DNA of 64,000 nt. Origin: Musa acuminata AAA Group (taxonomy: Eukaryota; Streptophyta; Magnoliopsida; Zingiberales; Musaceae). The notes under the pieces were generated by a model. The model saw nothing but the letters and a program-made list of their open reading frames with translations. It made no database searches and had not been told where the DNA came from. Positions 1-64,000 of the stretch are shown in pieces; positions within the stretch are counted from its first letter, which is position 1, and every line of letters starts with the position of its first letter. A program made the position numbers and the translations under genes. The stretch is from assembly GCF_036884655.1 (NCBI RefSeq), contig NC_088345.1, positions 28,189,501-28,253,500 of the forward strand, read 5' to 3'.

Positions 1-1004
1 ACCTCATCTCCGATGGCCATTAAGGCGTAATGAGCAACTTGCTCGGTGTTGGACTCCTCTTCTTCAGATGCGCTCGAGTCATCCCATGTTGCTTGAAGAG
101 CCTTCTTCTTTGATGTTCTCCTTTTGACTTGGGGACAATCACTCTTGTAGTGTCCCAGCTTTTTGCATTCATAGCAGATTACTTGGTCCTTCTTGGGTTC
201 AAGTTTAATTTTTGCATCATTCTTATACTTGTTTCTTTTCAAGAACTTTTTAAACTTTCTTGTTAGAAGTGCCAAGTCATCATCACAGTCCTCATCACTT
301 GAGTTTTCTCTCAAGTGGCATTCAGAAGTTTTAAGTGTCATATCCTTCCTGTTCTTTGGAAGGATGTCTTCTTGCTCTTCATGAGCTTTGCAAGTCATCT
401 CGTAGGTCATTAATGACCCAATTAGTTCTTCAAGAGGGAAGTTGTTTAGATCTTTTGCCTCTTGAATAGCAGTGACTTTAGGATCCCAACTCTTAGGAAG
501 GGATCTTAGAATCTTATTTATGAGCTCAAAATCCGAAAATCTTTTTCCGAGTCCTTTTAGACCGTTGACAACATCCGTGAAACGGGTAAACATGTCGCCA
601 ATAGTCTCACTCGGTTTCATCCAAAAAAGTTCGAAAGAGTGTAACAAAAGATTGATTTTTGACTCTTTCACTCTACTTGTGCCTTCATGAGTCACTTCGA
701 GTGTGTGCCAAATATCAAATGCAGTTTCACAAATCGAAACACGATTAAACTCGTTTTTATCAAGTGTGCAAAATAAGGCATTCATAGCCTTAGCATTAAG
801 AGCGAAAGCCTTCTTCTCCGAATCGTTCCAATCGATCATTGGAAGAGAAGACTTTGAGAAACCATTCTCAACAAGATTCCAGAGTTCAACGTCCATAGAA
901 ATAAGAAAGATCCTCATTCGAGTCTTCCAATAGGTGTAGTCCGTCCCATTAAACATGGGTGGACGTGTAATGGAATGACCCTCTTGGTTTTCGGCGTAAG
1001 CCAT
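1..1004 (-). CDS. gag: Sirevirus-like copia gag (E1), open to the window edge, zinc knuckle intact
   Basis: This is a retrotransposon capsid protein, reading on the minus strand from the ATG at 1004 without a stop for 334 codons to the window edge. The start follows the primer-binding site by 36 nt and matches the start used in sister copies. Residues about 15 to 215 carry UBN2/Retrotran_gag_2 landmarks: DYTYWKTRMRIFL near the start, then LNAKAMNALFC, THEGTSRVKESKINL and GDMFTRFTDVVNGL. A CCHC zinc knuckle lies at 135-176, with C277, C280, H285 and C290 (CX2CX4HX4C), which is expected to bind genomic RNA. An acidic tail rich in Ser and Glu follows. It is the longest uninterrupted reading frame in the window and the only gag here with the knuckle, so I infer it belongs to an autonomous gag-pol element whose pol lies to the left. 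Confidence 0.9.
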   Translation of the reverse strand, partial: MAYAENQEGHSITRPPMFNGTDYTYWKTRMRIFLISMDVELWNLVENGFSKSSLPMIDWNDSEKKAFALNAKAMNALFCTLDKNEFNRVSICETAFDIWHTLEVTHEGTSRVKESKINLLLHSFELFWMKPSETIGDMFTRFTDVVNGLKGLGKRFSDFELINKILRSLPKSWDPKVTAIQEAKDLNNFPLEELIGSLMTYEMTCKAHEEQEDILPKNRKDMTLKTSECHLRENSSDEDCDDDLALLTRKFKKFLKRNKYKNDAKIKLEPKKDQVICYECKKLGHYKSDCPQVKRRTSKKKALQATWDDSSASEEEESNTEQVAHYALMAIGDE

Positions 1005-1040
1005 CTCTCTTGGGTTTTAATCCGTTTGAGAGTTAACCGG

Positions 1041-1052
1041 GCTCTGATACCA
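1041..1052 (-). other. Primer-binding site of E1 (tRNA-iMet)
   Basis: On the minus strand this reads TGGTATCAGAGC, complementary to the 3' end of plant initiator-Met tRNA. It sits two bases inside the LTR end, as in other copia elements. Confidence 0.92.
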
Positions 1053-1194
1053 ATTGTTAGGATCGAGAGCACTAAGAGGGGGGGGTGAATTAGTGCAGCG
1101 GAAATCTTTCAGCGATTTAAAACCGAAAGCTGCGTTTGTCCGATAAAAACGATGTCGATGTAAAAGCCGATTCAAAGATTACTTAAGATTAAGC

Positions 1195-1675
1195 ACAGTT
1201 TACGTCTAAGTACAGTTTTACATCTAAACTGAGTTTGCGTCTAAATACAATTTACGTCTAAACGCAGTTTTGCATCTAAACACAGTTTTACGTCTGAACG
1301 CAATTTTGCGTCTAAACTCAGTTTACGTCTAAACGCAGTTTTACGTCTAAACTCAGTTTACGTCTAAACGCAATTTTGCGTCTAAACTCAGTTTACGTCT
1401 AAATGCAGTTTTACGTCTAAACTCAATTTACGTCTAAATGCAGTTTTACGTCTAAACGCAGTTTGCGTCTAAACGCAGTTTTACGTCTAAACGTAGTTTT
1501 ACGTTTAAGAGAAGTTTATGTCTAAAACACAGTTTGCGCAATTTACGTTTAAACGCAGTTTTATGTTTAAACACAGTTTGCGTAGTTTACGTTTAAACGC
1601 AGTTTTACGTCTAAACGCAGTTTGCGTCTAAGCGCAGTTTTACGTCTAAACGTAGTTTGCGTCTAAAATAGTTTC
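1195..1675 (-). repeat. 18-bp tandem array inside the E1 LTR
   Basis: About 27 imperfect copies of an 18-bp unit reading on the plus strand as acgtctaaacgcagtttt, with single-base drift (aaatgc, aaactc, 17-bp versions). It lies between the TATA box and the 3' end of the LTR, so it is inside the transcribed R/U5 part. The same array is in both LTRs of E3 but absent from E7, also subfamily A. Confidence 0.9.
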
Positions 1676-2206
1676 AAAGGGATCTAAACTTAGAAGCTAG
1701 TTCATAAAAGCGCAGAAGACAGTTTTGCAGAATCAAAACACAAACGTAAGCTGATCGTACGAAAAACACAGATTTACGTCTGAATGCAGATTTCGAAAAG
1801 ATCAGCACTTAGAACTTGTTCATAAAGGCGTAGAGAGCAGTAGTTATGTAGGAGGTTTGCAGTAATGATAAGGTACTTGAAATAAAAGCAAACCAGAGAT
1901 TTAGAGTGGTTCGGTCAGTCTTGACCTACTCAACTTTTGGCTTCCTCCTCCGACGAGGTCACCGACGTCAACTAGCTGCCTTCCTTCAATGGGCGAAGGC
2001 CAACTGCCCTTTTACAGTTTCACTCCTTTTGACGGGCTCAGGAGACAACCCTTACAGATCCTTTCTCTCCTCTCTTTACAACTCAAGACTTGAAGAACAG
2101 AAAGAGGAGAACTTTTGGACTTTACATAATTTTGAGCTCTTAGAATCACAGAAAAGATCAAGAATTCGGTGTGGATCTGTATCTTTTCAGTGCTGAATGG
2201 GTGGGG

Positions 2207-2214
2207 TATTTATA
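2207..2214 (-). promoter_or_regulatory. TATA box of the E1 LTR
   Basis: TATAAATA on the minus strand, within the block GGGGCCTATAAATACCCC shared by most LTRs in the window. It lies just downstream of the palindrome array, as expected for a copia U3 promoter. Confidence 0.75.
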
Positions 2215-2267
2215 GGCCCCAACCTAATTCAAATTTGGAGCTCAAAACGATCAAATCCCGGAATTCC

Positions 2268-2630
2268 GGGATCAGGCGGTTACACCTCTTGACTGGCGAG
2301 GTTGCACCGCCTGGCAGAGCTCGAAGACTGAGCCTCTGGGCGGTGCCACCTCTGTCAGAGGCGGTTGCACCTCTTTGCCAGAGCTCGAAGACCGAGCTCA
2401 GGCGGTTGCACCGCCTGACTGGAGAGGTTGCACCGCCTGGCAGAGCTCGAAACTTGAGCTTTGGCGGTGCTACCTCCTGACAGAGGAGGTTGCACCGCCC
2501 AGTCTCGCTCGGAGACTGAGCCCTAGGCGGTTGCACCTCTTGGCTGGGGCGGTTGCACTGCCCAGTCTCGCTGTGAGACACAGCCTGGGCGGTGCTACCT
2601 CCCTGCCTGGGCGGTTGCACCTCCCACAGC
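2268..2630 (-). repeat. U3 palindrome array of E1, loop GCA
   Basis: Irregular repeats built on the 15-bp palindrome GGCGGT-GCA-ACCGCC (LTR sense), alternating with degenerate copies and a spacer like GAGCTCTGCCAGG. Tandem palindromes upstream of the TATA box are a known feature of Sirevirus U3 regions. Reading frames seen here on both strands are by-products of the repeat. Confidence 0.85.
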
Positions 2631-3148
2631 AACCTGGGTCCGAATGGGTTGAACCATTCGACCCAATTTGAGTTCTTCAGGGGCCCAATTGCCCCAGGAT
2701 TAAGCTAATGGGATCACCTCCCATTTCTAACTTAATTAAAGTGCGAACTACGATTATTTCCTAAGACATATTCTGCAGCTTGCTTTGGTGCGTTACTTGC
2801 TTCTTCCGGCGAGTTTCCGGCGAACTTCTGTCGATCATCCGATGAACCCTCGGTGATACTCCTACGGACTTCCAGCAAACTCCTGGACTGCGACGATCCA
2901 CTTGGCAAGTTCCGACGAGCTACTTTGGCAAGCTTCTGGACTTCTCGGATTTGTTCCCGCAGAACCTCCGACGACTGTAGGAACTCCCGTCGAGCTCTCG
3001 AACTCCCAACGTGATCATTGTCATGACTCCGGCGCAACTCCTGCTGCATGTCTTACTTTCATCGTAGTTAATCCTGCACACTTGTCTCAACACATACATT
3101 AGACAACAAATGACAATTGACTTCATCATCAAAATCCGAGATTCAACG

Positions 3149-5405
3149 GAGAAAAGAAAGGGGGAAGAAGAAGAAGAAAAATTGCGGCTTTGAGGTTTCT
3201 TACTCAATCTTCTCAATTGGGGGTCAAAATTCTCAAAGGCAAGTGTTCTAACCCTATCCTACAGAATTTTTAGTCTCTATTTTATGTTGATTCAAAATAA
3301 ACTGAAGGATTTCTATTTAGAAACCGATATGTTCTCTCCTTGGGCAAAGAACCATCGATTCTTAAATTTTTTGGTAAACTGACCCCTATATACGATTCCA
3401 GCTATAATTTTTAGTACGAAATGTAGATTTGAACAGGACCTAGTTTTTTTGAAATAAGACTCTTATATCTTTCTTTTGACACAAATTTTGAAGATTTTGA
3501 ATACCGAATACTTACCCAAACGTCTGTTGCAAATGAGTCTATGAACGCTGCAAATCAGGGATTAAGATTTATGACCTTTTGATACTGAAATGCCTATAAC
3601 TCCCTGTTGGAAATTCTGATTTATACCAAACTGATTTTATTTGAAACTAGAATTGAAAATCTTTCTTTTGATATATAGTTTGAGAATTTTGGAATCAAAA
3701 TTCCTACCCTAGTATCTGATGAATCCGACCCTATGTATTCTGCAAAACAGTGATTGTGTTTTGACCTTGGGTTACCAAATCAAAGGTAACTCCTTGTTGG
3801 AAACTCTGATTCGTACGAAACTTGTTTCAACAGAAAATAGGTTGATATATATTTCAATGACAGCTTTATTAAGGGTATTGGAGAATAATTGATAATCTGA
3901 AGTATTTGTTCTATGTGCCATTGGAATTCTGTCAGAAATCGAGCTTTGGTCGATTTCGCGTATCCTGTTTCATTCCTTTGGATATTGAATTCTTCTAACC
4001 TTCTTATTTGAATTGAGCTAAATATGATTGCTTGGATTCCCTGTATACTCTTGCTTCCATTTCATTCCTAATATGAATACATTTGTGAGAGATTTGTTCC
4101 TTGCATCATATTGTCTTGAAAAGGCACATGTACGTTTTGTTGTTCCGCGTGTGCTTCAGATATATGCCACTTATTGTTAAAACTGCCCTGTTGTACTCTA
4201 GTGTGTGGGATTGTCTGGACCTTTGCCAGAAATGGTAAAGGGTATGTGTTTATTTCCCGCTTTGTGGGATATTCTGGACCTTTGCCAGAAATGGTAAAGG
4301 GTATGTGCTTAGAGCCTGCGATGCTCTGCCGGCCCCCTCTGACTTCACCTAGACGTGGGTGGATAGAGCTCCCAAATGTGGGAGACTTTTGTCAGGTGGT
4401 CATTCAGTAATGGATGAATCACATTCTGACTGAGATCCCACTACACCTTCTATATGTTTGATATAACATCCAGAGTTTTGGTGAGTTGTTTCTGTTCATG
4501 CTCTGGATAAGAATGATATGATTGCAACGTCAAGGACGACGTTTGAGCTTCTGTACGGTATTTGTTTTTGATATGCTCTGGAATGCTTCATTCACTGATG
4601 ATTTTTGCTTCGAAATGTTCCATATGCCGTTGATATGCTTCGGAACATTTTATATGCCATTGATAAGCTCCGATATGTTTCCTTTGTTACTGATATGCTC
4701 CAATTACTCTATGCCCCATCTGTTAGAAACCAAATATGTAAGATTGAAAGGACAATTGCGTTTCTGCTCCTAATGATATTATGTCTACGAAATCATATAT
4801 TCTGCCTTGTATTTTGAAACTGTATCTCTTTGGAAATTGTACTATTTGATATGGATATGTTAGTCACTTGTTGAGCTCTTTATGCTCACCCCGTTTGTTG
4901 ATAAATTTTTCAGGATAGCGTACCGTTTGCTTAAATGTTAAGATTGGGCTGAGGTAGTGGAAAGTTAGAAGATTGGGCTGATCTTTATTAGCATATATGT
5001 ATGTGTTGCATAAGCCACTTTGTATCTATTGAAATGTTGACGATGAATCTAAACCTGTAGATTTTGTGTAAGTTAAAGGATCCCTAATGTATAGGATTTT
5101 TGGAATGTTAAGTTAAATTCATATAATGATATTAACTTATGGTAATTGTTGGTTTGGTGACTGCACAGACTTCCCCACTTGTGAATTTATGTTGTGGTTA
5201 TTATTTTGATGAGTTGAGTTCAGATTATATGAATTATCGAGTGATATGTGGTATGTTTATGAACTGCACAGGGTTATGAATTTGTAGACTATAGAGGTGA
5301 AATTTTGATCTGAATGTTTTCTTAGTGACCTCAAATGTATGTTTGGATCCTGGGTTAGATGTGATAAAAACTTTAAATATTGTCGATATTTTGAGGGGCG
5401 TGACA
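3149..5405 (+). repeat. 3' part of a Tekay/Del-like Ty3-gypsy LTR
   Basis: This matches the right half of the complete solo LTR at 52377-56428: the shared blocks include the ATTTGTGAGAGATTTGTTCC region (4081 and 54890), the TTTGCCAGAAATGGTAAAGG region and the terminal TTTTGAGGGGCGTGACA. It ends in CA next to agatt (5406-5410), the likely TSD inside the LTR of E2. The left part is cut by E1 and lies outside the window. No coding capacity. Confidence 0.82.
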
Positions 5406-6817
5406 AGATTCTCACAAGAGATTACAATAGTGTTTTTCCCTTTTTAAATTCTTTGTGCTTGTGTATCTTAACCAAGGATGAGAGGAGTATTTATAGGCCT
5501 CAAGATGATTCAAACTTGGAGCCTAAAAATATCTCATCCTGGGTTTCCTAGGTTTGGGCGGTACCATCGCTAGTGTTAGTCTAACACTGACACTACACTG
5601 GGCGGTACCACCACCCATCTAGTGGTACCACTACCTGGCTCGCTGTCACTAGGTGGTACCACCGCCCAAACTAGTGGTACCACCGCTTAGCACCCGACTG
5701 CCTAGACTGGTGGTACCATCGCTTGACATAGTCTTGGAGATTGTGCCACGACGGTGCTACTTCTTGGGTCACTATTTGGGCGTTTCATTGGGCCCAACAC
5801 AGTCCTTACTTAGGCCCAACTGACCCCTAATTGGGTTGGCCCAATTTCAATCCCAAGGATGTGCTAACTATGAAATTTAAGATATTTCCTAAGCTAAACA
5901 AGTCCGTAAGTCTAGGTTTCTTCCGCCGAGCTTCCGACGATCTTCTAATAAACTTCCGACGATCTCTCGGCAATGTTCCAATGAACTCTCGGTAAGCTTT
6001 TGGACTTCACGATGATATTCTTTGGCAAGCTCCTGGACTTCTTGGTTGGTTCTGACAAAACTTCCGATGAACGTCCGGACTTCCGACGAACTCTCGAACT
6101 CCTAAAAAATCACATTCTTGACTCTGAGACTTCATTTTGCTTTATGCCTTACTATCATAGTTAATCCTACACATGTAAAAACACATTTTGATCTAGACAA
6201 CAATTATTAAGCTTAAATCATGTTGTCCAACATGTCATTGGTCCATCGACACTTCGTTCGTTCCTTCGACACATCATCCTCTCTTACAGCCTATTGCACA
6301 ATCGACTAGTTGACTCCGCAACTCCGATATCCTTAGTACAATATCTGCTCTTCTTGGCCTGGTGCACGAATCCATGGCCCGAAGCCTTCTATTGATACGT
6401 CGACCGATCCTTCGGCTCGACGTTCAATCTTCTGACATGTTCCATTGGCCCAACATGATTCTTCCTGCATTAATTATCTCATCCTAATTGAAGCACCCTG
6501 CGTCACTCAAAACATAGATCAAATAAGAAACACTTATAAATTAGTTTCATCATCAAAATATGAGATTTAATAATCTCCGCCTTTTTGATGAATCAATGGC
6601 CCGAGGCTTTTTGTAGATACGTCGACCGATCCTCTAGCTCGACGTCCAATCTTCTGACATGTTCCACTAGCCCAACATGATTCTTCTTGCTTTAATTGTC
6701 TCATCTTGATCTAATTAATTGTCTCATCTTGATCGAAGCATCCTATGTCACTCAAAACGCATATCAAATCAGAAACACTTATCAATTGGTTTCATCAACA
6801 AAATACGAGATTCAACA
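5406..6817 (-). repeat. 3' LTR of E2 (outer end missing), subfamily B
   Basis: It aligns with the E2 5' LTR from about 28497 to 29666. It holds the TATA block (TATTTATAGG near 5489), a palindrome array with sense loop GGT, and the inner end GATTCAACA at 6817 next to the polypurine tract. It is about 240 bp longer than the matching part of the 5' LTR because of an internal duplication. Confidence 0.85.
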
Positions 6818-6822
6818 ATCTC
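6368..6822 (-). repeat. Tandem duplication spanning the LTR-PPT junction of E2
   Basis: Two copies of a roughly 227-bp unit (about 6368-6592 and 6593-6822). The first copy ends in a decayed LTR terminus (gatttaata) plus the polypurine complement and then restarts inside the LTR at the catggcccgag block. The unit therefore includes some internal sequence. Confidence 0.8.
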
Positions 6823-8698
6823 CCCTTTTTTTATGATAATAACTAATTGATGATGGAATTAACCTTAACTCCCTCTATCAATATGTCATATTAATAGAAC
6901 CTTGAATTCATGCTAAATTCAAATCATTACAAATTTCATCATGAATTTTTGCAACATGACATCATGCATAATATGATCACGCTTCTCCCCCTTTGTCATC
7001 AATAAAAAGGAGAAGTGTAACTTTCAAGTGTTTAGATATTAGTAAAAATCATCGCATACTAAGCATAATCTTTAGTTTTATCATCATGCAAGCTAGCAAT
7101 AATTTTACAACATTTTAAAACATGCAAGCTAGTAATTTTGAGATGTTCAAGAAAGCAACTCTTGCTTCTTGAATTATACAAGTTTGTAAATTTTGCTAGA
7201 TGTGCAAGTGAGCATGTTTTACTTCTTGAGATAAGCAAGATAGCACTTCTTTCTCTATTCAATTTGTAAGCTAGCAAATTTTTGCTTCCTTTGCAATATT
7301 TGAGCTAGAAATTTTGCTTCCTTTGCAAAGTGTAAGTTTCTAAATTTTGCAAGATGAGCTAGTGATATTTCTCCCCCTTTGTCAATGTCAAAAAGAAGGG
7401 AAGAATACAATGTTGTAATTCTTTTCCCTTTATAACAATTTTCAAAGCATGGCAAAGGTAAACAACAAAAATGAATGTCAAAAGATCATATATCATTTTC
7501 AACAAGCAAGCATGATAGGAAAAATAATCTTGATTTAAAAAGAAGATTCAAGTCTAAAATTCGAGAAATCAAGATCATGATCCGTAAAAGAATGTATAAG
7601 GAGAGTTTATGCATTTTTTACAATTTGGCTAAATTTAACATTCAAACTAGCAATTTTATTTCTCCCCTTTATTGTAATCAAGGAAGAAGTAGAGTGGAAG
7701 AATACAATTTTTACATCAATGCTCTACTTATAACATGAGGTTTATAACCACAAATCAAAGGAATTTACACATCATGTCATGAAAGAGAATATAAAATATC
7801 ATGTGAATACTGATAGACATGATTCATTTTGATAAGTATTCTCTTTAATAAAAATATAAAAAGTTGTTCAAGAATAAAAGTGAGGGATCTTGATATATGT
7901 AAAGAAATTATTAAGTTTTGATTATGAGAATTCAAGATCAATGATATAGATAAATATTTTCCTATAACAAATAAAGTCATGAGAGAACACAAACGATCTC
8001 GATTCATAATAAATCTTAATTTATAAATATTAAGAAATTAAGATCATGACTTGGATAAAAATTTATTCAAATTTAGATCATCAAATCATTGAAATCACTT
8101 TCAAAGTTTAAGACATTCAAAATAATATAAATATATATTTCAATCTCTTATTCGAAACTCGATAAGATAGAGATGTTTCATTTTAAATTGTTAGTTTCAT
8201 ACAAGTATGCTTTTATCTTTTTATGCCAAAAAAGTACATGCATCAATCGTTTAGGATCGAAAAATAAATTTCATCATAAAAACTATCAAGATCAATAAAC
8301 CATAAATTACCCAAAAATCATAATTTCTTCAAATCATCATGAATAGATTCACATTAAGCATGATATCAAACCTCTTAACATTTTCATTAAGACATTACAT
8401 CATTATGCATCATTAAATCATTAAGTATGATTTCATTAAATATGAAGCATCTTCAATCAAAATAAAAAAAAATACGGAAATCATTAAGACACACTTTATT
8501 TCTTCTTAAAAACCTACATAGGATTTATCATTAGATTTAAATCTAATATTTTATTTCTTTATCATAAAACATGTAGTTTTCATTATCATTTTCACAATTA
8601 CTAGCATGATCCTAATTTTTTATCATTTTCATTACATTATTAAATATATAATTTTTAAAAAATTATTAAACTAAATTAAAAATAACTCATGAAAAGCA
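6818..8698 (-). other. Noncoding spacer of E2
   Basis: A+T-rich sequence between gag and the 3' LTR where an autonomous element would carry pol. It contains the polypurine tract at its LTR edge, the conserved hairpin (6981-7016), a second PPT-like block (tctccccctttgtcaatg near 7371) and many short gctagcaa/ttgcaagc motifs. No reading frame resembles protease, integrase, RT or RNase H. Confidence 0.75.
6981..7016 (-). promoter_or_regulatory. Conserved hairpin with PPT arm (E2 copy)
   Basis: Sense-strand arms CTTCTCCTTTTT and AAAGGGGGAGAAG around an AT-rich loop. A homologous hairpin occurs in every gag-only spacer of the window, about 140 to 215 nt upstream of the terminal PPT. Confidence 0.7.
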
Positions 8699-9486
8699 TC
8701 ATGTAATTTCAAAATAAACTAAGGGGATTTTGATTACCTCGTCGTCAAAAGCTGTTGAGGCATAGTTTGCCACCTCGCCTTTGTTGATTTTCTCCTCATC
8801 TTCTGATGAGCTTGATTCATCCCAAAGTGATTCCCTCTTTTTACATTCATATCAAGTATTTGCGTTCTTTTTATTCTTTAATTTTTGTTTCATGAACTTT
8901 TTAAATTTCATAGTGAGGAGTTCAAGTTCACCTTAACTTAAACTTATGCTTAGTGGTCTTCGATTGTTTTTAGTCTGAAATCCTTCCTGTTCTTTGGAAG
9001 GCAGTTCTCAAGTTCTTTACGTGCATTGCACGTCATTCCATAGGTCATTAGAGACTTTGATAAGTTCTTCGATAAAGAAAGTATTCAAATTTTTTTATTC
9101 TTGAATAGCCATTATTTTCGAATCCCAATTTTTAGAAAGCGATCATAAAATCTTATTAATGAGTTCAAAATTAGAAAAGCATTTGCCAAGAGTTTTCAAA
9201 CCATTGACGACATCCGTAAAATGGGTGTACATGTCTCCAATGTTTTCACTTGGCTTCATTTGAAAATGTTCAAAATCATGTATCAAAATGTTTATCTTAG
9301 AGTCTTTTAATCTACCAGTGCCTTCGTGTGTGATTTCGAGAGTGTACCATTTATCAAAAGCCGTTTCGCACATAGAAATTCGATTGAATTCATTTTTGAC
9401 TAAGGCACAAAATAGAGCGTTCATAGCTCTAGCATTTAAAGAAAATGTCTTCTTCTCCAAATCATTCTAATGGTTCATCGAAAGAG
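8699..9486 (-). pseudogene. gag: gag of E2, C-terminal part, broken
   Basis: Continues the gag that starts at 28020 after the E4 insertion. UBN2 motifs are clear (SLNARAMNALFCALVKNEFNRIS, THEGTGRLKDSKINIL, DMYTHFTDVVNGL), with an open stretch at 9143-9460 and then stops and frame changes. Where the knuckle should be only a YECKK remnant is left before WDESSSSEDEE, so the CCHC motif is incomplete. It ends DDEV...YFEIT-stop at 8699, like the other gag-only copies. Non-functional. Confidence 0.88.
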
Positions 9487-10623
9487 TGTTGAATCTCAAA
9501 TTTTGATAATGAAATAACTTGATATGTGTTTATGATTTAATTTGTATTTTGAGTGATGTAGGATGCTTCGATCAGGATAAGACAATTAAAGCAGGAAAAT
9601 CATGTTGTGCCGGAGGAATATGTTAGAAGATTAGACGTCAGGCCGGTGGATTCAGGTATCGGGCCAAGAAAAGTGGGTATTGTGCCAAGGATATCGGAGT
9701 TGCGAAGTCAACTGGCCGATTGGGCAATAGGCCGCAAGAGAGGACGATGAGTCAAAAAATCGGACGAAGCGTCGAGGGACCAATGATATGCCGGACAACT
9801 TGATTAATTGCTTAAGAGTAATTGTCTAGATCGAACTTTTGTTTTATATGTGCAGGATTAACTATGATAGCTTGAAGACATAAATCAAGTCTACTAGAGT
9901 CAAGTTTTATGGGTGTTCGAGAGTCCAAAGATTCATCGGAGATGCTGTTGGAACCAACCGAGAAGAAATCGGGGACTTGTCGGAGTTTTCAGAAGTCTGC
10001 CAAATAGATCGTCGGAGGTTCATGGAGATCACCGAGAAGGCTCGGCTACTCGCTAAACTTGCCACAAGATCGGGAGCCTACTGGGAGTCCGTTGGAAGAA
10101 ATCCGAGGGTGTATCGGAAGATCGCCGGAAAGCTTACCGGAAGGAGACTCGACGTTTGTCGGTTGAAAACTTGCTTAGGACTATGTTTTCAGTTGCATAG
10201 TTTACATGTAATTAGGGTTAGGATTAAGAGATAATCTTATATCCTGGTTAGGGGCCAATTGGGCCCGATATTACCTAGTTTGGGCTAGATTTGTAGCCCA
10301 TCAAGTAATCCGTAGGATCGGGCGGTGGCACCGCTAGTACACTATTAGTGTCTGACACTAATAGGTAGTGGCACCACCAGCATCGAGAACCCAAGAGAAT
10401 TAAAATTTTGGAGCCTAAATTTGAATCCTCTTGTGGCCTATAAACACCCCTCATTTCTCAGCAGAGAATACAACCTTTGAGAAGTTAGAGATTGAGATAA
10501 AGCCTTAGCAAAGTCTTTAGCAAGTCTTATTTTCAATTGCTTGAGTGTTCACCTCCTTCTTTCTCATTGAAAATTTGTAGGAGTGTAAACCACTTGTAAA
10601 AGGTTGTAAGAGGGGTTTGTCCT
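9487..10623 (+). repeat. 5' LTR of E4, first part
   Basis: U3 and leader region of the LTR, with palindromes of sense loop GGC (around 10320-10380) and TATA-like TATAAACA at 10439-10446. It stops at gtcct (10619-10623), the left target duplication of E3, and resumes at 20668. Confidence 0.9.
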
Positions 10624-11469
10624 TGTTGAATCTCGTATTTTGATGATGAAACTACTTGATATATGTTTATGATTTAATCTGCGTTTTGAGTGACGCAGGA
10701 TGCTTCGATCAGGATGAGACAATTAAAGCAGGAAAAACATGTTGTGCCGAAGGAACATGTCAGAAGATTAGACGTCGGGCCGGTGGATCGGTCGACGTAT
10801 CGACAGAAGGCTTCGGGCCGTGAACTCGGGCATCGGGCCAAGAAGAGCGAGTATTGTGCCAAGGATATCGGAGTTGCGGAGTCAACTGGTCGATTGGGCA
10901 ATAGGCTGCAGGAGAGGACGATGCGCCGAAGAATCGGACGAAGCGTCGAGGGACCAATGACATGTCGGACAACTTGGTTAATTGCTTAGGATTAATTGTC
11001 TCGATCGAAGTTTTGTTTTGTTGTGCAGGATTAACTACGATGAGAGTAAGACAAGCAGCAGGTGTTGCGCCGGAGTCAAGATCATGATCACGTTGGGAGT
11101 TCGAGAGTTCGACGAAAGTTCGGACGGTCGTCGGAGGTTCAGCAAGAACAGATCCGAGAAGTCCAGAAGCTTGCCAAGCGAAGCTCGTCGGAACTCGCCA
11201 AGTGGATCGTCGCAAAGTCCAGGAGTATGCCGGATGTCCGCAGAAGGATCACCGAGGGTTTATCGGATGATCGACGGAAGTTCGCCGGAAACTCGCCGGA
11301 AGAAGCGATTGACGCATCGGAGCATAGCTGCAGAAGTTGTCTTAGAGTTAATCGTAGTTAGCATGATGATTAAGCTTGAAAATGGGAGGTGATCCCATTA
11401 GCTTAATCTTGGGGCAATTGGGCCCCTGAAAAGATTCAAATTGGGCCGAATGGAGCGAACCATTCGGAC

Positions 11470-12045
11470 CCTGATTGCACCAGGCGGTGCAACCGCCTAG
11501 GCCAGGAGGTGCAACCGCCAGGGCTGCGGGACTGGGCGGTGCAACCGCCCAAGCCATGTCTTCCAGCGGGACTGGGCGGTGCAACCGCCCCAGCCAAGAG
11601 GTGCAACCGCCCAGGGCTCAGTCTCCAAGCGAGACTAGGCGGTGCAACCTCCTCTGTCAAGAGGTAGCACCGCCAGAGCTCAAGTTTCGAGCTCTGCCAA
11701 GAGGTGCAACCACCGAGCTCGGTCTTCGAGCTCTGGCAGAGAGGTGCAACCTCTTTGGATAGGAGATGCATCGCCTGAGCTCGGTCTTCGAGCTCTGGCA
11801 GAGAGGTGCAACCACCTCTGGCAGAGAGGTGCAACCACCTCTGGCAGAGAGGTGCATCAGCCTGAGCTCAGTTTCGAGCTCTGCCAGGTGATGCAACCAC
11901 CGAGCTCAAGTTTCGAGCTCTGCTAGGCGGTGCAACCACCGAGCTCAGTCTTCGAGCTCTGGCAGAGTGGTGCAATCGCCTGAGCTCAGTCTTCGAGCTC
12001 TGCTAGGCGGTGCCACCTCTCCAGTCAAGAGGTGCAACCGCCTGA
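11470..12045 (+). repeat. U3 palindrome array of E3 5' LTR, loop GCA
   Basis: Tandem copies of ggcggtgcaaccgcc and degenerate versions (gaggtgcaaccacc) with gagctcnnncttcgagctc spacers. It lies directly upstream of the TATA box. The same array in the 3' LTR (19078-19645) differs by one repeat insertion or deletion. Confidence 0.88.
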
Positions 12046-12111
12046 TCCCAGAATTCTGGGATTTGATCGATTTGATCGTTTTGAGCTCCAAATTTGAATT
12101 GGGTTGGGGCC

Positions 12112-12119
12112 TATAAATA
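12112..12119 (+). promoter_or_regulatory. TATA box of E3 5' LTR
   Basis: TATAAATA in the conserved ggggcctataaatacccc block. Transcription is expected to start shortly downstream, which would define R and place the 18-bp array inside the RNA. Confidence 0.78.
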
Positions 12120-12717
12120 CCCCACCCATTCAGCACTGAAAAGTAACAGATCCACACTGAATTCTTGATCTTTTCAGTGATTCTAAGAGCTCAAATTTGT
12201 GTAAAGTCCTAAAGTTCTCCTCCTTCTGTTCTTCAAGTCTTGAGTTGTAAAGAGAGGAGAGAAAGGATCTGTAAAGGTTGTCTCCTGAGCCTGTCAAAAG
12301 GAGAGAAACTGTAAAAGGGCAGTTAGCCTTCGCCCATTGAAGGAAGGCAGCTAGTTGACGTCGGTGACCTCGTCGGAGGAGGAAGCCAAAAGTGGAGTAG
12401 GTCAAGACTGACCGAACCACTCTAAATCTCTGGTTTGCTTTTACCTTGAGCACTTTATCATTACTGCAAACCTCCTACATTGCTACTGCCCTCTGCGCCT
12501 TTACGAACGAGTTTCTAAGCTCTGATCTTTCAGAATCTGCATTCAAACGTAAATCGTGTTTTCGTACGATCTTCACACTGCAGTTTACTCTTACATTCGG
12601 ATTCCATTTATAACTGCAAATTGCTTTCTACGTAAAACGCTTTTCAAGGTTCAAAACTGCTTTTAGACGCAAAACTACATTTAGACGCAAAACTGCGTTT
12701 AGACGTAAAACTGCGTT

Positions 12718-14279
12718 TGTTAGGATCGGAGTGGCACTAAGAGGGGGGGGTGAATTAGTGCAGCGGATTAAAACGTTGATTTCGACAAATTTTTCGTACG
12801 ATAAGAATGGAACTTGAAAAGCTTAACTTGAAAGCATATTCTTAAAGTTGCGCAGCAAAGGTAATGATGAAACAAAGCAAGTAAGAAGATTTGCAGTAAT
12901 GTAAATGACAATAAGAAATGCAAACCAGAGATTACGCCGTTTTTAAAGTGGTTCGGTCAAGTGACCTACATCCACTTGCGAGGCCCCTCTTCGATGAGGC
13001 TTCCACCTTCCACTAGCAAATCTCTTGAAAGTGAAGGGTGAATACCCCTCTTACAACTTTTACAAGCGGTTCACTCTCTTACAGATTTTCAACAAGAAAG
13101 AAGGAGGTGAACACTAGCAAATTGAAAACAAGACAAGCTAACACTTTTCTAAGGCTTTTCTCTCAAACACTTGCTGCTCAAAAAGTTGTTCTCTCAGCTG
13201 AGATTTGAGGGGTATTTATAGGCCTCAAGAGGATTCAAATTTGGGCTTCAAAATTTGAATTCTCTTTGGGTTCCCGCTGTTGGAGGTGCCACCGCCCAGC
13301 CAAGCGGTGCCACCGCCCAGGGCTCGGGTGCTGGGCGGTGCCACCGCCCAGCCAGGAGGTGTCACCGCCCAGCTCTCGGGTGTTGGGCGGTGCCACCGCC
13401 TACAGTGTTTTCAGCCCGACTACAGTATTTTCAGCCACTAGTTGGGCTTCAATCTTGGCTCTCTAGTTCGCTGGTTTAGCTTAATTTTTAGCCTAAACCA
13501 ACTCTGACTTTGGGCCCAGTTGGCCCCTAACCAGGATATAGGATTATCTCTTAATCCTAATCCTAATTACAAGTGGACTACATAACCAAAACACATCCTA
13601 AGCAAATTTTCAACCGCGAACGTCGAGTCTTGTTCTGGCGAGCTTTCCGACGAACTTTCTGCTGACGGGCTTCTAGCAAGCTCCCGAACTTGTGATGACT
13701 TTAATGAGTAGCCGAGCCTTCTCGGTGATCTCCGTGAACCTCCGACGATCTCTTCGGCGAACTTCTGAAAATTCCGACAAGTTCCCGATTTCTTCTCGGT
13801 TGGTTCTGGCAGCATCTCCGACGATTCTTCGGACTCTTAAACGTCCATCGAACTTGACTCCGGTATTCTTGCTTTGTGTTTTCTGGTTATCGTAGTTAAT
13901 CCTGCACACACAAGCAAACACTCTACTCCGATCTAGACAATTATTATAACGCAAATTGACATTCTGTTGCCCGGCACGTCATTGGTTGGCGCTTCATCCG
14001 ATTCTTCGGTGCATCGTCCTCTCTTGCGGCTTGTTGCCCAATCGGCGGTTGACCTCCGCAACCCCGATATCCTTGGCGCAATTTCGCTCTCCTTGGCCCG
14101 ATGCCCGACGCCCGAAGCCTTCTGCCATCCAATATCCTGACATGATCTCCTCCGACGCAACGTCAATTCCTCCTGCGTTAATTGTCTAATCCTGATCGAG
14201 TAGACCTGTATCACTCAAAATGTAGTCAAACATTTAAACACAATCAATTAGTTTCATCATCAAAATCCGAGATTCAATA
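12718..14279 (-). mobile_element. Solo LTR, subfamily C, inside the E3 array
   Basis: A 1562-bp LTR on the minus strand: plus-strand ends TGTTAGGATCGG and GATTCAATA (CA changed to TA), with a perfect 5-bp TSD gcgtt at 12713-12717 and 14280-14284. It has palindromes with sense loop GGC, a TATA block near 13215 and a G run. There is no internal region, so it is the product of LTR-LTR recombination. Confidence 0.94.
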
Positions 14280-14530
14280 GCGTTTAGACGTAAAACTGCG
14301 TTTAGACGTAAAACTGCGTTTAGACGTAAAACTGCGTTTAGACGTAAAACTGCGTTTTGACGTAAAACTGCGTTTGGACGTAAAACTGAGTTTAGACGCA
14401 AACTGCGCTTAGACGCAAACTGCGCTTAGACGCAAACTGTGCTTAGACGTAAACTGCGCTTAGACGCAAACTGTGTTTAGACGCAAATTGCGCTTAGACG
14501 CAAAACTGCGCTTAGACGCAAACTGCACTG
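14280..14530 (+). repeat. 18-bp tandem array of E3 5' LTR (second part)
   Basis: Continues the array begun at about 12650. Units read gcgtttagacgtaaaact early and gcgcttagacgcaaact late, showing a gradient of variants along the array. Confidence 0.88.
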
Positions 14531-14655
14531 TGATTCTGCTTTTATATCGAAATCATTTTTTATTGGACGAACGCAGCTTTAGCTTTTAAATTGTTGTAAG
14601 ATTTCCGCTGCACTAATTCACCCCCCCCCCTCTTAGTGCTCTCGATCCTAACAAT

Positions 14656-14667
14656 TGGTATCAGAGC
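14656..14667 (+). other. Primer-binding site of E3 (tRNA-iMet)
   Basis: TGGTATCAGAGC, a full 12-nt match to the complement of the initiator-Met tRNA 3' end, two bases after the LTR end at 14653. Confidence 0.93.
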
Positions 14668-14703
14668 GGGGTATTTCTCATTTCGGATTTACACCCGAGA
14701 GAA

Positions 14704-15615
14704 ATGACTTTTCAAGAGGGTTGTTCGGTCTTTCGTCCACCATTCTTTAACGGATTGGACTACACTTATTGGAAAACTCGAATAAGAGTTTTCTTAATTT
14801 CTCTAAATCTGGATTTATGGAATATCATTGAAAACGGTTTTCAACTTCCCTCCAAACCGATGAACGAATGGTCGGTTTTGGAGAAGAAGAATTTTTCTTT
14901 AAACGCAAAAGCTATGAATGCCTTATTTTGCGCATTGGACAAAAATGAGTTCAATCGGATTTCTACGTGTGAAACGGCTTTCGATATTTGGCGCACTCTT
15001 GAAATCACGCATGAGGGAACTAGTAGAGTCAAAGACTCGAAAGTTAATATTTTACTGCTTGATTTCTAGCTTTTTCATATGAAACCAAGCGAAATCGTTG
15101 TTGACATGTACACCCGTTTTACGGATGTCGTCAATGGTTTAAAATCACTTGGTAAAAGCTTTTCGGATTTTGAACTCGTTAACAAAGTTTTGCGCTCACT
15201 TTCTAAAACTTGGGATTCAAAAGTAACTGCTATTCAAGAATCGAAAAACTTGAACCATTTTCCACTTGAAGAACTAATTGGTTCATTGATCACATATGAA
15301 ATGACGTGCAATGCACGTGAAGAACTTGAGAACCACCTTCCAAAGAACAGGAAGGATTTGGGACATAGAACATTTGAAGACCACTCGAGCATAAGCTCAA
15401 GTGATGGTGAACTTAAACTACAAATGAAACGAAAATTAAAAAGCAAAAAGAATGGAACTACTTGCTTTAAACGCAAGAAGAAGAACAAAAATTGGGATGA
15501 ATCGAGCTCATCTGAAGACGAGAAAGTCAACAAAAGCGAGGCGGCAAACTACGCCTTACTAGCTTACGACATTGAGGTAATTAAAATGCCTTTGGTTTAT
15601 TTTGAAATTACTTGA
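14704..15615 (+). pseudogene. gag: gag of E3 with one in-frame stop, no zinc knuckle
   Basis: One continuous frame from the ATG at 14704 to the stop at 15613-15615 (303 codons), interrupted only by TAG at 15067-15069, where sister copies have Glu. The UBN2 domain is complete apart from that: DYTYWKTRIRVFL, LNAKAMNALFC, THEGTSRVKDSK, then MKPSE...DMYTRFTDVVNGL. Downstream comes a Lys-rich stretch (KKKNKN) and WDESSSSEDE, with the CCHC knuckle of E1 missing. The end is DIEV...YFEIT. Since the LTRs are nearly identical, the stop probably arose late or the gag protein was supplied in trans. Confidence 0.92.
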
Positions 15616-18207
15616 TGCTTTCATGATATATTTTCTTTTTTAGTTTAGAATTAATTTTCTTGAAAATTACATGTTTAAAAATAAAAATACAAAAATTATG
15701 ATCATGCTGATAATTTCGAAAATAATATTGCATATTTTATGATAAACAAACAAAATGATTTTGATCATGGTTAAGAAGTAATAATGTGTATCATGTTTGA
15801 TTAACATTGTTGAATGAAATCACGTTTGATTTAAAGTAATGCATAAAGATGTAATATGAAATGGTTATTAACAATTTTATGCATGTGATTTTAAGTTATC
15901 CATGATCATGAGCTTGTTTGATCTTCTTGACTTAATTTTAAGATCTATAGCAAAAATCATGTCTGAATATATGAAAGTGTTAATTTCATTTTTGGATTCA
16001 CTTAACAATTGGTATCCTAACAATCAGATTCTCTCATACACTTATGAAAAATATTTTTCTAAAATGGATTTGATGAAATGATTCCTGCTTATAAATTCCA
16101 TCTTGAAATATGAATGACAGTGTTTTTGCTTACAAAGATTTGTTTCACGTTCATATCTCCTATGATTCATGTGTAGAAAAAGAATTTATAAATCATAATA
16201 CAATGAGATTTCTTATGCAAAAATAAAGTGCTTTTGTGATTCTTTGCTAAAGAGAATAATTATTAAAATCATGATCTTGGTAATTATAACATGGAGCTCT
16301 TTATAAATCAAGATCGTTCATTATGCTCCCTACATTTATCAAAAAAGGAGTTCTTCAAATGAAATGCAATTCAATGAAGTGTCATATTGATATCTTGAAA
16401 CTTGGAATATTTTAAAATGTGATCTTGATAAGAATGTTTCAAGTTGCTCTTTGTACTATATCTTTTCGAATGAATCATGAGCCTTGATATCATATATTTC
16501 ATAATACAAGATTTCTTTGCCTTATGTCTTGAACTTTAATGCTTATCTTAATTTGGCATATAAAGACTAAGGCATGCTTAGGTGAAAAAGAATCTCTTAA
16601 AAAATGATTTTCCCATCGGATCGAGATTAATGATTTTATGATATTTTGTGAATCTCGAAATTAATTTTAATGACTAGATTATGAATTTCAAATTAATAAT
16701 TTGATTTGAATAAGTTTTATCTAAATCATAATCTTGATCTTGCAAAATTGAAGTCACAAATAATATCTTGTGGTATTCATGAATTGATACTCACAATATG
16801 AAAGCATTGATATTCATAACTTGAATTGGATTGAAACATTGTATGCTTAATTTAATCATTCTCCTATGTTTCAAAAATTCCTTAAATGCCTTATGTGATG
16901 ATTGAAAACTAATCTGCTTTATGATGAATTACGAATCATGACTTGATCTATGATATAAATGCCTTGAAATGATTGAAATATTTAACACTTTTATGCTCTA
17001 CCCTCTACTTTCTTCTTGTTTTCAATGATAAAATGGGGAGAAGTTTTGATCATGCATGGTAGGATATAATTTGACAAAATTGATACCATCATGATATGAA
17101 ACATTAATGTAATTATGAATGGTGATATGATATCATGCATGTAATACTTCAACTTATAATAATGATGCATGCAATGATAAAATATTCATGATGAAAAATT
17201 ATCTTGACATTCATAACTTGATTATCCATCATTTGTCATGATTTTGAAATCGTTCTAAAAGGAAAAGAGAACTACAAAACTGTATTCTCTCTTTCATTTT
17301 TACAATGACAAAGGGGGAGATAGCTAGCTTATACAAGTCAAGAAGATGCAAAAACTTGATTGCGAGCTTGCCTATTTTAAGAAGCAAAGATTGCTAACTT
17401 GCTTATTTCAAGAAGAAAAATTGTCTTCTTGAACATCACTATCTTGAATATCTCAAGAAGCAAAACTTGCAATTTGCACATTGCAATAGGAAGCAAGAAT
17501 CATGAGCTTACACAAGAAATTTATCTTGCATTTGCTTTCGAAATTTTTGCTAGCTTATATATTGTGAAACTTGTATATCATAAAAATTGCTAGCTTGTTG
17601 GTCTAAAGAGAAGCAAAAAGTTGCTATCTCAAAAGAAGAAAATGTGCTATCTTGCCTATCTCAAGAGGCAAAAATGCTAACTTGCGCATCTAGCAAAATG
17701 AGCAAAATTTTCAAGAAGCAAGAGTTACCTTCTTGAACATCTCTAATTTGCTAGCTTGCATAATATAGAACTTGCTATCTTGAACATTACCAAAAGTACT
17801 ATCTTATATGCTATAAAACTTGCATATCTAAAACTTGATAGCATGAATGTTCTAAGCATGATGTAACACTTGCTAAATCTTCTAGCTCCAAGATTGCATG
17901 ATGATAAAACTTGATATTATGATTTTCATGCAAAGAGTTGAACCAATATCACACACAAACACTTGATTGTGGTACTTCTCCTTTTTGTTGATGACAAAGG
18001 GGGAGAAGTATGTTGATGACATGACGTGTGATGCATAAGTTTATGCATATGTTCATGTTGACGCGTTGCAAGTATTCATGATGAATATTGCAATGACTTG
18101 AATTCAGTTTGAATTCAAGGATCTATCAATATAGCATATTGATAGGGGGAGTTTGTTTAAACTGCGGGAGTTAAGTTTAACTCCGTCATCAAGTGGTTGT
18201 CATCATC
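15616..18207 (+). other. Noncoding spacer of E3
   Basis: About 2.6 kb, A+T-rich, without coding similarity. It begins just after a donor-like gag|gtaatt site (15574-15582). It holds a block shared with other spacers (about 17050-17100), PPT-like gacaaagggggagata near 17306, a run of degenerate tgctagcttgc motifs (17330-17900) and the conserved hairpin. Confidence 0.8.
17974..18009 (+). promoter_or_regulatory. Conserved hairpin with PPT arm (E3 copy)
   Basis: Arms ACTTCTCCTTTTTG and CAAAGGGGGAGAAGT around loop TTGATGA. The 3' arm contains a polypurine tract almost identical to the terminal PPT, 200 nt downstream. Multiple PPTs are known from Sireviruses. Confidence 0.75.
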
Positions 18208-18220
18208 AAAAAGGGGGAGA
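18208..18220 (+). other. Polypurine tract of E3
   Basis: aaaaagggggaga immediately before the 3' LTR, which starts TGTTGAATC at 18222. It is the expected primer for plus-strand DNA synthesis. Confidence 0.92.
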
Positions 18221-19708
18221 TTGTTGAATCTCGTATTTTGATGATGAAACTACTTGATATATGTTTATGATTTAATCTGCGTTTTGAGTGACGCAGGATG
18301 CTTCGATCAGGATGAGACAATTAAAGCAGGAAAAACATGTTGTGCCGAAGGAACATGTCAGAAGATTGGACGTCGGGCCGGTGGATCGGTCGACGTATCG
18401 ACAGAAGGCTTCGGGCCGTGAACTCGGGCATCGGGCCAAGAAGAGCGGGTATTGTGCCAAGGATATCGGAGTTGCGGAGTCAACTGGCCGATTGGGCAAT
18501 AGGCTGCAGGAGAGGACGATGCGCCGAAGAATCGGACGAAGCGTCGAGGGACCAATGACATGTCGGACAACTTGGTTAATTGCTTAGGATTAATTGTCTC
18601 GATCGAAGTTTTGTTTTGTTGTGCAGGATTAACTACGATGAGAGTAAGACAAGCAGCAGGTGTTGCGCCGGAGTCAAGATCATGATCACGTTGGGAGTTC
18701 GAGAGTTCGACGGAAGTTCGGACAGTCGTCGGAGGTTCAGCGAGAACAGATCCGAGAAGTCCAGAAGCTTGCCAAGCGAAGCTCGTCGGAACTCGCCAAG
18801 TGGATCGTCGCAAAGTCCAGGAGTATGCCGGATGTCCGCAGAAGGATCACCGAGGGTTTATCGGATGATCGACGGAAGTTCGCCGGAAACTCGCCGGAAG
18901 AAGCGATTGACGCATCGGAGCATAGCTGCAGAAGTTGTCTTAGAGTTAATCGTAGTTAGCACGATGATTAAGCTTGAAAATGGGAGGTGATCCCATTAGC
19001 TTAATCTTGGGGCAATTGGGCCCCTGAAAAGATTCAAATTGGGCCGAATGGAGCGAACCATTCGGACCCTGATTGCACCAGGCGGTGCAACCGCCTAGGC
19101 TAGGAGGTGCAACCGCCTAGGCCAGGAGGTGCAACCGCCAGGGCTGCGGGACTGGGCGGTGCAACCGCCCAGGCCCTGTCTTCTAGCGGGAGTGGGCGGT
19201 GCAACCGCCCCAGCCAAGAGGTGCAACCGCCCAGGGCTCAGTCTCCAAGCGAGACTGGGCGGTGCAACCTCCTCTGTCAAGAGGTAGCACCGCCAGAGCT
19301 CAAGTTTCGAGCTCTGCCAAGAGGTGCAACCACCGAGCTCGGTCTTCGAGCTCTGGCAGAGAGGTGCAACCTCTTTGGACAGGAGATGCATCGCCTGAGC
19401 TCGGTCTTCGAGCTCTGGCAGAGAGGTGCAACCACCTCTGGCAGAGAGGTGCATCAGCCTGAGCTCAGTTTCGAGCTCTGCTAGGTGATGCAACCACCGA
19501 GCTCAAGTTTCAAGCTCTGCCAGGCGGTGCAACCACAGAGCTCAGTCTTCGAGCTCTGGCAGAGTGGTGCAATCGCCTGAGCTCAGTCTTCGAGCTCTGC
19601 CAGGCGGTGCCACCTCTCTAGTCAAGAGGTGCAACCGCCTGATCCCAGAATTCTGGGATTTGATCGATTTGATCGTTTTGAGCTCCAAATTTGAATTGGG
19701 TTGGGGCC

Positions 19709-19716
19709 TATAAATA
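19709..19716 (+). promoter_or_regulatory. TATA box of E3 3' LTR
   Basis: TATAAATA in the same context as the 5' LTR. From here it would drive transcription into E4 sequence. Confidence 0.72.
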
Positions 19717-20259
19717 CCCCACCCATTCAGCACTGAAAAGTAACAGATCCACACCGAATTCTTGATCTTTTCAGTGATTCTAAGAGCTCAAATTTGTGTA
19801 AAGTCCTAAAGTTCTCCTCCTTCTGTTCTTCAAGTCTTGAGTTGTAAAGAGAGGAGAGAAAGGATCTGTAAAGGTTGTCTCCTGAGCCTGTCAAAAGGAG
19901 AGAAACTGTAAAAGGGCAGTTAGCCTTCGCCCATTGAAGGAAGGTGGCTAGTTGACGTCGGTGACCTCGTCGGAGGAGGAAGCCAAAAGTGGAGTAGGTC
20001 AAGACTGACCGAACCACTCTAAATCTCTGGTTTGCTTTTACCTTGAGCACTTTATCATTACTGCAAACCTCCTACATTGCTACTGCCCTCTGCGCCTTTA
20101 CGAACGAGTTTCTAAGCTCTGATCTTTTAGAATCTGCATTCAAACGTAAATCGTGTTTTCGTACGATCTTCACACTGCAGTTTACGCTTACATTCGGATT
20201 CCATTTATAACTGCAAATTGCTTTCTACGTAAAACGCTTTTCAAGGTTCAAAACTGCTT

Positions 20260-20545
20260 TTAGACGCAAAACTACATTTAGACGCAAAACTGCGTTTAGA
20301 CGTAAAACTACGTTTAGACGTAAAACTGCGTTTAGACGCAAAACTGCGTTTAGACGTAAAACTGCGTTTTGACGTAAAACTGCGTTTGGACGTAAAACTG
20401 AGTTTAGACGCAAACTGCGCTTAGACGCAAACTGCGCTTAGACGCAAACTGTGCTTAGACGTAAACTGCGCTTAGACGCAAACTGTGTTTAGACGCAAAC
20501 TGCGCTTAGACGCAAAATTGCGCTTAGACGCAAACTGCACTGTGA
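20260..20545 (+). repeat. 18-bp tandem array of E3 3' LTR
   Basis: Units of gcgtttagacgtaaaact followed by gcgcttagacgcaaact versions, similar in order to the 5' LTR array but with a different number of early units. Confidence 0.88.
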
Positions 20546-20667
20546 TTCTGCTTTTATATCGAAATCATTTTTTATCGGACGTACGTAGCTTTAGCTTTTA
20601 AATTGCTGTAAGATTTCCGCTGCACTAATTCACCCCCCCCCCCCTCTTAGTGCTCTCGATCCTAACA

Positions 20668-20998
20668 GTCCTTTCCCTTTAAAGTGATTTGCTAGTGGAA
20701 GTTGGGAGCCTCATTGAAGAAGGCTTCGCAAGTGGATGTAGGTCATTTTGACCGAACCACTTTAAATTGGTGTGTTCCTTGAATGTGTGAGTATTTACTT
20801 TTCTGAAACTGTTATTTACATAGTAGCAAGCTTTCGGTTTTCATCTTCTTACTTTACTCGAGCTACTTCCACCAAGTCATTCATTAGTGAATCAAAATCT
20901 CTATGCATTTATGAAATCGTTTTCAAACTTATGAGTGTTAATCCGCTGCACTAATTCACCCCTCTCCCCCCCCTCTTAGTGCCGCTCCGATCCTAACA
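20668..20998 (+). repeat. 5' LTR of E4, second part
   Basis: Resumes after E3 with the duplicated gtcct. It ends with an interrupted C tract and GCCGCTCCGATCCTAACA at 20998, the subfamily C terminus. Together with 9487-10623 it makes an LTR of about 1.46 kb. Confidence 0.92.
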
Positions 20999-21000
20999 AT

Positions 21001-21012
21001 TGGTATCAGAGC
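21001..21012 (+). other. Primer-binding site of E4 (tRNA-iMet)
   Basis: TGGTATCAGAGC, full match, two bases after the LTR end. Confidence 0.93.
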
Positions 21013-21048
21013 CATGATTTTCTACTTTGGTTTAACACCCAAATAGAA

Positions 21049-21972
21049 ATGGCTCTTTTCGGCCTTCAAGAGGGTTATTTTCTCATTTGTCCTCCCTTTT
21101 TCAATGGGATGGACTACACTTATTGGAAAACTCGAATGAGAGTTTTCTTACTTTCTTTGGATTTGAATTTATGGCACATAGTCAAAAATGGATTTGAAAT
21201 ATCTTCTCTTCCAATGAACCATTGGAATGATTTGGAGAAGAAGATGTTTTCTCTAAATGCAAAGGCTATGAATGCCTTATATTATGCACTTAACAAAAAT
21301 GAATTTAATCATGTTTTGAATTGTGATTTGGCTTTTGATATTTGGAGAACTCTTGAGGTCACTCATGAAGGCACTAGCCGAGTGAAAGAGTCCAAAATCA
21401 ACATTCTTGTACATTCTTATGAACTTTTTCGGATGAAACCAAGTGAGTCCATCGGAGACATGTACACCCGTTTCACAGATGTCATCAATGGACTTAAAGC
21501 TCTTGGTAAATATTTTTCTAACTTTGAACTAGTAACTAAAATTTTAAGATCCCTTACAAAGAGTTGGGATCCAAAAGTTACGGCCATTCAAGAGGCCATG
21601 GACCTTAAAACATTTCCTTTCGAAGAACTTATTGGGTCTCTAATGACCTATGAAATAACGTGTAATGCATGTGAAGAACTTGAGAACTACCTTTCAAAGG
21701 ATAGGAAGGATTTGGGACATAGAATATTTGAAGACCACTCGAGCATAAGCTCAAGTGATGGTGAACTTAAACTACAAATGAAACAAAAATTAAAGAACAA
21801 AAAGAACGAAACTACTTACTTTGAACACAAGAAGAAGAATAAAAATTGAGTTGAATCAAGCTCCTCTGAAATCGAGGAGAAAATCAAGAAAGGCAAGGTG
21901 GCAAACTATGCCTCAACGGCATTCAATGATGAGGTAATCGAAACTCCCTTAATTTATTTTGAAATTACTTGA
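21049..21972 (+). pseudogene. gag: gag of E4, nearly intact, one late nonsense codon
   Basis: Open for 266 codons from the ATG at 21049 to TGA at 21847-21849. Reading continues in the same frame for 40 more codons to TGA at 21970-21972 and ends YFEIT. The stop sits where E3 has Trp (W of WDESSSS), so TGG became TGA. The UBN2 domain is complete: MDYTYWKTRMRVFL, LNAKAMNALYY, THEGTSRVKESKINIL, GDMYTRFTDVINGL, KSWDPKVTAIQEA, EELIGSLMTYE. There is no CCHC knuckle, only Lys-rich sequence. The truncated product still holds the whole capsid-like domain, so it could make a stable gag; this is inference. Confidence 0.93.
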
Positions 21973-24900
21973 TGTTTTCCATGATGCATTTTATTTTTTT
22001 TTGAGTAATTATTTTTCTTGAAAATTACATGTTTTATGTTAATGGAATAAAATGTTAGATTTAAATCTAATGATCATATGTATGCTTTTTTTTAGAAGAA
22101 AAACTATGTATCTTGATGATTTCCGATTTTGATTGAAACCATGCTTGATGTCTTAATGAAAATATTAAGAAGTTTAATATCATGCTTAATGATAATGCAT
22201 GGCTTTTGTATGAAAAACTAAGCATGAAAAGATAGATTCACCTAAAAAGAAAAATGCATGACTACAACAAATAACAAAATGATTTTGGTTGAAAATACCT
22301 TATGCTCAATGAAACCATGATTGATGAATATCCTTTATGTTTAATGATTTCTTTGCCTTGTATGTCCTATCATGATTAATATTTTGAAAATAAATGAAAT
22401 CATGCTAGAATTTTTGAAAATAATGATGAAAATTGTATGTTTATGATAAACAAAATGATTTTGATTAAAAATACCTTATGAAATATGATATCATGCCTAA
22501 TAAATTTATTTTTTTTTGAAACTATGCATGATGATGTTGAGTTTTGGGTAATTTATAGTTTATTGATTTTGATGATTTCCATAATGATCTTTTATGATTT
22601 ATGGATTATCGATTTATACCGTGATAAAAGTGGCTTTAAAAATAATGCATGTTTTGATTTTATATAAATGAAATAGGCATGCTTGACGATTGATGATTGT
22701 ATACTTTAAAAATGACGATTGGCGATTGACAATTGACGATTCACGATTCACGATAATAAGAGTGGCTATTTCACATAAATGAAATAGTGTCATGATTGAT
22801 GATTGTATACTTAATGATGCATAAAGTTATAATGAAAATATTGAAATTTTGATACCAATGATTTTATGATTTTATGCATGAGATTTTAAAGTTATACATA
22901 ATGATCTTTATGGTTTATTGATCTTGATGGTTTTTACGAAGAAATTTATTTTTCGATCCTAAATGTTGATGCATGTTTTTATTAGACATAAATGAAAAAG
23001 GCATGCTTATACAAAATCAATCACTTAAAAAGTATCACATAAAAAGGGAAATATATTATTGGGTTTAAAATCATGAATCTATTTATTAATTTTGTGAACC
23101 TTGAAATTGATTTTGATGGTTTGAATTTAATGGGTTTTATCGAAATCACGATCTTGATCTCTGAAAATTTATAACATGAAATCCTTTATGAATCAAGATT
23201 TCTTACTCTTTATTCTCTTACATTTTGAGAAAATTTTCAATATGAATCATAAGAGTTCTTATGCATGAATTGAAATCTTTTTCTCCTATATTTTCTTTTG
23301 TGATTTACTAAAGAGAATATCTGTTTTTTTTAATTCTTGACTTAAAATTTTATTTGAAAATCTCTTATTATTTGATCTCCTAAGATCTCTCTTTGAATAT
23401 TTAAAGAGGAGAATTTTTTAGATGAATCATTATTTTGATGATTGAATATTTGATATGCTTGAATTAATATCTTGTTCTCCTACAAAATTGAATGAATTTT
23501 ATCTATATCATGATCTCCTAAGATTTTCCTTTGATTATTTAAGAGGAGATTTTTTTCAAAAGAAAACATGTCTTTTGGTATTATCTTTTCATGATATGAT
23601 TTAAATGCAATTCCTTATATTTATGAAATATTTATCTCATCACCCAATAACTCTTCTTGATATTCCTTATGTGATGATATGAATACATGAAATATTCATT
23701 AATTTGTTTTGGTGTATACAAATAAGAAATTTCAATCATGCATGGTAGGATATAATTTGACAAAATTAGTACCATCATGATGTGAAATAAATGATGATTT
23801 GGAATTATGTATGTAATTAATACATGATGATTTGGAATTATGCATGCAATACTTTAACTTATGATAATAATGCATGCAAAGATGAAATATTCATGATAAA
23901 ATAATTGTTTTGATATTCATGACTTGAATTTTCATCTATGCTATTTACCTTTATCATAATTTTGAAATTAATGTAAAGGGTCTTCCCTTCGTTTTACCAA
24001 TGACAAAGAGGGAGAAAGAGTTGCTAATGTACTATCTTGAATTGATGTTAAGGGTATCTCAAAGGGAAATGTTGCTAGCTAGCTTGCACAAGTCAAGAGA
24101 AGATGCAAACGTACTTCATGTAGTTTGCTTCATGTAAAACATTGTCTCGTGCAAGCTTGTTATCTTGCACTTTACTAGCTTGCACTTTGTAAAGGAAGTA
24201 AAAATAGCACTTATCAAAAGAGAAGAAAGAACTTACTATCTTGAACATCACAAAAATTTGCTACCTTGCATGATGTAAAATTTGCTAAAATTGCTATCTC
24301 AAAAGAGTTGCTTTCTTGAACATTTCAAAACCACTAGCTTGCATGTTCTAAAAGTGTTGTAAAATTTGCTAGCTTGTATGTTGTAGTAATTGCTATCATA
24401 CTACCTTGCATATCTATGGTGATAGCAAAATTGCATGATGATAAAACTAGGAGATTATATTAATTATGCAATGTGTTGAACTTGGATATTTCAAAAACTT
24501 GCAACTTGCACATTGCAATAGGAAGCAAGAATCATGAGCTTACACAAGAAAGCTATTTTGCATTTGCTTTCAAAATTTTTGCTAGCTTGCATGTAGCAAA
24601 ACTTACATATCATAAAAATTGCTAACTTGTAGTCTAAAGAGAAGCAAACAGTTGCTATCTCAAGAAGAGCAAACATGCTAAACTTGCACATCTTTAATTG
24701 CTAGATTGCATGATGATAAAATTTAACACTATATTTTTTCATGCAATGTATTGAACTTTATATCTCAAACACATAGAAAGTGACACTTCTCCTTTTTGTT
24801 GATGACAAAGGGGGAGAAGTATGATCATGTTATGTATGATGACGTGTTGTAAATATTCATGATGAATATTTACAATGACTTAAATTTGGCTTGAATTCAA

Positions 24901-24989
24901 GGTTCTATCAATATGGCATATTGATAGGGGAAGTTTGTTTAAACTTCGGGAGTTAAGTTTAACTCCGTCATCAAGTGGTTGTCATCATC
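21973..24989 (+). other. Noncoding spacer of E4
   Basis: About 3.0 kb of A+T-rich sequence homologous to the E3 spacer. It has short local repeats such as gacgattgacgatt (22690-22760), the block shared with other spacers (23734-23785), PPT-like tracts near 24001 and the hairpin at 24785-24820. No pol similarity. Confidence 0.8.
24785..24820 (+). promoter_or_regulatory. Conserved hairpin with PPT arm (E4 copy)
   Basis: Same arms and TTGATGA loop as in E3. It is 170 nt upstream of the terminal polypurine tract (24990-25002, aaaatgggggaga). Confidence 0.75.
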
Positions 24990-26430
24990 AAAATGGGGGA
25001 GATTGTTGAATTTTATATTTTGATGATGAATCCACTTGATATGTGTTTACAATTTTATCTACGTTTTGAGTGACGCAGGATGCTTCGATCAGGATGAGAC
25101 AATTAAAGCAGGAAAATCATGTTGTGCCGGAGGAAAATGTTAGAAGATTGGACGTCGGGCCGATGGATCGGTCGACGTATCGATAGAAGACTTCGGGCCA
25201 TGGATTCAGGCATATGGCCAAGAAAAGAGAGTCTTGTACCAAGGATATAGGAGTTGCGGAGTCAACTGGCTGATTGGGCAATAGGTCGCAAGAGAGGACG
25301 ATGCACCGAAGAATCGGACGAAGCGTCGAGGGACCAATGACATGCCGGACAACTTGATTAATTGCTTAAGAGTAATTGTCTAGATCAAACTTTTGTTTTA
25401 TATATGCAGGATTAACTATAATAGCTTGAAGACATAAAGCAAGTCTACCGAAGTCAAGTTCGATGGGTGTTCGAGAGTCCGAAGATTCGTCGGAGATGCT
25501 GTCGGAACCAACCCAGAAGAAATTGGGGACTTGTTGGAGTTTTCGGAAGTCCAAGAGATCGTCGGAGGTTTGCGAAGATCACTGAGAATGCTCAGCTACT
25601 CGATGAACTCGCCACAAGATTGGAAGCCTACTGGGTGTCTGACGATAGAAATCCAAGGGTGTATAGGAAGTCCGCCGAAAAGCTCGCCGGAAGGAGACTC
25701 GACATTTGCCGGTTGAAAACTTGCTTAGGACTATGTTTACAGTTGCGTAGTTTACATGTAATTAGGGTTAGGATTAAGGGATAATCCTATTTCCTGGTTA
25801 GGGGCCAATTGGGCCCGATATTACCTAGTTTGGGCCAATTTTGAAGCCCATCTAGTGACCCGTAGGACAAGGCGATAGAACTACCGGACTGGGCGGTGGC
25901 ACCGCCCAAATCCCGAGGATCGGGCAGTGGTACCGATGGACTGGGCGGTGGCACTACCTAGCACCCGAGAGGTCCGGCGGTGGCATCGCTAGAGTGGGCA
26001 ATGGCACCGCTACTACACTATTAGTGTCAAACACTAACAAGCGGTGGCACCGCCACTGATAGGCGATGTGTCACGACCCGGGTCTGATGAGTTAACTGGC
26101 CAATAACTCCATTTTGGTCCTCAACGGCGAACCAAAATGCTTAAGCGGGAGGTAACGTAGTATACTCATTAGGCCCTTATAAGCTAATCATACACATTCT
26201 CCACTTCCGATGTGGGACTAATGGGATATTACATTATCCCCAACTCAATTAGCTTGACGTCCTCGTCAAGGCCCGACATATCCCAGATCGAACCCTAGCA
26301 TAGTGCATGTGAGGTTTAACTCAGTGGTGGCTCCACGCCGTGATGAGTTCTCTGACTCCATCCACGGGTAGCCCTTTCCTACTGTAGCCCTCTCACCCTG
26401 CCCTAATGCTAGGTCGGCTCTGATACCAAA

Positions 26431-26613
26431 TGTCACGACCCGGGTCTGATGAGTTAATTGGCCAATAACTCCATTTTGGTCCTCAACGGTGGACCAAAAT
26501 GCTAAGGGCCTGATGAGTGTACTACGTTACCTCCCGCTTAAGCATTTTGGTCCGTCGTTGAGGACCAAAATGAAGTTATTGGCCAGTTAACTCATCAATC
26601 CTGGGTCGTGACA
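26431..26613. repeat. Fused central LTR of the TRIM dimer
   Basis: A 183-bp near-palindrome starting tgtcacgacccggg and ending ctgggtcgtgaca. Both arms carry the 3' part of the TRIM LTR, and the right arm extends further (gtgtactacgttacctccc block) than the left, so the fusion point is off-centre near 26500. Confidence 0.8.
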
Positions 26614-26810
26614 TTTGGTATCAGAGCCGACCTAGCATTAGGGCAGGGTGAGAGGGCTGCAGTAGGAAAGGGCTACCCATGGATGGAGTCAGAGAACTCA
26701 TCACGGCGTGGAGCCACCACTGAGTTAAACCTCACATGCACTATACTAGGGTTCGATCTGGGATATGTCGGGCCTTGACGAGGACGTCAAGCTAATTGAG
26801 TTGGGGATAG

Positions 26811-26975
26811 TGTAATATCCCATTAGTCCCACATCGGAAGTGGGGAATGTGTATGATTAGCTTATAAGGGCCTAATGAGTGTACTACGTTACCTCCCGCT
26901 TAAGCATTTTGGTCTGCCGTTGAGGACCAAAATGGAGTTATTGGCCAGTTAACTCATCAGACCCGGGTCGTGACA
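26811..26975 (+). repeat. Outer TRIM LTR, direct copy
   Basis: A 165-bp LTR beginning TGTAATATCCCATTAGTCCC and ending GGGTCGTGACA. The tcccacatcgg motif near the start is common in plant TRIM LTRs. The inverted partner is 26069-26233. Confidence 0.82.
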
Positions 26976-27483
26976 CGATGGCACTGCCAGCATTGGGAAC
27001 CCAAGAGAATTCAAAATTTAGAGTCTAAATTTGAATCCTCTTGGGGCCTATAAATACCCCTCAATTCTCAACAGAGAATACAACTTTTGAGAAGTTAGAG
27101 ATTAGATAAAACCTTAGCAAAGGCTGCAAAGGCTTTAACAAGTCTTGTTTTCAATTGCTTGAGTGTTCACCTCCTTCTTTCTCATTGAAAATTTGTAAGA
27201 GTGTGAACCACTTGTAAACAGTTAACTCATCAGACTCGGGTCGTGACACGATGGCACCGCCAGCATTGGGAACCCAAGAGAATTCAAAATTTAGAGTCTA
27301 AATTTGAATCCTCTTGGGGCCTATAAATACCCCTCAATTCTCAACAGAGAATACAACTTTTGAGAAGTTAGAGATTAGATAAAACCTTAGCAAAGGCTTT
27401 AACAAGTCTTGTTTTCAATTGCTTGAGTGTTCACCTCCTTCTTTCTCATTGAAAATTTGTAAGAGTGTGAACCACTTGTAAAA
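26947..27483 (+). repeat. Tandem duplication over the TRIM edge and LTR promoter
   Basis: Two units, 26947-27219 (273 bp) and 27220-27483 (264 bp). Each starts with the last 29 bp of the TRIM, then TSD cgatg, U3 sequence and the TATA block (27049-27056 and 27322-27329). The first copy has an extra 9 bp (gctgcaaag). The duplication therefore postdates the TRIM insertion. Confidence 0.9.
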
Positions 27484-27861
27484 GGTTGTAAGAGGAGTAT
27501 TTGTCCTTCCCCTTCAAAGTGATTTGCTAGTGGAAGTTGGGAGCCTCATTGAAGAAGGCTTCATAAGTGGATGTAGATCATTTTGACCGAACCACTTTAA
27601 ATTGGTGTGTTCCTTGAATATGTGAGTATTTACTTTTCTGAAACTATTATTTACATAGTAGAAAGCTTTCGGTTTTCATCTTCTCACTTTACTCGAGCTA
27701 CTTTCAACAAGTCATTCATTGTTGAATCGAAATCTCTATGCATTTATGAAATCATTTTCAAACTTATGAGTTTCAATCCGCTGCACTAATTCACCCAAAA
27801 CCCCCAACCCCCAACCCCCCCCCCCTCCCCCTCTTAGTGCCGCTCCGATCCTAACAAAGAG

Positions 27862-28020
27862 AAGACCTTCGAAAACCATTTTCAACAATGTTCCATAAGT
27901 TCAAATCCAAAGAAAGCAAGAAAACTCTCATTCGAGTTTTCCAATATATATATAGTCCATTCCATTGAAAAAGGGAGGATGAATGAGAGAAAGTCCCTCT
28001 TGAAAGCTGAAAAGAGTCAT
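27862..28020 (-). pseudogene. gag: gag of E2, N-terminal part
   Basis: Starts at the ATG complement at 28018-28020 and runs to the E4 insertion point. It encodes the usual gag start (a QEG motif, then FNG, YWKTRMRVFLLSLDLNLWNIVENGF). A frame change near 27950, in a tatatata run, separates the start from the rest. The gag resumes at 9486. Confidence 0.85.
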
Positions 28021-28070
28021 TTCTCTTAGGTGTTAAACCAAATGAGAAATAGTGAGGGTCATATACCAAC

Positions 28071-29666
28071 TGTTAGGAAAGAGGAAAGAGTCAGCACTAA
28101 GAGGGTGGCGGGGGGGGTGTGAATTAGTGTAGTGGTAAAAATGTCAGTTTCGAAAAATCCTTTCATATGATAAAAACCGAACTTAGAAGATAACTTGAAA
28201 TCTCATGTTCATAAATGTATTGAAGGCAGTAAGCAAGTAAAAAGGTTTGCAATAAAGTAAATTGATCAAGATGAAATGCAAACCAGATTTTAGAGTCGAT
28301 CGGTCGTCGTGACCTACATCCACTTCGTCGATTCCTCTTCCGTCGAGGCCACCGGCATCGAATATCGATCTTCCTTTAATAAGCGAAGATTAATATCCTT
28401 TTTACACCCCTCTTCTCCTTTTCACAAGTTTAGGAGTCATCCTTTACAAGCACTCATGCATCTCTTAAACTATTCTAACACTTAGACTAGAAGAGGAGGA
28501 TTCTCACAATAGATTACAACAGCATTTTTCTCTTTTTAAATTCTCTATGATTGTGTATCTTAACCAGGGATGAGAGGGGTATTTATAGACCTCAAGTTGA
28601 TTCAAACTTGGAACCTAAATATATCTCATCCCAAGTTTCCTAGGTTCGGGCAGTACCACCACTAGTGTCAGTCTAACACTGACACTGCACTAGGCGGTAC
28701 CACTGCCTGGCTCCCTGCCACTAGGTGGTACCACTACCCAGACTAGTGGTACCATCACTTGGCACCCTGCCAGGGGCGGTTCCATCGCCCACTAGCGTTA
28801 CCACCGCTTGACACAACCTAAGAGATTGTGCCACGACGGTGCCACTTCTTGGGTCACTATTTGGGCCTTTCATTGGGCCCAACACAGTCCTTACATGGGC
28901 CCAACTAACCCCTAATTGGGTTGGCCCAAATCCAATCCCAATTACATGCGAACTACAAAATTTAAGACATTTCCTAAGCTAAACAAGTCCATAAGTCTAG
29001 GTTTCTTCCTGCGAGCTTCCGGCGATCTTTCGGTGAACTTCCGACGATCTCTTGTTAATGTTCCAGCAGACTCCCGACAAGCTCCTAGACTCCACAATGA
29101 TCTTCTTGGCGAGTTCCAACAAGCTTCTTTGGTAAGCTCCTGGACTTCTTGGTTAGTTCCGGTAGAACTTCCAACGAACATCTAGACTTCCGACGAACTC
29201 TAAAACTCCCAATAAAATCACGTTCTTGACTCCAGGATTTCATTTTTCTTTATGCCCTACTATCATAGTTAATCCTGCACATTTAAAAACACTATTCGAT
29301 CTAGACAATTATTACTAAGCTTTAATCATGTTGTTTAGCATGTCATTGGTCCATCGACGCTTCGTCCGATTCTTCGATGCATCGTCCTCTCTTGCGGCCT
29401 ATTGCCCAATCGGCTAGTTGACTCTACAACTCCGATATCCGCTCTTCTTGGCTTGATGCCCAAATCCATGGCCCGAAGACTTCTGTCGATACGTCGACCG
29501 ATCCTCTAGCTCGACGTCCAATCTTCTGTCATGTTCCACTAGCCCAACATGATTCTTCCTACTTTAATTGTCTCATCCTCATCGAAGCATCCTGCATCAC
29601 TCAAAATACAAATCAAATCAGAAATACGTATCAATTGGTTTCATCATCAAAATATGAGATTCAACA
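28071..29666 (-). repeat. 5' LTR of E2, subfamily B
   Basis: A 1596-bp LTR with plus-strand ends TGTTAGGAAAGAGG and GATTCAACA. Palindromes have sense loop GGT (ggtaccacc on plus), and the TATA block lies at 28580-28587. The PBS next to it is decayed (gggtcatataccaac). Outer flank attat (29667-29671) is the expected TSD, unconfirmed. Confidence 0.9.
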
Positions 29667-30215
29667 ATTATGTTATGATTCCATTTCACCATATATGTGT
29701 TTGACATGATATCCAGAGCTTTGGTTATATGCTTTTATATGTGCTTTGGATAAGAATGAAGTGTATACAATGTCAAATGCGACATTTGAGCTTCTATTTC
29801 ATATTTATTCTTTGATATACTCCGAAATGCTTCTCATGCAATTGATATACTCCGAAATATTTTATTTGTTATTGATATGCTCCGAAATGTTTCATATGCT
29901 ATTGATATATTCTAAAATATTTTATAAGCCTTTGATATGCTCTAAAATGCTTTATATGCAATTGATATGCTCCATAACATTTCATACGCTATTGACATGC
30001 CTCGAAATGCTCCTTACATTAATGATTTGCTCCAACTAATCTTTACTCAATTGTTATGAACATAATAGACTTCGAATGAAATGAAATTATAAATCTGCAT
30101 TCGATAAGTGGCTATCTATGAACTCTTGTATCCCTGCCTTGTATTTAGTACTTTATTTGTTTAAAACTGTCCTCTTTCGCCATGGATATGTTACTCATTA
30201 GTGACATCTCTTTAT
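29667..30215 (+). repeat. Fragment of a Tekay/Del-like LTR, host of E2
   Basis: Matches 55300-55920 of the complete solo LTR, including the gatatccagagctttggtta block and the run of degenerate gatatgctccgaaatg repeats (29815-30030). Similarity fades near 30215. Its left part should lie beyond E2, outside the window. Confidence 0.78.
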
Positions 30216-31530
30216 TATAGGCAAGATCTCAAATCACGGTATATGTGAGTCTCGAGGGACTCGAACAACTCAACTTACATTAGGAATTGATTTCTTTCTA
30301 TAATAATAGAAGGCCATATGGGTCAATCTAATTACCTCATGTTTACCGATTTAATATTATAGAGAAAGAGTATTTTGATTCGATCTCCTATGATGTGTCA
30401 CACACATACATATTTAATATATATCTAAATCGCATACAAATATATATACATATATATAGTAGGTATATAAATAATCGCACATTACATGAGGAATCACAAC
30501 AAATGATCATGGACCATATCTTAATGTGATCAGGCCCGAGCTAGTGGGCCCAATCAGTCACATTAAGATCTATGTGTGTAATGGTGCATCTCCATGCCAT
30601 GTGATCATCCATCATATCCTCGTCAGTTCCGTCAACATCTCGGTGCATCTCCATTCATCACGATCGTCCGTGTCAGCCTCGTTGGTCCCGCTATCACTTC
30701 CACACTCTCCCTACGCCTCTTTCTGTAATTACAACATAATCACAAGCATGTAAGTCCAATAATAAATGAGAAAAAATAGATACCTATACGTCTCAATAAT
30801 AATAATAATAATGATCATATGTACACACACATCACATATTCTATGATCATTCGTCCACATCACACATCACATGTACACATTACCATGTTAGACTACTAGA
30901 TAATAATAATAGTTAATTAAACCTTTTAATTAACTAATATTTGTTTAAAATTCAAGACATGTAGGGAATTTAGATAGAAAGGGTAGAACTCAGAATTTTT
31001 AAAATTCTAAGGGGCAAAACTATCATTTGTCTATAAAAAACCTGTGTCCTCCCCTACCTCTATGTTACGGCCACTGCCACCTTGCCGTTGGTGGCCACTG
31101 CATTAGGGGAGGGTGGAAGGCACTGCCCCTTCCTGTAGGCGGTGTGGTTGTGGGCGACGCTACCCCTGCGTGCGAGCATCCCCACGGGCAGGCGCCCCGA
31201 TGATCACCACCGCCCTTGTGTGCGGTTATGCTCACGAGGGCCTTTTCCCATGGGCGTAGTGCCCATAGGTGCCGGCCATGCGGCTACCTACCTACAGCCC
31301 ACAGGCCGCATGCCATCGACCACTTGCATGTAGGTGGCTAGGCTAAGAGCTCCCTTGGGAGCACTCGGCCATGGCTACAAGTAGCCATTTGCCAACCTAC
31401 TAGGGTTGCAACAATTGTTGCCCTCTCTAGACTTTTGCATCAATAATTTTGATATCAAAAGCCTATCTAAAACACAACACATGCACTTTAAAATCTAATG
31501 TTCGCATGAACAACCTGGCTCTGATTTCAT
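30216..31530. other. Unassigned stretch, perhaps internal remnant of the TGCTAG-type element
   Basis: No gene or recognised repeat domain. It includes A+T-rich sequence with short tatata and aataat runs (30430-30470, 30797-30815), then a G+C-richer block (31040-31400). Next to the LTR at 31531 is a degraded PBS-like ggctctgatttcatt. If it belongs to that minus-strand element, it is a truncated internal region whose left LTR is lost. Confidence 0.45.
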
Positions 31531-33001
31531 TGTAGAAAAATTTATAGGCGACATCACTTAGGCAGTAGAAAAACATAAAGAAAAAATCCCAAATTTCAAA
31601 AAAGGGGTTCATTGTCATGCAAAGATTGGTACGCAAAAATTCACAAAAATAAAAATCACATATGAGATAGTTGAGTTAGCTAGGGAGATTATATATCTTT
31701 GAATTCTTGTAGATTTGTGGGAGAGGATAAAGGCGGTCAAGTGTCCTCCTCTCTAGCGGGGATCCACACGGCAAGGGCTGCGAATATGCTCCTCAAATCA
31801 CTATCCAAATCTCCATACCTATTGGCTGAGGAGGAGAATGAGAGAGGAGAATAAGAGAATGTAACCAAGAATCCTAGCCTCTGGCCCTTTAGTTCCCTCC
31901 CTATCAACTTAACCCAAATGAATCCTACCCTATTGGGTATTAGATCTCTATCCAATTACCCAAGCCTCTTAGATTAGTGGGTCTCTACCCAATAATCTCT
32001 TATCAACTATTATTAGATCTCACCTATAGGATCCAATAATTCAGTGGCTTAATTGATACCCAATAGGATAGGAGCTCCTACGGATATCTCATATTCGAAC
32101 TTCTACTCGTCGCAACACCTACCATATGTGTATGACCCTCTAGGTCCAATATCGAGCTGGTCATGAGTCATACCTATCAGAACTCCTTCTGGCTCAGTGA
32201 ATTATTATCTCTATAATAATTCACTCGACTCATCGACTACGGACGTATTAGACCACTATGTAGTAGTCCCCAAACGATATAAGGGAATCCAATCCTTTGG
32301 ACTTATCTGTCCTCAATTACCATATACCTATAGTCCCTCATCCATTTAATATCCTAGAGACCGTATACTAGGCATGGTACTGTTAAGCCCATATAGTTTC
32401 TCCTTGAGTCTTGCTCTAATTGGATTCATCTAGAGAACTCTTTCTCTCAATCCAAATGATCTTTGCCAAGGAATTATCTGAGCAAAAATACATGGGATAT
32501 TCCTCTCATGATACTAAGAGCAAATGATCCTCTATCAACACTCAATAGCCCTCGTAATGTTGGCTATCATTCCCAATGACCGGTTATACTAGATTTAGAA
32601 TTTTCAAACCTGTAAGTCCAGTATCAAAGAGTGGAGACTCATATAGGACATCCTGGGTGTCATAGGTCTAAGAATCAAGTATACTATTGGAATGATAGAA
32701 TCACTATCTAATAATGAGATATCATTAACCATCCAGCATTCCATGAGCGAATTAATTAGTTAACTCATTCTCCAATGAACACTTGTACTATAGCCCTAGT
32801 GTCCCCATATGACCATCTATAAGACTAGCGGCCTCTATCATATGGATAGGTATATAGCACACTAGTCTATTCGGTTATCTTGATGTCCCTCTTAAGTAAC
32901 CTATGATCAGGATTATTTATGGTCTATGTTTAAAGGTGAATCGGTCTCATTATCGTGATCTCATCACGATTCGATTCCCATTACACAAATCCATGGACAT
33001 C

Positions 33002-33050
<49 letters not shown>

Positions 33051-33157
33051 AGTAATATAAAGTGACAAAATATCATAATAATAATAAGCTAAAAGACTGT
33101 GTGTCATGTCATAGGTGTCACTCACTTGATTGGTTTGCGGGGCACCTATGACTAGCA
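31531..33157 (-). repeat. LTR of a second retrotransposon family (TGCTAGTCATAGG ends)
   Basis: 1627 bp on the minus strand, starting TGCTAGTCATAGGTGCC at 33157 and ending TTTTCTACA at 31531. The adjacent PBS-like sequence implies it is a 5' LTR. It is homologous to 63452-64000. It contains the inverted motif ATCGTGATGAGATCACGAT near 32960 and an (AT)n tract. The family is probably copia, but no coding region is present to classify it. Confidence 0.8.
33005..33047. repeat. (AT)n microsatellite
   Basis: About 21 uninterrupted AT units inside the TGCTAG-type LTR. The related LTR at 63452 has no such run at the matching place, only tatatatt-like sequence. Confidence 0.95.
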
Positions 33158-33162
33158 ATGTC

Positions 33163-34723
33163 AGTTAGGAACGAGTCGGCACTAAGAGGGGGGGTGAATT
33201 AGTGCAGCGAATAAAAATACTTTTGTTTGAAAATCTTCTTAGGATAAAAATCGATTTCAGAAAATATTCATTCATTGAAAATCGATTGGAAAGATGTTAA
33301 CTTAAAAACACTTTTGTAAGCGTGTAATGACGAAGTAGAGCTGTGAGCAGGTAAAATGATTTGCAGTAAAGGTAAACAACAAAATAAAAGGCAGCAAACC
33401 AAATTTTATAGTGGTTTGATCGTCGTGATCTATATCCACTCCGCCGATTCCTCTTCTATCGAGGCCATCGGCATCCATTAACGATCTTCCTTCAATGGGC
33501 AAAGATCAACTACCCTTACAACTCGATTCTTCTTTTGACAAGTTCGGGAGAGAACCTTTACAACCCCCATTTACTCCTCTCGTAAACTATACTAATACTT
33601 AGAGCTTTTAAAGGAATTCACACAAGATTACAATAGTTTTTTCTTCCTTTTTCACTCTCAATTCTTATGTAAGTTAATAAGGGATGAGAGGGGTACTTAT
33701 AGGCCTCAAGTTGATTCAAACTTAGAGCCTAAAAAGATCTTAGCCCGGGTTTCCCGGGTCTTAGTGGTACCATCGCCTATAGCACTAACACTTGGCAGTA
33801 CCATTGCCTGATAGTCTCGGAGACTAGGTCTGGGCGGTACCACCACCTGACATAGTCTCGGAGACTGTGCTACGATGGTTCCACCTGTTTGGTCACTACT
33901 TGGGCCTTTTAACTTGGCCCAACATAGCCCAAACTTGGGCCCAATTGGCCCCTAATTGAGTTGGCCCAATTCCAACCCAATTATATGATAACTATGAAAT
34001 TTAAGGCATACACTAAGCTAAATAAATTTGGAAAGTCTAGGTTTCTTCCGATGAGCTTCCGACGATCTTTCGGTGAACTTCCGATGATCTCTCGGCAATG
34101 TTCCAATGGACTCCCGGCAAGCTTCTGGACTTCATGACGATCTTCTTGGCAAGTTCTGATGAGCTTCTTTGGCAAGATCATAGACTTCTTGGGCGATTCC
34201 GATAGAACTTCCGACGAATGTCCGAACTTCCGATGAACTCTCGAACTCCCAATGAAATCTCATTATTGACTCCGGGACTTCATTTTGCTTTATGCCTTAC
34301 TATCATAGTTAATCCTACACACTTAAAATTTACTTCGTTCTAGACAATTATTACAAGGCTTAAATCAAATGTTGTCCGACATATCATTGGTTCATCGACG
34401 CTTCATCCGATTCTTTGATGCATCGTCCTCTCTTACGACCTATTGCCCAATCAGCCAATTGACCTCCGCAACTCTGATTTTCTTGGCATAATTTTCACTC
34501 TTCTTGGCTCAATGCCCGAACCCATGGCTCGAAGCCTTCTGCCAATACGTCGATCGATCCTTCGACTTAACATCCAATCTTCTACCACGTTTCTCTCTGG
34601 CCCAACATGATTCTTCTTGCTTTAATTGTCTCTTCCTGATCGAAGCTTCCTACATCACTCAAAACATAGATCAAATCATAAACACTATCAATTGGTTTCA
34701 TCATCAAAATCTGAGATTTAACA
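33163..34723 (-). repeat. 3' LTR of E5, subfamily B
   Basis: 1561 bp, ending GATTTAACA next to the decayed PPT complement. Palindromes have sense loop GGT. The sense terminus is GTGCCGACTCGTTCCTAAC, distinct from subfamilies A and C. Confidence 0.88.
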
Positions 34724-36493
34724 ATCTTCCTCTTTTTGATGATGATAACCAATTGATGACAAAGTTAATCTTAACTCCCCCTATTAATATGCCATATTGA
34801 TAGAACTCTTGGATTAAAAAAATCCAAGAAACATGTTATGATAAAATTATCCATAACATTATCATACTTCTCCCCCTTTGTCATCAACAAAAAGGAGAAG
34901 TGCAACTATCAAGTGTTTGATATATAAGCTTTAGGACATTTTAGAACATGCAAGCTAGCAATAACTTTATGTTTTTCAAGTTTATAAATTTTGCTAGATG
35001 TGCAAGTTAGCATGTTTTGCTTCTTGAGATAAGCAAGATAGTATAATTTTCTTCTCTTCTTATATAAGCAAGCTAGCAAGATTTGGTCTCTTTGTGGTGG
35101 GCAAGCTAACAAGTTTTAGCTTCTTCTTCCATATATCATCATGCAAGCTAGTACATTTTATCTCCCCCTTTGTCGTTGTCAAAAAGAAGGGAAGAATATA
35201 ATTTTATAATTCTTTTCCCTTGACATCAATTTTCACATCATGACAAAGATAAACAATAAATTTGCATTATAAACATAATCTCAAGTTTTATCATTCAAGC
35301 TAGCATATTTTTTTATTCTCTTTTGCAATGTGCAAGCTAACAATTTTCTTTTTCTCTTACAACAATTTTTCAATCATATCATGCGATATACAAATCATAA
35401 ATATTTCAAATCATGATGGTATCAAAATGTCAAATTACATTACATCCTACTATGCATGTTACGAATAAATCAATCATCACTATGAGCATATCATACATTA
35501 TAATAAGACATTAAATTTTTTTAAGCATTTATCACTTCATGCATTAAATCAACAATTTAATCATAATACCAAACATTCATCATTTTTTTTCTCAAGCATG
35601 ATACCAAAGCATTCATGATACCAAATATTAAATCAATATTTTTAAACATTTATCACTTCATGATTGTTGGTACCAAACATTCATCATTTATTTTCTCATT
35701 AGTAAATCGCAAAAAGAAACATAGGAGAAAAATATTTCAATTCATGCATAAGAAAAACTCATGATTAAAAAAAAATCTCAAGTTATAATTAAAAAAATCA
35801 TGAATAAAAAAAAATCTCCTCTTAAACAATACGAGAACACATAATAAGATATCTTGATTCATAAAAGATTTCAAGTTATAATTCTCAAGAAATTAACATC
35901 ATGATTTTGATAAAACCCATTAAATTCAAATTCATAATCATCAAAATCACTTTCATAATCCAAGAGATTCATAAAATTGATATAAATAGATTCATCAATA
36001 TCCCTTTTTAAAAACTCGATAAGGTAGGGATTGAGAAATTTTAAAGAAAAATGCTTTCCTCTTTTTTGTTTCAACTTATATAATTGATGCCCTATTCTTT
36101 TATGCCAAATCCATTCATCATTGATTAAAACCGAAACATAAATTTTATCATCAAAATCATCATGACCAATCACATTAAACATAAGGCTTTTTCAAACAAG
36201 AGATTTGATTCATCAATTTTTTTTGATAAGTCATTCATCATTTTAATTTCAATGATAATATATTTTCCTTTTTATGAGTTTTATATAAATATGCTCAAGT
36301 TTTTCGTATGAAAATCATCCATCATGTTTAAAATAGAAAAGTAATACACAATCATCATGCATAATTAAATCATTTAATTATCAAATATGATTTCATAAAC
36401 ATAAAACATTTAATTTTAATATTTTGTTCTTTTATCATAAAACATGCAATTGTCATGATATATATATATATATATAACTAATCATGAAAAGCA
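34724..36493 (-). other. Noncoding spacer of E5
   Basis: A+T-rich with the usual parts: hairpin at 34866-34901, PPT-like tctccccctttgtcgttg near 35161, and the block shared with other spacers (about 35410-35465). A 103-codon frame at 35871-36182 shows no recognisable domain. Confidence 0.75.
34866..34901 (-). promoter_or_regulatory. Conserved hairpin with PPT arm (E5 copy)
   Basis: Identical arms and loop to E3 and E4, about 140 nt from the terminal PPT, even though this element is heavily mutated elsewhere. Confidence 0.72.
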
Positions 36494-37418
36494 CTAAGTA
36501 ATTTCATGGTAAGGAAAAAGATATTCAATTGAGTTGCTTACCTTATTGACAAAAGCCATCAAAGCGTAATTCGCCACCTTGCCCTTGTTGGTTTGCTCCT
36601 CGTATTCGAATGCACTCGTTTTATCCTAAGTCACTTTGAGTGCTCTCTTCTTCTTTGGCAACTTCTTTTTAAGTTCATTGTTATTCTTTAATTCTTGTTT
36701 AATGAACTTTTTAAGTTTTATAGTAATGAGTGGTCTTCATTTGTTCTCAGTGTCAAATCCTTCCTATTCTTTGGAAGTTGTTCTCATGTTCATTTTGTGC
36801 CATACAACTCATTTCAAGGGTCATTAAAGACTCAATAAGTTTTTCAAGAAGGAAAGTATTCAAATCCTTGGCCTCTTGAATGGTCGTTACTTTAGGATCT
36901 CAAGTTTTAGAAAGAGATCGTAAAACTTTATTAGCAAGTTCAAGATTCGAAAAACATTTGCCAAGAGCTTTTAATCCATTGATGATATCCATAAAACGGG
37001 TGTACATATCAATAATGGTTTCACATGGCTTCATACGAAATAATTCTAAATCATGCATCAAAAAATTTATCTTAGAATCTTTTACTCTACAAGTGATTTT
37101 GTGTGTGATTTCAAGTGTATGTCAAATATTAAAAACCATTTCACAAATAGAAACATGATTAAACTCATTTTTGCTCAAAGCACAAAATAGAGCGTTCATA
37201 GCTCTAGCATTTAAAGAGAAAGTATTCTTCTCCAACTCATTCCAATCATTCATTGGAAGAGAAGACTTTTAAAAACTAAATTCGATTATATTCCATAAAT
37301 CAAGATTCAACGAAAGCAAGAAAACTCTTATTCAAGTTTTCCATTATGTGTAGTCCATCTCATTGAACTTGGGAGGACGAAGGTTAGAAAAGCCCTCTTG
37401 AAAGCCAAGAAGAGCTAT
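36494..37418 (-). pseudogene. gag: gag of E5, degraded
   Basis: Homologous to the other gags through its length but with many stops. The start codon has become ATA (37416-37418). There is no zinc knuckle: Lys-rich sequence passes directly to DKTSAFEYEE, and the end is YHEIT-stop at 36494. A strong donor-like site AAG|GTAAGC lies at 36544-36536 on the minus strand. Confidence 0.85.
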
Positions 37419-37453
37419 TTCTCTTAGGTTTTAAACCAAACGAGAAAAACATG

Positions 37454-37465
37454 GCTCTGATACCA
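37454..37465 (-). other. Primer-binding site of E5 (tRNA-iMet)
   Basis: Full match TGGTATCAGAGC on the minus strand, preserved in an otherwise decayed element. Confidence 0.9.
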
Positions 37466-37467
37466 AC

Positions 37468-38267
37468 TATTAGGAATGAGTCGAAACTAAGAGGGGGGGG
37501 GGGTGAATTCGTGCAGCGAATAAAAAAACGTCAGTTCAAAAATCTTCTTAGGATAAAAACCGATTTCGAAAAATATTCCTTTGTTAAAAACCAATCGGAA
37601 AGATGTTAACTTAAAAACACTTTTGTAAGCATGTAATGAGGAAGTATAGCAGTGAGTAGGTAAAATGATTTGCAGCAACCGTGAACAGCAAAGTAAAAAG
37701 CAACAAACTAGATTTTATAGTGGTTCGATCGTCGTGACCTACATTCACTCTGCCGATTCCTCTTCGGTCGAGGCCACCGGCATCCACTAATGATCTTCCT
37801 TCAATGGGCGAAGATCAACTACCCTTACAACTCGATTCTCCTTTTGACAAGTTCAAGAGAGAACATTTACAACCCCCACTTACTCCTCTCTTAAACTACA
37901 CTAACACTTAGAGCTTTTAGAGGAGTTCACACAAGATTACAATAGCGTTTTCTTCCTTTTTCACTCTCAATTCTTGTGTAAGTTAACCAGAGATGAGAGG
38001 GGTATTTATAGGCCTCAAGTGGATTCAAACTTGGAGTCTAAAAAGATCTTATCCTGGGTTTCCCGGGTCCTGACAGTACTATCACCTATGCTGGATAGTA
38101 CCACCGCCCAGACTTGCGGTACCACCGCTTGACAGTCTTAGAGACTAAGTCCGGTCGGTACCACTACCTAACACGATCTCGTAGATTGTGCCACGACGGT
38201 TTCACTTGTTTGGTCACTATTTGGGCCTTTTCACTTGGCCCAACATAGACCAAACTTAGGCCCAATT
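37468..38267 (-). repeat. 5' LTR of E5, truncated
   Basis: Starts TATTAGGAATGAG (TG changed to TA), has an 11-G run, the TATA block near 38005 and GGT-loop palindromes. Similarity to the 3' LTR stops after ggcccaatt, where repeat H begins, so about half of the LTR is lost. Confidence 0.87.
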
Positions 38268-40751
38268 TATCATGGACAAACTTCTAAACAGGATGTTTAA
38301 TGTAATGCTGATGTATGTCAATGTCTTTTGGTATGTTCATGCTTTGCACAACATATAGAGGGATGGCCGAAGGCTTAATAATCCCATTTTAGTTGGGTTT
38401 GGTGGCCGTTTTAGGCTTGCAAATAAAGGTTATGTCATGTGGACACTTGTGAGAGATTTTTGATCTATAATGGACCATTTTGACCCTTTATTATGTAACT
38501 GTTCAGAGCTTGTAAAGTATGTTTATAATTTACATTGTCTATGAAGTGTTTCTTGGAATGTTTGCTTGTGGATCCCGAGCGAGGCGTTCTCTCTAACCCG
38601 TTTTCTCTTTCGTAGGTCCTAAGGAACCATGGGAGGCTTCGGGGAGGCTGACCTTTGCGGACGGACATGCAAGGGTGCCACACAACTTAGATAAAACCAA
38701 CTAAGTCTGTGACAAACACTTATAGAAACACTTGACATGCAAATGTGGAGGACCTCGCGGGGCTACATTGAGGGCAGTCAGCACACACGCGACCGTTTGG
38801 GGGGAAATCGGGCATGAAGATGTAGGGAAAAGGAGTCGCTCGGAGGAGTGGGCATCTGAGATTAGCATTCAGAGAAATGGCCAACCCTTCGCATAAGAGG
38901 CACCATGAGAACAGGCAAGCTTGGAAGAATGCAGAGTGCACAAAGGTTGGGATGGCTGAGTTTAAGCTACGACTCAACGTTGACAACTATACTTGATGGT
39001 GCTCAAGGTAAGCGAGATGCTTGGTAAAGGATGAGACCATGCAAGGTGAAATTAGTTGCTTAGCGACTGAAAGAGTTGTGCAAAGCTCACAGAGGTGAGA
39101 GGAATTGCTAACTTGAAGAATTTGATACTCATGTATGGGCTTGTATGTGGACGATGAAATGTTCACAGCCATCCCAAGGTGACCGAAACTCAGCACCATA
39201 GAGCATTGAAACTTTCTCTTCAGCATGTGAAGGACACATCCATAGGAGGCTAAAGTGTGTAGTGAGTTCAGTATGTTGCTAGGCCTTGAGTAGTGGGGGC
39301 TGTATTGACGTGGAGTCACAATCTAGCAAGTGCGTTTGTAGGAGGCAGAACAATGCATAATTTGTTCAGCAAATCGGAGTAGTCCAAAGGGATGGTGGTC
39401 TCCAAACCAAAGAGAGATGTTGCTCCAATGGGATAGATATCCAAGAGAGATAAGTCCCAGCTCTCCAGAGGAAGAATCATGTGTAATAGACCACACATGT
39501 TGAGGAGGAGTACCTCACCAAACAATAACTCTATAAAGCTCAATGGACCGAGCAAGCGGTGAGGAATCGTCGCATGATCTCGCTTAAGAGAATGCATTGG
39601 TGGATGCATTACGAGATCAAGTGGGGGAGCGACCCAAAGCAACACAAATGAAGGCACACTTGGAGTCAATATGGAGATCAGACTTAAGGGAGTGCTGACC
39701 CATGGAATAGTGGGTGCAAGGGCCACCATCAACTCAATGCAAAAATGAGGAGTGGAGCAACTTGGGTGTAACTTGGTGAAGTACCCAAGCTGCATGAAGG
39801 GAGACATCATAGAAGATGGAACATGGAGCGGAGGCACAGTGCTTTCCTTGGACAGAGGTCAAGGACATGAACTCTTGCAAAGGCAAAAGCAGGATCATGT
39901 TGTTCCATGGGTCCTTTATTCTGACGGAGTGGACTCATCTTGCATGGTGCCAAAGACGAAGGAAGCTTCTGGGCACATGCACCTTATCTTGGAGAAGCAT
40001 TTGATGGAGGAACTAAGGTGACTCAACTTACGGAGGTGAAGTTGGGTTCAGAAGGCCTTGGCAAGGGGCAAGAGGACGCGGAGGCGGGTACTCTTGAAGA
40101 ATATGCCATAGTGTTGCCATTCAAGTTGCCATGAAGGAAGCGGTGCATAGCGAAGATTGTGCTAGTAGGGGCAAAGGCCCAGGATCCAGACAATGGTGCA
40201 CTAATTGCAGCGAAGTCGAGGGACATCAGGAGCTACTAGGCTACGGACTATCCTAGAGTGGTGCTTTATCTAGGTGTGACCCAAGAGTGGGTGGATGAAG
40301 GTCAATTGCCAAAGGAGCAAACAAAATCGAAAGTGGAAGAGACCTTGTAATGTATTGGCAGAGGCCACACATGGAGGGATCACAATTCAAGTTTATCCCA
40401 CAAGGATCATAATGCAATGGTGATGTCACAAGGAGGTGACATGGTGCAACGTATCGTGATGGAATAGTTCGTGGCAATGCGATACACATGACATAGTCCC
40501 GTGAGGGATTAGATCATACGGAGGTATGATCGGGAGCTACTGGAAGCTCCACTTCGATGAACAACACGATGGCAAGAAGGGCTATGGATTCAAGAAGTGA
40601 AGGCCATGGTACTGCAGAGACGGGTCTTCCATGCATGCATCGAATTTTGCATTGGATAAAAGCCTTGGTCATCAGCATATGGGGGTTGTGTTCCACCAAG
40701 GAAAAAGTTTGAATGCATGTACTAGTGAGTCCCATGGGAGGGACTTGATCA
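38268..40751 (+). repeat. Repeat H, left part: unclassified, noncoding
   Basis: Base composition unlike the copia spacers: purine-rich on the plus strand and richer in G+C. Around 38580-38720 it resembles an LTR 3' end (aataaag-type A-rich signal near 38420, then gtgccacacaactta and a TGTGACA end near 38716), followed by a long tract without a convincing plus-strand frame. I suspect the LTR end and untranslated region of a Ty3/gypsy or large non-autonomous element. It continues at 60444 after E6. Confidence 0.5.
39316..39837 (-). other. Open frame of 173 codons in repeat H, function unknown
   Basis: The longest frame in this repeat. The product is hydrophobic and rich in Leu, Pro and Ser, with no motif I recognise. 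It lies opposite a purine-rich strand, which lowers stop frequency, so it may be chance. No neighbour supports a role. Confidence 0.2.
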
Positions 40752-42373
40752 TGTTAGGATCGGAGTGGCACTAAGAGGGGGGGGGGGGGGGGTGAATTAG
40801 TGCAATGGTAAAGTATGATAAACTTTCGACGATTTAAACACTTTCGGAAACTTCGTACTATAAAAGCAACGTTTCGTTTGAAACCGTTTCGATTGCATTT
40901 TAACTTGAAGGCAGGAAGCTATTGAAGGGGTTTGTAGTAAGGTAATAGCAGGAAGTAAATACAAGCCAGAGAAGATTGTAGTTTATAGTGGTTCGGTCAA
41001 TCGTGACCTACATCCACTCCTCCGATTCCTCTTTCGTCGAGGCCACCGGCATCCACTAACGATCTTCCTTTACAAGGCGAAGATCAACCTCCTTCTTACA
41101 CCCCTCTTACAACCTCTTACAAGTGGTTCACCCCTTTTACAAAGATTTCAATGAAAAAAAAGGAGGTGAACACTCAAGCTATTGAAAACAAGACTTTTCC
41201 TAAAGCTTTTCTCAACTTCTAGCTTCTCAAAAGTTTGTTATCTCAGCTGAGATTTGAGAGGTATTTATAGGCCTCAAGATAATTCAAATTTGGGCTCCAA
41301 AATTTGAATTCTTTTTTGTTTTCGATGCTGGCGGTGCCACCGCCTGTTAGTGTTAGACATTGACAGTGGACTGGCGGTGCCACCGCTTGGCTCTCGGGTG
41401 TTGGGCGGTGCCACCGCCCAACTCTCGGGTGCTGGGTGGTGCAACCGCCCAGTCTGGCGGTGCCACCACTAGACCCTTCGGTTCACTAGTTGGGCTTTAA
41501 ATTTAGCCCAAACCAAGTCTAATTTTGGGCCCAATTGGCCCCTAACCATGATATAGGATCATCTCTTAATCCTAATCCTAATTAATGTGCTAACTATGAA
41601 TTTAAAGATATTTCCTAAGCTTTTACAAAGTCCGCAAGTGAAGACTTCTTCCGGCGAGCTTCCGACGAACTTTCGGCGGTCTTCCAATAAACTCTCGAAA
41701 ACTATTCTACGGACTCCCGGCAAGCTCCTAGACTTCACGATTTGATCTTGGTGAGTTCCAACGAGCTTCTTTGGCAAGCTTCGATCTTTCTCGGTGAGCT
41801 CCGCGAACTTCCAACGAACCATCCGACGAGCTTCCGAAAAATCCTTCGGCAAGCTCCCTACTCATTCTTGGCTAGTTCCAGCAGCATTCCTGATGAACCT
41901 TCGGACTTCCGTCGAACTCTCGAACTCGCAACAAATCCTTTGCACTTTACTCCGACACTTTGTTTCGCTTTATGTCTTCATCGTTATCATAATTAATCTT
42001 GCACACACAAGCCAAAACTCTACTCCGATCTAGACAATTATTACAACGCGAATTGACATTCTGTTGCCCGGCACATCATTGGTTGACGCTTCGTCCGATT
42101 CTTCAGTGCATCGTCCTTTCTTGCGGCTTGTTACCCAATTGGCGGTTGAACTCTGCAACCCCGATATCCTTGGCGTAATTCCACTCTTGGCCCGATGCCC
42201 GACGTCCGAAGCCTTCTGCCATCCAATATCCTAATGTGATCTCCTCCGGCGCAACATCAATTCTTCCTACGTTAACTATCTAATCCTGATCGAGTAGACC
42301 TGCATCACTCAAAATGCAGTTAAACATCTAAACACAATCAATTAGTTTCATCATCAAAATCCGAGATTCAACA
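40752..42373 (-). repeat. 3' LTR of E6, subfamily C
   Basis: 1622 bp with plus-strand ends TGTTAGGATCGG and GATTCAACA, a 16-G run (40777-40792), GGC-loop palindromes (41330-41470) and the TATA block near 41262. Confidence 0.92.
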
Positions 42374-45300
42374 ATCTCCCCCTTTTTTATGATGACAACT
42401 AATTGATGACTAACGGAGTTAACCTTAACTCCTCGGAGTTTAACTAAACTCCCCCTATCAATATGCCATTGATAGAACACTTGGATTATCCCAAATCCAA
42501 GTAACATTCATCACATGTTATGAAAAACATTTAAACCATCATGCAAATATATAAAATATTCAATTTAATGTATGAAGTCATCAATATACTTCTCCCCCTT
42601 TGTCATCAACAAAAAGCAGAAATTCCTACTCTTATGTGTTTAGAGAAAAAAAAGTTCCATACATTGCATGAAAAACATAGTATCAAATTTTATCGTCATG
42701 CAATCTAGCAATTAAATATGTGTAAGTTTATCATGTTTGCTTTTCTTGAGATAACAACTAATTGCTTCTCTTTAGACTACAAGCTAGCAATTTTCATGAT
42801 ATACAAGTTGCAAGCTAGCAAATTTTTGCTTCCTTTACAATGTTTGAGCTAGCAATTTTGCTTTCGTAGCATGTTTTGTATTTTGAGATAGACAAGATAG
42901 CACATTTGCCTTTTTTTTGAGATAGCAACTCTTTTGAGATAGTGATCTTAGCAAATTTTACATCATGCAAGGTAGCAAATTTTTGTGATGTTCAAGATAA
43001 TAAGTTCTTTCTTCTCTTTTGAGAAGTGCTATTTTTGCTTCCTTTATAAAGTACAAGCTAGCAAAGTGTTTGAAAAAGTGAGCAAGTTTTGCAACATACA
43101 AGCTAGCAAAAATTTTGAAAGCAAATACAAGATAGCTTTCTTGTGTAAGCTCATGATTCTTGCTTCCTATTGCAATGTACAAGTTGCAAGTTTTGCTTCT
43201 TGTGATAGGCAAGATAGCACTTTTGCAAATTTTTTGTTTCTTAAGATAGGCAAGCTTGTGATGTTTAAGATAGCAAGCTCTTTCTTCTCTTTTGAGAAGT
43301 GTCATTTTTGCTTTCTTAGCAAAATGCCAAACTACCAAGAGACAATGTTTTATATGAGGCAAGCAAACAATTTGGCAAGTGTTACATTTGCATCTTCTCT
43401 TTAGATGTGTAGGAAAGTAAATAATTTTTTATATTTTCTTGACATTTCAAGCTAGCAATTTTCGGTGATGTTCAAGATATCAATTTCTTCTCTTTTGAGA
43501 AGTGTAATTTTTTGCCTTTTTCTTGAATTGTGCTAGCAATCTATCTCCCCCTTTGTCATTGTCAAAAAGAAGGGAAAACTCTGGCTAAAAATTTCAACCA
43601 TTCAACAAGCCAAATATACAAAGAATTCATGAAAGATATCAATAAGGATCAATTCATGAATACCAAAGATATGATTCATGGTTCATTAAAATTCTTCTTA
43701 ACAAGTTCATGATCAAGATTCATATAATTCATAATAAAGCAAATTGATGTACAATCATCACACAAGGCATACAAGGCAAAGAAATCTTGTTATTTCTATA
43801 TTATGAAATATATGATATCAAGGCTCATGATTCATTTGAAAAGATATAGCATAAAGTGCAACTTCAAACATTCTTATCAAGATCACATTTTAAAATATTC
43901 CAAGTATCAAGATATCAATATGACACTTTATTGAATTCTTAGAAATCAAAAGACAAGTTACACTTCATTTGAAGAATTCCTTTTTGATAAATGGAGGGAG
44001 CATAATGAACGATCTTGATTTATAAAGAACTTCATGTTATAATTATCAAGATCATGATTTTAATAATTATTTTCTTTAGCAAAGAATCACAAAAACACTT
44101 TATTTTTGCATAAGAAATCTCATTGTATTATGATTTATAAATTCTTTCTCTACACATGAATCATAGGAGATATAATAGCAATGATATCATGATTCATTTG
44201 GTAATAAATAGCAAGGAGAACAATTTGTTTCTTGCATAAGAAATCTCAATAAGATCACATTTCACAAGAAATTTCAAGTATCAAATATCAAGTAATCATC
44301 ATGTTTCTTCTTAAGTCAAGAAGTCAAGGGAAAGTTCATGATTCGGTTAAAACAAAATTTCATTCAAGTTAATAAAAAAAAATCATAATCAAATTATGAT
44401 TTTTGAGATTCAAAACATGAATAACGTTATTACTATTTCATCAAAATCAATTTCGAGATTCACACAATATCATGAAATCATTAATCTCGATAAGATGGGA
44501 AAAGCATTTTCTTTTTAAGTGATTCTTTTAACACATCAAAAAAAAAAACTCATTCATAATTCAAGTGATTTACAAGATATCATAAATGAATTTATCACTT
44601 GTATTTCATCAAATCGAGAACTCTAGGAATAGAAAATGATTGAAGCATTTAGCATGATTGAAGCATGATTTATATTTAAAATGTATCTTATGTCGTAAAT
44701 ACGAATCAAGCATTTGTCAAATATGAAATCATCCTCAAAATTACATTCAATAAATTCATATATAACAAGCATAGATTTATTGAAAAATCAATAAGATAGA
44801 GGATTACTTTTCATTTTTATAAATTTATATTCATGTGATTTTCTTCTTATGAGCATGCCTTTGCCCCCCCCCCTTTTTTTTTTAAATGCAACATTCAAGA
44901 TAGAAGGGTAAATTTCGTAAAATAAATTATCAAGCATGATTCCATGATAACATCCTTTTAATATCTTGATATTCATTATCAAGTATGATTTCAAAAAGTA
45001 TGTTCAAGAGAAATCATTAAGACCAAATGCATGATACACTCATTTAATTTCAAAATATTCATCATATTTATTTTCATGAGATTCACAAGATTGGTAAAAT
45101 AAATTCATTAATCTCAATAGGATATAAAATTCATTTCTATTTCATACAATTGATTTCATGTGAGGGTATTTAAGTCTTTTTATGAAAACATGTATCATCA
45201 TTTAAAATCAAAACATAAGTTTCGTCATTAAGCCATCAAGACCAAACACATTCAAAATGATATCACATCTATCATTAAAAGACTATCAAGAAATTCATAC

Positions 45301-45683
45301 AAAGATGTACATGCACTATGTCATCTTAATATGTCATGAGAATGTCATCTTAATTCGTCATAAAAATGATTAAACCAAAAACATGTTAATCCAAGTGTTA
45401 ATTTAAAATGAGAGTTTTAAATCAATATTTACTTCAAAAACTCATGCATGACATAAAATCATCAAGATACACATGCATAGATTAATCCTAAGCATTATCA
45501 CATATCATATAGTTATCATCCCTAATATTGCATACATCATTCAACATTTCAAAACATAACATGTATGAAACCTTAGCAATATACTTTTCATGATTAAATT
45601 TTTAAATTTTCAAAGATGCTAAAAATAAAAACAATTTTTTATTTTCTATTCCTACTATTTAAATTAAGTACTCTTGAAAAACT
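42374..45683 (-). other. Noncoding spacer of E6
   Basis: 3.3 kb, A+T-rich. It holds the PPT complement at its left edge, a weakened hairpin (42588-42624), another PPT-like block near 43549 and degenerate gctagcaattttg motifs (42700-43520). From about 44430 to 45600 it is nearly collinear with the E7 spacer (50550-51720). No pol similarity. Confidence 0.78.
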
Positions 45684-46626
45684 TTAAGTAATTTCAAAAT
45701 AATTCAAGAGAGTTGAGTTACTTACCTTGTAGTCGAAGCCCATCAATGCCCAATTCGTCGTTTCACCTTTGGAAGTTCTTGATTCATCCTTGGTTATCTT
45801 CCTCTTTTTTGGCCTCTTCCTTCATTCAAGTTCATTGTCTATTTTAGATTTTTGTTTAATAAACTTATTAAGATTTAGTGTTCGAAGTTCAAGTTCATCA
45901 TTGTCCTCATCACATGAGTCATCGCTCAAGTGGTATTCATTTGTCCGGAATTCCAAATCCTTCCTATTCTTTGGAAGGTGGTTCAAGTGTTGATTGTGTT
46001 CATCATGTGCATTTGCACCATTTCATATGTCATCAATGAGCCGATAAGTTCTTCAAGTGGAAAAATATTTAAATCTTTTGTTTCTTGTATTGCCGTTACT
46101 TTTGATTCCCAAGCTTTAGAAAGTTATCGTAAAACTTTACTAAGAAGTTCAAAATTCGAGAAACATTTGCCAAGAACTTGTAAACCATTAACGACATCCA
46201 TAAAACGGGTGTACATGTCAACAATGGTTTCGCTCGGCTTCATTCGAAAAAGCTCGAAATCATACATTAAAATTTTAACTTTGAGTCTTTGACTCTACTA
46301 GTTCCCTCGTGTGTGATTTCAAGTGTTCACCAAATATCAAAAGCCGTTTCGCACATTGAAATCCGATTGAACTCATTTTTGTCCAAAGCATAAAATAAGG
46401 CATTCATAGCCTTTGCGTTTAAAGAAAAATACTTCTTCTCCAAATCCGACCATTCGTTTATCGGTTTAGAGGGAAGTTAAAAATTATTTTCAACGATATT
46501 CCATAAATCTAAATTCATAGAAATCAAGAAAACTCTCATTCGAGTTTTCCAATAAGTGTAGTCCAATCCGTTAAACAACGGTGGACGAAAAATCGATAAG
46601 CCCTCTTAAAAGCCATGAAGAGCCAT
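45684..46626 (-). pseudogene. gag: gag of E6, broken
   Basis: Starts at the ATG complement 46624-46626 but meets a stop after six codons and further stops and frame changes later. UBN2 motifs are readable (YWKTRMRVFLISMNLDLWN, SLNAKAMNALF, CETAFDIW). It shares LPSKPINEWSDLEK with E3 and E7 rather than with the C-type LTR elements E4 and E8. No knuckle; it ends YFEIT. The end is preceded by AAG|GTAAGT at 45728-45720. Confidence 0.88.
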
Positions 46627-46676
46627 TTCTCTCGGGTGTAAATCTGAAATGAGAAATACCGGGCTCAAATACCAAT

Positions 46677-46711
46677 TGTTAGGATCAGAGTGGCACTAAG
46701 AGGGGGGTGAA
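46677..46711 (-). repeat. First 35 bp of the E6 5' LTR
   Basis: TGTTAGGATCAGAGTGGCAC, a G run and gtgaa, then the E7 terminus. Two LTR ends thus lie 35 bp apart. The adjacent PBS (46663-46674) has two mismatches to the iMet sequence. Confidence 0.9.
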
Positions 46712-48608
46712 TGTTAGGATCAAGAGCACTAAGAGGGGGGGGGTGAATTAGTGCAGCGGAAAACTTTCTGTGATTAAATCGAAACTGCATTCGAACGATA
46801 AAAACGATTTTTGTGTGAAAGCCGATTCTAAGCAAGATGATGTTAAAGTCATTTTATGAAGGCAGTTTGCAGCTATGATGAAAACCAGAATAAAGGCGCA
46901 AACTAAAATATGACATTCGTATGAAGAAACAGATTTACGTCTAAATGCTGATTCGAAAAGTGAAAGGCTTGAAACCCGATCGTATATGCGCAGAAAGCAG
47001 TAAGCTTCAAAGGAGGTTTGTAGTAAAGATAATATGCTCAAAGTAAATGCAAACTGAGATTTAGAGTGCTTCGGTCAATCTTGACCTACTCCACTTTTGG
47101 CTTCCTCCACCGACGAGGTCACCGACGTCAACTAGAGGTCTTCCTTCAATAGGCGAAGGCCAACCACCCTTTAACAGTTTCACTCCTTTTGACGGGCTTA
47201 GGAGACAACCCTTACAGAAATTTTCTCTCCTCTCTTTACAACTCAGAACTTGGAAGAACAAAGGGAGAAGAACTTTTGGCCTTTACAACAATTTTGAGCT
47301 CTAAGAATCATAGAAAGGATCAAGATTTCGGTGTAAAAATCGTTGCCTATCAGTGCTGAATGGGTGGGGTATTTATAGGCCCCAACCCAGTTCAAATTTA
47401 GAGCTCAAAACTGTCAATTCCTGGAATTCCGGGATCAGGCGGTTGCACCTCCTGACTGGAGCGGTTGCACCGCGTGGCAGAGCTCGAAGACTAAGCCTCT
47501 GGGCGGTGCCACCTCCTGCCAGAGCTCGAAGACCGAGCTCAGGCGATGCAACCTCCTGACTGAGGTGGTTGCACCGCTCAGCCAAAGCTCGGAGATCGAG
47601 CCCAAGCGGTGCCACCTTTGTCAAGGGAGGTTGCACCGCCTAGTCTCGCTCGGAGACTGAGCCCAGGCGGTGCCACCTCCTGGCTGGGGCGGTTGCACCG
47701 CCCAGTCTCGCTCGGAAACTTAGCCCAGGAGGTGCTACCTCCTGGCTTGGGCGGTTGCACCTCCCAGCAGAAATCAGGGTCCTAATGGGTTGATCCATTC
47801 AGCCCAATTTGGGTTTTTCAGGACCCCAATTGCCCCAAGATTAAGTTAATGGGATCACCTCCCATTTCCAACTTAATCATTGTGCTAACTACGATTTTTC
47901 CTAAGACATTTACTATAACTTGCTCCGGTGCGTCAATCGCTTCTTCCGGCGAACTTCCGTCGATCATCCGATGAACCCTCGGTGATGCTCCTGTGGACTT
48001 CCGGCAAACTCCTGGACTTGCGACGATTCACTTAGCGAGTTCCGACGAGCTTCTTTGGCAAGCTTATGGACTTCTCGGATTTGTTCCCGCAGAACCTCCG
48101 ACGACTATCCGAACTTCCTCGAACTCTCGAACTCCCAACGTGATCATTGTCTTAACTCCGGTGTAACTCCTACTACATGTCTTTCTTCCATCGTAGTTAA
48201 TCCTGCACACTCAAAACAAAACTTCGATCGAGACAATTAATCCTAAGCAATTAACCAAGTTGTCCGGCATGTCATTGGTCCCTCGATGCTTCGTACGATT
48301 CTTCGGCGCATCGTCCTCTCCTGCAGCCTATTGCCTAATCGGCCAGTTCACTCTGCAACTCCGATATCCTTGGCACAATACCTGCTCTTCTTGGCCCGAT
48401 GCCCGAGTCCACGGCCCGAAGCCTTCTGTCGATACGTCGACCGATCCATCGGCCCGACGTCCAATCTTCTGACATGTTCCTCCGGCATAACATGATTTTC
48501 CTGCTTTAATTGTCTCATCCTGATCAAAGCATCCTACGTCACTCAAAACGTAGATTAAATCATAAATATATATCAAGTAGTTTCATCATCAAAATACGAG
48601 ATTCAACA
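46712..48608 (-). repeat. 3' LTR of E7, subfamily A without 18-bp array
   Basis: 1897 bp, terminus CTCTTGATCCTAACA (sense), GCA-loop palindromes (47435-47765), TATA block 47370-47377. The region where E1 and E3 carry the tandem array is short here, with only single units such as ttacgtctaaatgctg. Confidence 0.92.
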
Positions 48609-51600
48609 ATCTTTCCCTTTTTTATGATGACAACCACTTGATGACGGAGTTAACCTTAACTCTCGGAGTTTAAACAAACTCCCCCAATCAATATGTCATA
48701 TTGATAGAATGTTAAATTCAAACTGAATTCAAGTCATTGCAATATTCATCATGAATACTTGCAACACATCATCATGAACTTTATGCATAAACTTATGCAT
48801 AACATGTCATGTCATCAACATACTTCTCCCCCTTTGTCATCAACAAAAAGGAGAAGTACCACAATCAAGCGTTTGTGATATTGGTTTAACTCATTGCATG
48901 AAAAACATAATATCAAGTTTTATCATCATGCAAGGTTGCTATTATCAAATATCAACATATAAAATTACGATGTAAGCTTTTGATATCATAACACAAACAT
49001 TTCAAGTGTTTATCAATTGTAGCATTTCATCACGTGGTAAGATATCAACGCGTAAAATTACGATACAAGTTCTTGACATCTTAACACATGATGCAAACAT
49101 GGCATAATGCAAATTTGGCAATCATAGCATCAGTGTTCATAGCATCAATTCATATATTTCTCCCTCTTTGTCGTCAACAAAAAGGAGAACGATATAAGCA
49201 AATTTTAAATATAAGTGCAATGCCATAAGCAGGTTCATGTCATTTTTCAACAAAGAGTAATAAGATACCAAATATTCAAACATTTCAAGGAAAATATGAC
49301 ATGGAGATAGCTTTGAAAACTTCTTCCATTTTATTTGTTATTTTCTTTTTACATGAAGGAGGAAAGCTATTTCTGAGCTTACTCGAATGAAGTTAAAATT
49401 GATAAGATATTAAAGCATGCTTCATTTTTACAAGTATCAAGATATGTGTGTGAATCAAATCCTTGTGCGTAAAAATGACTTCCTTTTTCAAGAAGGAATT
49501 TATAAGTAGGAATCATTTCATCAAATCCATTTCTCAAAACAAAATAATGTTCACATAATAAGTGTATGAGAGATGTATTTGCTAGTTGATTCCATATGTC
49601 AAAAATTAATAATATGAATTAAACTTGATATGACATATGCTTATTAAGTCTAGAAGAGAATAATTCGAAAATCCAATTGTTAGGATACCAATAGTTAAGA
49701 GAATCCAAAAATGAAATTAACACTTTCATGCATTCGGACAAGGCTGTGCTATTGATTTTCAAATACAATTATAAGGACAAACCATGCTTATTATCATGGA
49801 AATTTTTGTATCCAAAGCACATAATTTCCAACCTATTATTAGGGCATGTAATTGTGTAAAATCATCATGGTAGTCGAGTGATTTGATCATTCAATCAAGA
49901 AAGTCCGAAAATTAATTTTAACAAGTTCAATCATTTGGACATATTTTTGCCATAGTTTTTCAAATACAATCATGCTCACCATCATGATTGTACGATAGCA
50001 AGTTTACAATATACAAGCTAACAAAAAATTTTCAACATTTTAAGACACGCAAGCTAGCAATTTTCTCTTTGAGATATGCACATTAGCAACTCTTTCTCCC
50101 CCTATGTCATTGGCAAAAAGAAGGGAAAAACCCTTTACATCAATTTCTAAATCATGACAAAGGTAAGTAATCATTCTTATTTGTGCATCATTATAGTTTC
50201 AATGCACAAATTCATTAACATTATATTTCATTTTTTATGCACGATACCGAAAAATCAATCATCATTATGAGCATATCAAACATGATATTCAAGCATTCAT
50301 GATATATCATTTTGGCAACATGATCATAGATATTCAAACGATGGTATCTAAATGTTAGAATTCATTACATCCTATTATGCATGATCATTAACTCTTCATT
50401 TGTATTTCATGCATTATTTCATTTCATCTCATAAGGAATATCAAGAAGAGTTATTGGATGATGAGATAAATATTTTATGAATACACGAAATTGTATAAAA
50501 ATCATATCATAAGTGTTTCATGTATTCATATTATCACATGAAGCATATTATCATTTTTGAGATTCATAACATGAATAACGTTATTACTATTTCATCAAAA
50601 TCAATTTCGAGATTCACACAATATCATGAAATCATTAATCTCGATAAGATGAGAAAAGCATTTTCTTTTTAAGTGATTCTTTTAACACATCATAAAAAAC
50701 TCATTCATAATTCAAGTGATTTACAAGATATCATAAATGAATTTATCACTTGTATTTCATCAAAATCGAGAACTCTAGAGATAGAAAATGATTGAAGCAT
50801 TTAACATGATTGAAGCATGATTCATATTTAAAATGTATCTTATGTCGTAAATATGAATCAAGCATTTGTCAAATCTGAGATCATCCTCAAAATTACATTC
50901 AATAAATTCATATATGACAAGCATAGATTTATTGAAAAATCAATAAGATAGAGGATTACATTTCATTTTTATAAATTTCTATTCATGTGATTTTCTTCTT
51001 ATGAGCATGCCTTTGCTTTTAAAAAAAATGTCAACCTTTAAGATAGAAAGGTAAATTTCGTAAAATAAATTATCAAGCATGATTCCATGATAACATCCTT
51101 TTTATATCTTGATATTCATTATCAAATATGATTTCAAAAAGTATGTTCAAGAGAAATCATTAAGACCAAATGCATGATATACTCATTTATTTTCAGAATA
51201 TTCATCATGTTTATTTTCATGAGATTCACAAGATTGGTAAAATAAATTCATTAATCTCAATAGGATATAAAATTCATTTCCATTTCATACAATTGATTTC
51301 ATGTGAGGGTGTTCAAGTCTTTTTGTGAAAATATATATCATCATTTAAAATCGAAACATAAGTTTCGTCATAAAGCCATCAAGACCAAACACATCAAAAA
51401 TAAAGCATCATGATATCACATCTATCATAAAAAAACTATCAAGAAATTCATATATAGATGTACATGCACTATGTCATCTTAATATGTCATGAGAATGTCA
51501 TCTTAATTCATCATAAAAATGATTAAACCAAAAACATGTTAATCCAAAATGAGAGTTTCAAATCATTTACTTCAAAAGCTCATGCATGACATAAAATCAT

Positions 51601-51836
51601 CAAAATACACATGCATGGATTAATCTTAAGCATTATCACATATCATATAACTATTATCCATAATGTTGCATACATCATTCAACATTTCAAAACATGCATG
51701 AAACCTTAGCAATATACTTTTCATGATCAAATTTTTAATTCTTCAAAGATGCTAAAAAGAAAAACATGATATATTTTTTAAAAATAATTTTTTATTTCCT
51801 ATTCCTACTATCTAAATTAAGCCCTCATGAAAAACT
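48609..51836 (-). other. Noncoding spacer of E7
   Basis: 3.2 kb, A+T-rich, with hairpin at 48822-48857, further PPT-like tracts near 49162 and 50094, and a block shared with other spacers (50330-50385). The part next to gag is nearly identical to that of E6. No coding similarity. Confidence 0.78.
48822..48857 (-). promoter_or_regulatory. Conserved hairpin with PPT arm (E7 copy)
   Basis: Identical in sequence to the E3 and E5 copies, 213 nt from the terminal PPT. Confidence 0.73.
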
Positions 51837-52376
51837 TCAAGTAATTTCAAAATAATTCAAGAGAGTTGAGTTACTTACCATGTAGTCGAAGCCCGTCAAA
51901 GCCTAATTTGCCGTTTCACCTTTGGAAGTTCTTGAATTATCCTTGGTTGCCTTCCTCTTCTTTGGCCTCTTCCTTCATTCAAGTTCATTGTCTATTTTAG
52001 ATTTTTGTTTAATAAACTTATTAAGATTTAGTGTTCGAAGTTCAAGTTCATCATTGTTCTCATCACTTGAGTCATCGCTCAAGTGGTATTCATTTATCCG
52101 GAGTTCCAAATCCTTCCTGTTCTTTGGAATGTGATTTTGTTCATCATATTCATCATGTGCATTATGCACCATTTCATATGTCATCAACGAACCAATTAGT
52201 TCTTCAAGTGGTAAGTTGTTTAGGTTTTTAGCTTCTTGTATTGCAGTTACTTTTGAATCTCACTTCTTAGAAAGAGAACGCAAAATCTTGTTTAAGAGTT
52301 CAAAATCCGAAAAACATTTTCCAAGAGCTCTTAAACTATTGACGACATCCGTGAAACGAGTGTACATATCGCCTAT
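51837..52376 (-). pseudogene. gag: gag of E7, C-terminal part
   Basis: Resumes after the solo LTR with the DMYTRFTDVVN region, then EELIGSLMTYEM-like sequence and a charged region (DSSDENNDELELR). It contains at least two in-frame stops, lacks the CCHC knuckle, and ends YFEIT at 51837. Donor-like ATG|GTAAGT lies at 51881-51873. Confidence 0.86.
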
Positions 52377-52569
52377 TGTAACATCCCTCGCTTTTAAAAA
52401 TTATTAATAAAGATTTATATGTAAATTGGAGGACCTATATGTAAATATAGAAATTACAAGGACTAAACTGCTAAGTTGCAAAAAAAAAAAAAAAAAAAAA
52501 AGGGAAAACCGAAAATTCGGTATTATCCCACCGCCTCCCACGCACTCTGTTTCTTCCAGAAACAGAGAG

Positions 52570-53500
52570 AGCGGTGGGGCGTGAGGAGAAGAAGGAGAGT
52601 GGTAGAAGAAGAGAGGAAAAAGAGGGAGAAGAGAAGAAGAAGAAGAAGAAGAAGAAGAAGAAGAGGGAAAAGAAGAGAGGAGGAAGAAGAGGGAGTAGAG
52701 AAGAAGAAGAAGGAGAAGAAGAAGAAGAGGAGGTGGCTGCAGCGAGGGCTGCAGCGAGAAGCTGTGGGGCGTGGGGAGAAGAAGAGAGGAAGAAGAGGGA
52801 GAAGAGAAGAAGAAGAAGAAGAAGAAGAGAAGAGGATAGCTGCGGCAAGGCTGCAGCGAGGAGGTGTGTGGGGTTGGGGAGGAAAAGGGAAGAGGAGAAG
52901 AAGAGGGAAAAGAGAGGGAAGAGGGAGAGGAGCGAGAGGTGGCAGCAGCTAGGGCTGCAGCACCTCTATTTCCTGCAGGTGGAAACAGAGGAGAGGTGTG
53001 GGGCGTTCGAAGAGGAGAAGAAGAAGAAGAGGAAGAGAAGAGGAAGAGGAAGCAGGGGAAGAGGTTGTGATACCTTTGTTTCCTACAGAGGAAACAGAGG
53101 AGAGGGTGTGGGTGACGTCGGGGAGAAGAAGGGGAGGAAGGAGAAGAAGAGAAGAAGAAGAAAAGAAGGAAAGGAAGAAGAAGAGAAAGGAAGAAGGGAA
53201 GGAGAGGAAGAAGAGAAGGGGCTGCGGCTGCGGCGATGGCAGCTGCAGTTGGAAGAGAAGAAGGAGAGGAAGATGAGCAGGGGAGGAAGAAAAGGCTGTG
53301 GTCGTGGCTGAGGCTGCGACTGCAGCATGCAGCTGGGAAAGAAGAGAAGGAAAGGAAGAAGAAGAGAAAGGAAGAAGGGAAGGAGAGGAAGAAGAGAAGG
53401 GGCTACGGCTGCGGCGATGGCAGCTGCAGTTGGAAGAGAAGAAGGAGAGGAAGATGAGCAGGGGAGGAAGAAGAGGCTGCGAGTGTGGTGGCTGCGGCCG
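52570..53500 (+). repeat. Purine-rich tract of the solo LTR
   Basis: Nearly 1 kb of gaagaagag/ggaagaagaag on the plus strand with few pyrimidines, broken by gctgcag patches. The long Glu/Lys/Arg-rich frames on plus and Ser/Leu/Phe-rich frames on minus come from this composition and are not genes. Confidence 0.88.
53168..53481 (+). repeat. Direct repeat of 133 bp in the purine tract
   Basis: 53168-53300 and 53349-53481 are almost identical (offset 181 bp), including the gcggcgatggcagctgcag core. Confidence 0.85.
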
Positions 53501-55055
53501 TGGCTACGACTCCGGCTGCGGCTGCAACGTTGGCTGCGGTAGCTGCGGCAGCGGTGGTGGCTGCAGTAGCTGCAGTAGCTGCTTTTGGGAAAGAGAAAGA
53601 GTAGGAACGAGAGAAGGGAAGAAGGAAATAATGCAGTGGAAGGGGGCTGCGGTTGTGACCGCAGTTGCGGTCGTGGCTGCGATTGTGGCAGCGGCAGCGG
53701 CGGCGGCTATGGCAGCTGCATTTGGGAAAGAAAAAAAGAAGGAATGAGAGTAAGAGAGAGCAGGTGACTGTGCCTCGATGTTCGACACATGATGTAGTTA
53801 CGAAGAAAGGAAGAAAACGGGAGCACAAAACGAAACAAAGAGAGGACACGGAGAAAAAGTAGAAGGATTTGGGCTGGCACCTTCTTTGGATCTTCGGATC
53901 GAAATCATTGAAAGGCAAGTTTCCCGCTTGTTTCAATCCTTTATATTGCAAGTTCCCTGTTCGTTTATCCTATAATTGCTCTGATATGCCTTATTGCAAG
54001 TTCCCTGATCGTTTTTCCTATAATTGCTCTTATATGTCTTATTGCAAGTATCCTGATCTTTCCCCACTGCCATTTTTATCTCTACATTTGCTTTGATTAT
54101 GAGGAACTTTGAATTGTACTAGCCTTGCATTTGTTATATCTCCTGTTTACATGTAACGATTCGAATCTGTGCAACTTTTGAGATTCTGATCTTTTGATAC
54201 CGAACTGCCTATAAGACTTTGTGGAAACTCTGATTTGTTCAAAACTGATTTCATTAGAAACTAGACTCGTAGACCTTTCTTTGATATATGGATTGAAAGA
54301 TCTGAAATCCAAACACCTGCCCAGTTATCTGTTGAATCTGACATTATGAATTCTGCCAACAGAGATTTTGTTCTATGACTCTTGCTTACCAAATTATTTG
54401 TAACTCTCTCTGTTGGACAGTTCAATTCATATGAAGCCTGTCTTATCTGAAAGTATTATCCAATGATTATTTCTGAGTAAATTGGAGCACGATTGATAGT
54501 TTGAATCATTTGTTCAATGTGCCTTCTGTATTTTGCCAGAAATCGAGCTTTGGTCGATTTCTCATATTCTGGTTTCATTCCTTTGAAAATTGATAACCTT
54601 TAGCCTTCTTATTCAATTAAGCTTTATATTACTGCTTTGAGTTCTTGTATACTCTTGTCCTTAAAATTATTGCATTCTTGAAAACCATTGTGGAACGTTT
54701 ATGCTATATCGTATTGACCCATATAGGCACATGTATATTCCATTGTTCCGCATTTGCTCCCGATATGTGCCTATTCCAGTTCATTCATTTTGACATTGAA
54801 TTTATCTAACCTTCTTATTTGAATTGAGCTATATATGATTGTTTGGAATCCTTGAATGCTCTTGCTTTCATTTCGTTTCCAAATCTGAATACATTTGTGA
54901 GAGATTTGTTCCTTGCATCATATTTGACTCGTAAAGGCACATGTACGTTTGTTGTTCCGCGTGTGCTTCCGATATATGCTATTTATTGTTCGTACTGCCC
55001 TTTTGTACTCTGGTGTTTGTGGGATTGTCTGGACCTTTGCCAGAAATGGTAAAGG

Positions 55056-55157
55056 GTATGCGCTGATTTGCCCGCTTTGTGGGGTCCCGCTTTGTGGGAT
55101 ATTCTGGTATGCGCTTATTTGCCCGCTTTGTGGGGTCCCGCTTTGTGGGATATTGCT
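55056..55157 (+). repeat. 51-bp tandem duplication in the solo LTR
   Basis: Two copies of a unit with gtatgcgct, then tttgcccgctttgtggggtc and a second tttgtggga, at 55056-55106 and 55107-55157. The homologous LTR at 4204-4320 has its own, differently bounded duplication. Confidence 0.85.
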
Positions 55158-55506
55158 TAGAGCCTGCGATGCTCTGCCGGCCCCTTTGACTTCACCTAGA
55201 CGTGGGTGGATGGAGCTCCCAAACGTGGGAGACTTTTGTCAGGTGGTCATTCAGAAATGGATGAATCACATTCTGACTGAGATCCCACTACACCTTCTAT
55301 ATGTTTGATATGATATCCAGAGCTTTGGTTATGTGTTTCTGTACATGCTTTGGATAAGATTGATATGTTTGCAACGTCAAAGACGACGTTTGAGCTTTTG
55401 TACGATATTTGTTTTCGATATGCTCTGAAATGCTTCATTCACTGATGATATGCTTCGAAATGTTCCATATGCCGTTGATATGCTCCGGAACATTTCATAT
55501 GCCATT

Positions 55507-55750
55507 GATATGCTCCAATTACTCTGTGCTCCATTTGCTATGAACTGATATGTTCTGAAATGTCCTATCTGCCATTGATATGTTCCAATTACTCTGTGCT
55601 CCATTTGCTATGAACTGATATGTTCTGAAATATCCTATCTGCCATTGATATGTTCCAATTACTCTGTGCTCCATTTGCTATGAACTGATATGTTCTAAAA
55701 TGTCCTATCTGCCATTGATATGTTCCAATTACTCTATGCCCCATTCGTTA
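55507..55750 (+). repeat. 70-bp tandem repeat in the solo LTR
   Basis: Three full units (55507, 55577, 55647) and a partial fourth, built from gatatgttccaattactctg and gatatgttctgaaatgtcc parts. It is embedded in a wider series of degenerate gatatgctccgaaatg motifs. Confidence 0.9.
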
Positions 55751-56428
55751 TGGATCAAATATGTTTTTTGAATGACATGATACGTATGATTTGGTATCTA
55801 TTGAGATGGTATCCTTGAGAATTCTTGTATTTTGCCTTGCATTATGATACCTTACTCGTTTGAAACCGTTCCTTTTGTTCTGAATATGCTTTGTCACTTG
55901 CTGAGCCGTTTTTGGCTCACTCCGTTGTTATATAAATCTTTCAGGTCAGCTTGTCACTCTTCGAGATGTTTGATTTGGGCTGAGGCAGTGGATAGCTATT
56001 CAGAATAATGGGCAAGTCTGGTTGGTTATTACGATATTGTTGTATAAGTATGTCTTGTATATAATGAAATGTTGTCGATGAACCGAAATAGATATACTGT
56101 GTCCAAGTGTTAGGAGATCTCTCTTATTTGGAATTTCAGAATGTTAAGTCTAATTTATGGTGATATGAACTTGTGGTGAATAGTTGGAGTTCTGATTGTA
56201 TAATTTATTTAGCTTGTGGATTTATAAATGTTGTTCATGTTTGTCAAGTTGGCTTGGGTTGCCATAAATGTGAATTATCGAGTGATGTGATATATGATTA
56301 TAACTGCACAGGTTTTATGGATGTGAATATGAATAGAATGTTTTCAGTGTCCTCAAACGTTAGTTTGGATCCTGGATTGGTCTGTGACGAAAATTTTAAA
56401 AATCATGGATATTTTGAGGGGCGTGACA

Positions 56429-56834
56429 CCTATAGTCTCACTTGGTTGCATTCGAAAAAACTCAAAATCATGCAATAAAATGTTAACTTTCGAGTTTTTA
56501 CTCTACTAGTTCCCTCGTGTGTGATTTCAAATGTTCGCCAAATGTCTAAAGCCGTTTCGCACGTAGAAATCCGATTGAACTCATTTTTGTCCAAAGCGCA
56601 AAATAAGGCATTCATAGCCTTTGCATTTAAAGAAAAGTACATCTTCTCCAAATCCGACCATTCGTTCATCGGTTTCGAGGGAAGTTGAAAATCGTTTTCA
56701 ACGACATTCCATAAATCTAAATTCATATAAATCAAGAAAACTCTCATTCGAGTTTTCCAATAAGTGTAGTCCAATCCGTTAAACAACAGTGGATGAACAA
56801 CCGATAAGCCCTCTTGGTTTCCCGCGTATGCCAT
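56429..56834 (-). pseudogene. gag: gag of E7, N-terminal part
   Basis: Starts at the ATG complement 56832-56834 (MAYAGNQEG). The UBN2 start is clear: LDYTYWKTRMRVFL, LNAKAMNALFCALDKNEF, THEGTSRVK. A one-base deletion after RVK (near 56500) shifts the frame, and the solo LTR then interrupts it. Confidence 0.9.
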
Positions 56835-56870
56835 CTCTCTTGGGTTTTAATCTATTTGAGAGTTAACCCC

Positions 56871-56882
56871 GCTCTGATACCA
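56871..56882 (-). other. Primer-binding site of E7 (tRNA-iMet)
   Basis: Full TGGTATCAGAGC match on the minus strand, two bases from the LTR. Confidence 0.92.
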
Positions 56883-56884
56883 AT

Positions 56885-58814
56885 TGTTATGATCAAGAGC
56901 GCTAAGAGGGGGGGGTGAATTAGTGCAGCGGAAAACTTTCTGTGATTAAATCGAAACTGCATTCGAACGATAAAAATGATCTCTGTGTGAAAGCCGATTC
57001 TAAGCAAGATGATGATAAAGTCAATTTATGAAGGCAGTTTGCAGCTATGATGAAAACTAGAATATAGGCGTAAACTGAAATACGACGTTCGTACGAAGAA
57101 ACAGATTTTCGTCTAAACGCTGATTCAGAAAGTGAAAGGCTTGAAACCCGATCATATATGCGCAGAAAGCAGTAAGCTTCAGAGGAGGTTTGCAATAAAG
57201 ATAATATGATCAAAGTAAATGCAAACCGAGATTTAGAGTGGTTTGGTCAATATTGTCCTAGTCCACTTTTAGCATCCTCCACCGACGAGGTCACCGACGT
57301 CAACTAGAGGCCTTCCTTCAATAGGCGAAGGCCAACCACCCTTTTACAGTTTCACTCCTTTTGACGGGCTTAGGAGACAACCCTTACAGAAATTTTCTCT
57401 CCTCTCTTTACAACTCAGAACTTGGAAGAATAGAGGGAGAAGAACTTTTGGCCTTTACAACAATTTTGAGCTATAAGAATCACATAAAGGATCAAGATTT
57501 CGGTGTAAAAATCGCTGCCTATCAGTGCTAAATGGGTTGGGTATTTATAGGCCCCAACCCAGTTCAAATTTGGAGCTCAAAACTGTCAATTCTTGGAATT
57601 TCGGGATTAGGCGGTTGCACCTCCTAACTGGAGCGGTTGCACCGCCTGGTAGAGCTCGAAGACTGAGCCTTTGGGCGGTGCCACCTCTTGTCAGGGGCGG
57701 TTGCACCTCCTGGCAGAGCTCGAAGACCGAGCTCAGGCGGTGCAACCTCCTAACTGAGGTGGTTGCACCACTCAGCTAGAGCTCGGAGACCGAGCCCAAG
57801 CGATGCCACCTCTGTCAGGGGAGGTTGCACCGCCCAGTCTCGCTCGGAGACTGAGCCCAGGCGGTGCCACCTCCTGGCTAGGGTGGTTGCACCACCCAGT
57901 CTCGCTCGGAGACTTAGCCCAGGTGGTGCTACCTCCTGGCTTGGGCGGTTGCACCTCCCAATAGAAATCAGGGTCCAAATGGGTTGATCCATTCGGCCCA
58001 ATTTGGGTTTTTCAGGGGCCCAATTGCCCCGAGATTAATTTAATGGGATCACCTCCCATTTCCAACTTAATCATTGTGCTAACTATGATTTTTCCTAAGA
58101 CATTTACTGCAACTTGCTCCGGTGCGTGAATCGCTTATTCTGGCGAGCTTCCGGCGAACTTCCGTCGATCATCTGATGAACCCTCGGTGATGCTCCTGTG
58201 GACTTCCGACAAACTCCTGGACTTACGACAATTCACTTGGCGAGTTCCGACAAGCTTCTTTGGCAAGCTTATGGACTTCTCGGATTTGTTCCCGCAGAAC
58301 CTCCGACGACTGTCCGAACTTCCGTCGAACTCTCGAACTCCCAACGTGATCATTGTCTTGACTCCGGCGTTACTCCTACTGCATGTCTTTCTTCCATCGT
58401 AGTTAATCCTGCACACTCAAAACAAAACTTCGATCGAGACAATTAATCCTAAGCAATTAACCAAGTTGTCCAGCATGTCATTGGTTCCTCGAGGCTTCGT
58501 ACGATTCTTCGGCGCATCGTCCTCTCCTGCAGCCTATTGCCCAATCGGCCAGTTGACTCCGCAACTCCGATATCCTTGGCACAATACCCGCTCTTCTTGG
58601 CCCGATGCCTGACTCCACGGCCCGAAGCCTTCTATCGATACGTCGACCGATCCACCGGCCCGACGTCCAATCTTCTGACATGTTCCTCCGTCACAACATG
58701 ATTTTCCTGCTTTAATTATCTCACCCTGATCAAAGCATCCTGCGTCACTCAAAACGCAGATTAAATCATAAACATATATCAAGTAGTTTCATCATCAAAA
58801 TACGAGATTCAACA
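56885..58814 (-). repeat. 5' LTR of E7, subfamily A
   Basis: 1930 bp, plus-strand ends TGTTATGATCAAGAGC and GATTCAACA. GCA-loop palindromes at 57608-57960, TATA block 57542-57549. Like its partner it lacks the 18-bp array. Confidence 0.92.
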
Positions 58815-58819
58815 GTGAA

Positions 58820-60443
58820 TTATTGCAACGGTAAAGTATGATAAACTTTAGACGATTTAAACACTTTCGGAAACTTCGTACTATAAAAGCAATGTTTCGT
58901 TTGAAACCATTTTGATTGCATTTTAACTTGAAGGCAGGAAGCTATTGAAGGGGTTTGCAGTAAGGTAATAGCAAGAAGTAAATGCAAACCAGAGAAGACG
59001 GTAGTTTATAGTGGTTCGGTCAATCGTGACCTACATCCACTCCTCCGATTCCTCTTTCGTCGAGGCCACTGGCATCCACTAACGATCTTCCTTTACTAGG
59101 CGAAGATCAACCTCCTTCTTACACCCCTCTTACAACCTCTTACAAGTGGTTCACCCCTTTTACAAAGATTTCAATGAAAAGAAAAGAGGTGATCACTCAA
59201 GCTATTGAAAACAAGACTTTTCCTAAAGCTTTTCTCAACTTCTAGCTTCTCAAAAAGTTGTTATCTCAGTTGAGATTTGAGGGGTATTTATAGGCCTCAA
59301 GAGGATTCAAATTTGGGCTCCTAAATTTGAATTCTCTTTAGTTCCCGATGCTAGCGGTGCCATCGCCTGTCAGTGGCGGTGCCACCGCCCAGCCAAGCGG
59401 TGCCACCACCCAGCTCTCGGGTGCTGGGTGGTGCCACCGCCCAGCCCAGGCGGCGCCACCGCCTGGCTCTCGGGTGTTGGGCGGTGCCACCGCCGAACTC
59501 TCGGGTGCTGGGTAGTGCAACTGCCCAGTCTGGCGGTGCCACCGCCAGACCCTTCGGTTCAGTGGTTGGGCTTTAAATTTAGCCCAAACCAAGTCTAATT
59601 TTGGGCCCAGTTGGCCCCTAACCAGGATATAGGATTATCTCTTATTCCTAATCCTAATTAATGTGCTAACTACGAATTTAAAGATATTTCCTAAGCTATT
59701 ACAAAGTTCGAATGTCAAGACTTCTTCCGGTGAGCTTCCGGCGAACTTTCGGTGGTCTTCCGATAAACTCTCGAAAACTGTTCTACGGACTCCCGGCAAG
59801 CTCCTAGACTTCCCGATTTGATCTTGGTGAGTTCCAACGAGCTTCTTCGGCAAGCTCCGATCTTTCTCGGCGAGCTCCGCGAACTTCCAACGAACCTTCC
59901 GGTGAGCTTCCGAAAAATCCTTCGGCAAGCTCCCTACTCATTCTTGGCTAGTTCCAGCAGCATTCCCGACGAACCTTCGGACTTCCGTCGAACTCTCGAA
60001 CTCGCAACAAATCCTTTGCGCTTGACTCCGACACTCGCTTTATATCTTCATCGTTATCGTAGTTAATCCTGCACACACAAGCCAAAACTCTACTCCGATC
60101 TAGATAATTATTACAACGCGAATTGACATTCTGTTGCCCAGCACGTCATTGGTTGGCGCTTCGTCCGATTCTTCAGTGCATCGTCCTTTCTTGCGGCTTA
60201 TTACCCAATTGGCGGTTGACCTCCGTAACCCTGATATTCTTGGCGCAATTCCGCTCTTGGCCCGATGCCCGACGTCCGAATCCTTCTGCCATCCAATATC
60301 CTAACGTGATCTCCTCCGGCGCAACGTCAATTCTTCCTGCGTTAACTATCTAATCCTGATCAAGTAGACTTGCATCACTCAAAATGCAGTTAAACATCTA
60401 AACTCAATCAATTAGTTTCATCATCAAAATCCGAGATTCAACA
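58820..60443 (-). repeat. 5' LTR of E6, main part
   Basis: Continues the LTR after E7: the ttattgcaacggtaaagt start matches 40795 onward. It has GGC-loop palindromes (59350-59560), the TATA block near 59286 and the end GATTCAACA at 60443. Confidence 0.92.
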
Positions 60444-61393
60444 TATCATGCAAAGGTATGATCGAAGCAGTTGGAGAGTTGGACTGCTCCAGAGCTCATA
60501 TTCACTTAAGGGAGCCCGGCAAGTAAGAGGACAAGGTCGAGTAAGCGAACGTTGCTACCAAGGAAGCTAAGGAGAACAGAATCGGTGCAAATTCTACAAT
60601 GTGATGGCAGAGGCCATGGATGGGAGTTGTAGTCTATCTTTCAATCGACCAAAGGGAGCTGCTCGGAGAACACAAAGGTGTTGAAGCAGGGAAGCGACGA
60701 CGAGTCCAAAGAGACTTAGCTACCCAAAATCAAGCATCAATTAGAATAGAGGTAGACTCGGAGGAGTGCCATAGAGACATATCTACTGATCATGAAGAAA
60801 ATGGATACAAATGCAAGGCGATGGATAGTAGGGCCATGGGCATGGCAACGCCATGGTATCGTAGAGGCGGGACTTCCGTGAAAGTCATTGATCCCTTGTT
60901 CTCATGGAGGGAGAGCGCTTGGTCATGAAAGGGGCCGAGGAGGTGGAGTATGCAAAGGCAAACTCCAAGTACCAAGACAAGGCTAAAGGGTAGAGGCCAA
61001 GGAACTTCGTAAGTCCAATGTCAATAAGCTTCTCATTAAGATAGCCGAAAGTGAAGGACTTCAGGTCATGCAAGAGTGCACGACCAAGGAACAAAGCAGG
61101 CAATACGTAGTGTTGTACCTTTGCTACTCAGAGGAGTAGGTGGCAGGGTTGATGGAGAAGACAGTACAATCCTAGAGGCGACCAAATCTATTAGAGAATT
61201 ACTCTAAGTTGGGTGAAAACTTCTTGCATTCCAGAAGTTCGATGGCATTGAGAAGGTGAGTCATAGTAGCTAACTCAATGTAAGGTGTGCAAACACTTCA
61301 AGTGCTCTAGAAGTGTGAGCAAAGAGAAGGCGAAGGCCAGTAACTAGCTCGATGCATAGAGTACAACCTCGGCGAGGCGGGCAGAGTCAAGTA
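60444..61393 (+). repeat. Repeat H, right part
   Basis: Same purine-rich style as 38710-40751, with similar phrases such as aagg(a)gcaag and gatggcagaggcca. No convincing gene; a 102-codon frame at 60620-60928 has no recognisable domain. It is cut at 61393 by E8. Confidence 0.5.
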
Positions 61394-62988
61394 TGTTGAA
61401 TCTCGTATTTTGATGATGAAACCACTTGATATGTGTTTATGATTTAATCTGAGTTTTGAGTAACGTAGGATGCTTCGTTAAGGATGAGATAATTAAAGCA
61501 GGAAAATCATGTTGTGTCGGAGGAACATGTCAGAAGATTGGACGTCGGGCCACCGGCCCGACGTATCGACAGAAGGCTTTGGGCCATGGATTCGGGCATC
61601 GAGCCAAGAAGAGTGGGTATTGCGCCAAAGATATCGGAGTTGCGGAGTCAACTGGCCAATTGGGCAATAGGCCGTAGGAGAGGATGATGCGCCGAAGAAT
61701 CGGACGAAGCGTCGAGGAACTAATGACATGCTAGACAACTTGATTAATTGCTTATGAGTAATTATCTAGATTGAACTTTTGTTTCACATGTGCAGGATTA
61801 ACTATGATAGCTTGAAGACATAAAGCAAGTCTACCAGAGTCAAGTTCGATAGGTGTTTAAGAGTCCAAAGATTCGTTGGAGATGCTATCGGAACCAATCG
61901 AGAAGAAATCGGGGACTTGTCGGAGTTTTCGGAAGTCCACCGAAGAGATCGTTGGAGGATCACGAAGATCACCGAGAAGGCTTGGCTACTGGCTGAACTC
62001 ACCATAGATCGGGAGCCTACTAGGAGTTTGCCGGAAGAAATCCGAGGGTGTATCGGATGTCCGTCGAAAGATCGCCGGAAAGCTCGCTGGAAGGAGACTC
62101 TACATTTGTCGGTTGAAAACTTGCTTAGGACTATGTTTTTAGTTGCGTAGTTTGCATATAATTAGGGTTAGGATTAAGGGATAATCCTATATCTTGGTTA
62201 GAGGCCAATTGGGCCCGATATTACCTAGTTTGGGCTAGTTTTGAAGCCCATCTAGAGACCCATAGGACCGGGCGGTGGAACCGTCGGACTGGGCGATGGC
62301 ACCGCCCAAAACCCGAGGATCGGGCGGTGGCACTGCCAAGAGGTCCGGTAGTGGCACCATCGGACTGGGCGGTGGCATCGCTAGTACACTATCAATGTCA
62401 GACACTGACAGGCGGTGGCACCGTCAGCATCGGGAACCCAAGAGAATTCAAAATTTGGAGTCCAAATTTAAATCCTCTTAGGGTCTATAAATACCCCTCA
62501 ATTTTCAGCAGAGAATACAACCTTTGAGAAGTTAGAGATTGAGATAAAGCCTTAGCAAAGTCTTTAGCAAGTCTTGTTTTCAATTGCTTGAGTGTTCACC
62601 TCCTTCTTTCTCATTGAAAATTTGTAAGAGTGTGAACAACTTATAAAAGTTTGTAAGAGGGGTATTTATCCTTCCCCTTCAATGTGATTTGCTAATGGAA
62701 GTTGGGAGCCTCATCGAAGAAGGCTTCGCAAGTGGATGTAGGATATTTTTACCGAACCACTTTAAATTGGTGTGTTCCTTGAATGTGTGAGTGTTTACCT
62801 TTCTTAAACCTTTACATAGCAGTACGCTTTCGGTTTTTATCTTCTAACTTTACTCGAGCTACTTTCACCAAGTCATTCATTGTCAAATCGAAATCTCTAC
62901 GCATTTACGAAATTATTTTCAAACCTATGAGTTTTAATCCGCTGCACTAATTCACCCCCCCCCTCTTAGTGTCATTCCAATCCTAACA
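61394..62988 (+). repeat. 5' LTR of E8, subfamily C
   Basis: 1595 bp, TGTTGAATCTCG to ATTCCAATCCTAACA. GGC-loop palindromes (62270-62430), TATA 62486-62493, 9-C tract. The PBS that follows (62991-63002) has two mismatches to the iMet sequence. Confidence 0.92.
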
Positions 62989-63037
62989 ATTGGTATCAGG
63001 GTACGGTTTTCTACTTTAGTTTAACACCCAAATAGAA

Positions 63038-63451
63038 ATGGCTCTTGTCGACCTTCAAGAGGGGTGCTTTCTCATTCGTCCTCCCTTTTTCAATGGGACG
63101 AACTACATTTATTGGAAAACTCGAATGAGAGTTTTCTTACTTTCTTTAGATTTGAATTTATGGCACATAGTCGAAAATAGATTTGAAATTTCTTCTCTTC
63201 CAATGGACCATTAGAATGATTTGGAGAAAAATATGTTTTCTCTAAATGCAAAGGCTATGAAAGCCTTATATTGTGCACTTGACAAAAATGAATTTAATCG
63301 CTTTTCGAATTGTGATTCGGCTTTTGATATTTGGAGAACTCTTGAGGTCACTCATGAAGGCACTAGCCGAGTGAAAGAGTCTAAACTCAATATTCTTGTG
63401 CATTCTTACGAACTTTTCCAGATGAAACCAAGTGAGTCCATAGGAGACATG
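63038..63451 (+). pseudogene. gag: gag of E8, interrupted
   Basis: ATG at 63038-63040 with a good UBN2 start (YWKTRMRVFLLSLDLNLWHIVEN). One in-frame TAG at 63212-63214 stands where sister copies have TGG. The frame then stays open through LNAKAMKALYC, THEGTSRVKESKLNIL and MKPSESIGDM, where the LTR at 63452 cuts in. It is closest to the E4 gag. Confidence 0.9.
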
Positions 63452-64000
63452 TGCTAGTCATAGGTGCCCAGCAAGCCAATCACGTGAGTGATGACACGTA
63501 TGACTTGATACAGAATCTTTTTGCTTATTATATTTCGGTGTATATCACTTTATAACTATTGCATAAATGCATACATATATTGTGATGTCCTTGGATTTGT
63601 GCAATGGGAATCGGATCGTGATGAGATCACGATAATGAGATCGATTCACCTTTAAACACATATCCTAAATAATCCCGGTCATAGGTTACTCGAGAGGGAC
63701 ATCGTGATAACCGGATAGACTGGTGTGTTGTATACCCATCCATATGATGGATGCAGCTGGTCTCATAGCTGCTCGTGTAGGGACACTAGGGATACAGTAC
63801 AGGTGCTCATTGGAGAATGAGTTCACTGATTGATCCGCTTACGCAATGCTGGATGGTTGATGATGCCTTATTGTCAGACAGCGATTCCGTAGTCCTAGTG
63901 GTGTATCTGGTCCTTAGACTTGAGACACCAAGGATGTCCTGTATGAGTGCTCCACTCTTTGATACCAGACTTATAGGTTTGGTTGTCCCAAATCTAGTAC
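63452..64000 (+). repeat. LTR of the TGCTAG family, start only
   Basis: Begins TGCTAGTCATAGGTGCCC and is homologous to the reverse complement of 32600-33157, including the ATCGTGATGAGATCACGAT inverted motif near 63616. It runs off the window, so solo LTR versus full element is unknown. Confidence 0.82.

Follow-up and report, generated by a model that had tools for sequence, protein, structure and literature searches.

The window analysed here, a 64,000-nucleotide stretch of the Musa acuminata AAA Group genome, carries at positions 26069-26975 a 907-bp unit that consists of two terminal-repeat retrotransposons in miniature (TRIM-like LTR retrotransposons) placed head to head. This unit is likely to be an inverted dimer of a multicopy TRIM-like family that was made as cDNA and integrated like other LTR retrotransposons. 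Head-to-head dimers of this kind are probably a recurrent by-product of strand switching in reverse transcription rather than members of one stable palindromic family.

Anatomy of the Dimer

The unit is composed, in order, of an LTR of 165 bp, an internal region of 197 bp, a centre of 183 bp, a second internal region of 197 bp, and a second LTR of 165 bp. The outer left LTR (26069-26233, minus strand) and the outer right LTR (26811-26975, plus strand) each have the U5 end outward, and the internal regions lie at 26234-26430 (minus strand) and 26614-26810 (plus strand). An earlier note on this DNA had described two mirror TRIMs with a 165-bp LTR, a 197-bp internal region, and a total of 907 bp, and these lengths were reproduced. 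Its description of the centre as one fused LTR shared by both arms needs correction: positions 26431-26613 are a chimera in which the 3′ parts of two truncated LTRs meet at 26503, LTR positions 165 to 93 in antisense (26431-26503, minus strand) being followed by positions 55 to 165 in sense (26503-26613, plus strand). The U3 start is absent, LTR positions 1-54 being missing from the centre. Exactly one base is common to both halves at the joint, or TAAG once a one-base deletion is permitted (overlap read by eye). The inverted arms, 26068-26503 and 26541-26976, are 436 nt long and 97% complementary, with a 37-nt spacer. The predicted RNA fold of the dimer, −885.4 kcal/mol, lies so far below that of shuffled sequences (mean −284.3, sd 7.7, n = 20 shuffles) that a chance inverted repeat is excluded.

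At the right end of the dimer, the last 30 bp of the TRIM LTR, together with the 3′ flank, are tandemly duplicated (273 bp; window 26946-27482), and the later duplicate (27219-27482, plus strand) is 96% identical to 26946-27218. The duplicated flank has a TATA-like motif, and the host LTR therefore holds that stretch twice. Comparable duplications of the TRIM LTR tail and flank are found at four sampled loci (L029, L038, L040, and L066).

Assignment to a TRIM Family

Several features place the unit among the TRIMs. Monomers with the order LTR, internal region, LTR measure 527 bp (e.g., L019 and L020); the short direct LTRs have TG..CA ends (165 bp, TGTAATATCC...GTCGTGACA); and the 197-bp internal region is short and apparently non-coding. 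Among open frames of at least 150 aa, the only length considered, none overlaps the dimer. The motif TGGTATCAGAGCC, a candidate primer-binding site (PBS) that may be complementary to the initiator Met tRNA, stands at the expected place in both orientations (26416-26428, minus strand; 26616-26628, plus strand). With up to one mismatch it matches seven times in the window, against 0.04 matches expected, and the dimer holds two of the seven. The LTR is preceded, at the place of a polypurine tract (PPT), by the weak purine run GAGTTGGGGATAG. Target-site duplications (TSDs) of 5 bp flank the window unit (CGATG) and other copies, such as L016, L017, L019, L020, and L022; a TSD is not visible at every copy of the family (e.g., L027 and L035). 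With two inverted TRIMs inside one TSD, the window unit has the organization of an inverted TA-TRIM.

The hallmarks of two related groups were looked for in the dimer: 5S-rRNA-like LTR sequence, as in Cassandra, gave no 5S match at Rfam E values up to 5, and the hammerhead ribozyme of retrozyme LTRs gave no match. Rfam also returned weak hits within the dimer, three to two miRNA families and one to a snoRNA, which fell far below the gathering scores; those to miRNA families are taken for hairpin artefacts. No match was returned for one 362-base piece searched against plasmids or for one exact 29- or 31-base pattern searched against each of viral and prokaryote contigs.

Insertion as a Single Unit

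One copy of CGATG stands on each side of the dimer, at 26064-26068 and 26976-26980, and both outer ends of the dimer are exact U5 ends adjoining it. The host sequence resembles the LTR of a Copia-type retrotransposon, and related stretches recur in the window. In all five paralogous copies of the host LTR the insertion point is present singly, as CGGTG in three, CGATG in one, and TAGTG in one. All five align well over the right flank; over the left flank the alignment is gappy, with a 22-base stretch in the target that the other copies lack, and two of the copies (13291r and 59365r) diverge further upstream. The single TSD, the empty paralogous sites, and the exact outer U5 ends together lead us to conclude that the dimer was inserted whole, and the earlier note's proposal of integration as one pre-formed unit is upheld on these same grounds.

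An LTR-end motif at 27831-27856 is repeated at 20973-20998, and the frame that directly follows the latter matches Retrotran_gag_2 (E 1.9e-31). A minisatellite of 17-18 bp units (such as AAACTGCGCTTAGACGC) lies upstream of Copia-type LTR ends at window 20213-20538 and 14280-14526. Elsewhere, window 52404-53969 is a low-complexity stretch in which open frames overlap on the two strands (Ser/Pro-rich and Glu/Lys/Arg-rich); it is probably not a gene.

Other Inverted Joins in the Host Genome

The host genome (1.53 Gb) contains many monomers and head-to-tail arrays of the family. The dimer query gave at least 318 matches, a number that exceeds that of copies because most ordinary copies match both arms and count twice; 39 of 2006 first-look candidates were scored. 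When the internal region alone was the query, 40 of 1852 candidates were scored and 52 matches resulted. The stretches fetched were mapped in two lots. The first comprised the window and L008-L056 (50 stretches, partly overlapping or adjacent), of which 45 hold pieces of the element, and the second comprised L058-L073 (16 stretches, all with pieces); L001-L007 and L057 repeat places already covered and were left out of the counts. The stretches were drawn non-randomly from the match lists, the first of which was made with a head-to-head query.

The first 50 stretches contain 280 same-orientation adjacencies of LTR and internal region, including those inside monomers. In the sampled stretches, the orientation changes at six head-to-head joins (the window, L008, L009, L012, L023, and L065) and two tail-to-tail joins (L059 and L060), and every joint is different. 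The ends, TSDs, empty sites, joints, and recurrence of these inverted dimers can all be read directly. A search of the genome for the unit and for copies with different TSDs, which the earlier note had proposed, thus yielded further inverted insertions with 5-bp duplications of their own: AACCT at L009, GAGAG at L012, and GCGCT at L059, besides CGATG in the window.

U5 forms both outer ends in the window, L009, and L012. L009 is a 2+1 head-to-head array whose empty site occurs in the window's host LTR repeats, as AACCT once and CACCT twice, each time single, in a region that is itself repetitive. The left arm of L012 and of L065 consists solely of an LTR or part of one. The tail-to-tail L059 has U3 at both outer ends and contains an unassigned stretch of ∼115 bp. 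A TSD was looked for at L008 and L023 and none was found; the right side of L065 is truncated by another element; and the other end of L060 lies outside the fetched stretches.

In LTR coordinates, the joint falls at 93|55 in the window (1 base common), at 117|31 in L009 (CCA common), and at 62|142 in L012 (ACTCATCAG common); this and all other overlaps were read by eye. L023 joins internal position 158 to LTR 57 with 1 base common, L065 is joined at 7|49 with a small duplication, and in L008 the internal end is followed by a 13-bp filler and then a full LTR. Of the tail-to-tail joints, that of L059 connects an LTR end to internal position 92 (CGTGA common), and that of L060 has CTGATGAG in common. 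L012 and L060 therewith use one inverted repeat of the LTR, ACTCATCAG / CTGATGAG, in opposite senses.

Several apparent signals were considered and set aside. The orientation switches at L044 are attributed to a 10-bp inverted repeat that the LTR itself contains and were dropped as a join, a small inversion being possible. A bias to head-to-head joins would have spoken for the minus strand; the tail-to-tail L059 and L060 exist, and the first query favoured head-to-head cases. The constant joint sum (93 + 55 = 31 + 117 = 148) involves two cases only and was probably set by the joining of BLAST hits. Joint ends near LTR 55-62 (window 55, L023 57, L012 62) are suggestive of an RNA 5′ end, but L009 (31), L065 (7 or 49), and L008 do not fit. 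A TATA-like TATAAG is present at LTR 53-58.

Short inverted pieces also occur within a unit or array, at L010 (four repeats), L058, and L061 (three repeats), and L061 continues the L060 array; the pieces in the L010 and L061 arrays and at L058 point to chromosomal rearrangement also. L010, L060, and L061 are arrays of at least 10 TRIM units in which the LTRs measure 165 and 167 bp and inverted fragments recur, which suggests later block amplification. On contig C12, at ∼24.9-28 Mb, TRIM arrays lie inside or beside a 5S rDNA cluster (L008, L010, L023, L028, L049, L052, and L053), with 25 Rfam 5S matches across the seven stretches; at L010 and L028, where the flanks were read, 5S genes are apparently interrupted.

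Divergence among Segments

Over the 70 columns common to the four LTR segments of the window dimer, nine are variable and all nine are singletons, and no variable column pairs the outer LTRs against the inner LTRs. Over the whole LTR, 11 changes could be assigned by majority, with one tie, and nine of the 11 are C>T or G>A; they are spread unevenly, with six on the inner right segment, two on the outer left, two on the inner left, and one on the outer right. Such a star pattern, few as the nine sites are, fits four LTR pieces that would have been identical at insertion and then decayed independently.

The window's two internal regions, as aligned, differ from each other at three positions and from other copies at one or two. 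The comparison of arm-to-arm with other-copy identity that the earlier note suggested accordingly finds the arms no closer to each other; the family is very uniform, so that parentage cannot be judged from the window copy alone. L009 is more informative. Its three internal units show no differences, and the nearest other sampled internal copy is six differences away (115 copies compared, with L009's three included and a few counted twice through overlapping stretches); its LTR pieces differ at zero to one position. The L009 arms therefore share one parent shortly before insertion. This common parent is directly shown and fits a strand switch that involved one cDNA or two cDNAs of the same source. 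The remaining head-to-head cases belong to a part of the family that is too uniform for such a comparison.

Origin of the Inverted Dimers

We infer that the joints are the work of reverse transcriptase. Within a virus-like particle, a nascent minus-strand cDNA would have extended as far as the 5′ LTR, and its 3′ end would then have switched strands at a short microhomology, either by snapping back on its own strand or by priming on a second co-packaged minus strand. Copying back out to the other U5 end would then produce a duplex with a U5 terminus at each end, which integrase supplied in trans could insert with a 5-bp duplication. Nascent minus strands have tRNA-primed 5′ ends at U5, and joining of their 3′ ends would give a U5-U5 head-to-head duplex; nascent plus strands have PPT-primed 5′ ends at U3, and the mirror event would give a U3-U3 tail-to-tail duplex. 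As LTR elements generally behave, duplexes of both types should be proper integrase substrates. The clean cases number three for U5-U5 and one for U3-U3.

Strand switching is favoured because the window dimer has a single 5-bp TSD, empty paralogous sites, and a star pattern at nine of nine columns, because separate insertions that differ in TSD and joint (L009 and L012) and a mirror case (L059) exist, and because the internal units of L009 are identical and joints fall at microhomology (L012, L060, L059, and L009). Some observations pull the other way. At the window and L023 joints, exact microhomology amounts to a single base pair; neither L008, where a 13-bp filler intervenes, nor L023 shows a TSD, L065 is truncated at its right end, and L059 contains the 115-bp stretch. 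The star pattern rests on nine sites with uneven branches (six of 11 changes on the inner right), and the window arms are no closer mutually than to other copies. Since L009 is a 2+1 array, a simple snap-back of one cDNA would need a further step there.

The inversion might instead have arisen in situ, an ordinary TRIM or head-to-tail array having inserted first and been inverted later through recombination or repair between LTRs. Array DNA does rearrange, as the head-to-tail arrays and the repeated inverted pieces (L010 four times, L061 three times) attest, and three of the eight joins (L008, L023, and L065) are without a demonstrable TSD. We nevertheless consider this origin unlikely, because the outer ends of the window dimer, L009, and L012 are exact U5 ends beside the TSD and the breaks would have had to fall exactly at the LTR/TSD border each time. 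Insertion of two separate TRIMs beside or into each other is a very improbable alternative, despite the abundance of the family (at least 318 matches, most copies counted twice) and a locus, L015, with two opposite-orientation insertions ∼250 bp apart: the centre of the window dimer contains neither an inner TSD nor host DNA, there is one outer TSD, and both inner LTR ends are truncated.

The earlier note had also allowed for a stable palindromic family, in which the dimer is copied and moves as a unit, and two further near-full-length matches (906-907 bp, on C12 and elsewhere on C19) speak for it. Their joints differ from the 93|55 of the window, however: L009 has LTR 117|31, and in L008 an internal end with filler meets a full LTR. 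The other head-to-head copies found likewise have different joints, with 39 of 2006 candidates scored and a same-joint copy thus possible; moreover, an RNA from the inverted outer LTRs would be unable to follow the usual path of reverse transcription, and LTR 1-54 is missing from the centre. There is accordingly only a slim chance that such a family exists. Inverted repeats are prone to mis-assembly, yet an artefact is scarcely credible here, given that the arms carry private substitutions, that the TSD and empty sites fit, that the unit is shorter than 1 kb, and that a comparable case in maize was confirmed by PCR and sequencing (PMC4717578).

Returning to strand switching, a broader generalization is offered tentatively: TRIM reverse transcription may perhaps regularly produce, as a by-product, strand switches that join sense and antisense cDNA where the LTR offers microhomology; two mirror classes (U5-U5 head-to-head from minus strands, U3-U3 tail-to-tail from plus strands) would result, integrate normally, and give rise to natural hairpin loci that could trigger silencing of the family. 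In the window dimer each outer LTR points away from the centre, which itself is without LTR 1-54, so that only read-through from outside would yield a hairpin transcript; the idea that the dimer is a source of small RNAs is weakened for the same reason. If transcribed by read-through, such dimers could serve as natural silencing hairpins.

Comparison with Known Systems

Foldback and MITE-like DNA transposons have long terminal inverted repeats and a short TSD, as does the dimer. Unlike them, the dimer is built of arms that each contain parts of an LTR and of an internal region, with a PBS-like site, and its family includes monomers. Annotators should be aware that dimers of this kind resemble DNA transposons with 436-bp terminal inverted repeats.

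Tandem TRIM arrays were reported by Gao et al. (2016) in 35 of 43 plant genomes (PMC4717578). Such head-to-tail TA-TRIM arrays (PMC4717578; Wukong in maize, PMC4528315) are likewise multi-unit TRIMs and also recur in the host genome studied here, but they are direct rather than inverted; those of Wukong have been ascribed to unequal crossing over (PMC4528315). Hairpins suggested to arise from head-to-head or tail-to-tail EVD insertions in Arabidopsis share the geometry of our dimers and were proposed as a possible silencing trigger, but the suggestion concerns separate or tandem full-size Copia insertions and not an observed inverted TRIM dimer (PMC11624286).

The closest parallel is a TRIM array of maize described as "with two inverted TRIMs"; it carries a single TSD, CTTCA, and was validated by PCR and sequencing (PMC4717578, Fig. 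2 legend). Two inverted TRIMs with one TSD are thus already in print, and the earlier note's remark that it knew no named class for the arrangement needs correction. Like the window dimer, the maize array holds two inverted TRIMs within one 5-bp TSD; it differs in belonging to another family, its legend gives neither the joint nor whether the units are head-to-head or tail-to-tail, and the accessible text offers no mechanism for the inversion. Within the literature searched, from which most subscription journals are absent, an inverted TRIM appears in PMC4717578 only, and joint-level anatomy, recurrence with different joints, and two mirror classes were not encountered in the passages and listings covered. 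The inverted TRIM pair is therefore already known from maize, and its separate recurrence is shown in the host genome. An isolated published example thereby becomes a recurrent class with readable joints and TSDs, and a faulty step of LTR-retrotransposon cDNA synthesis becomes open to study from genome sequence alone.
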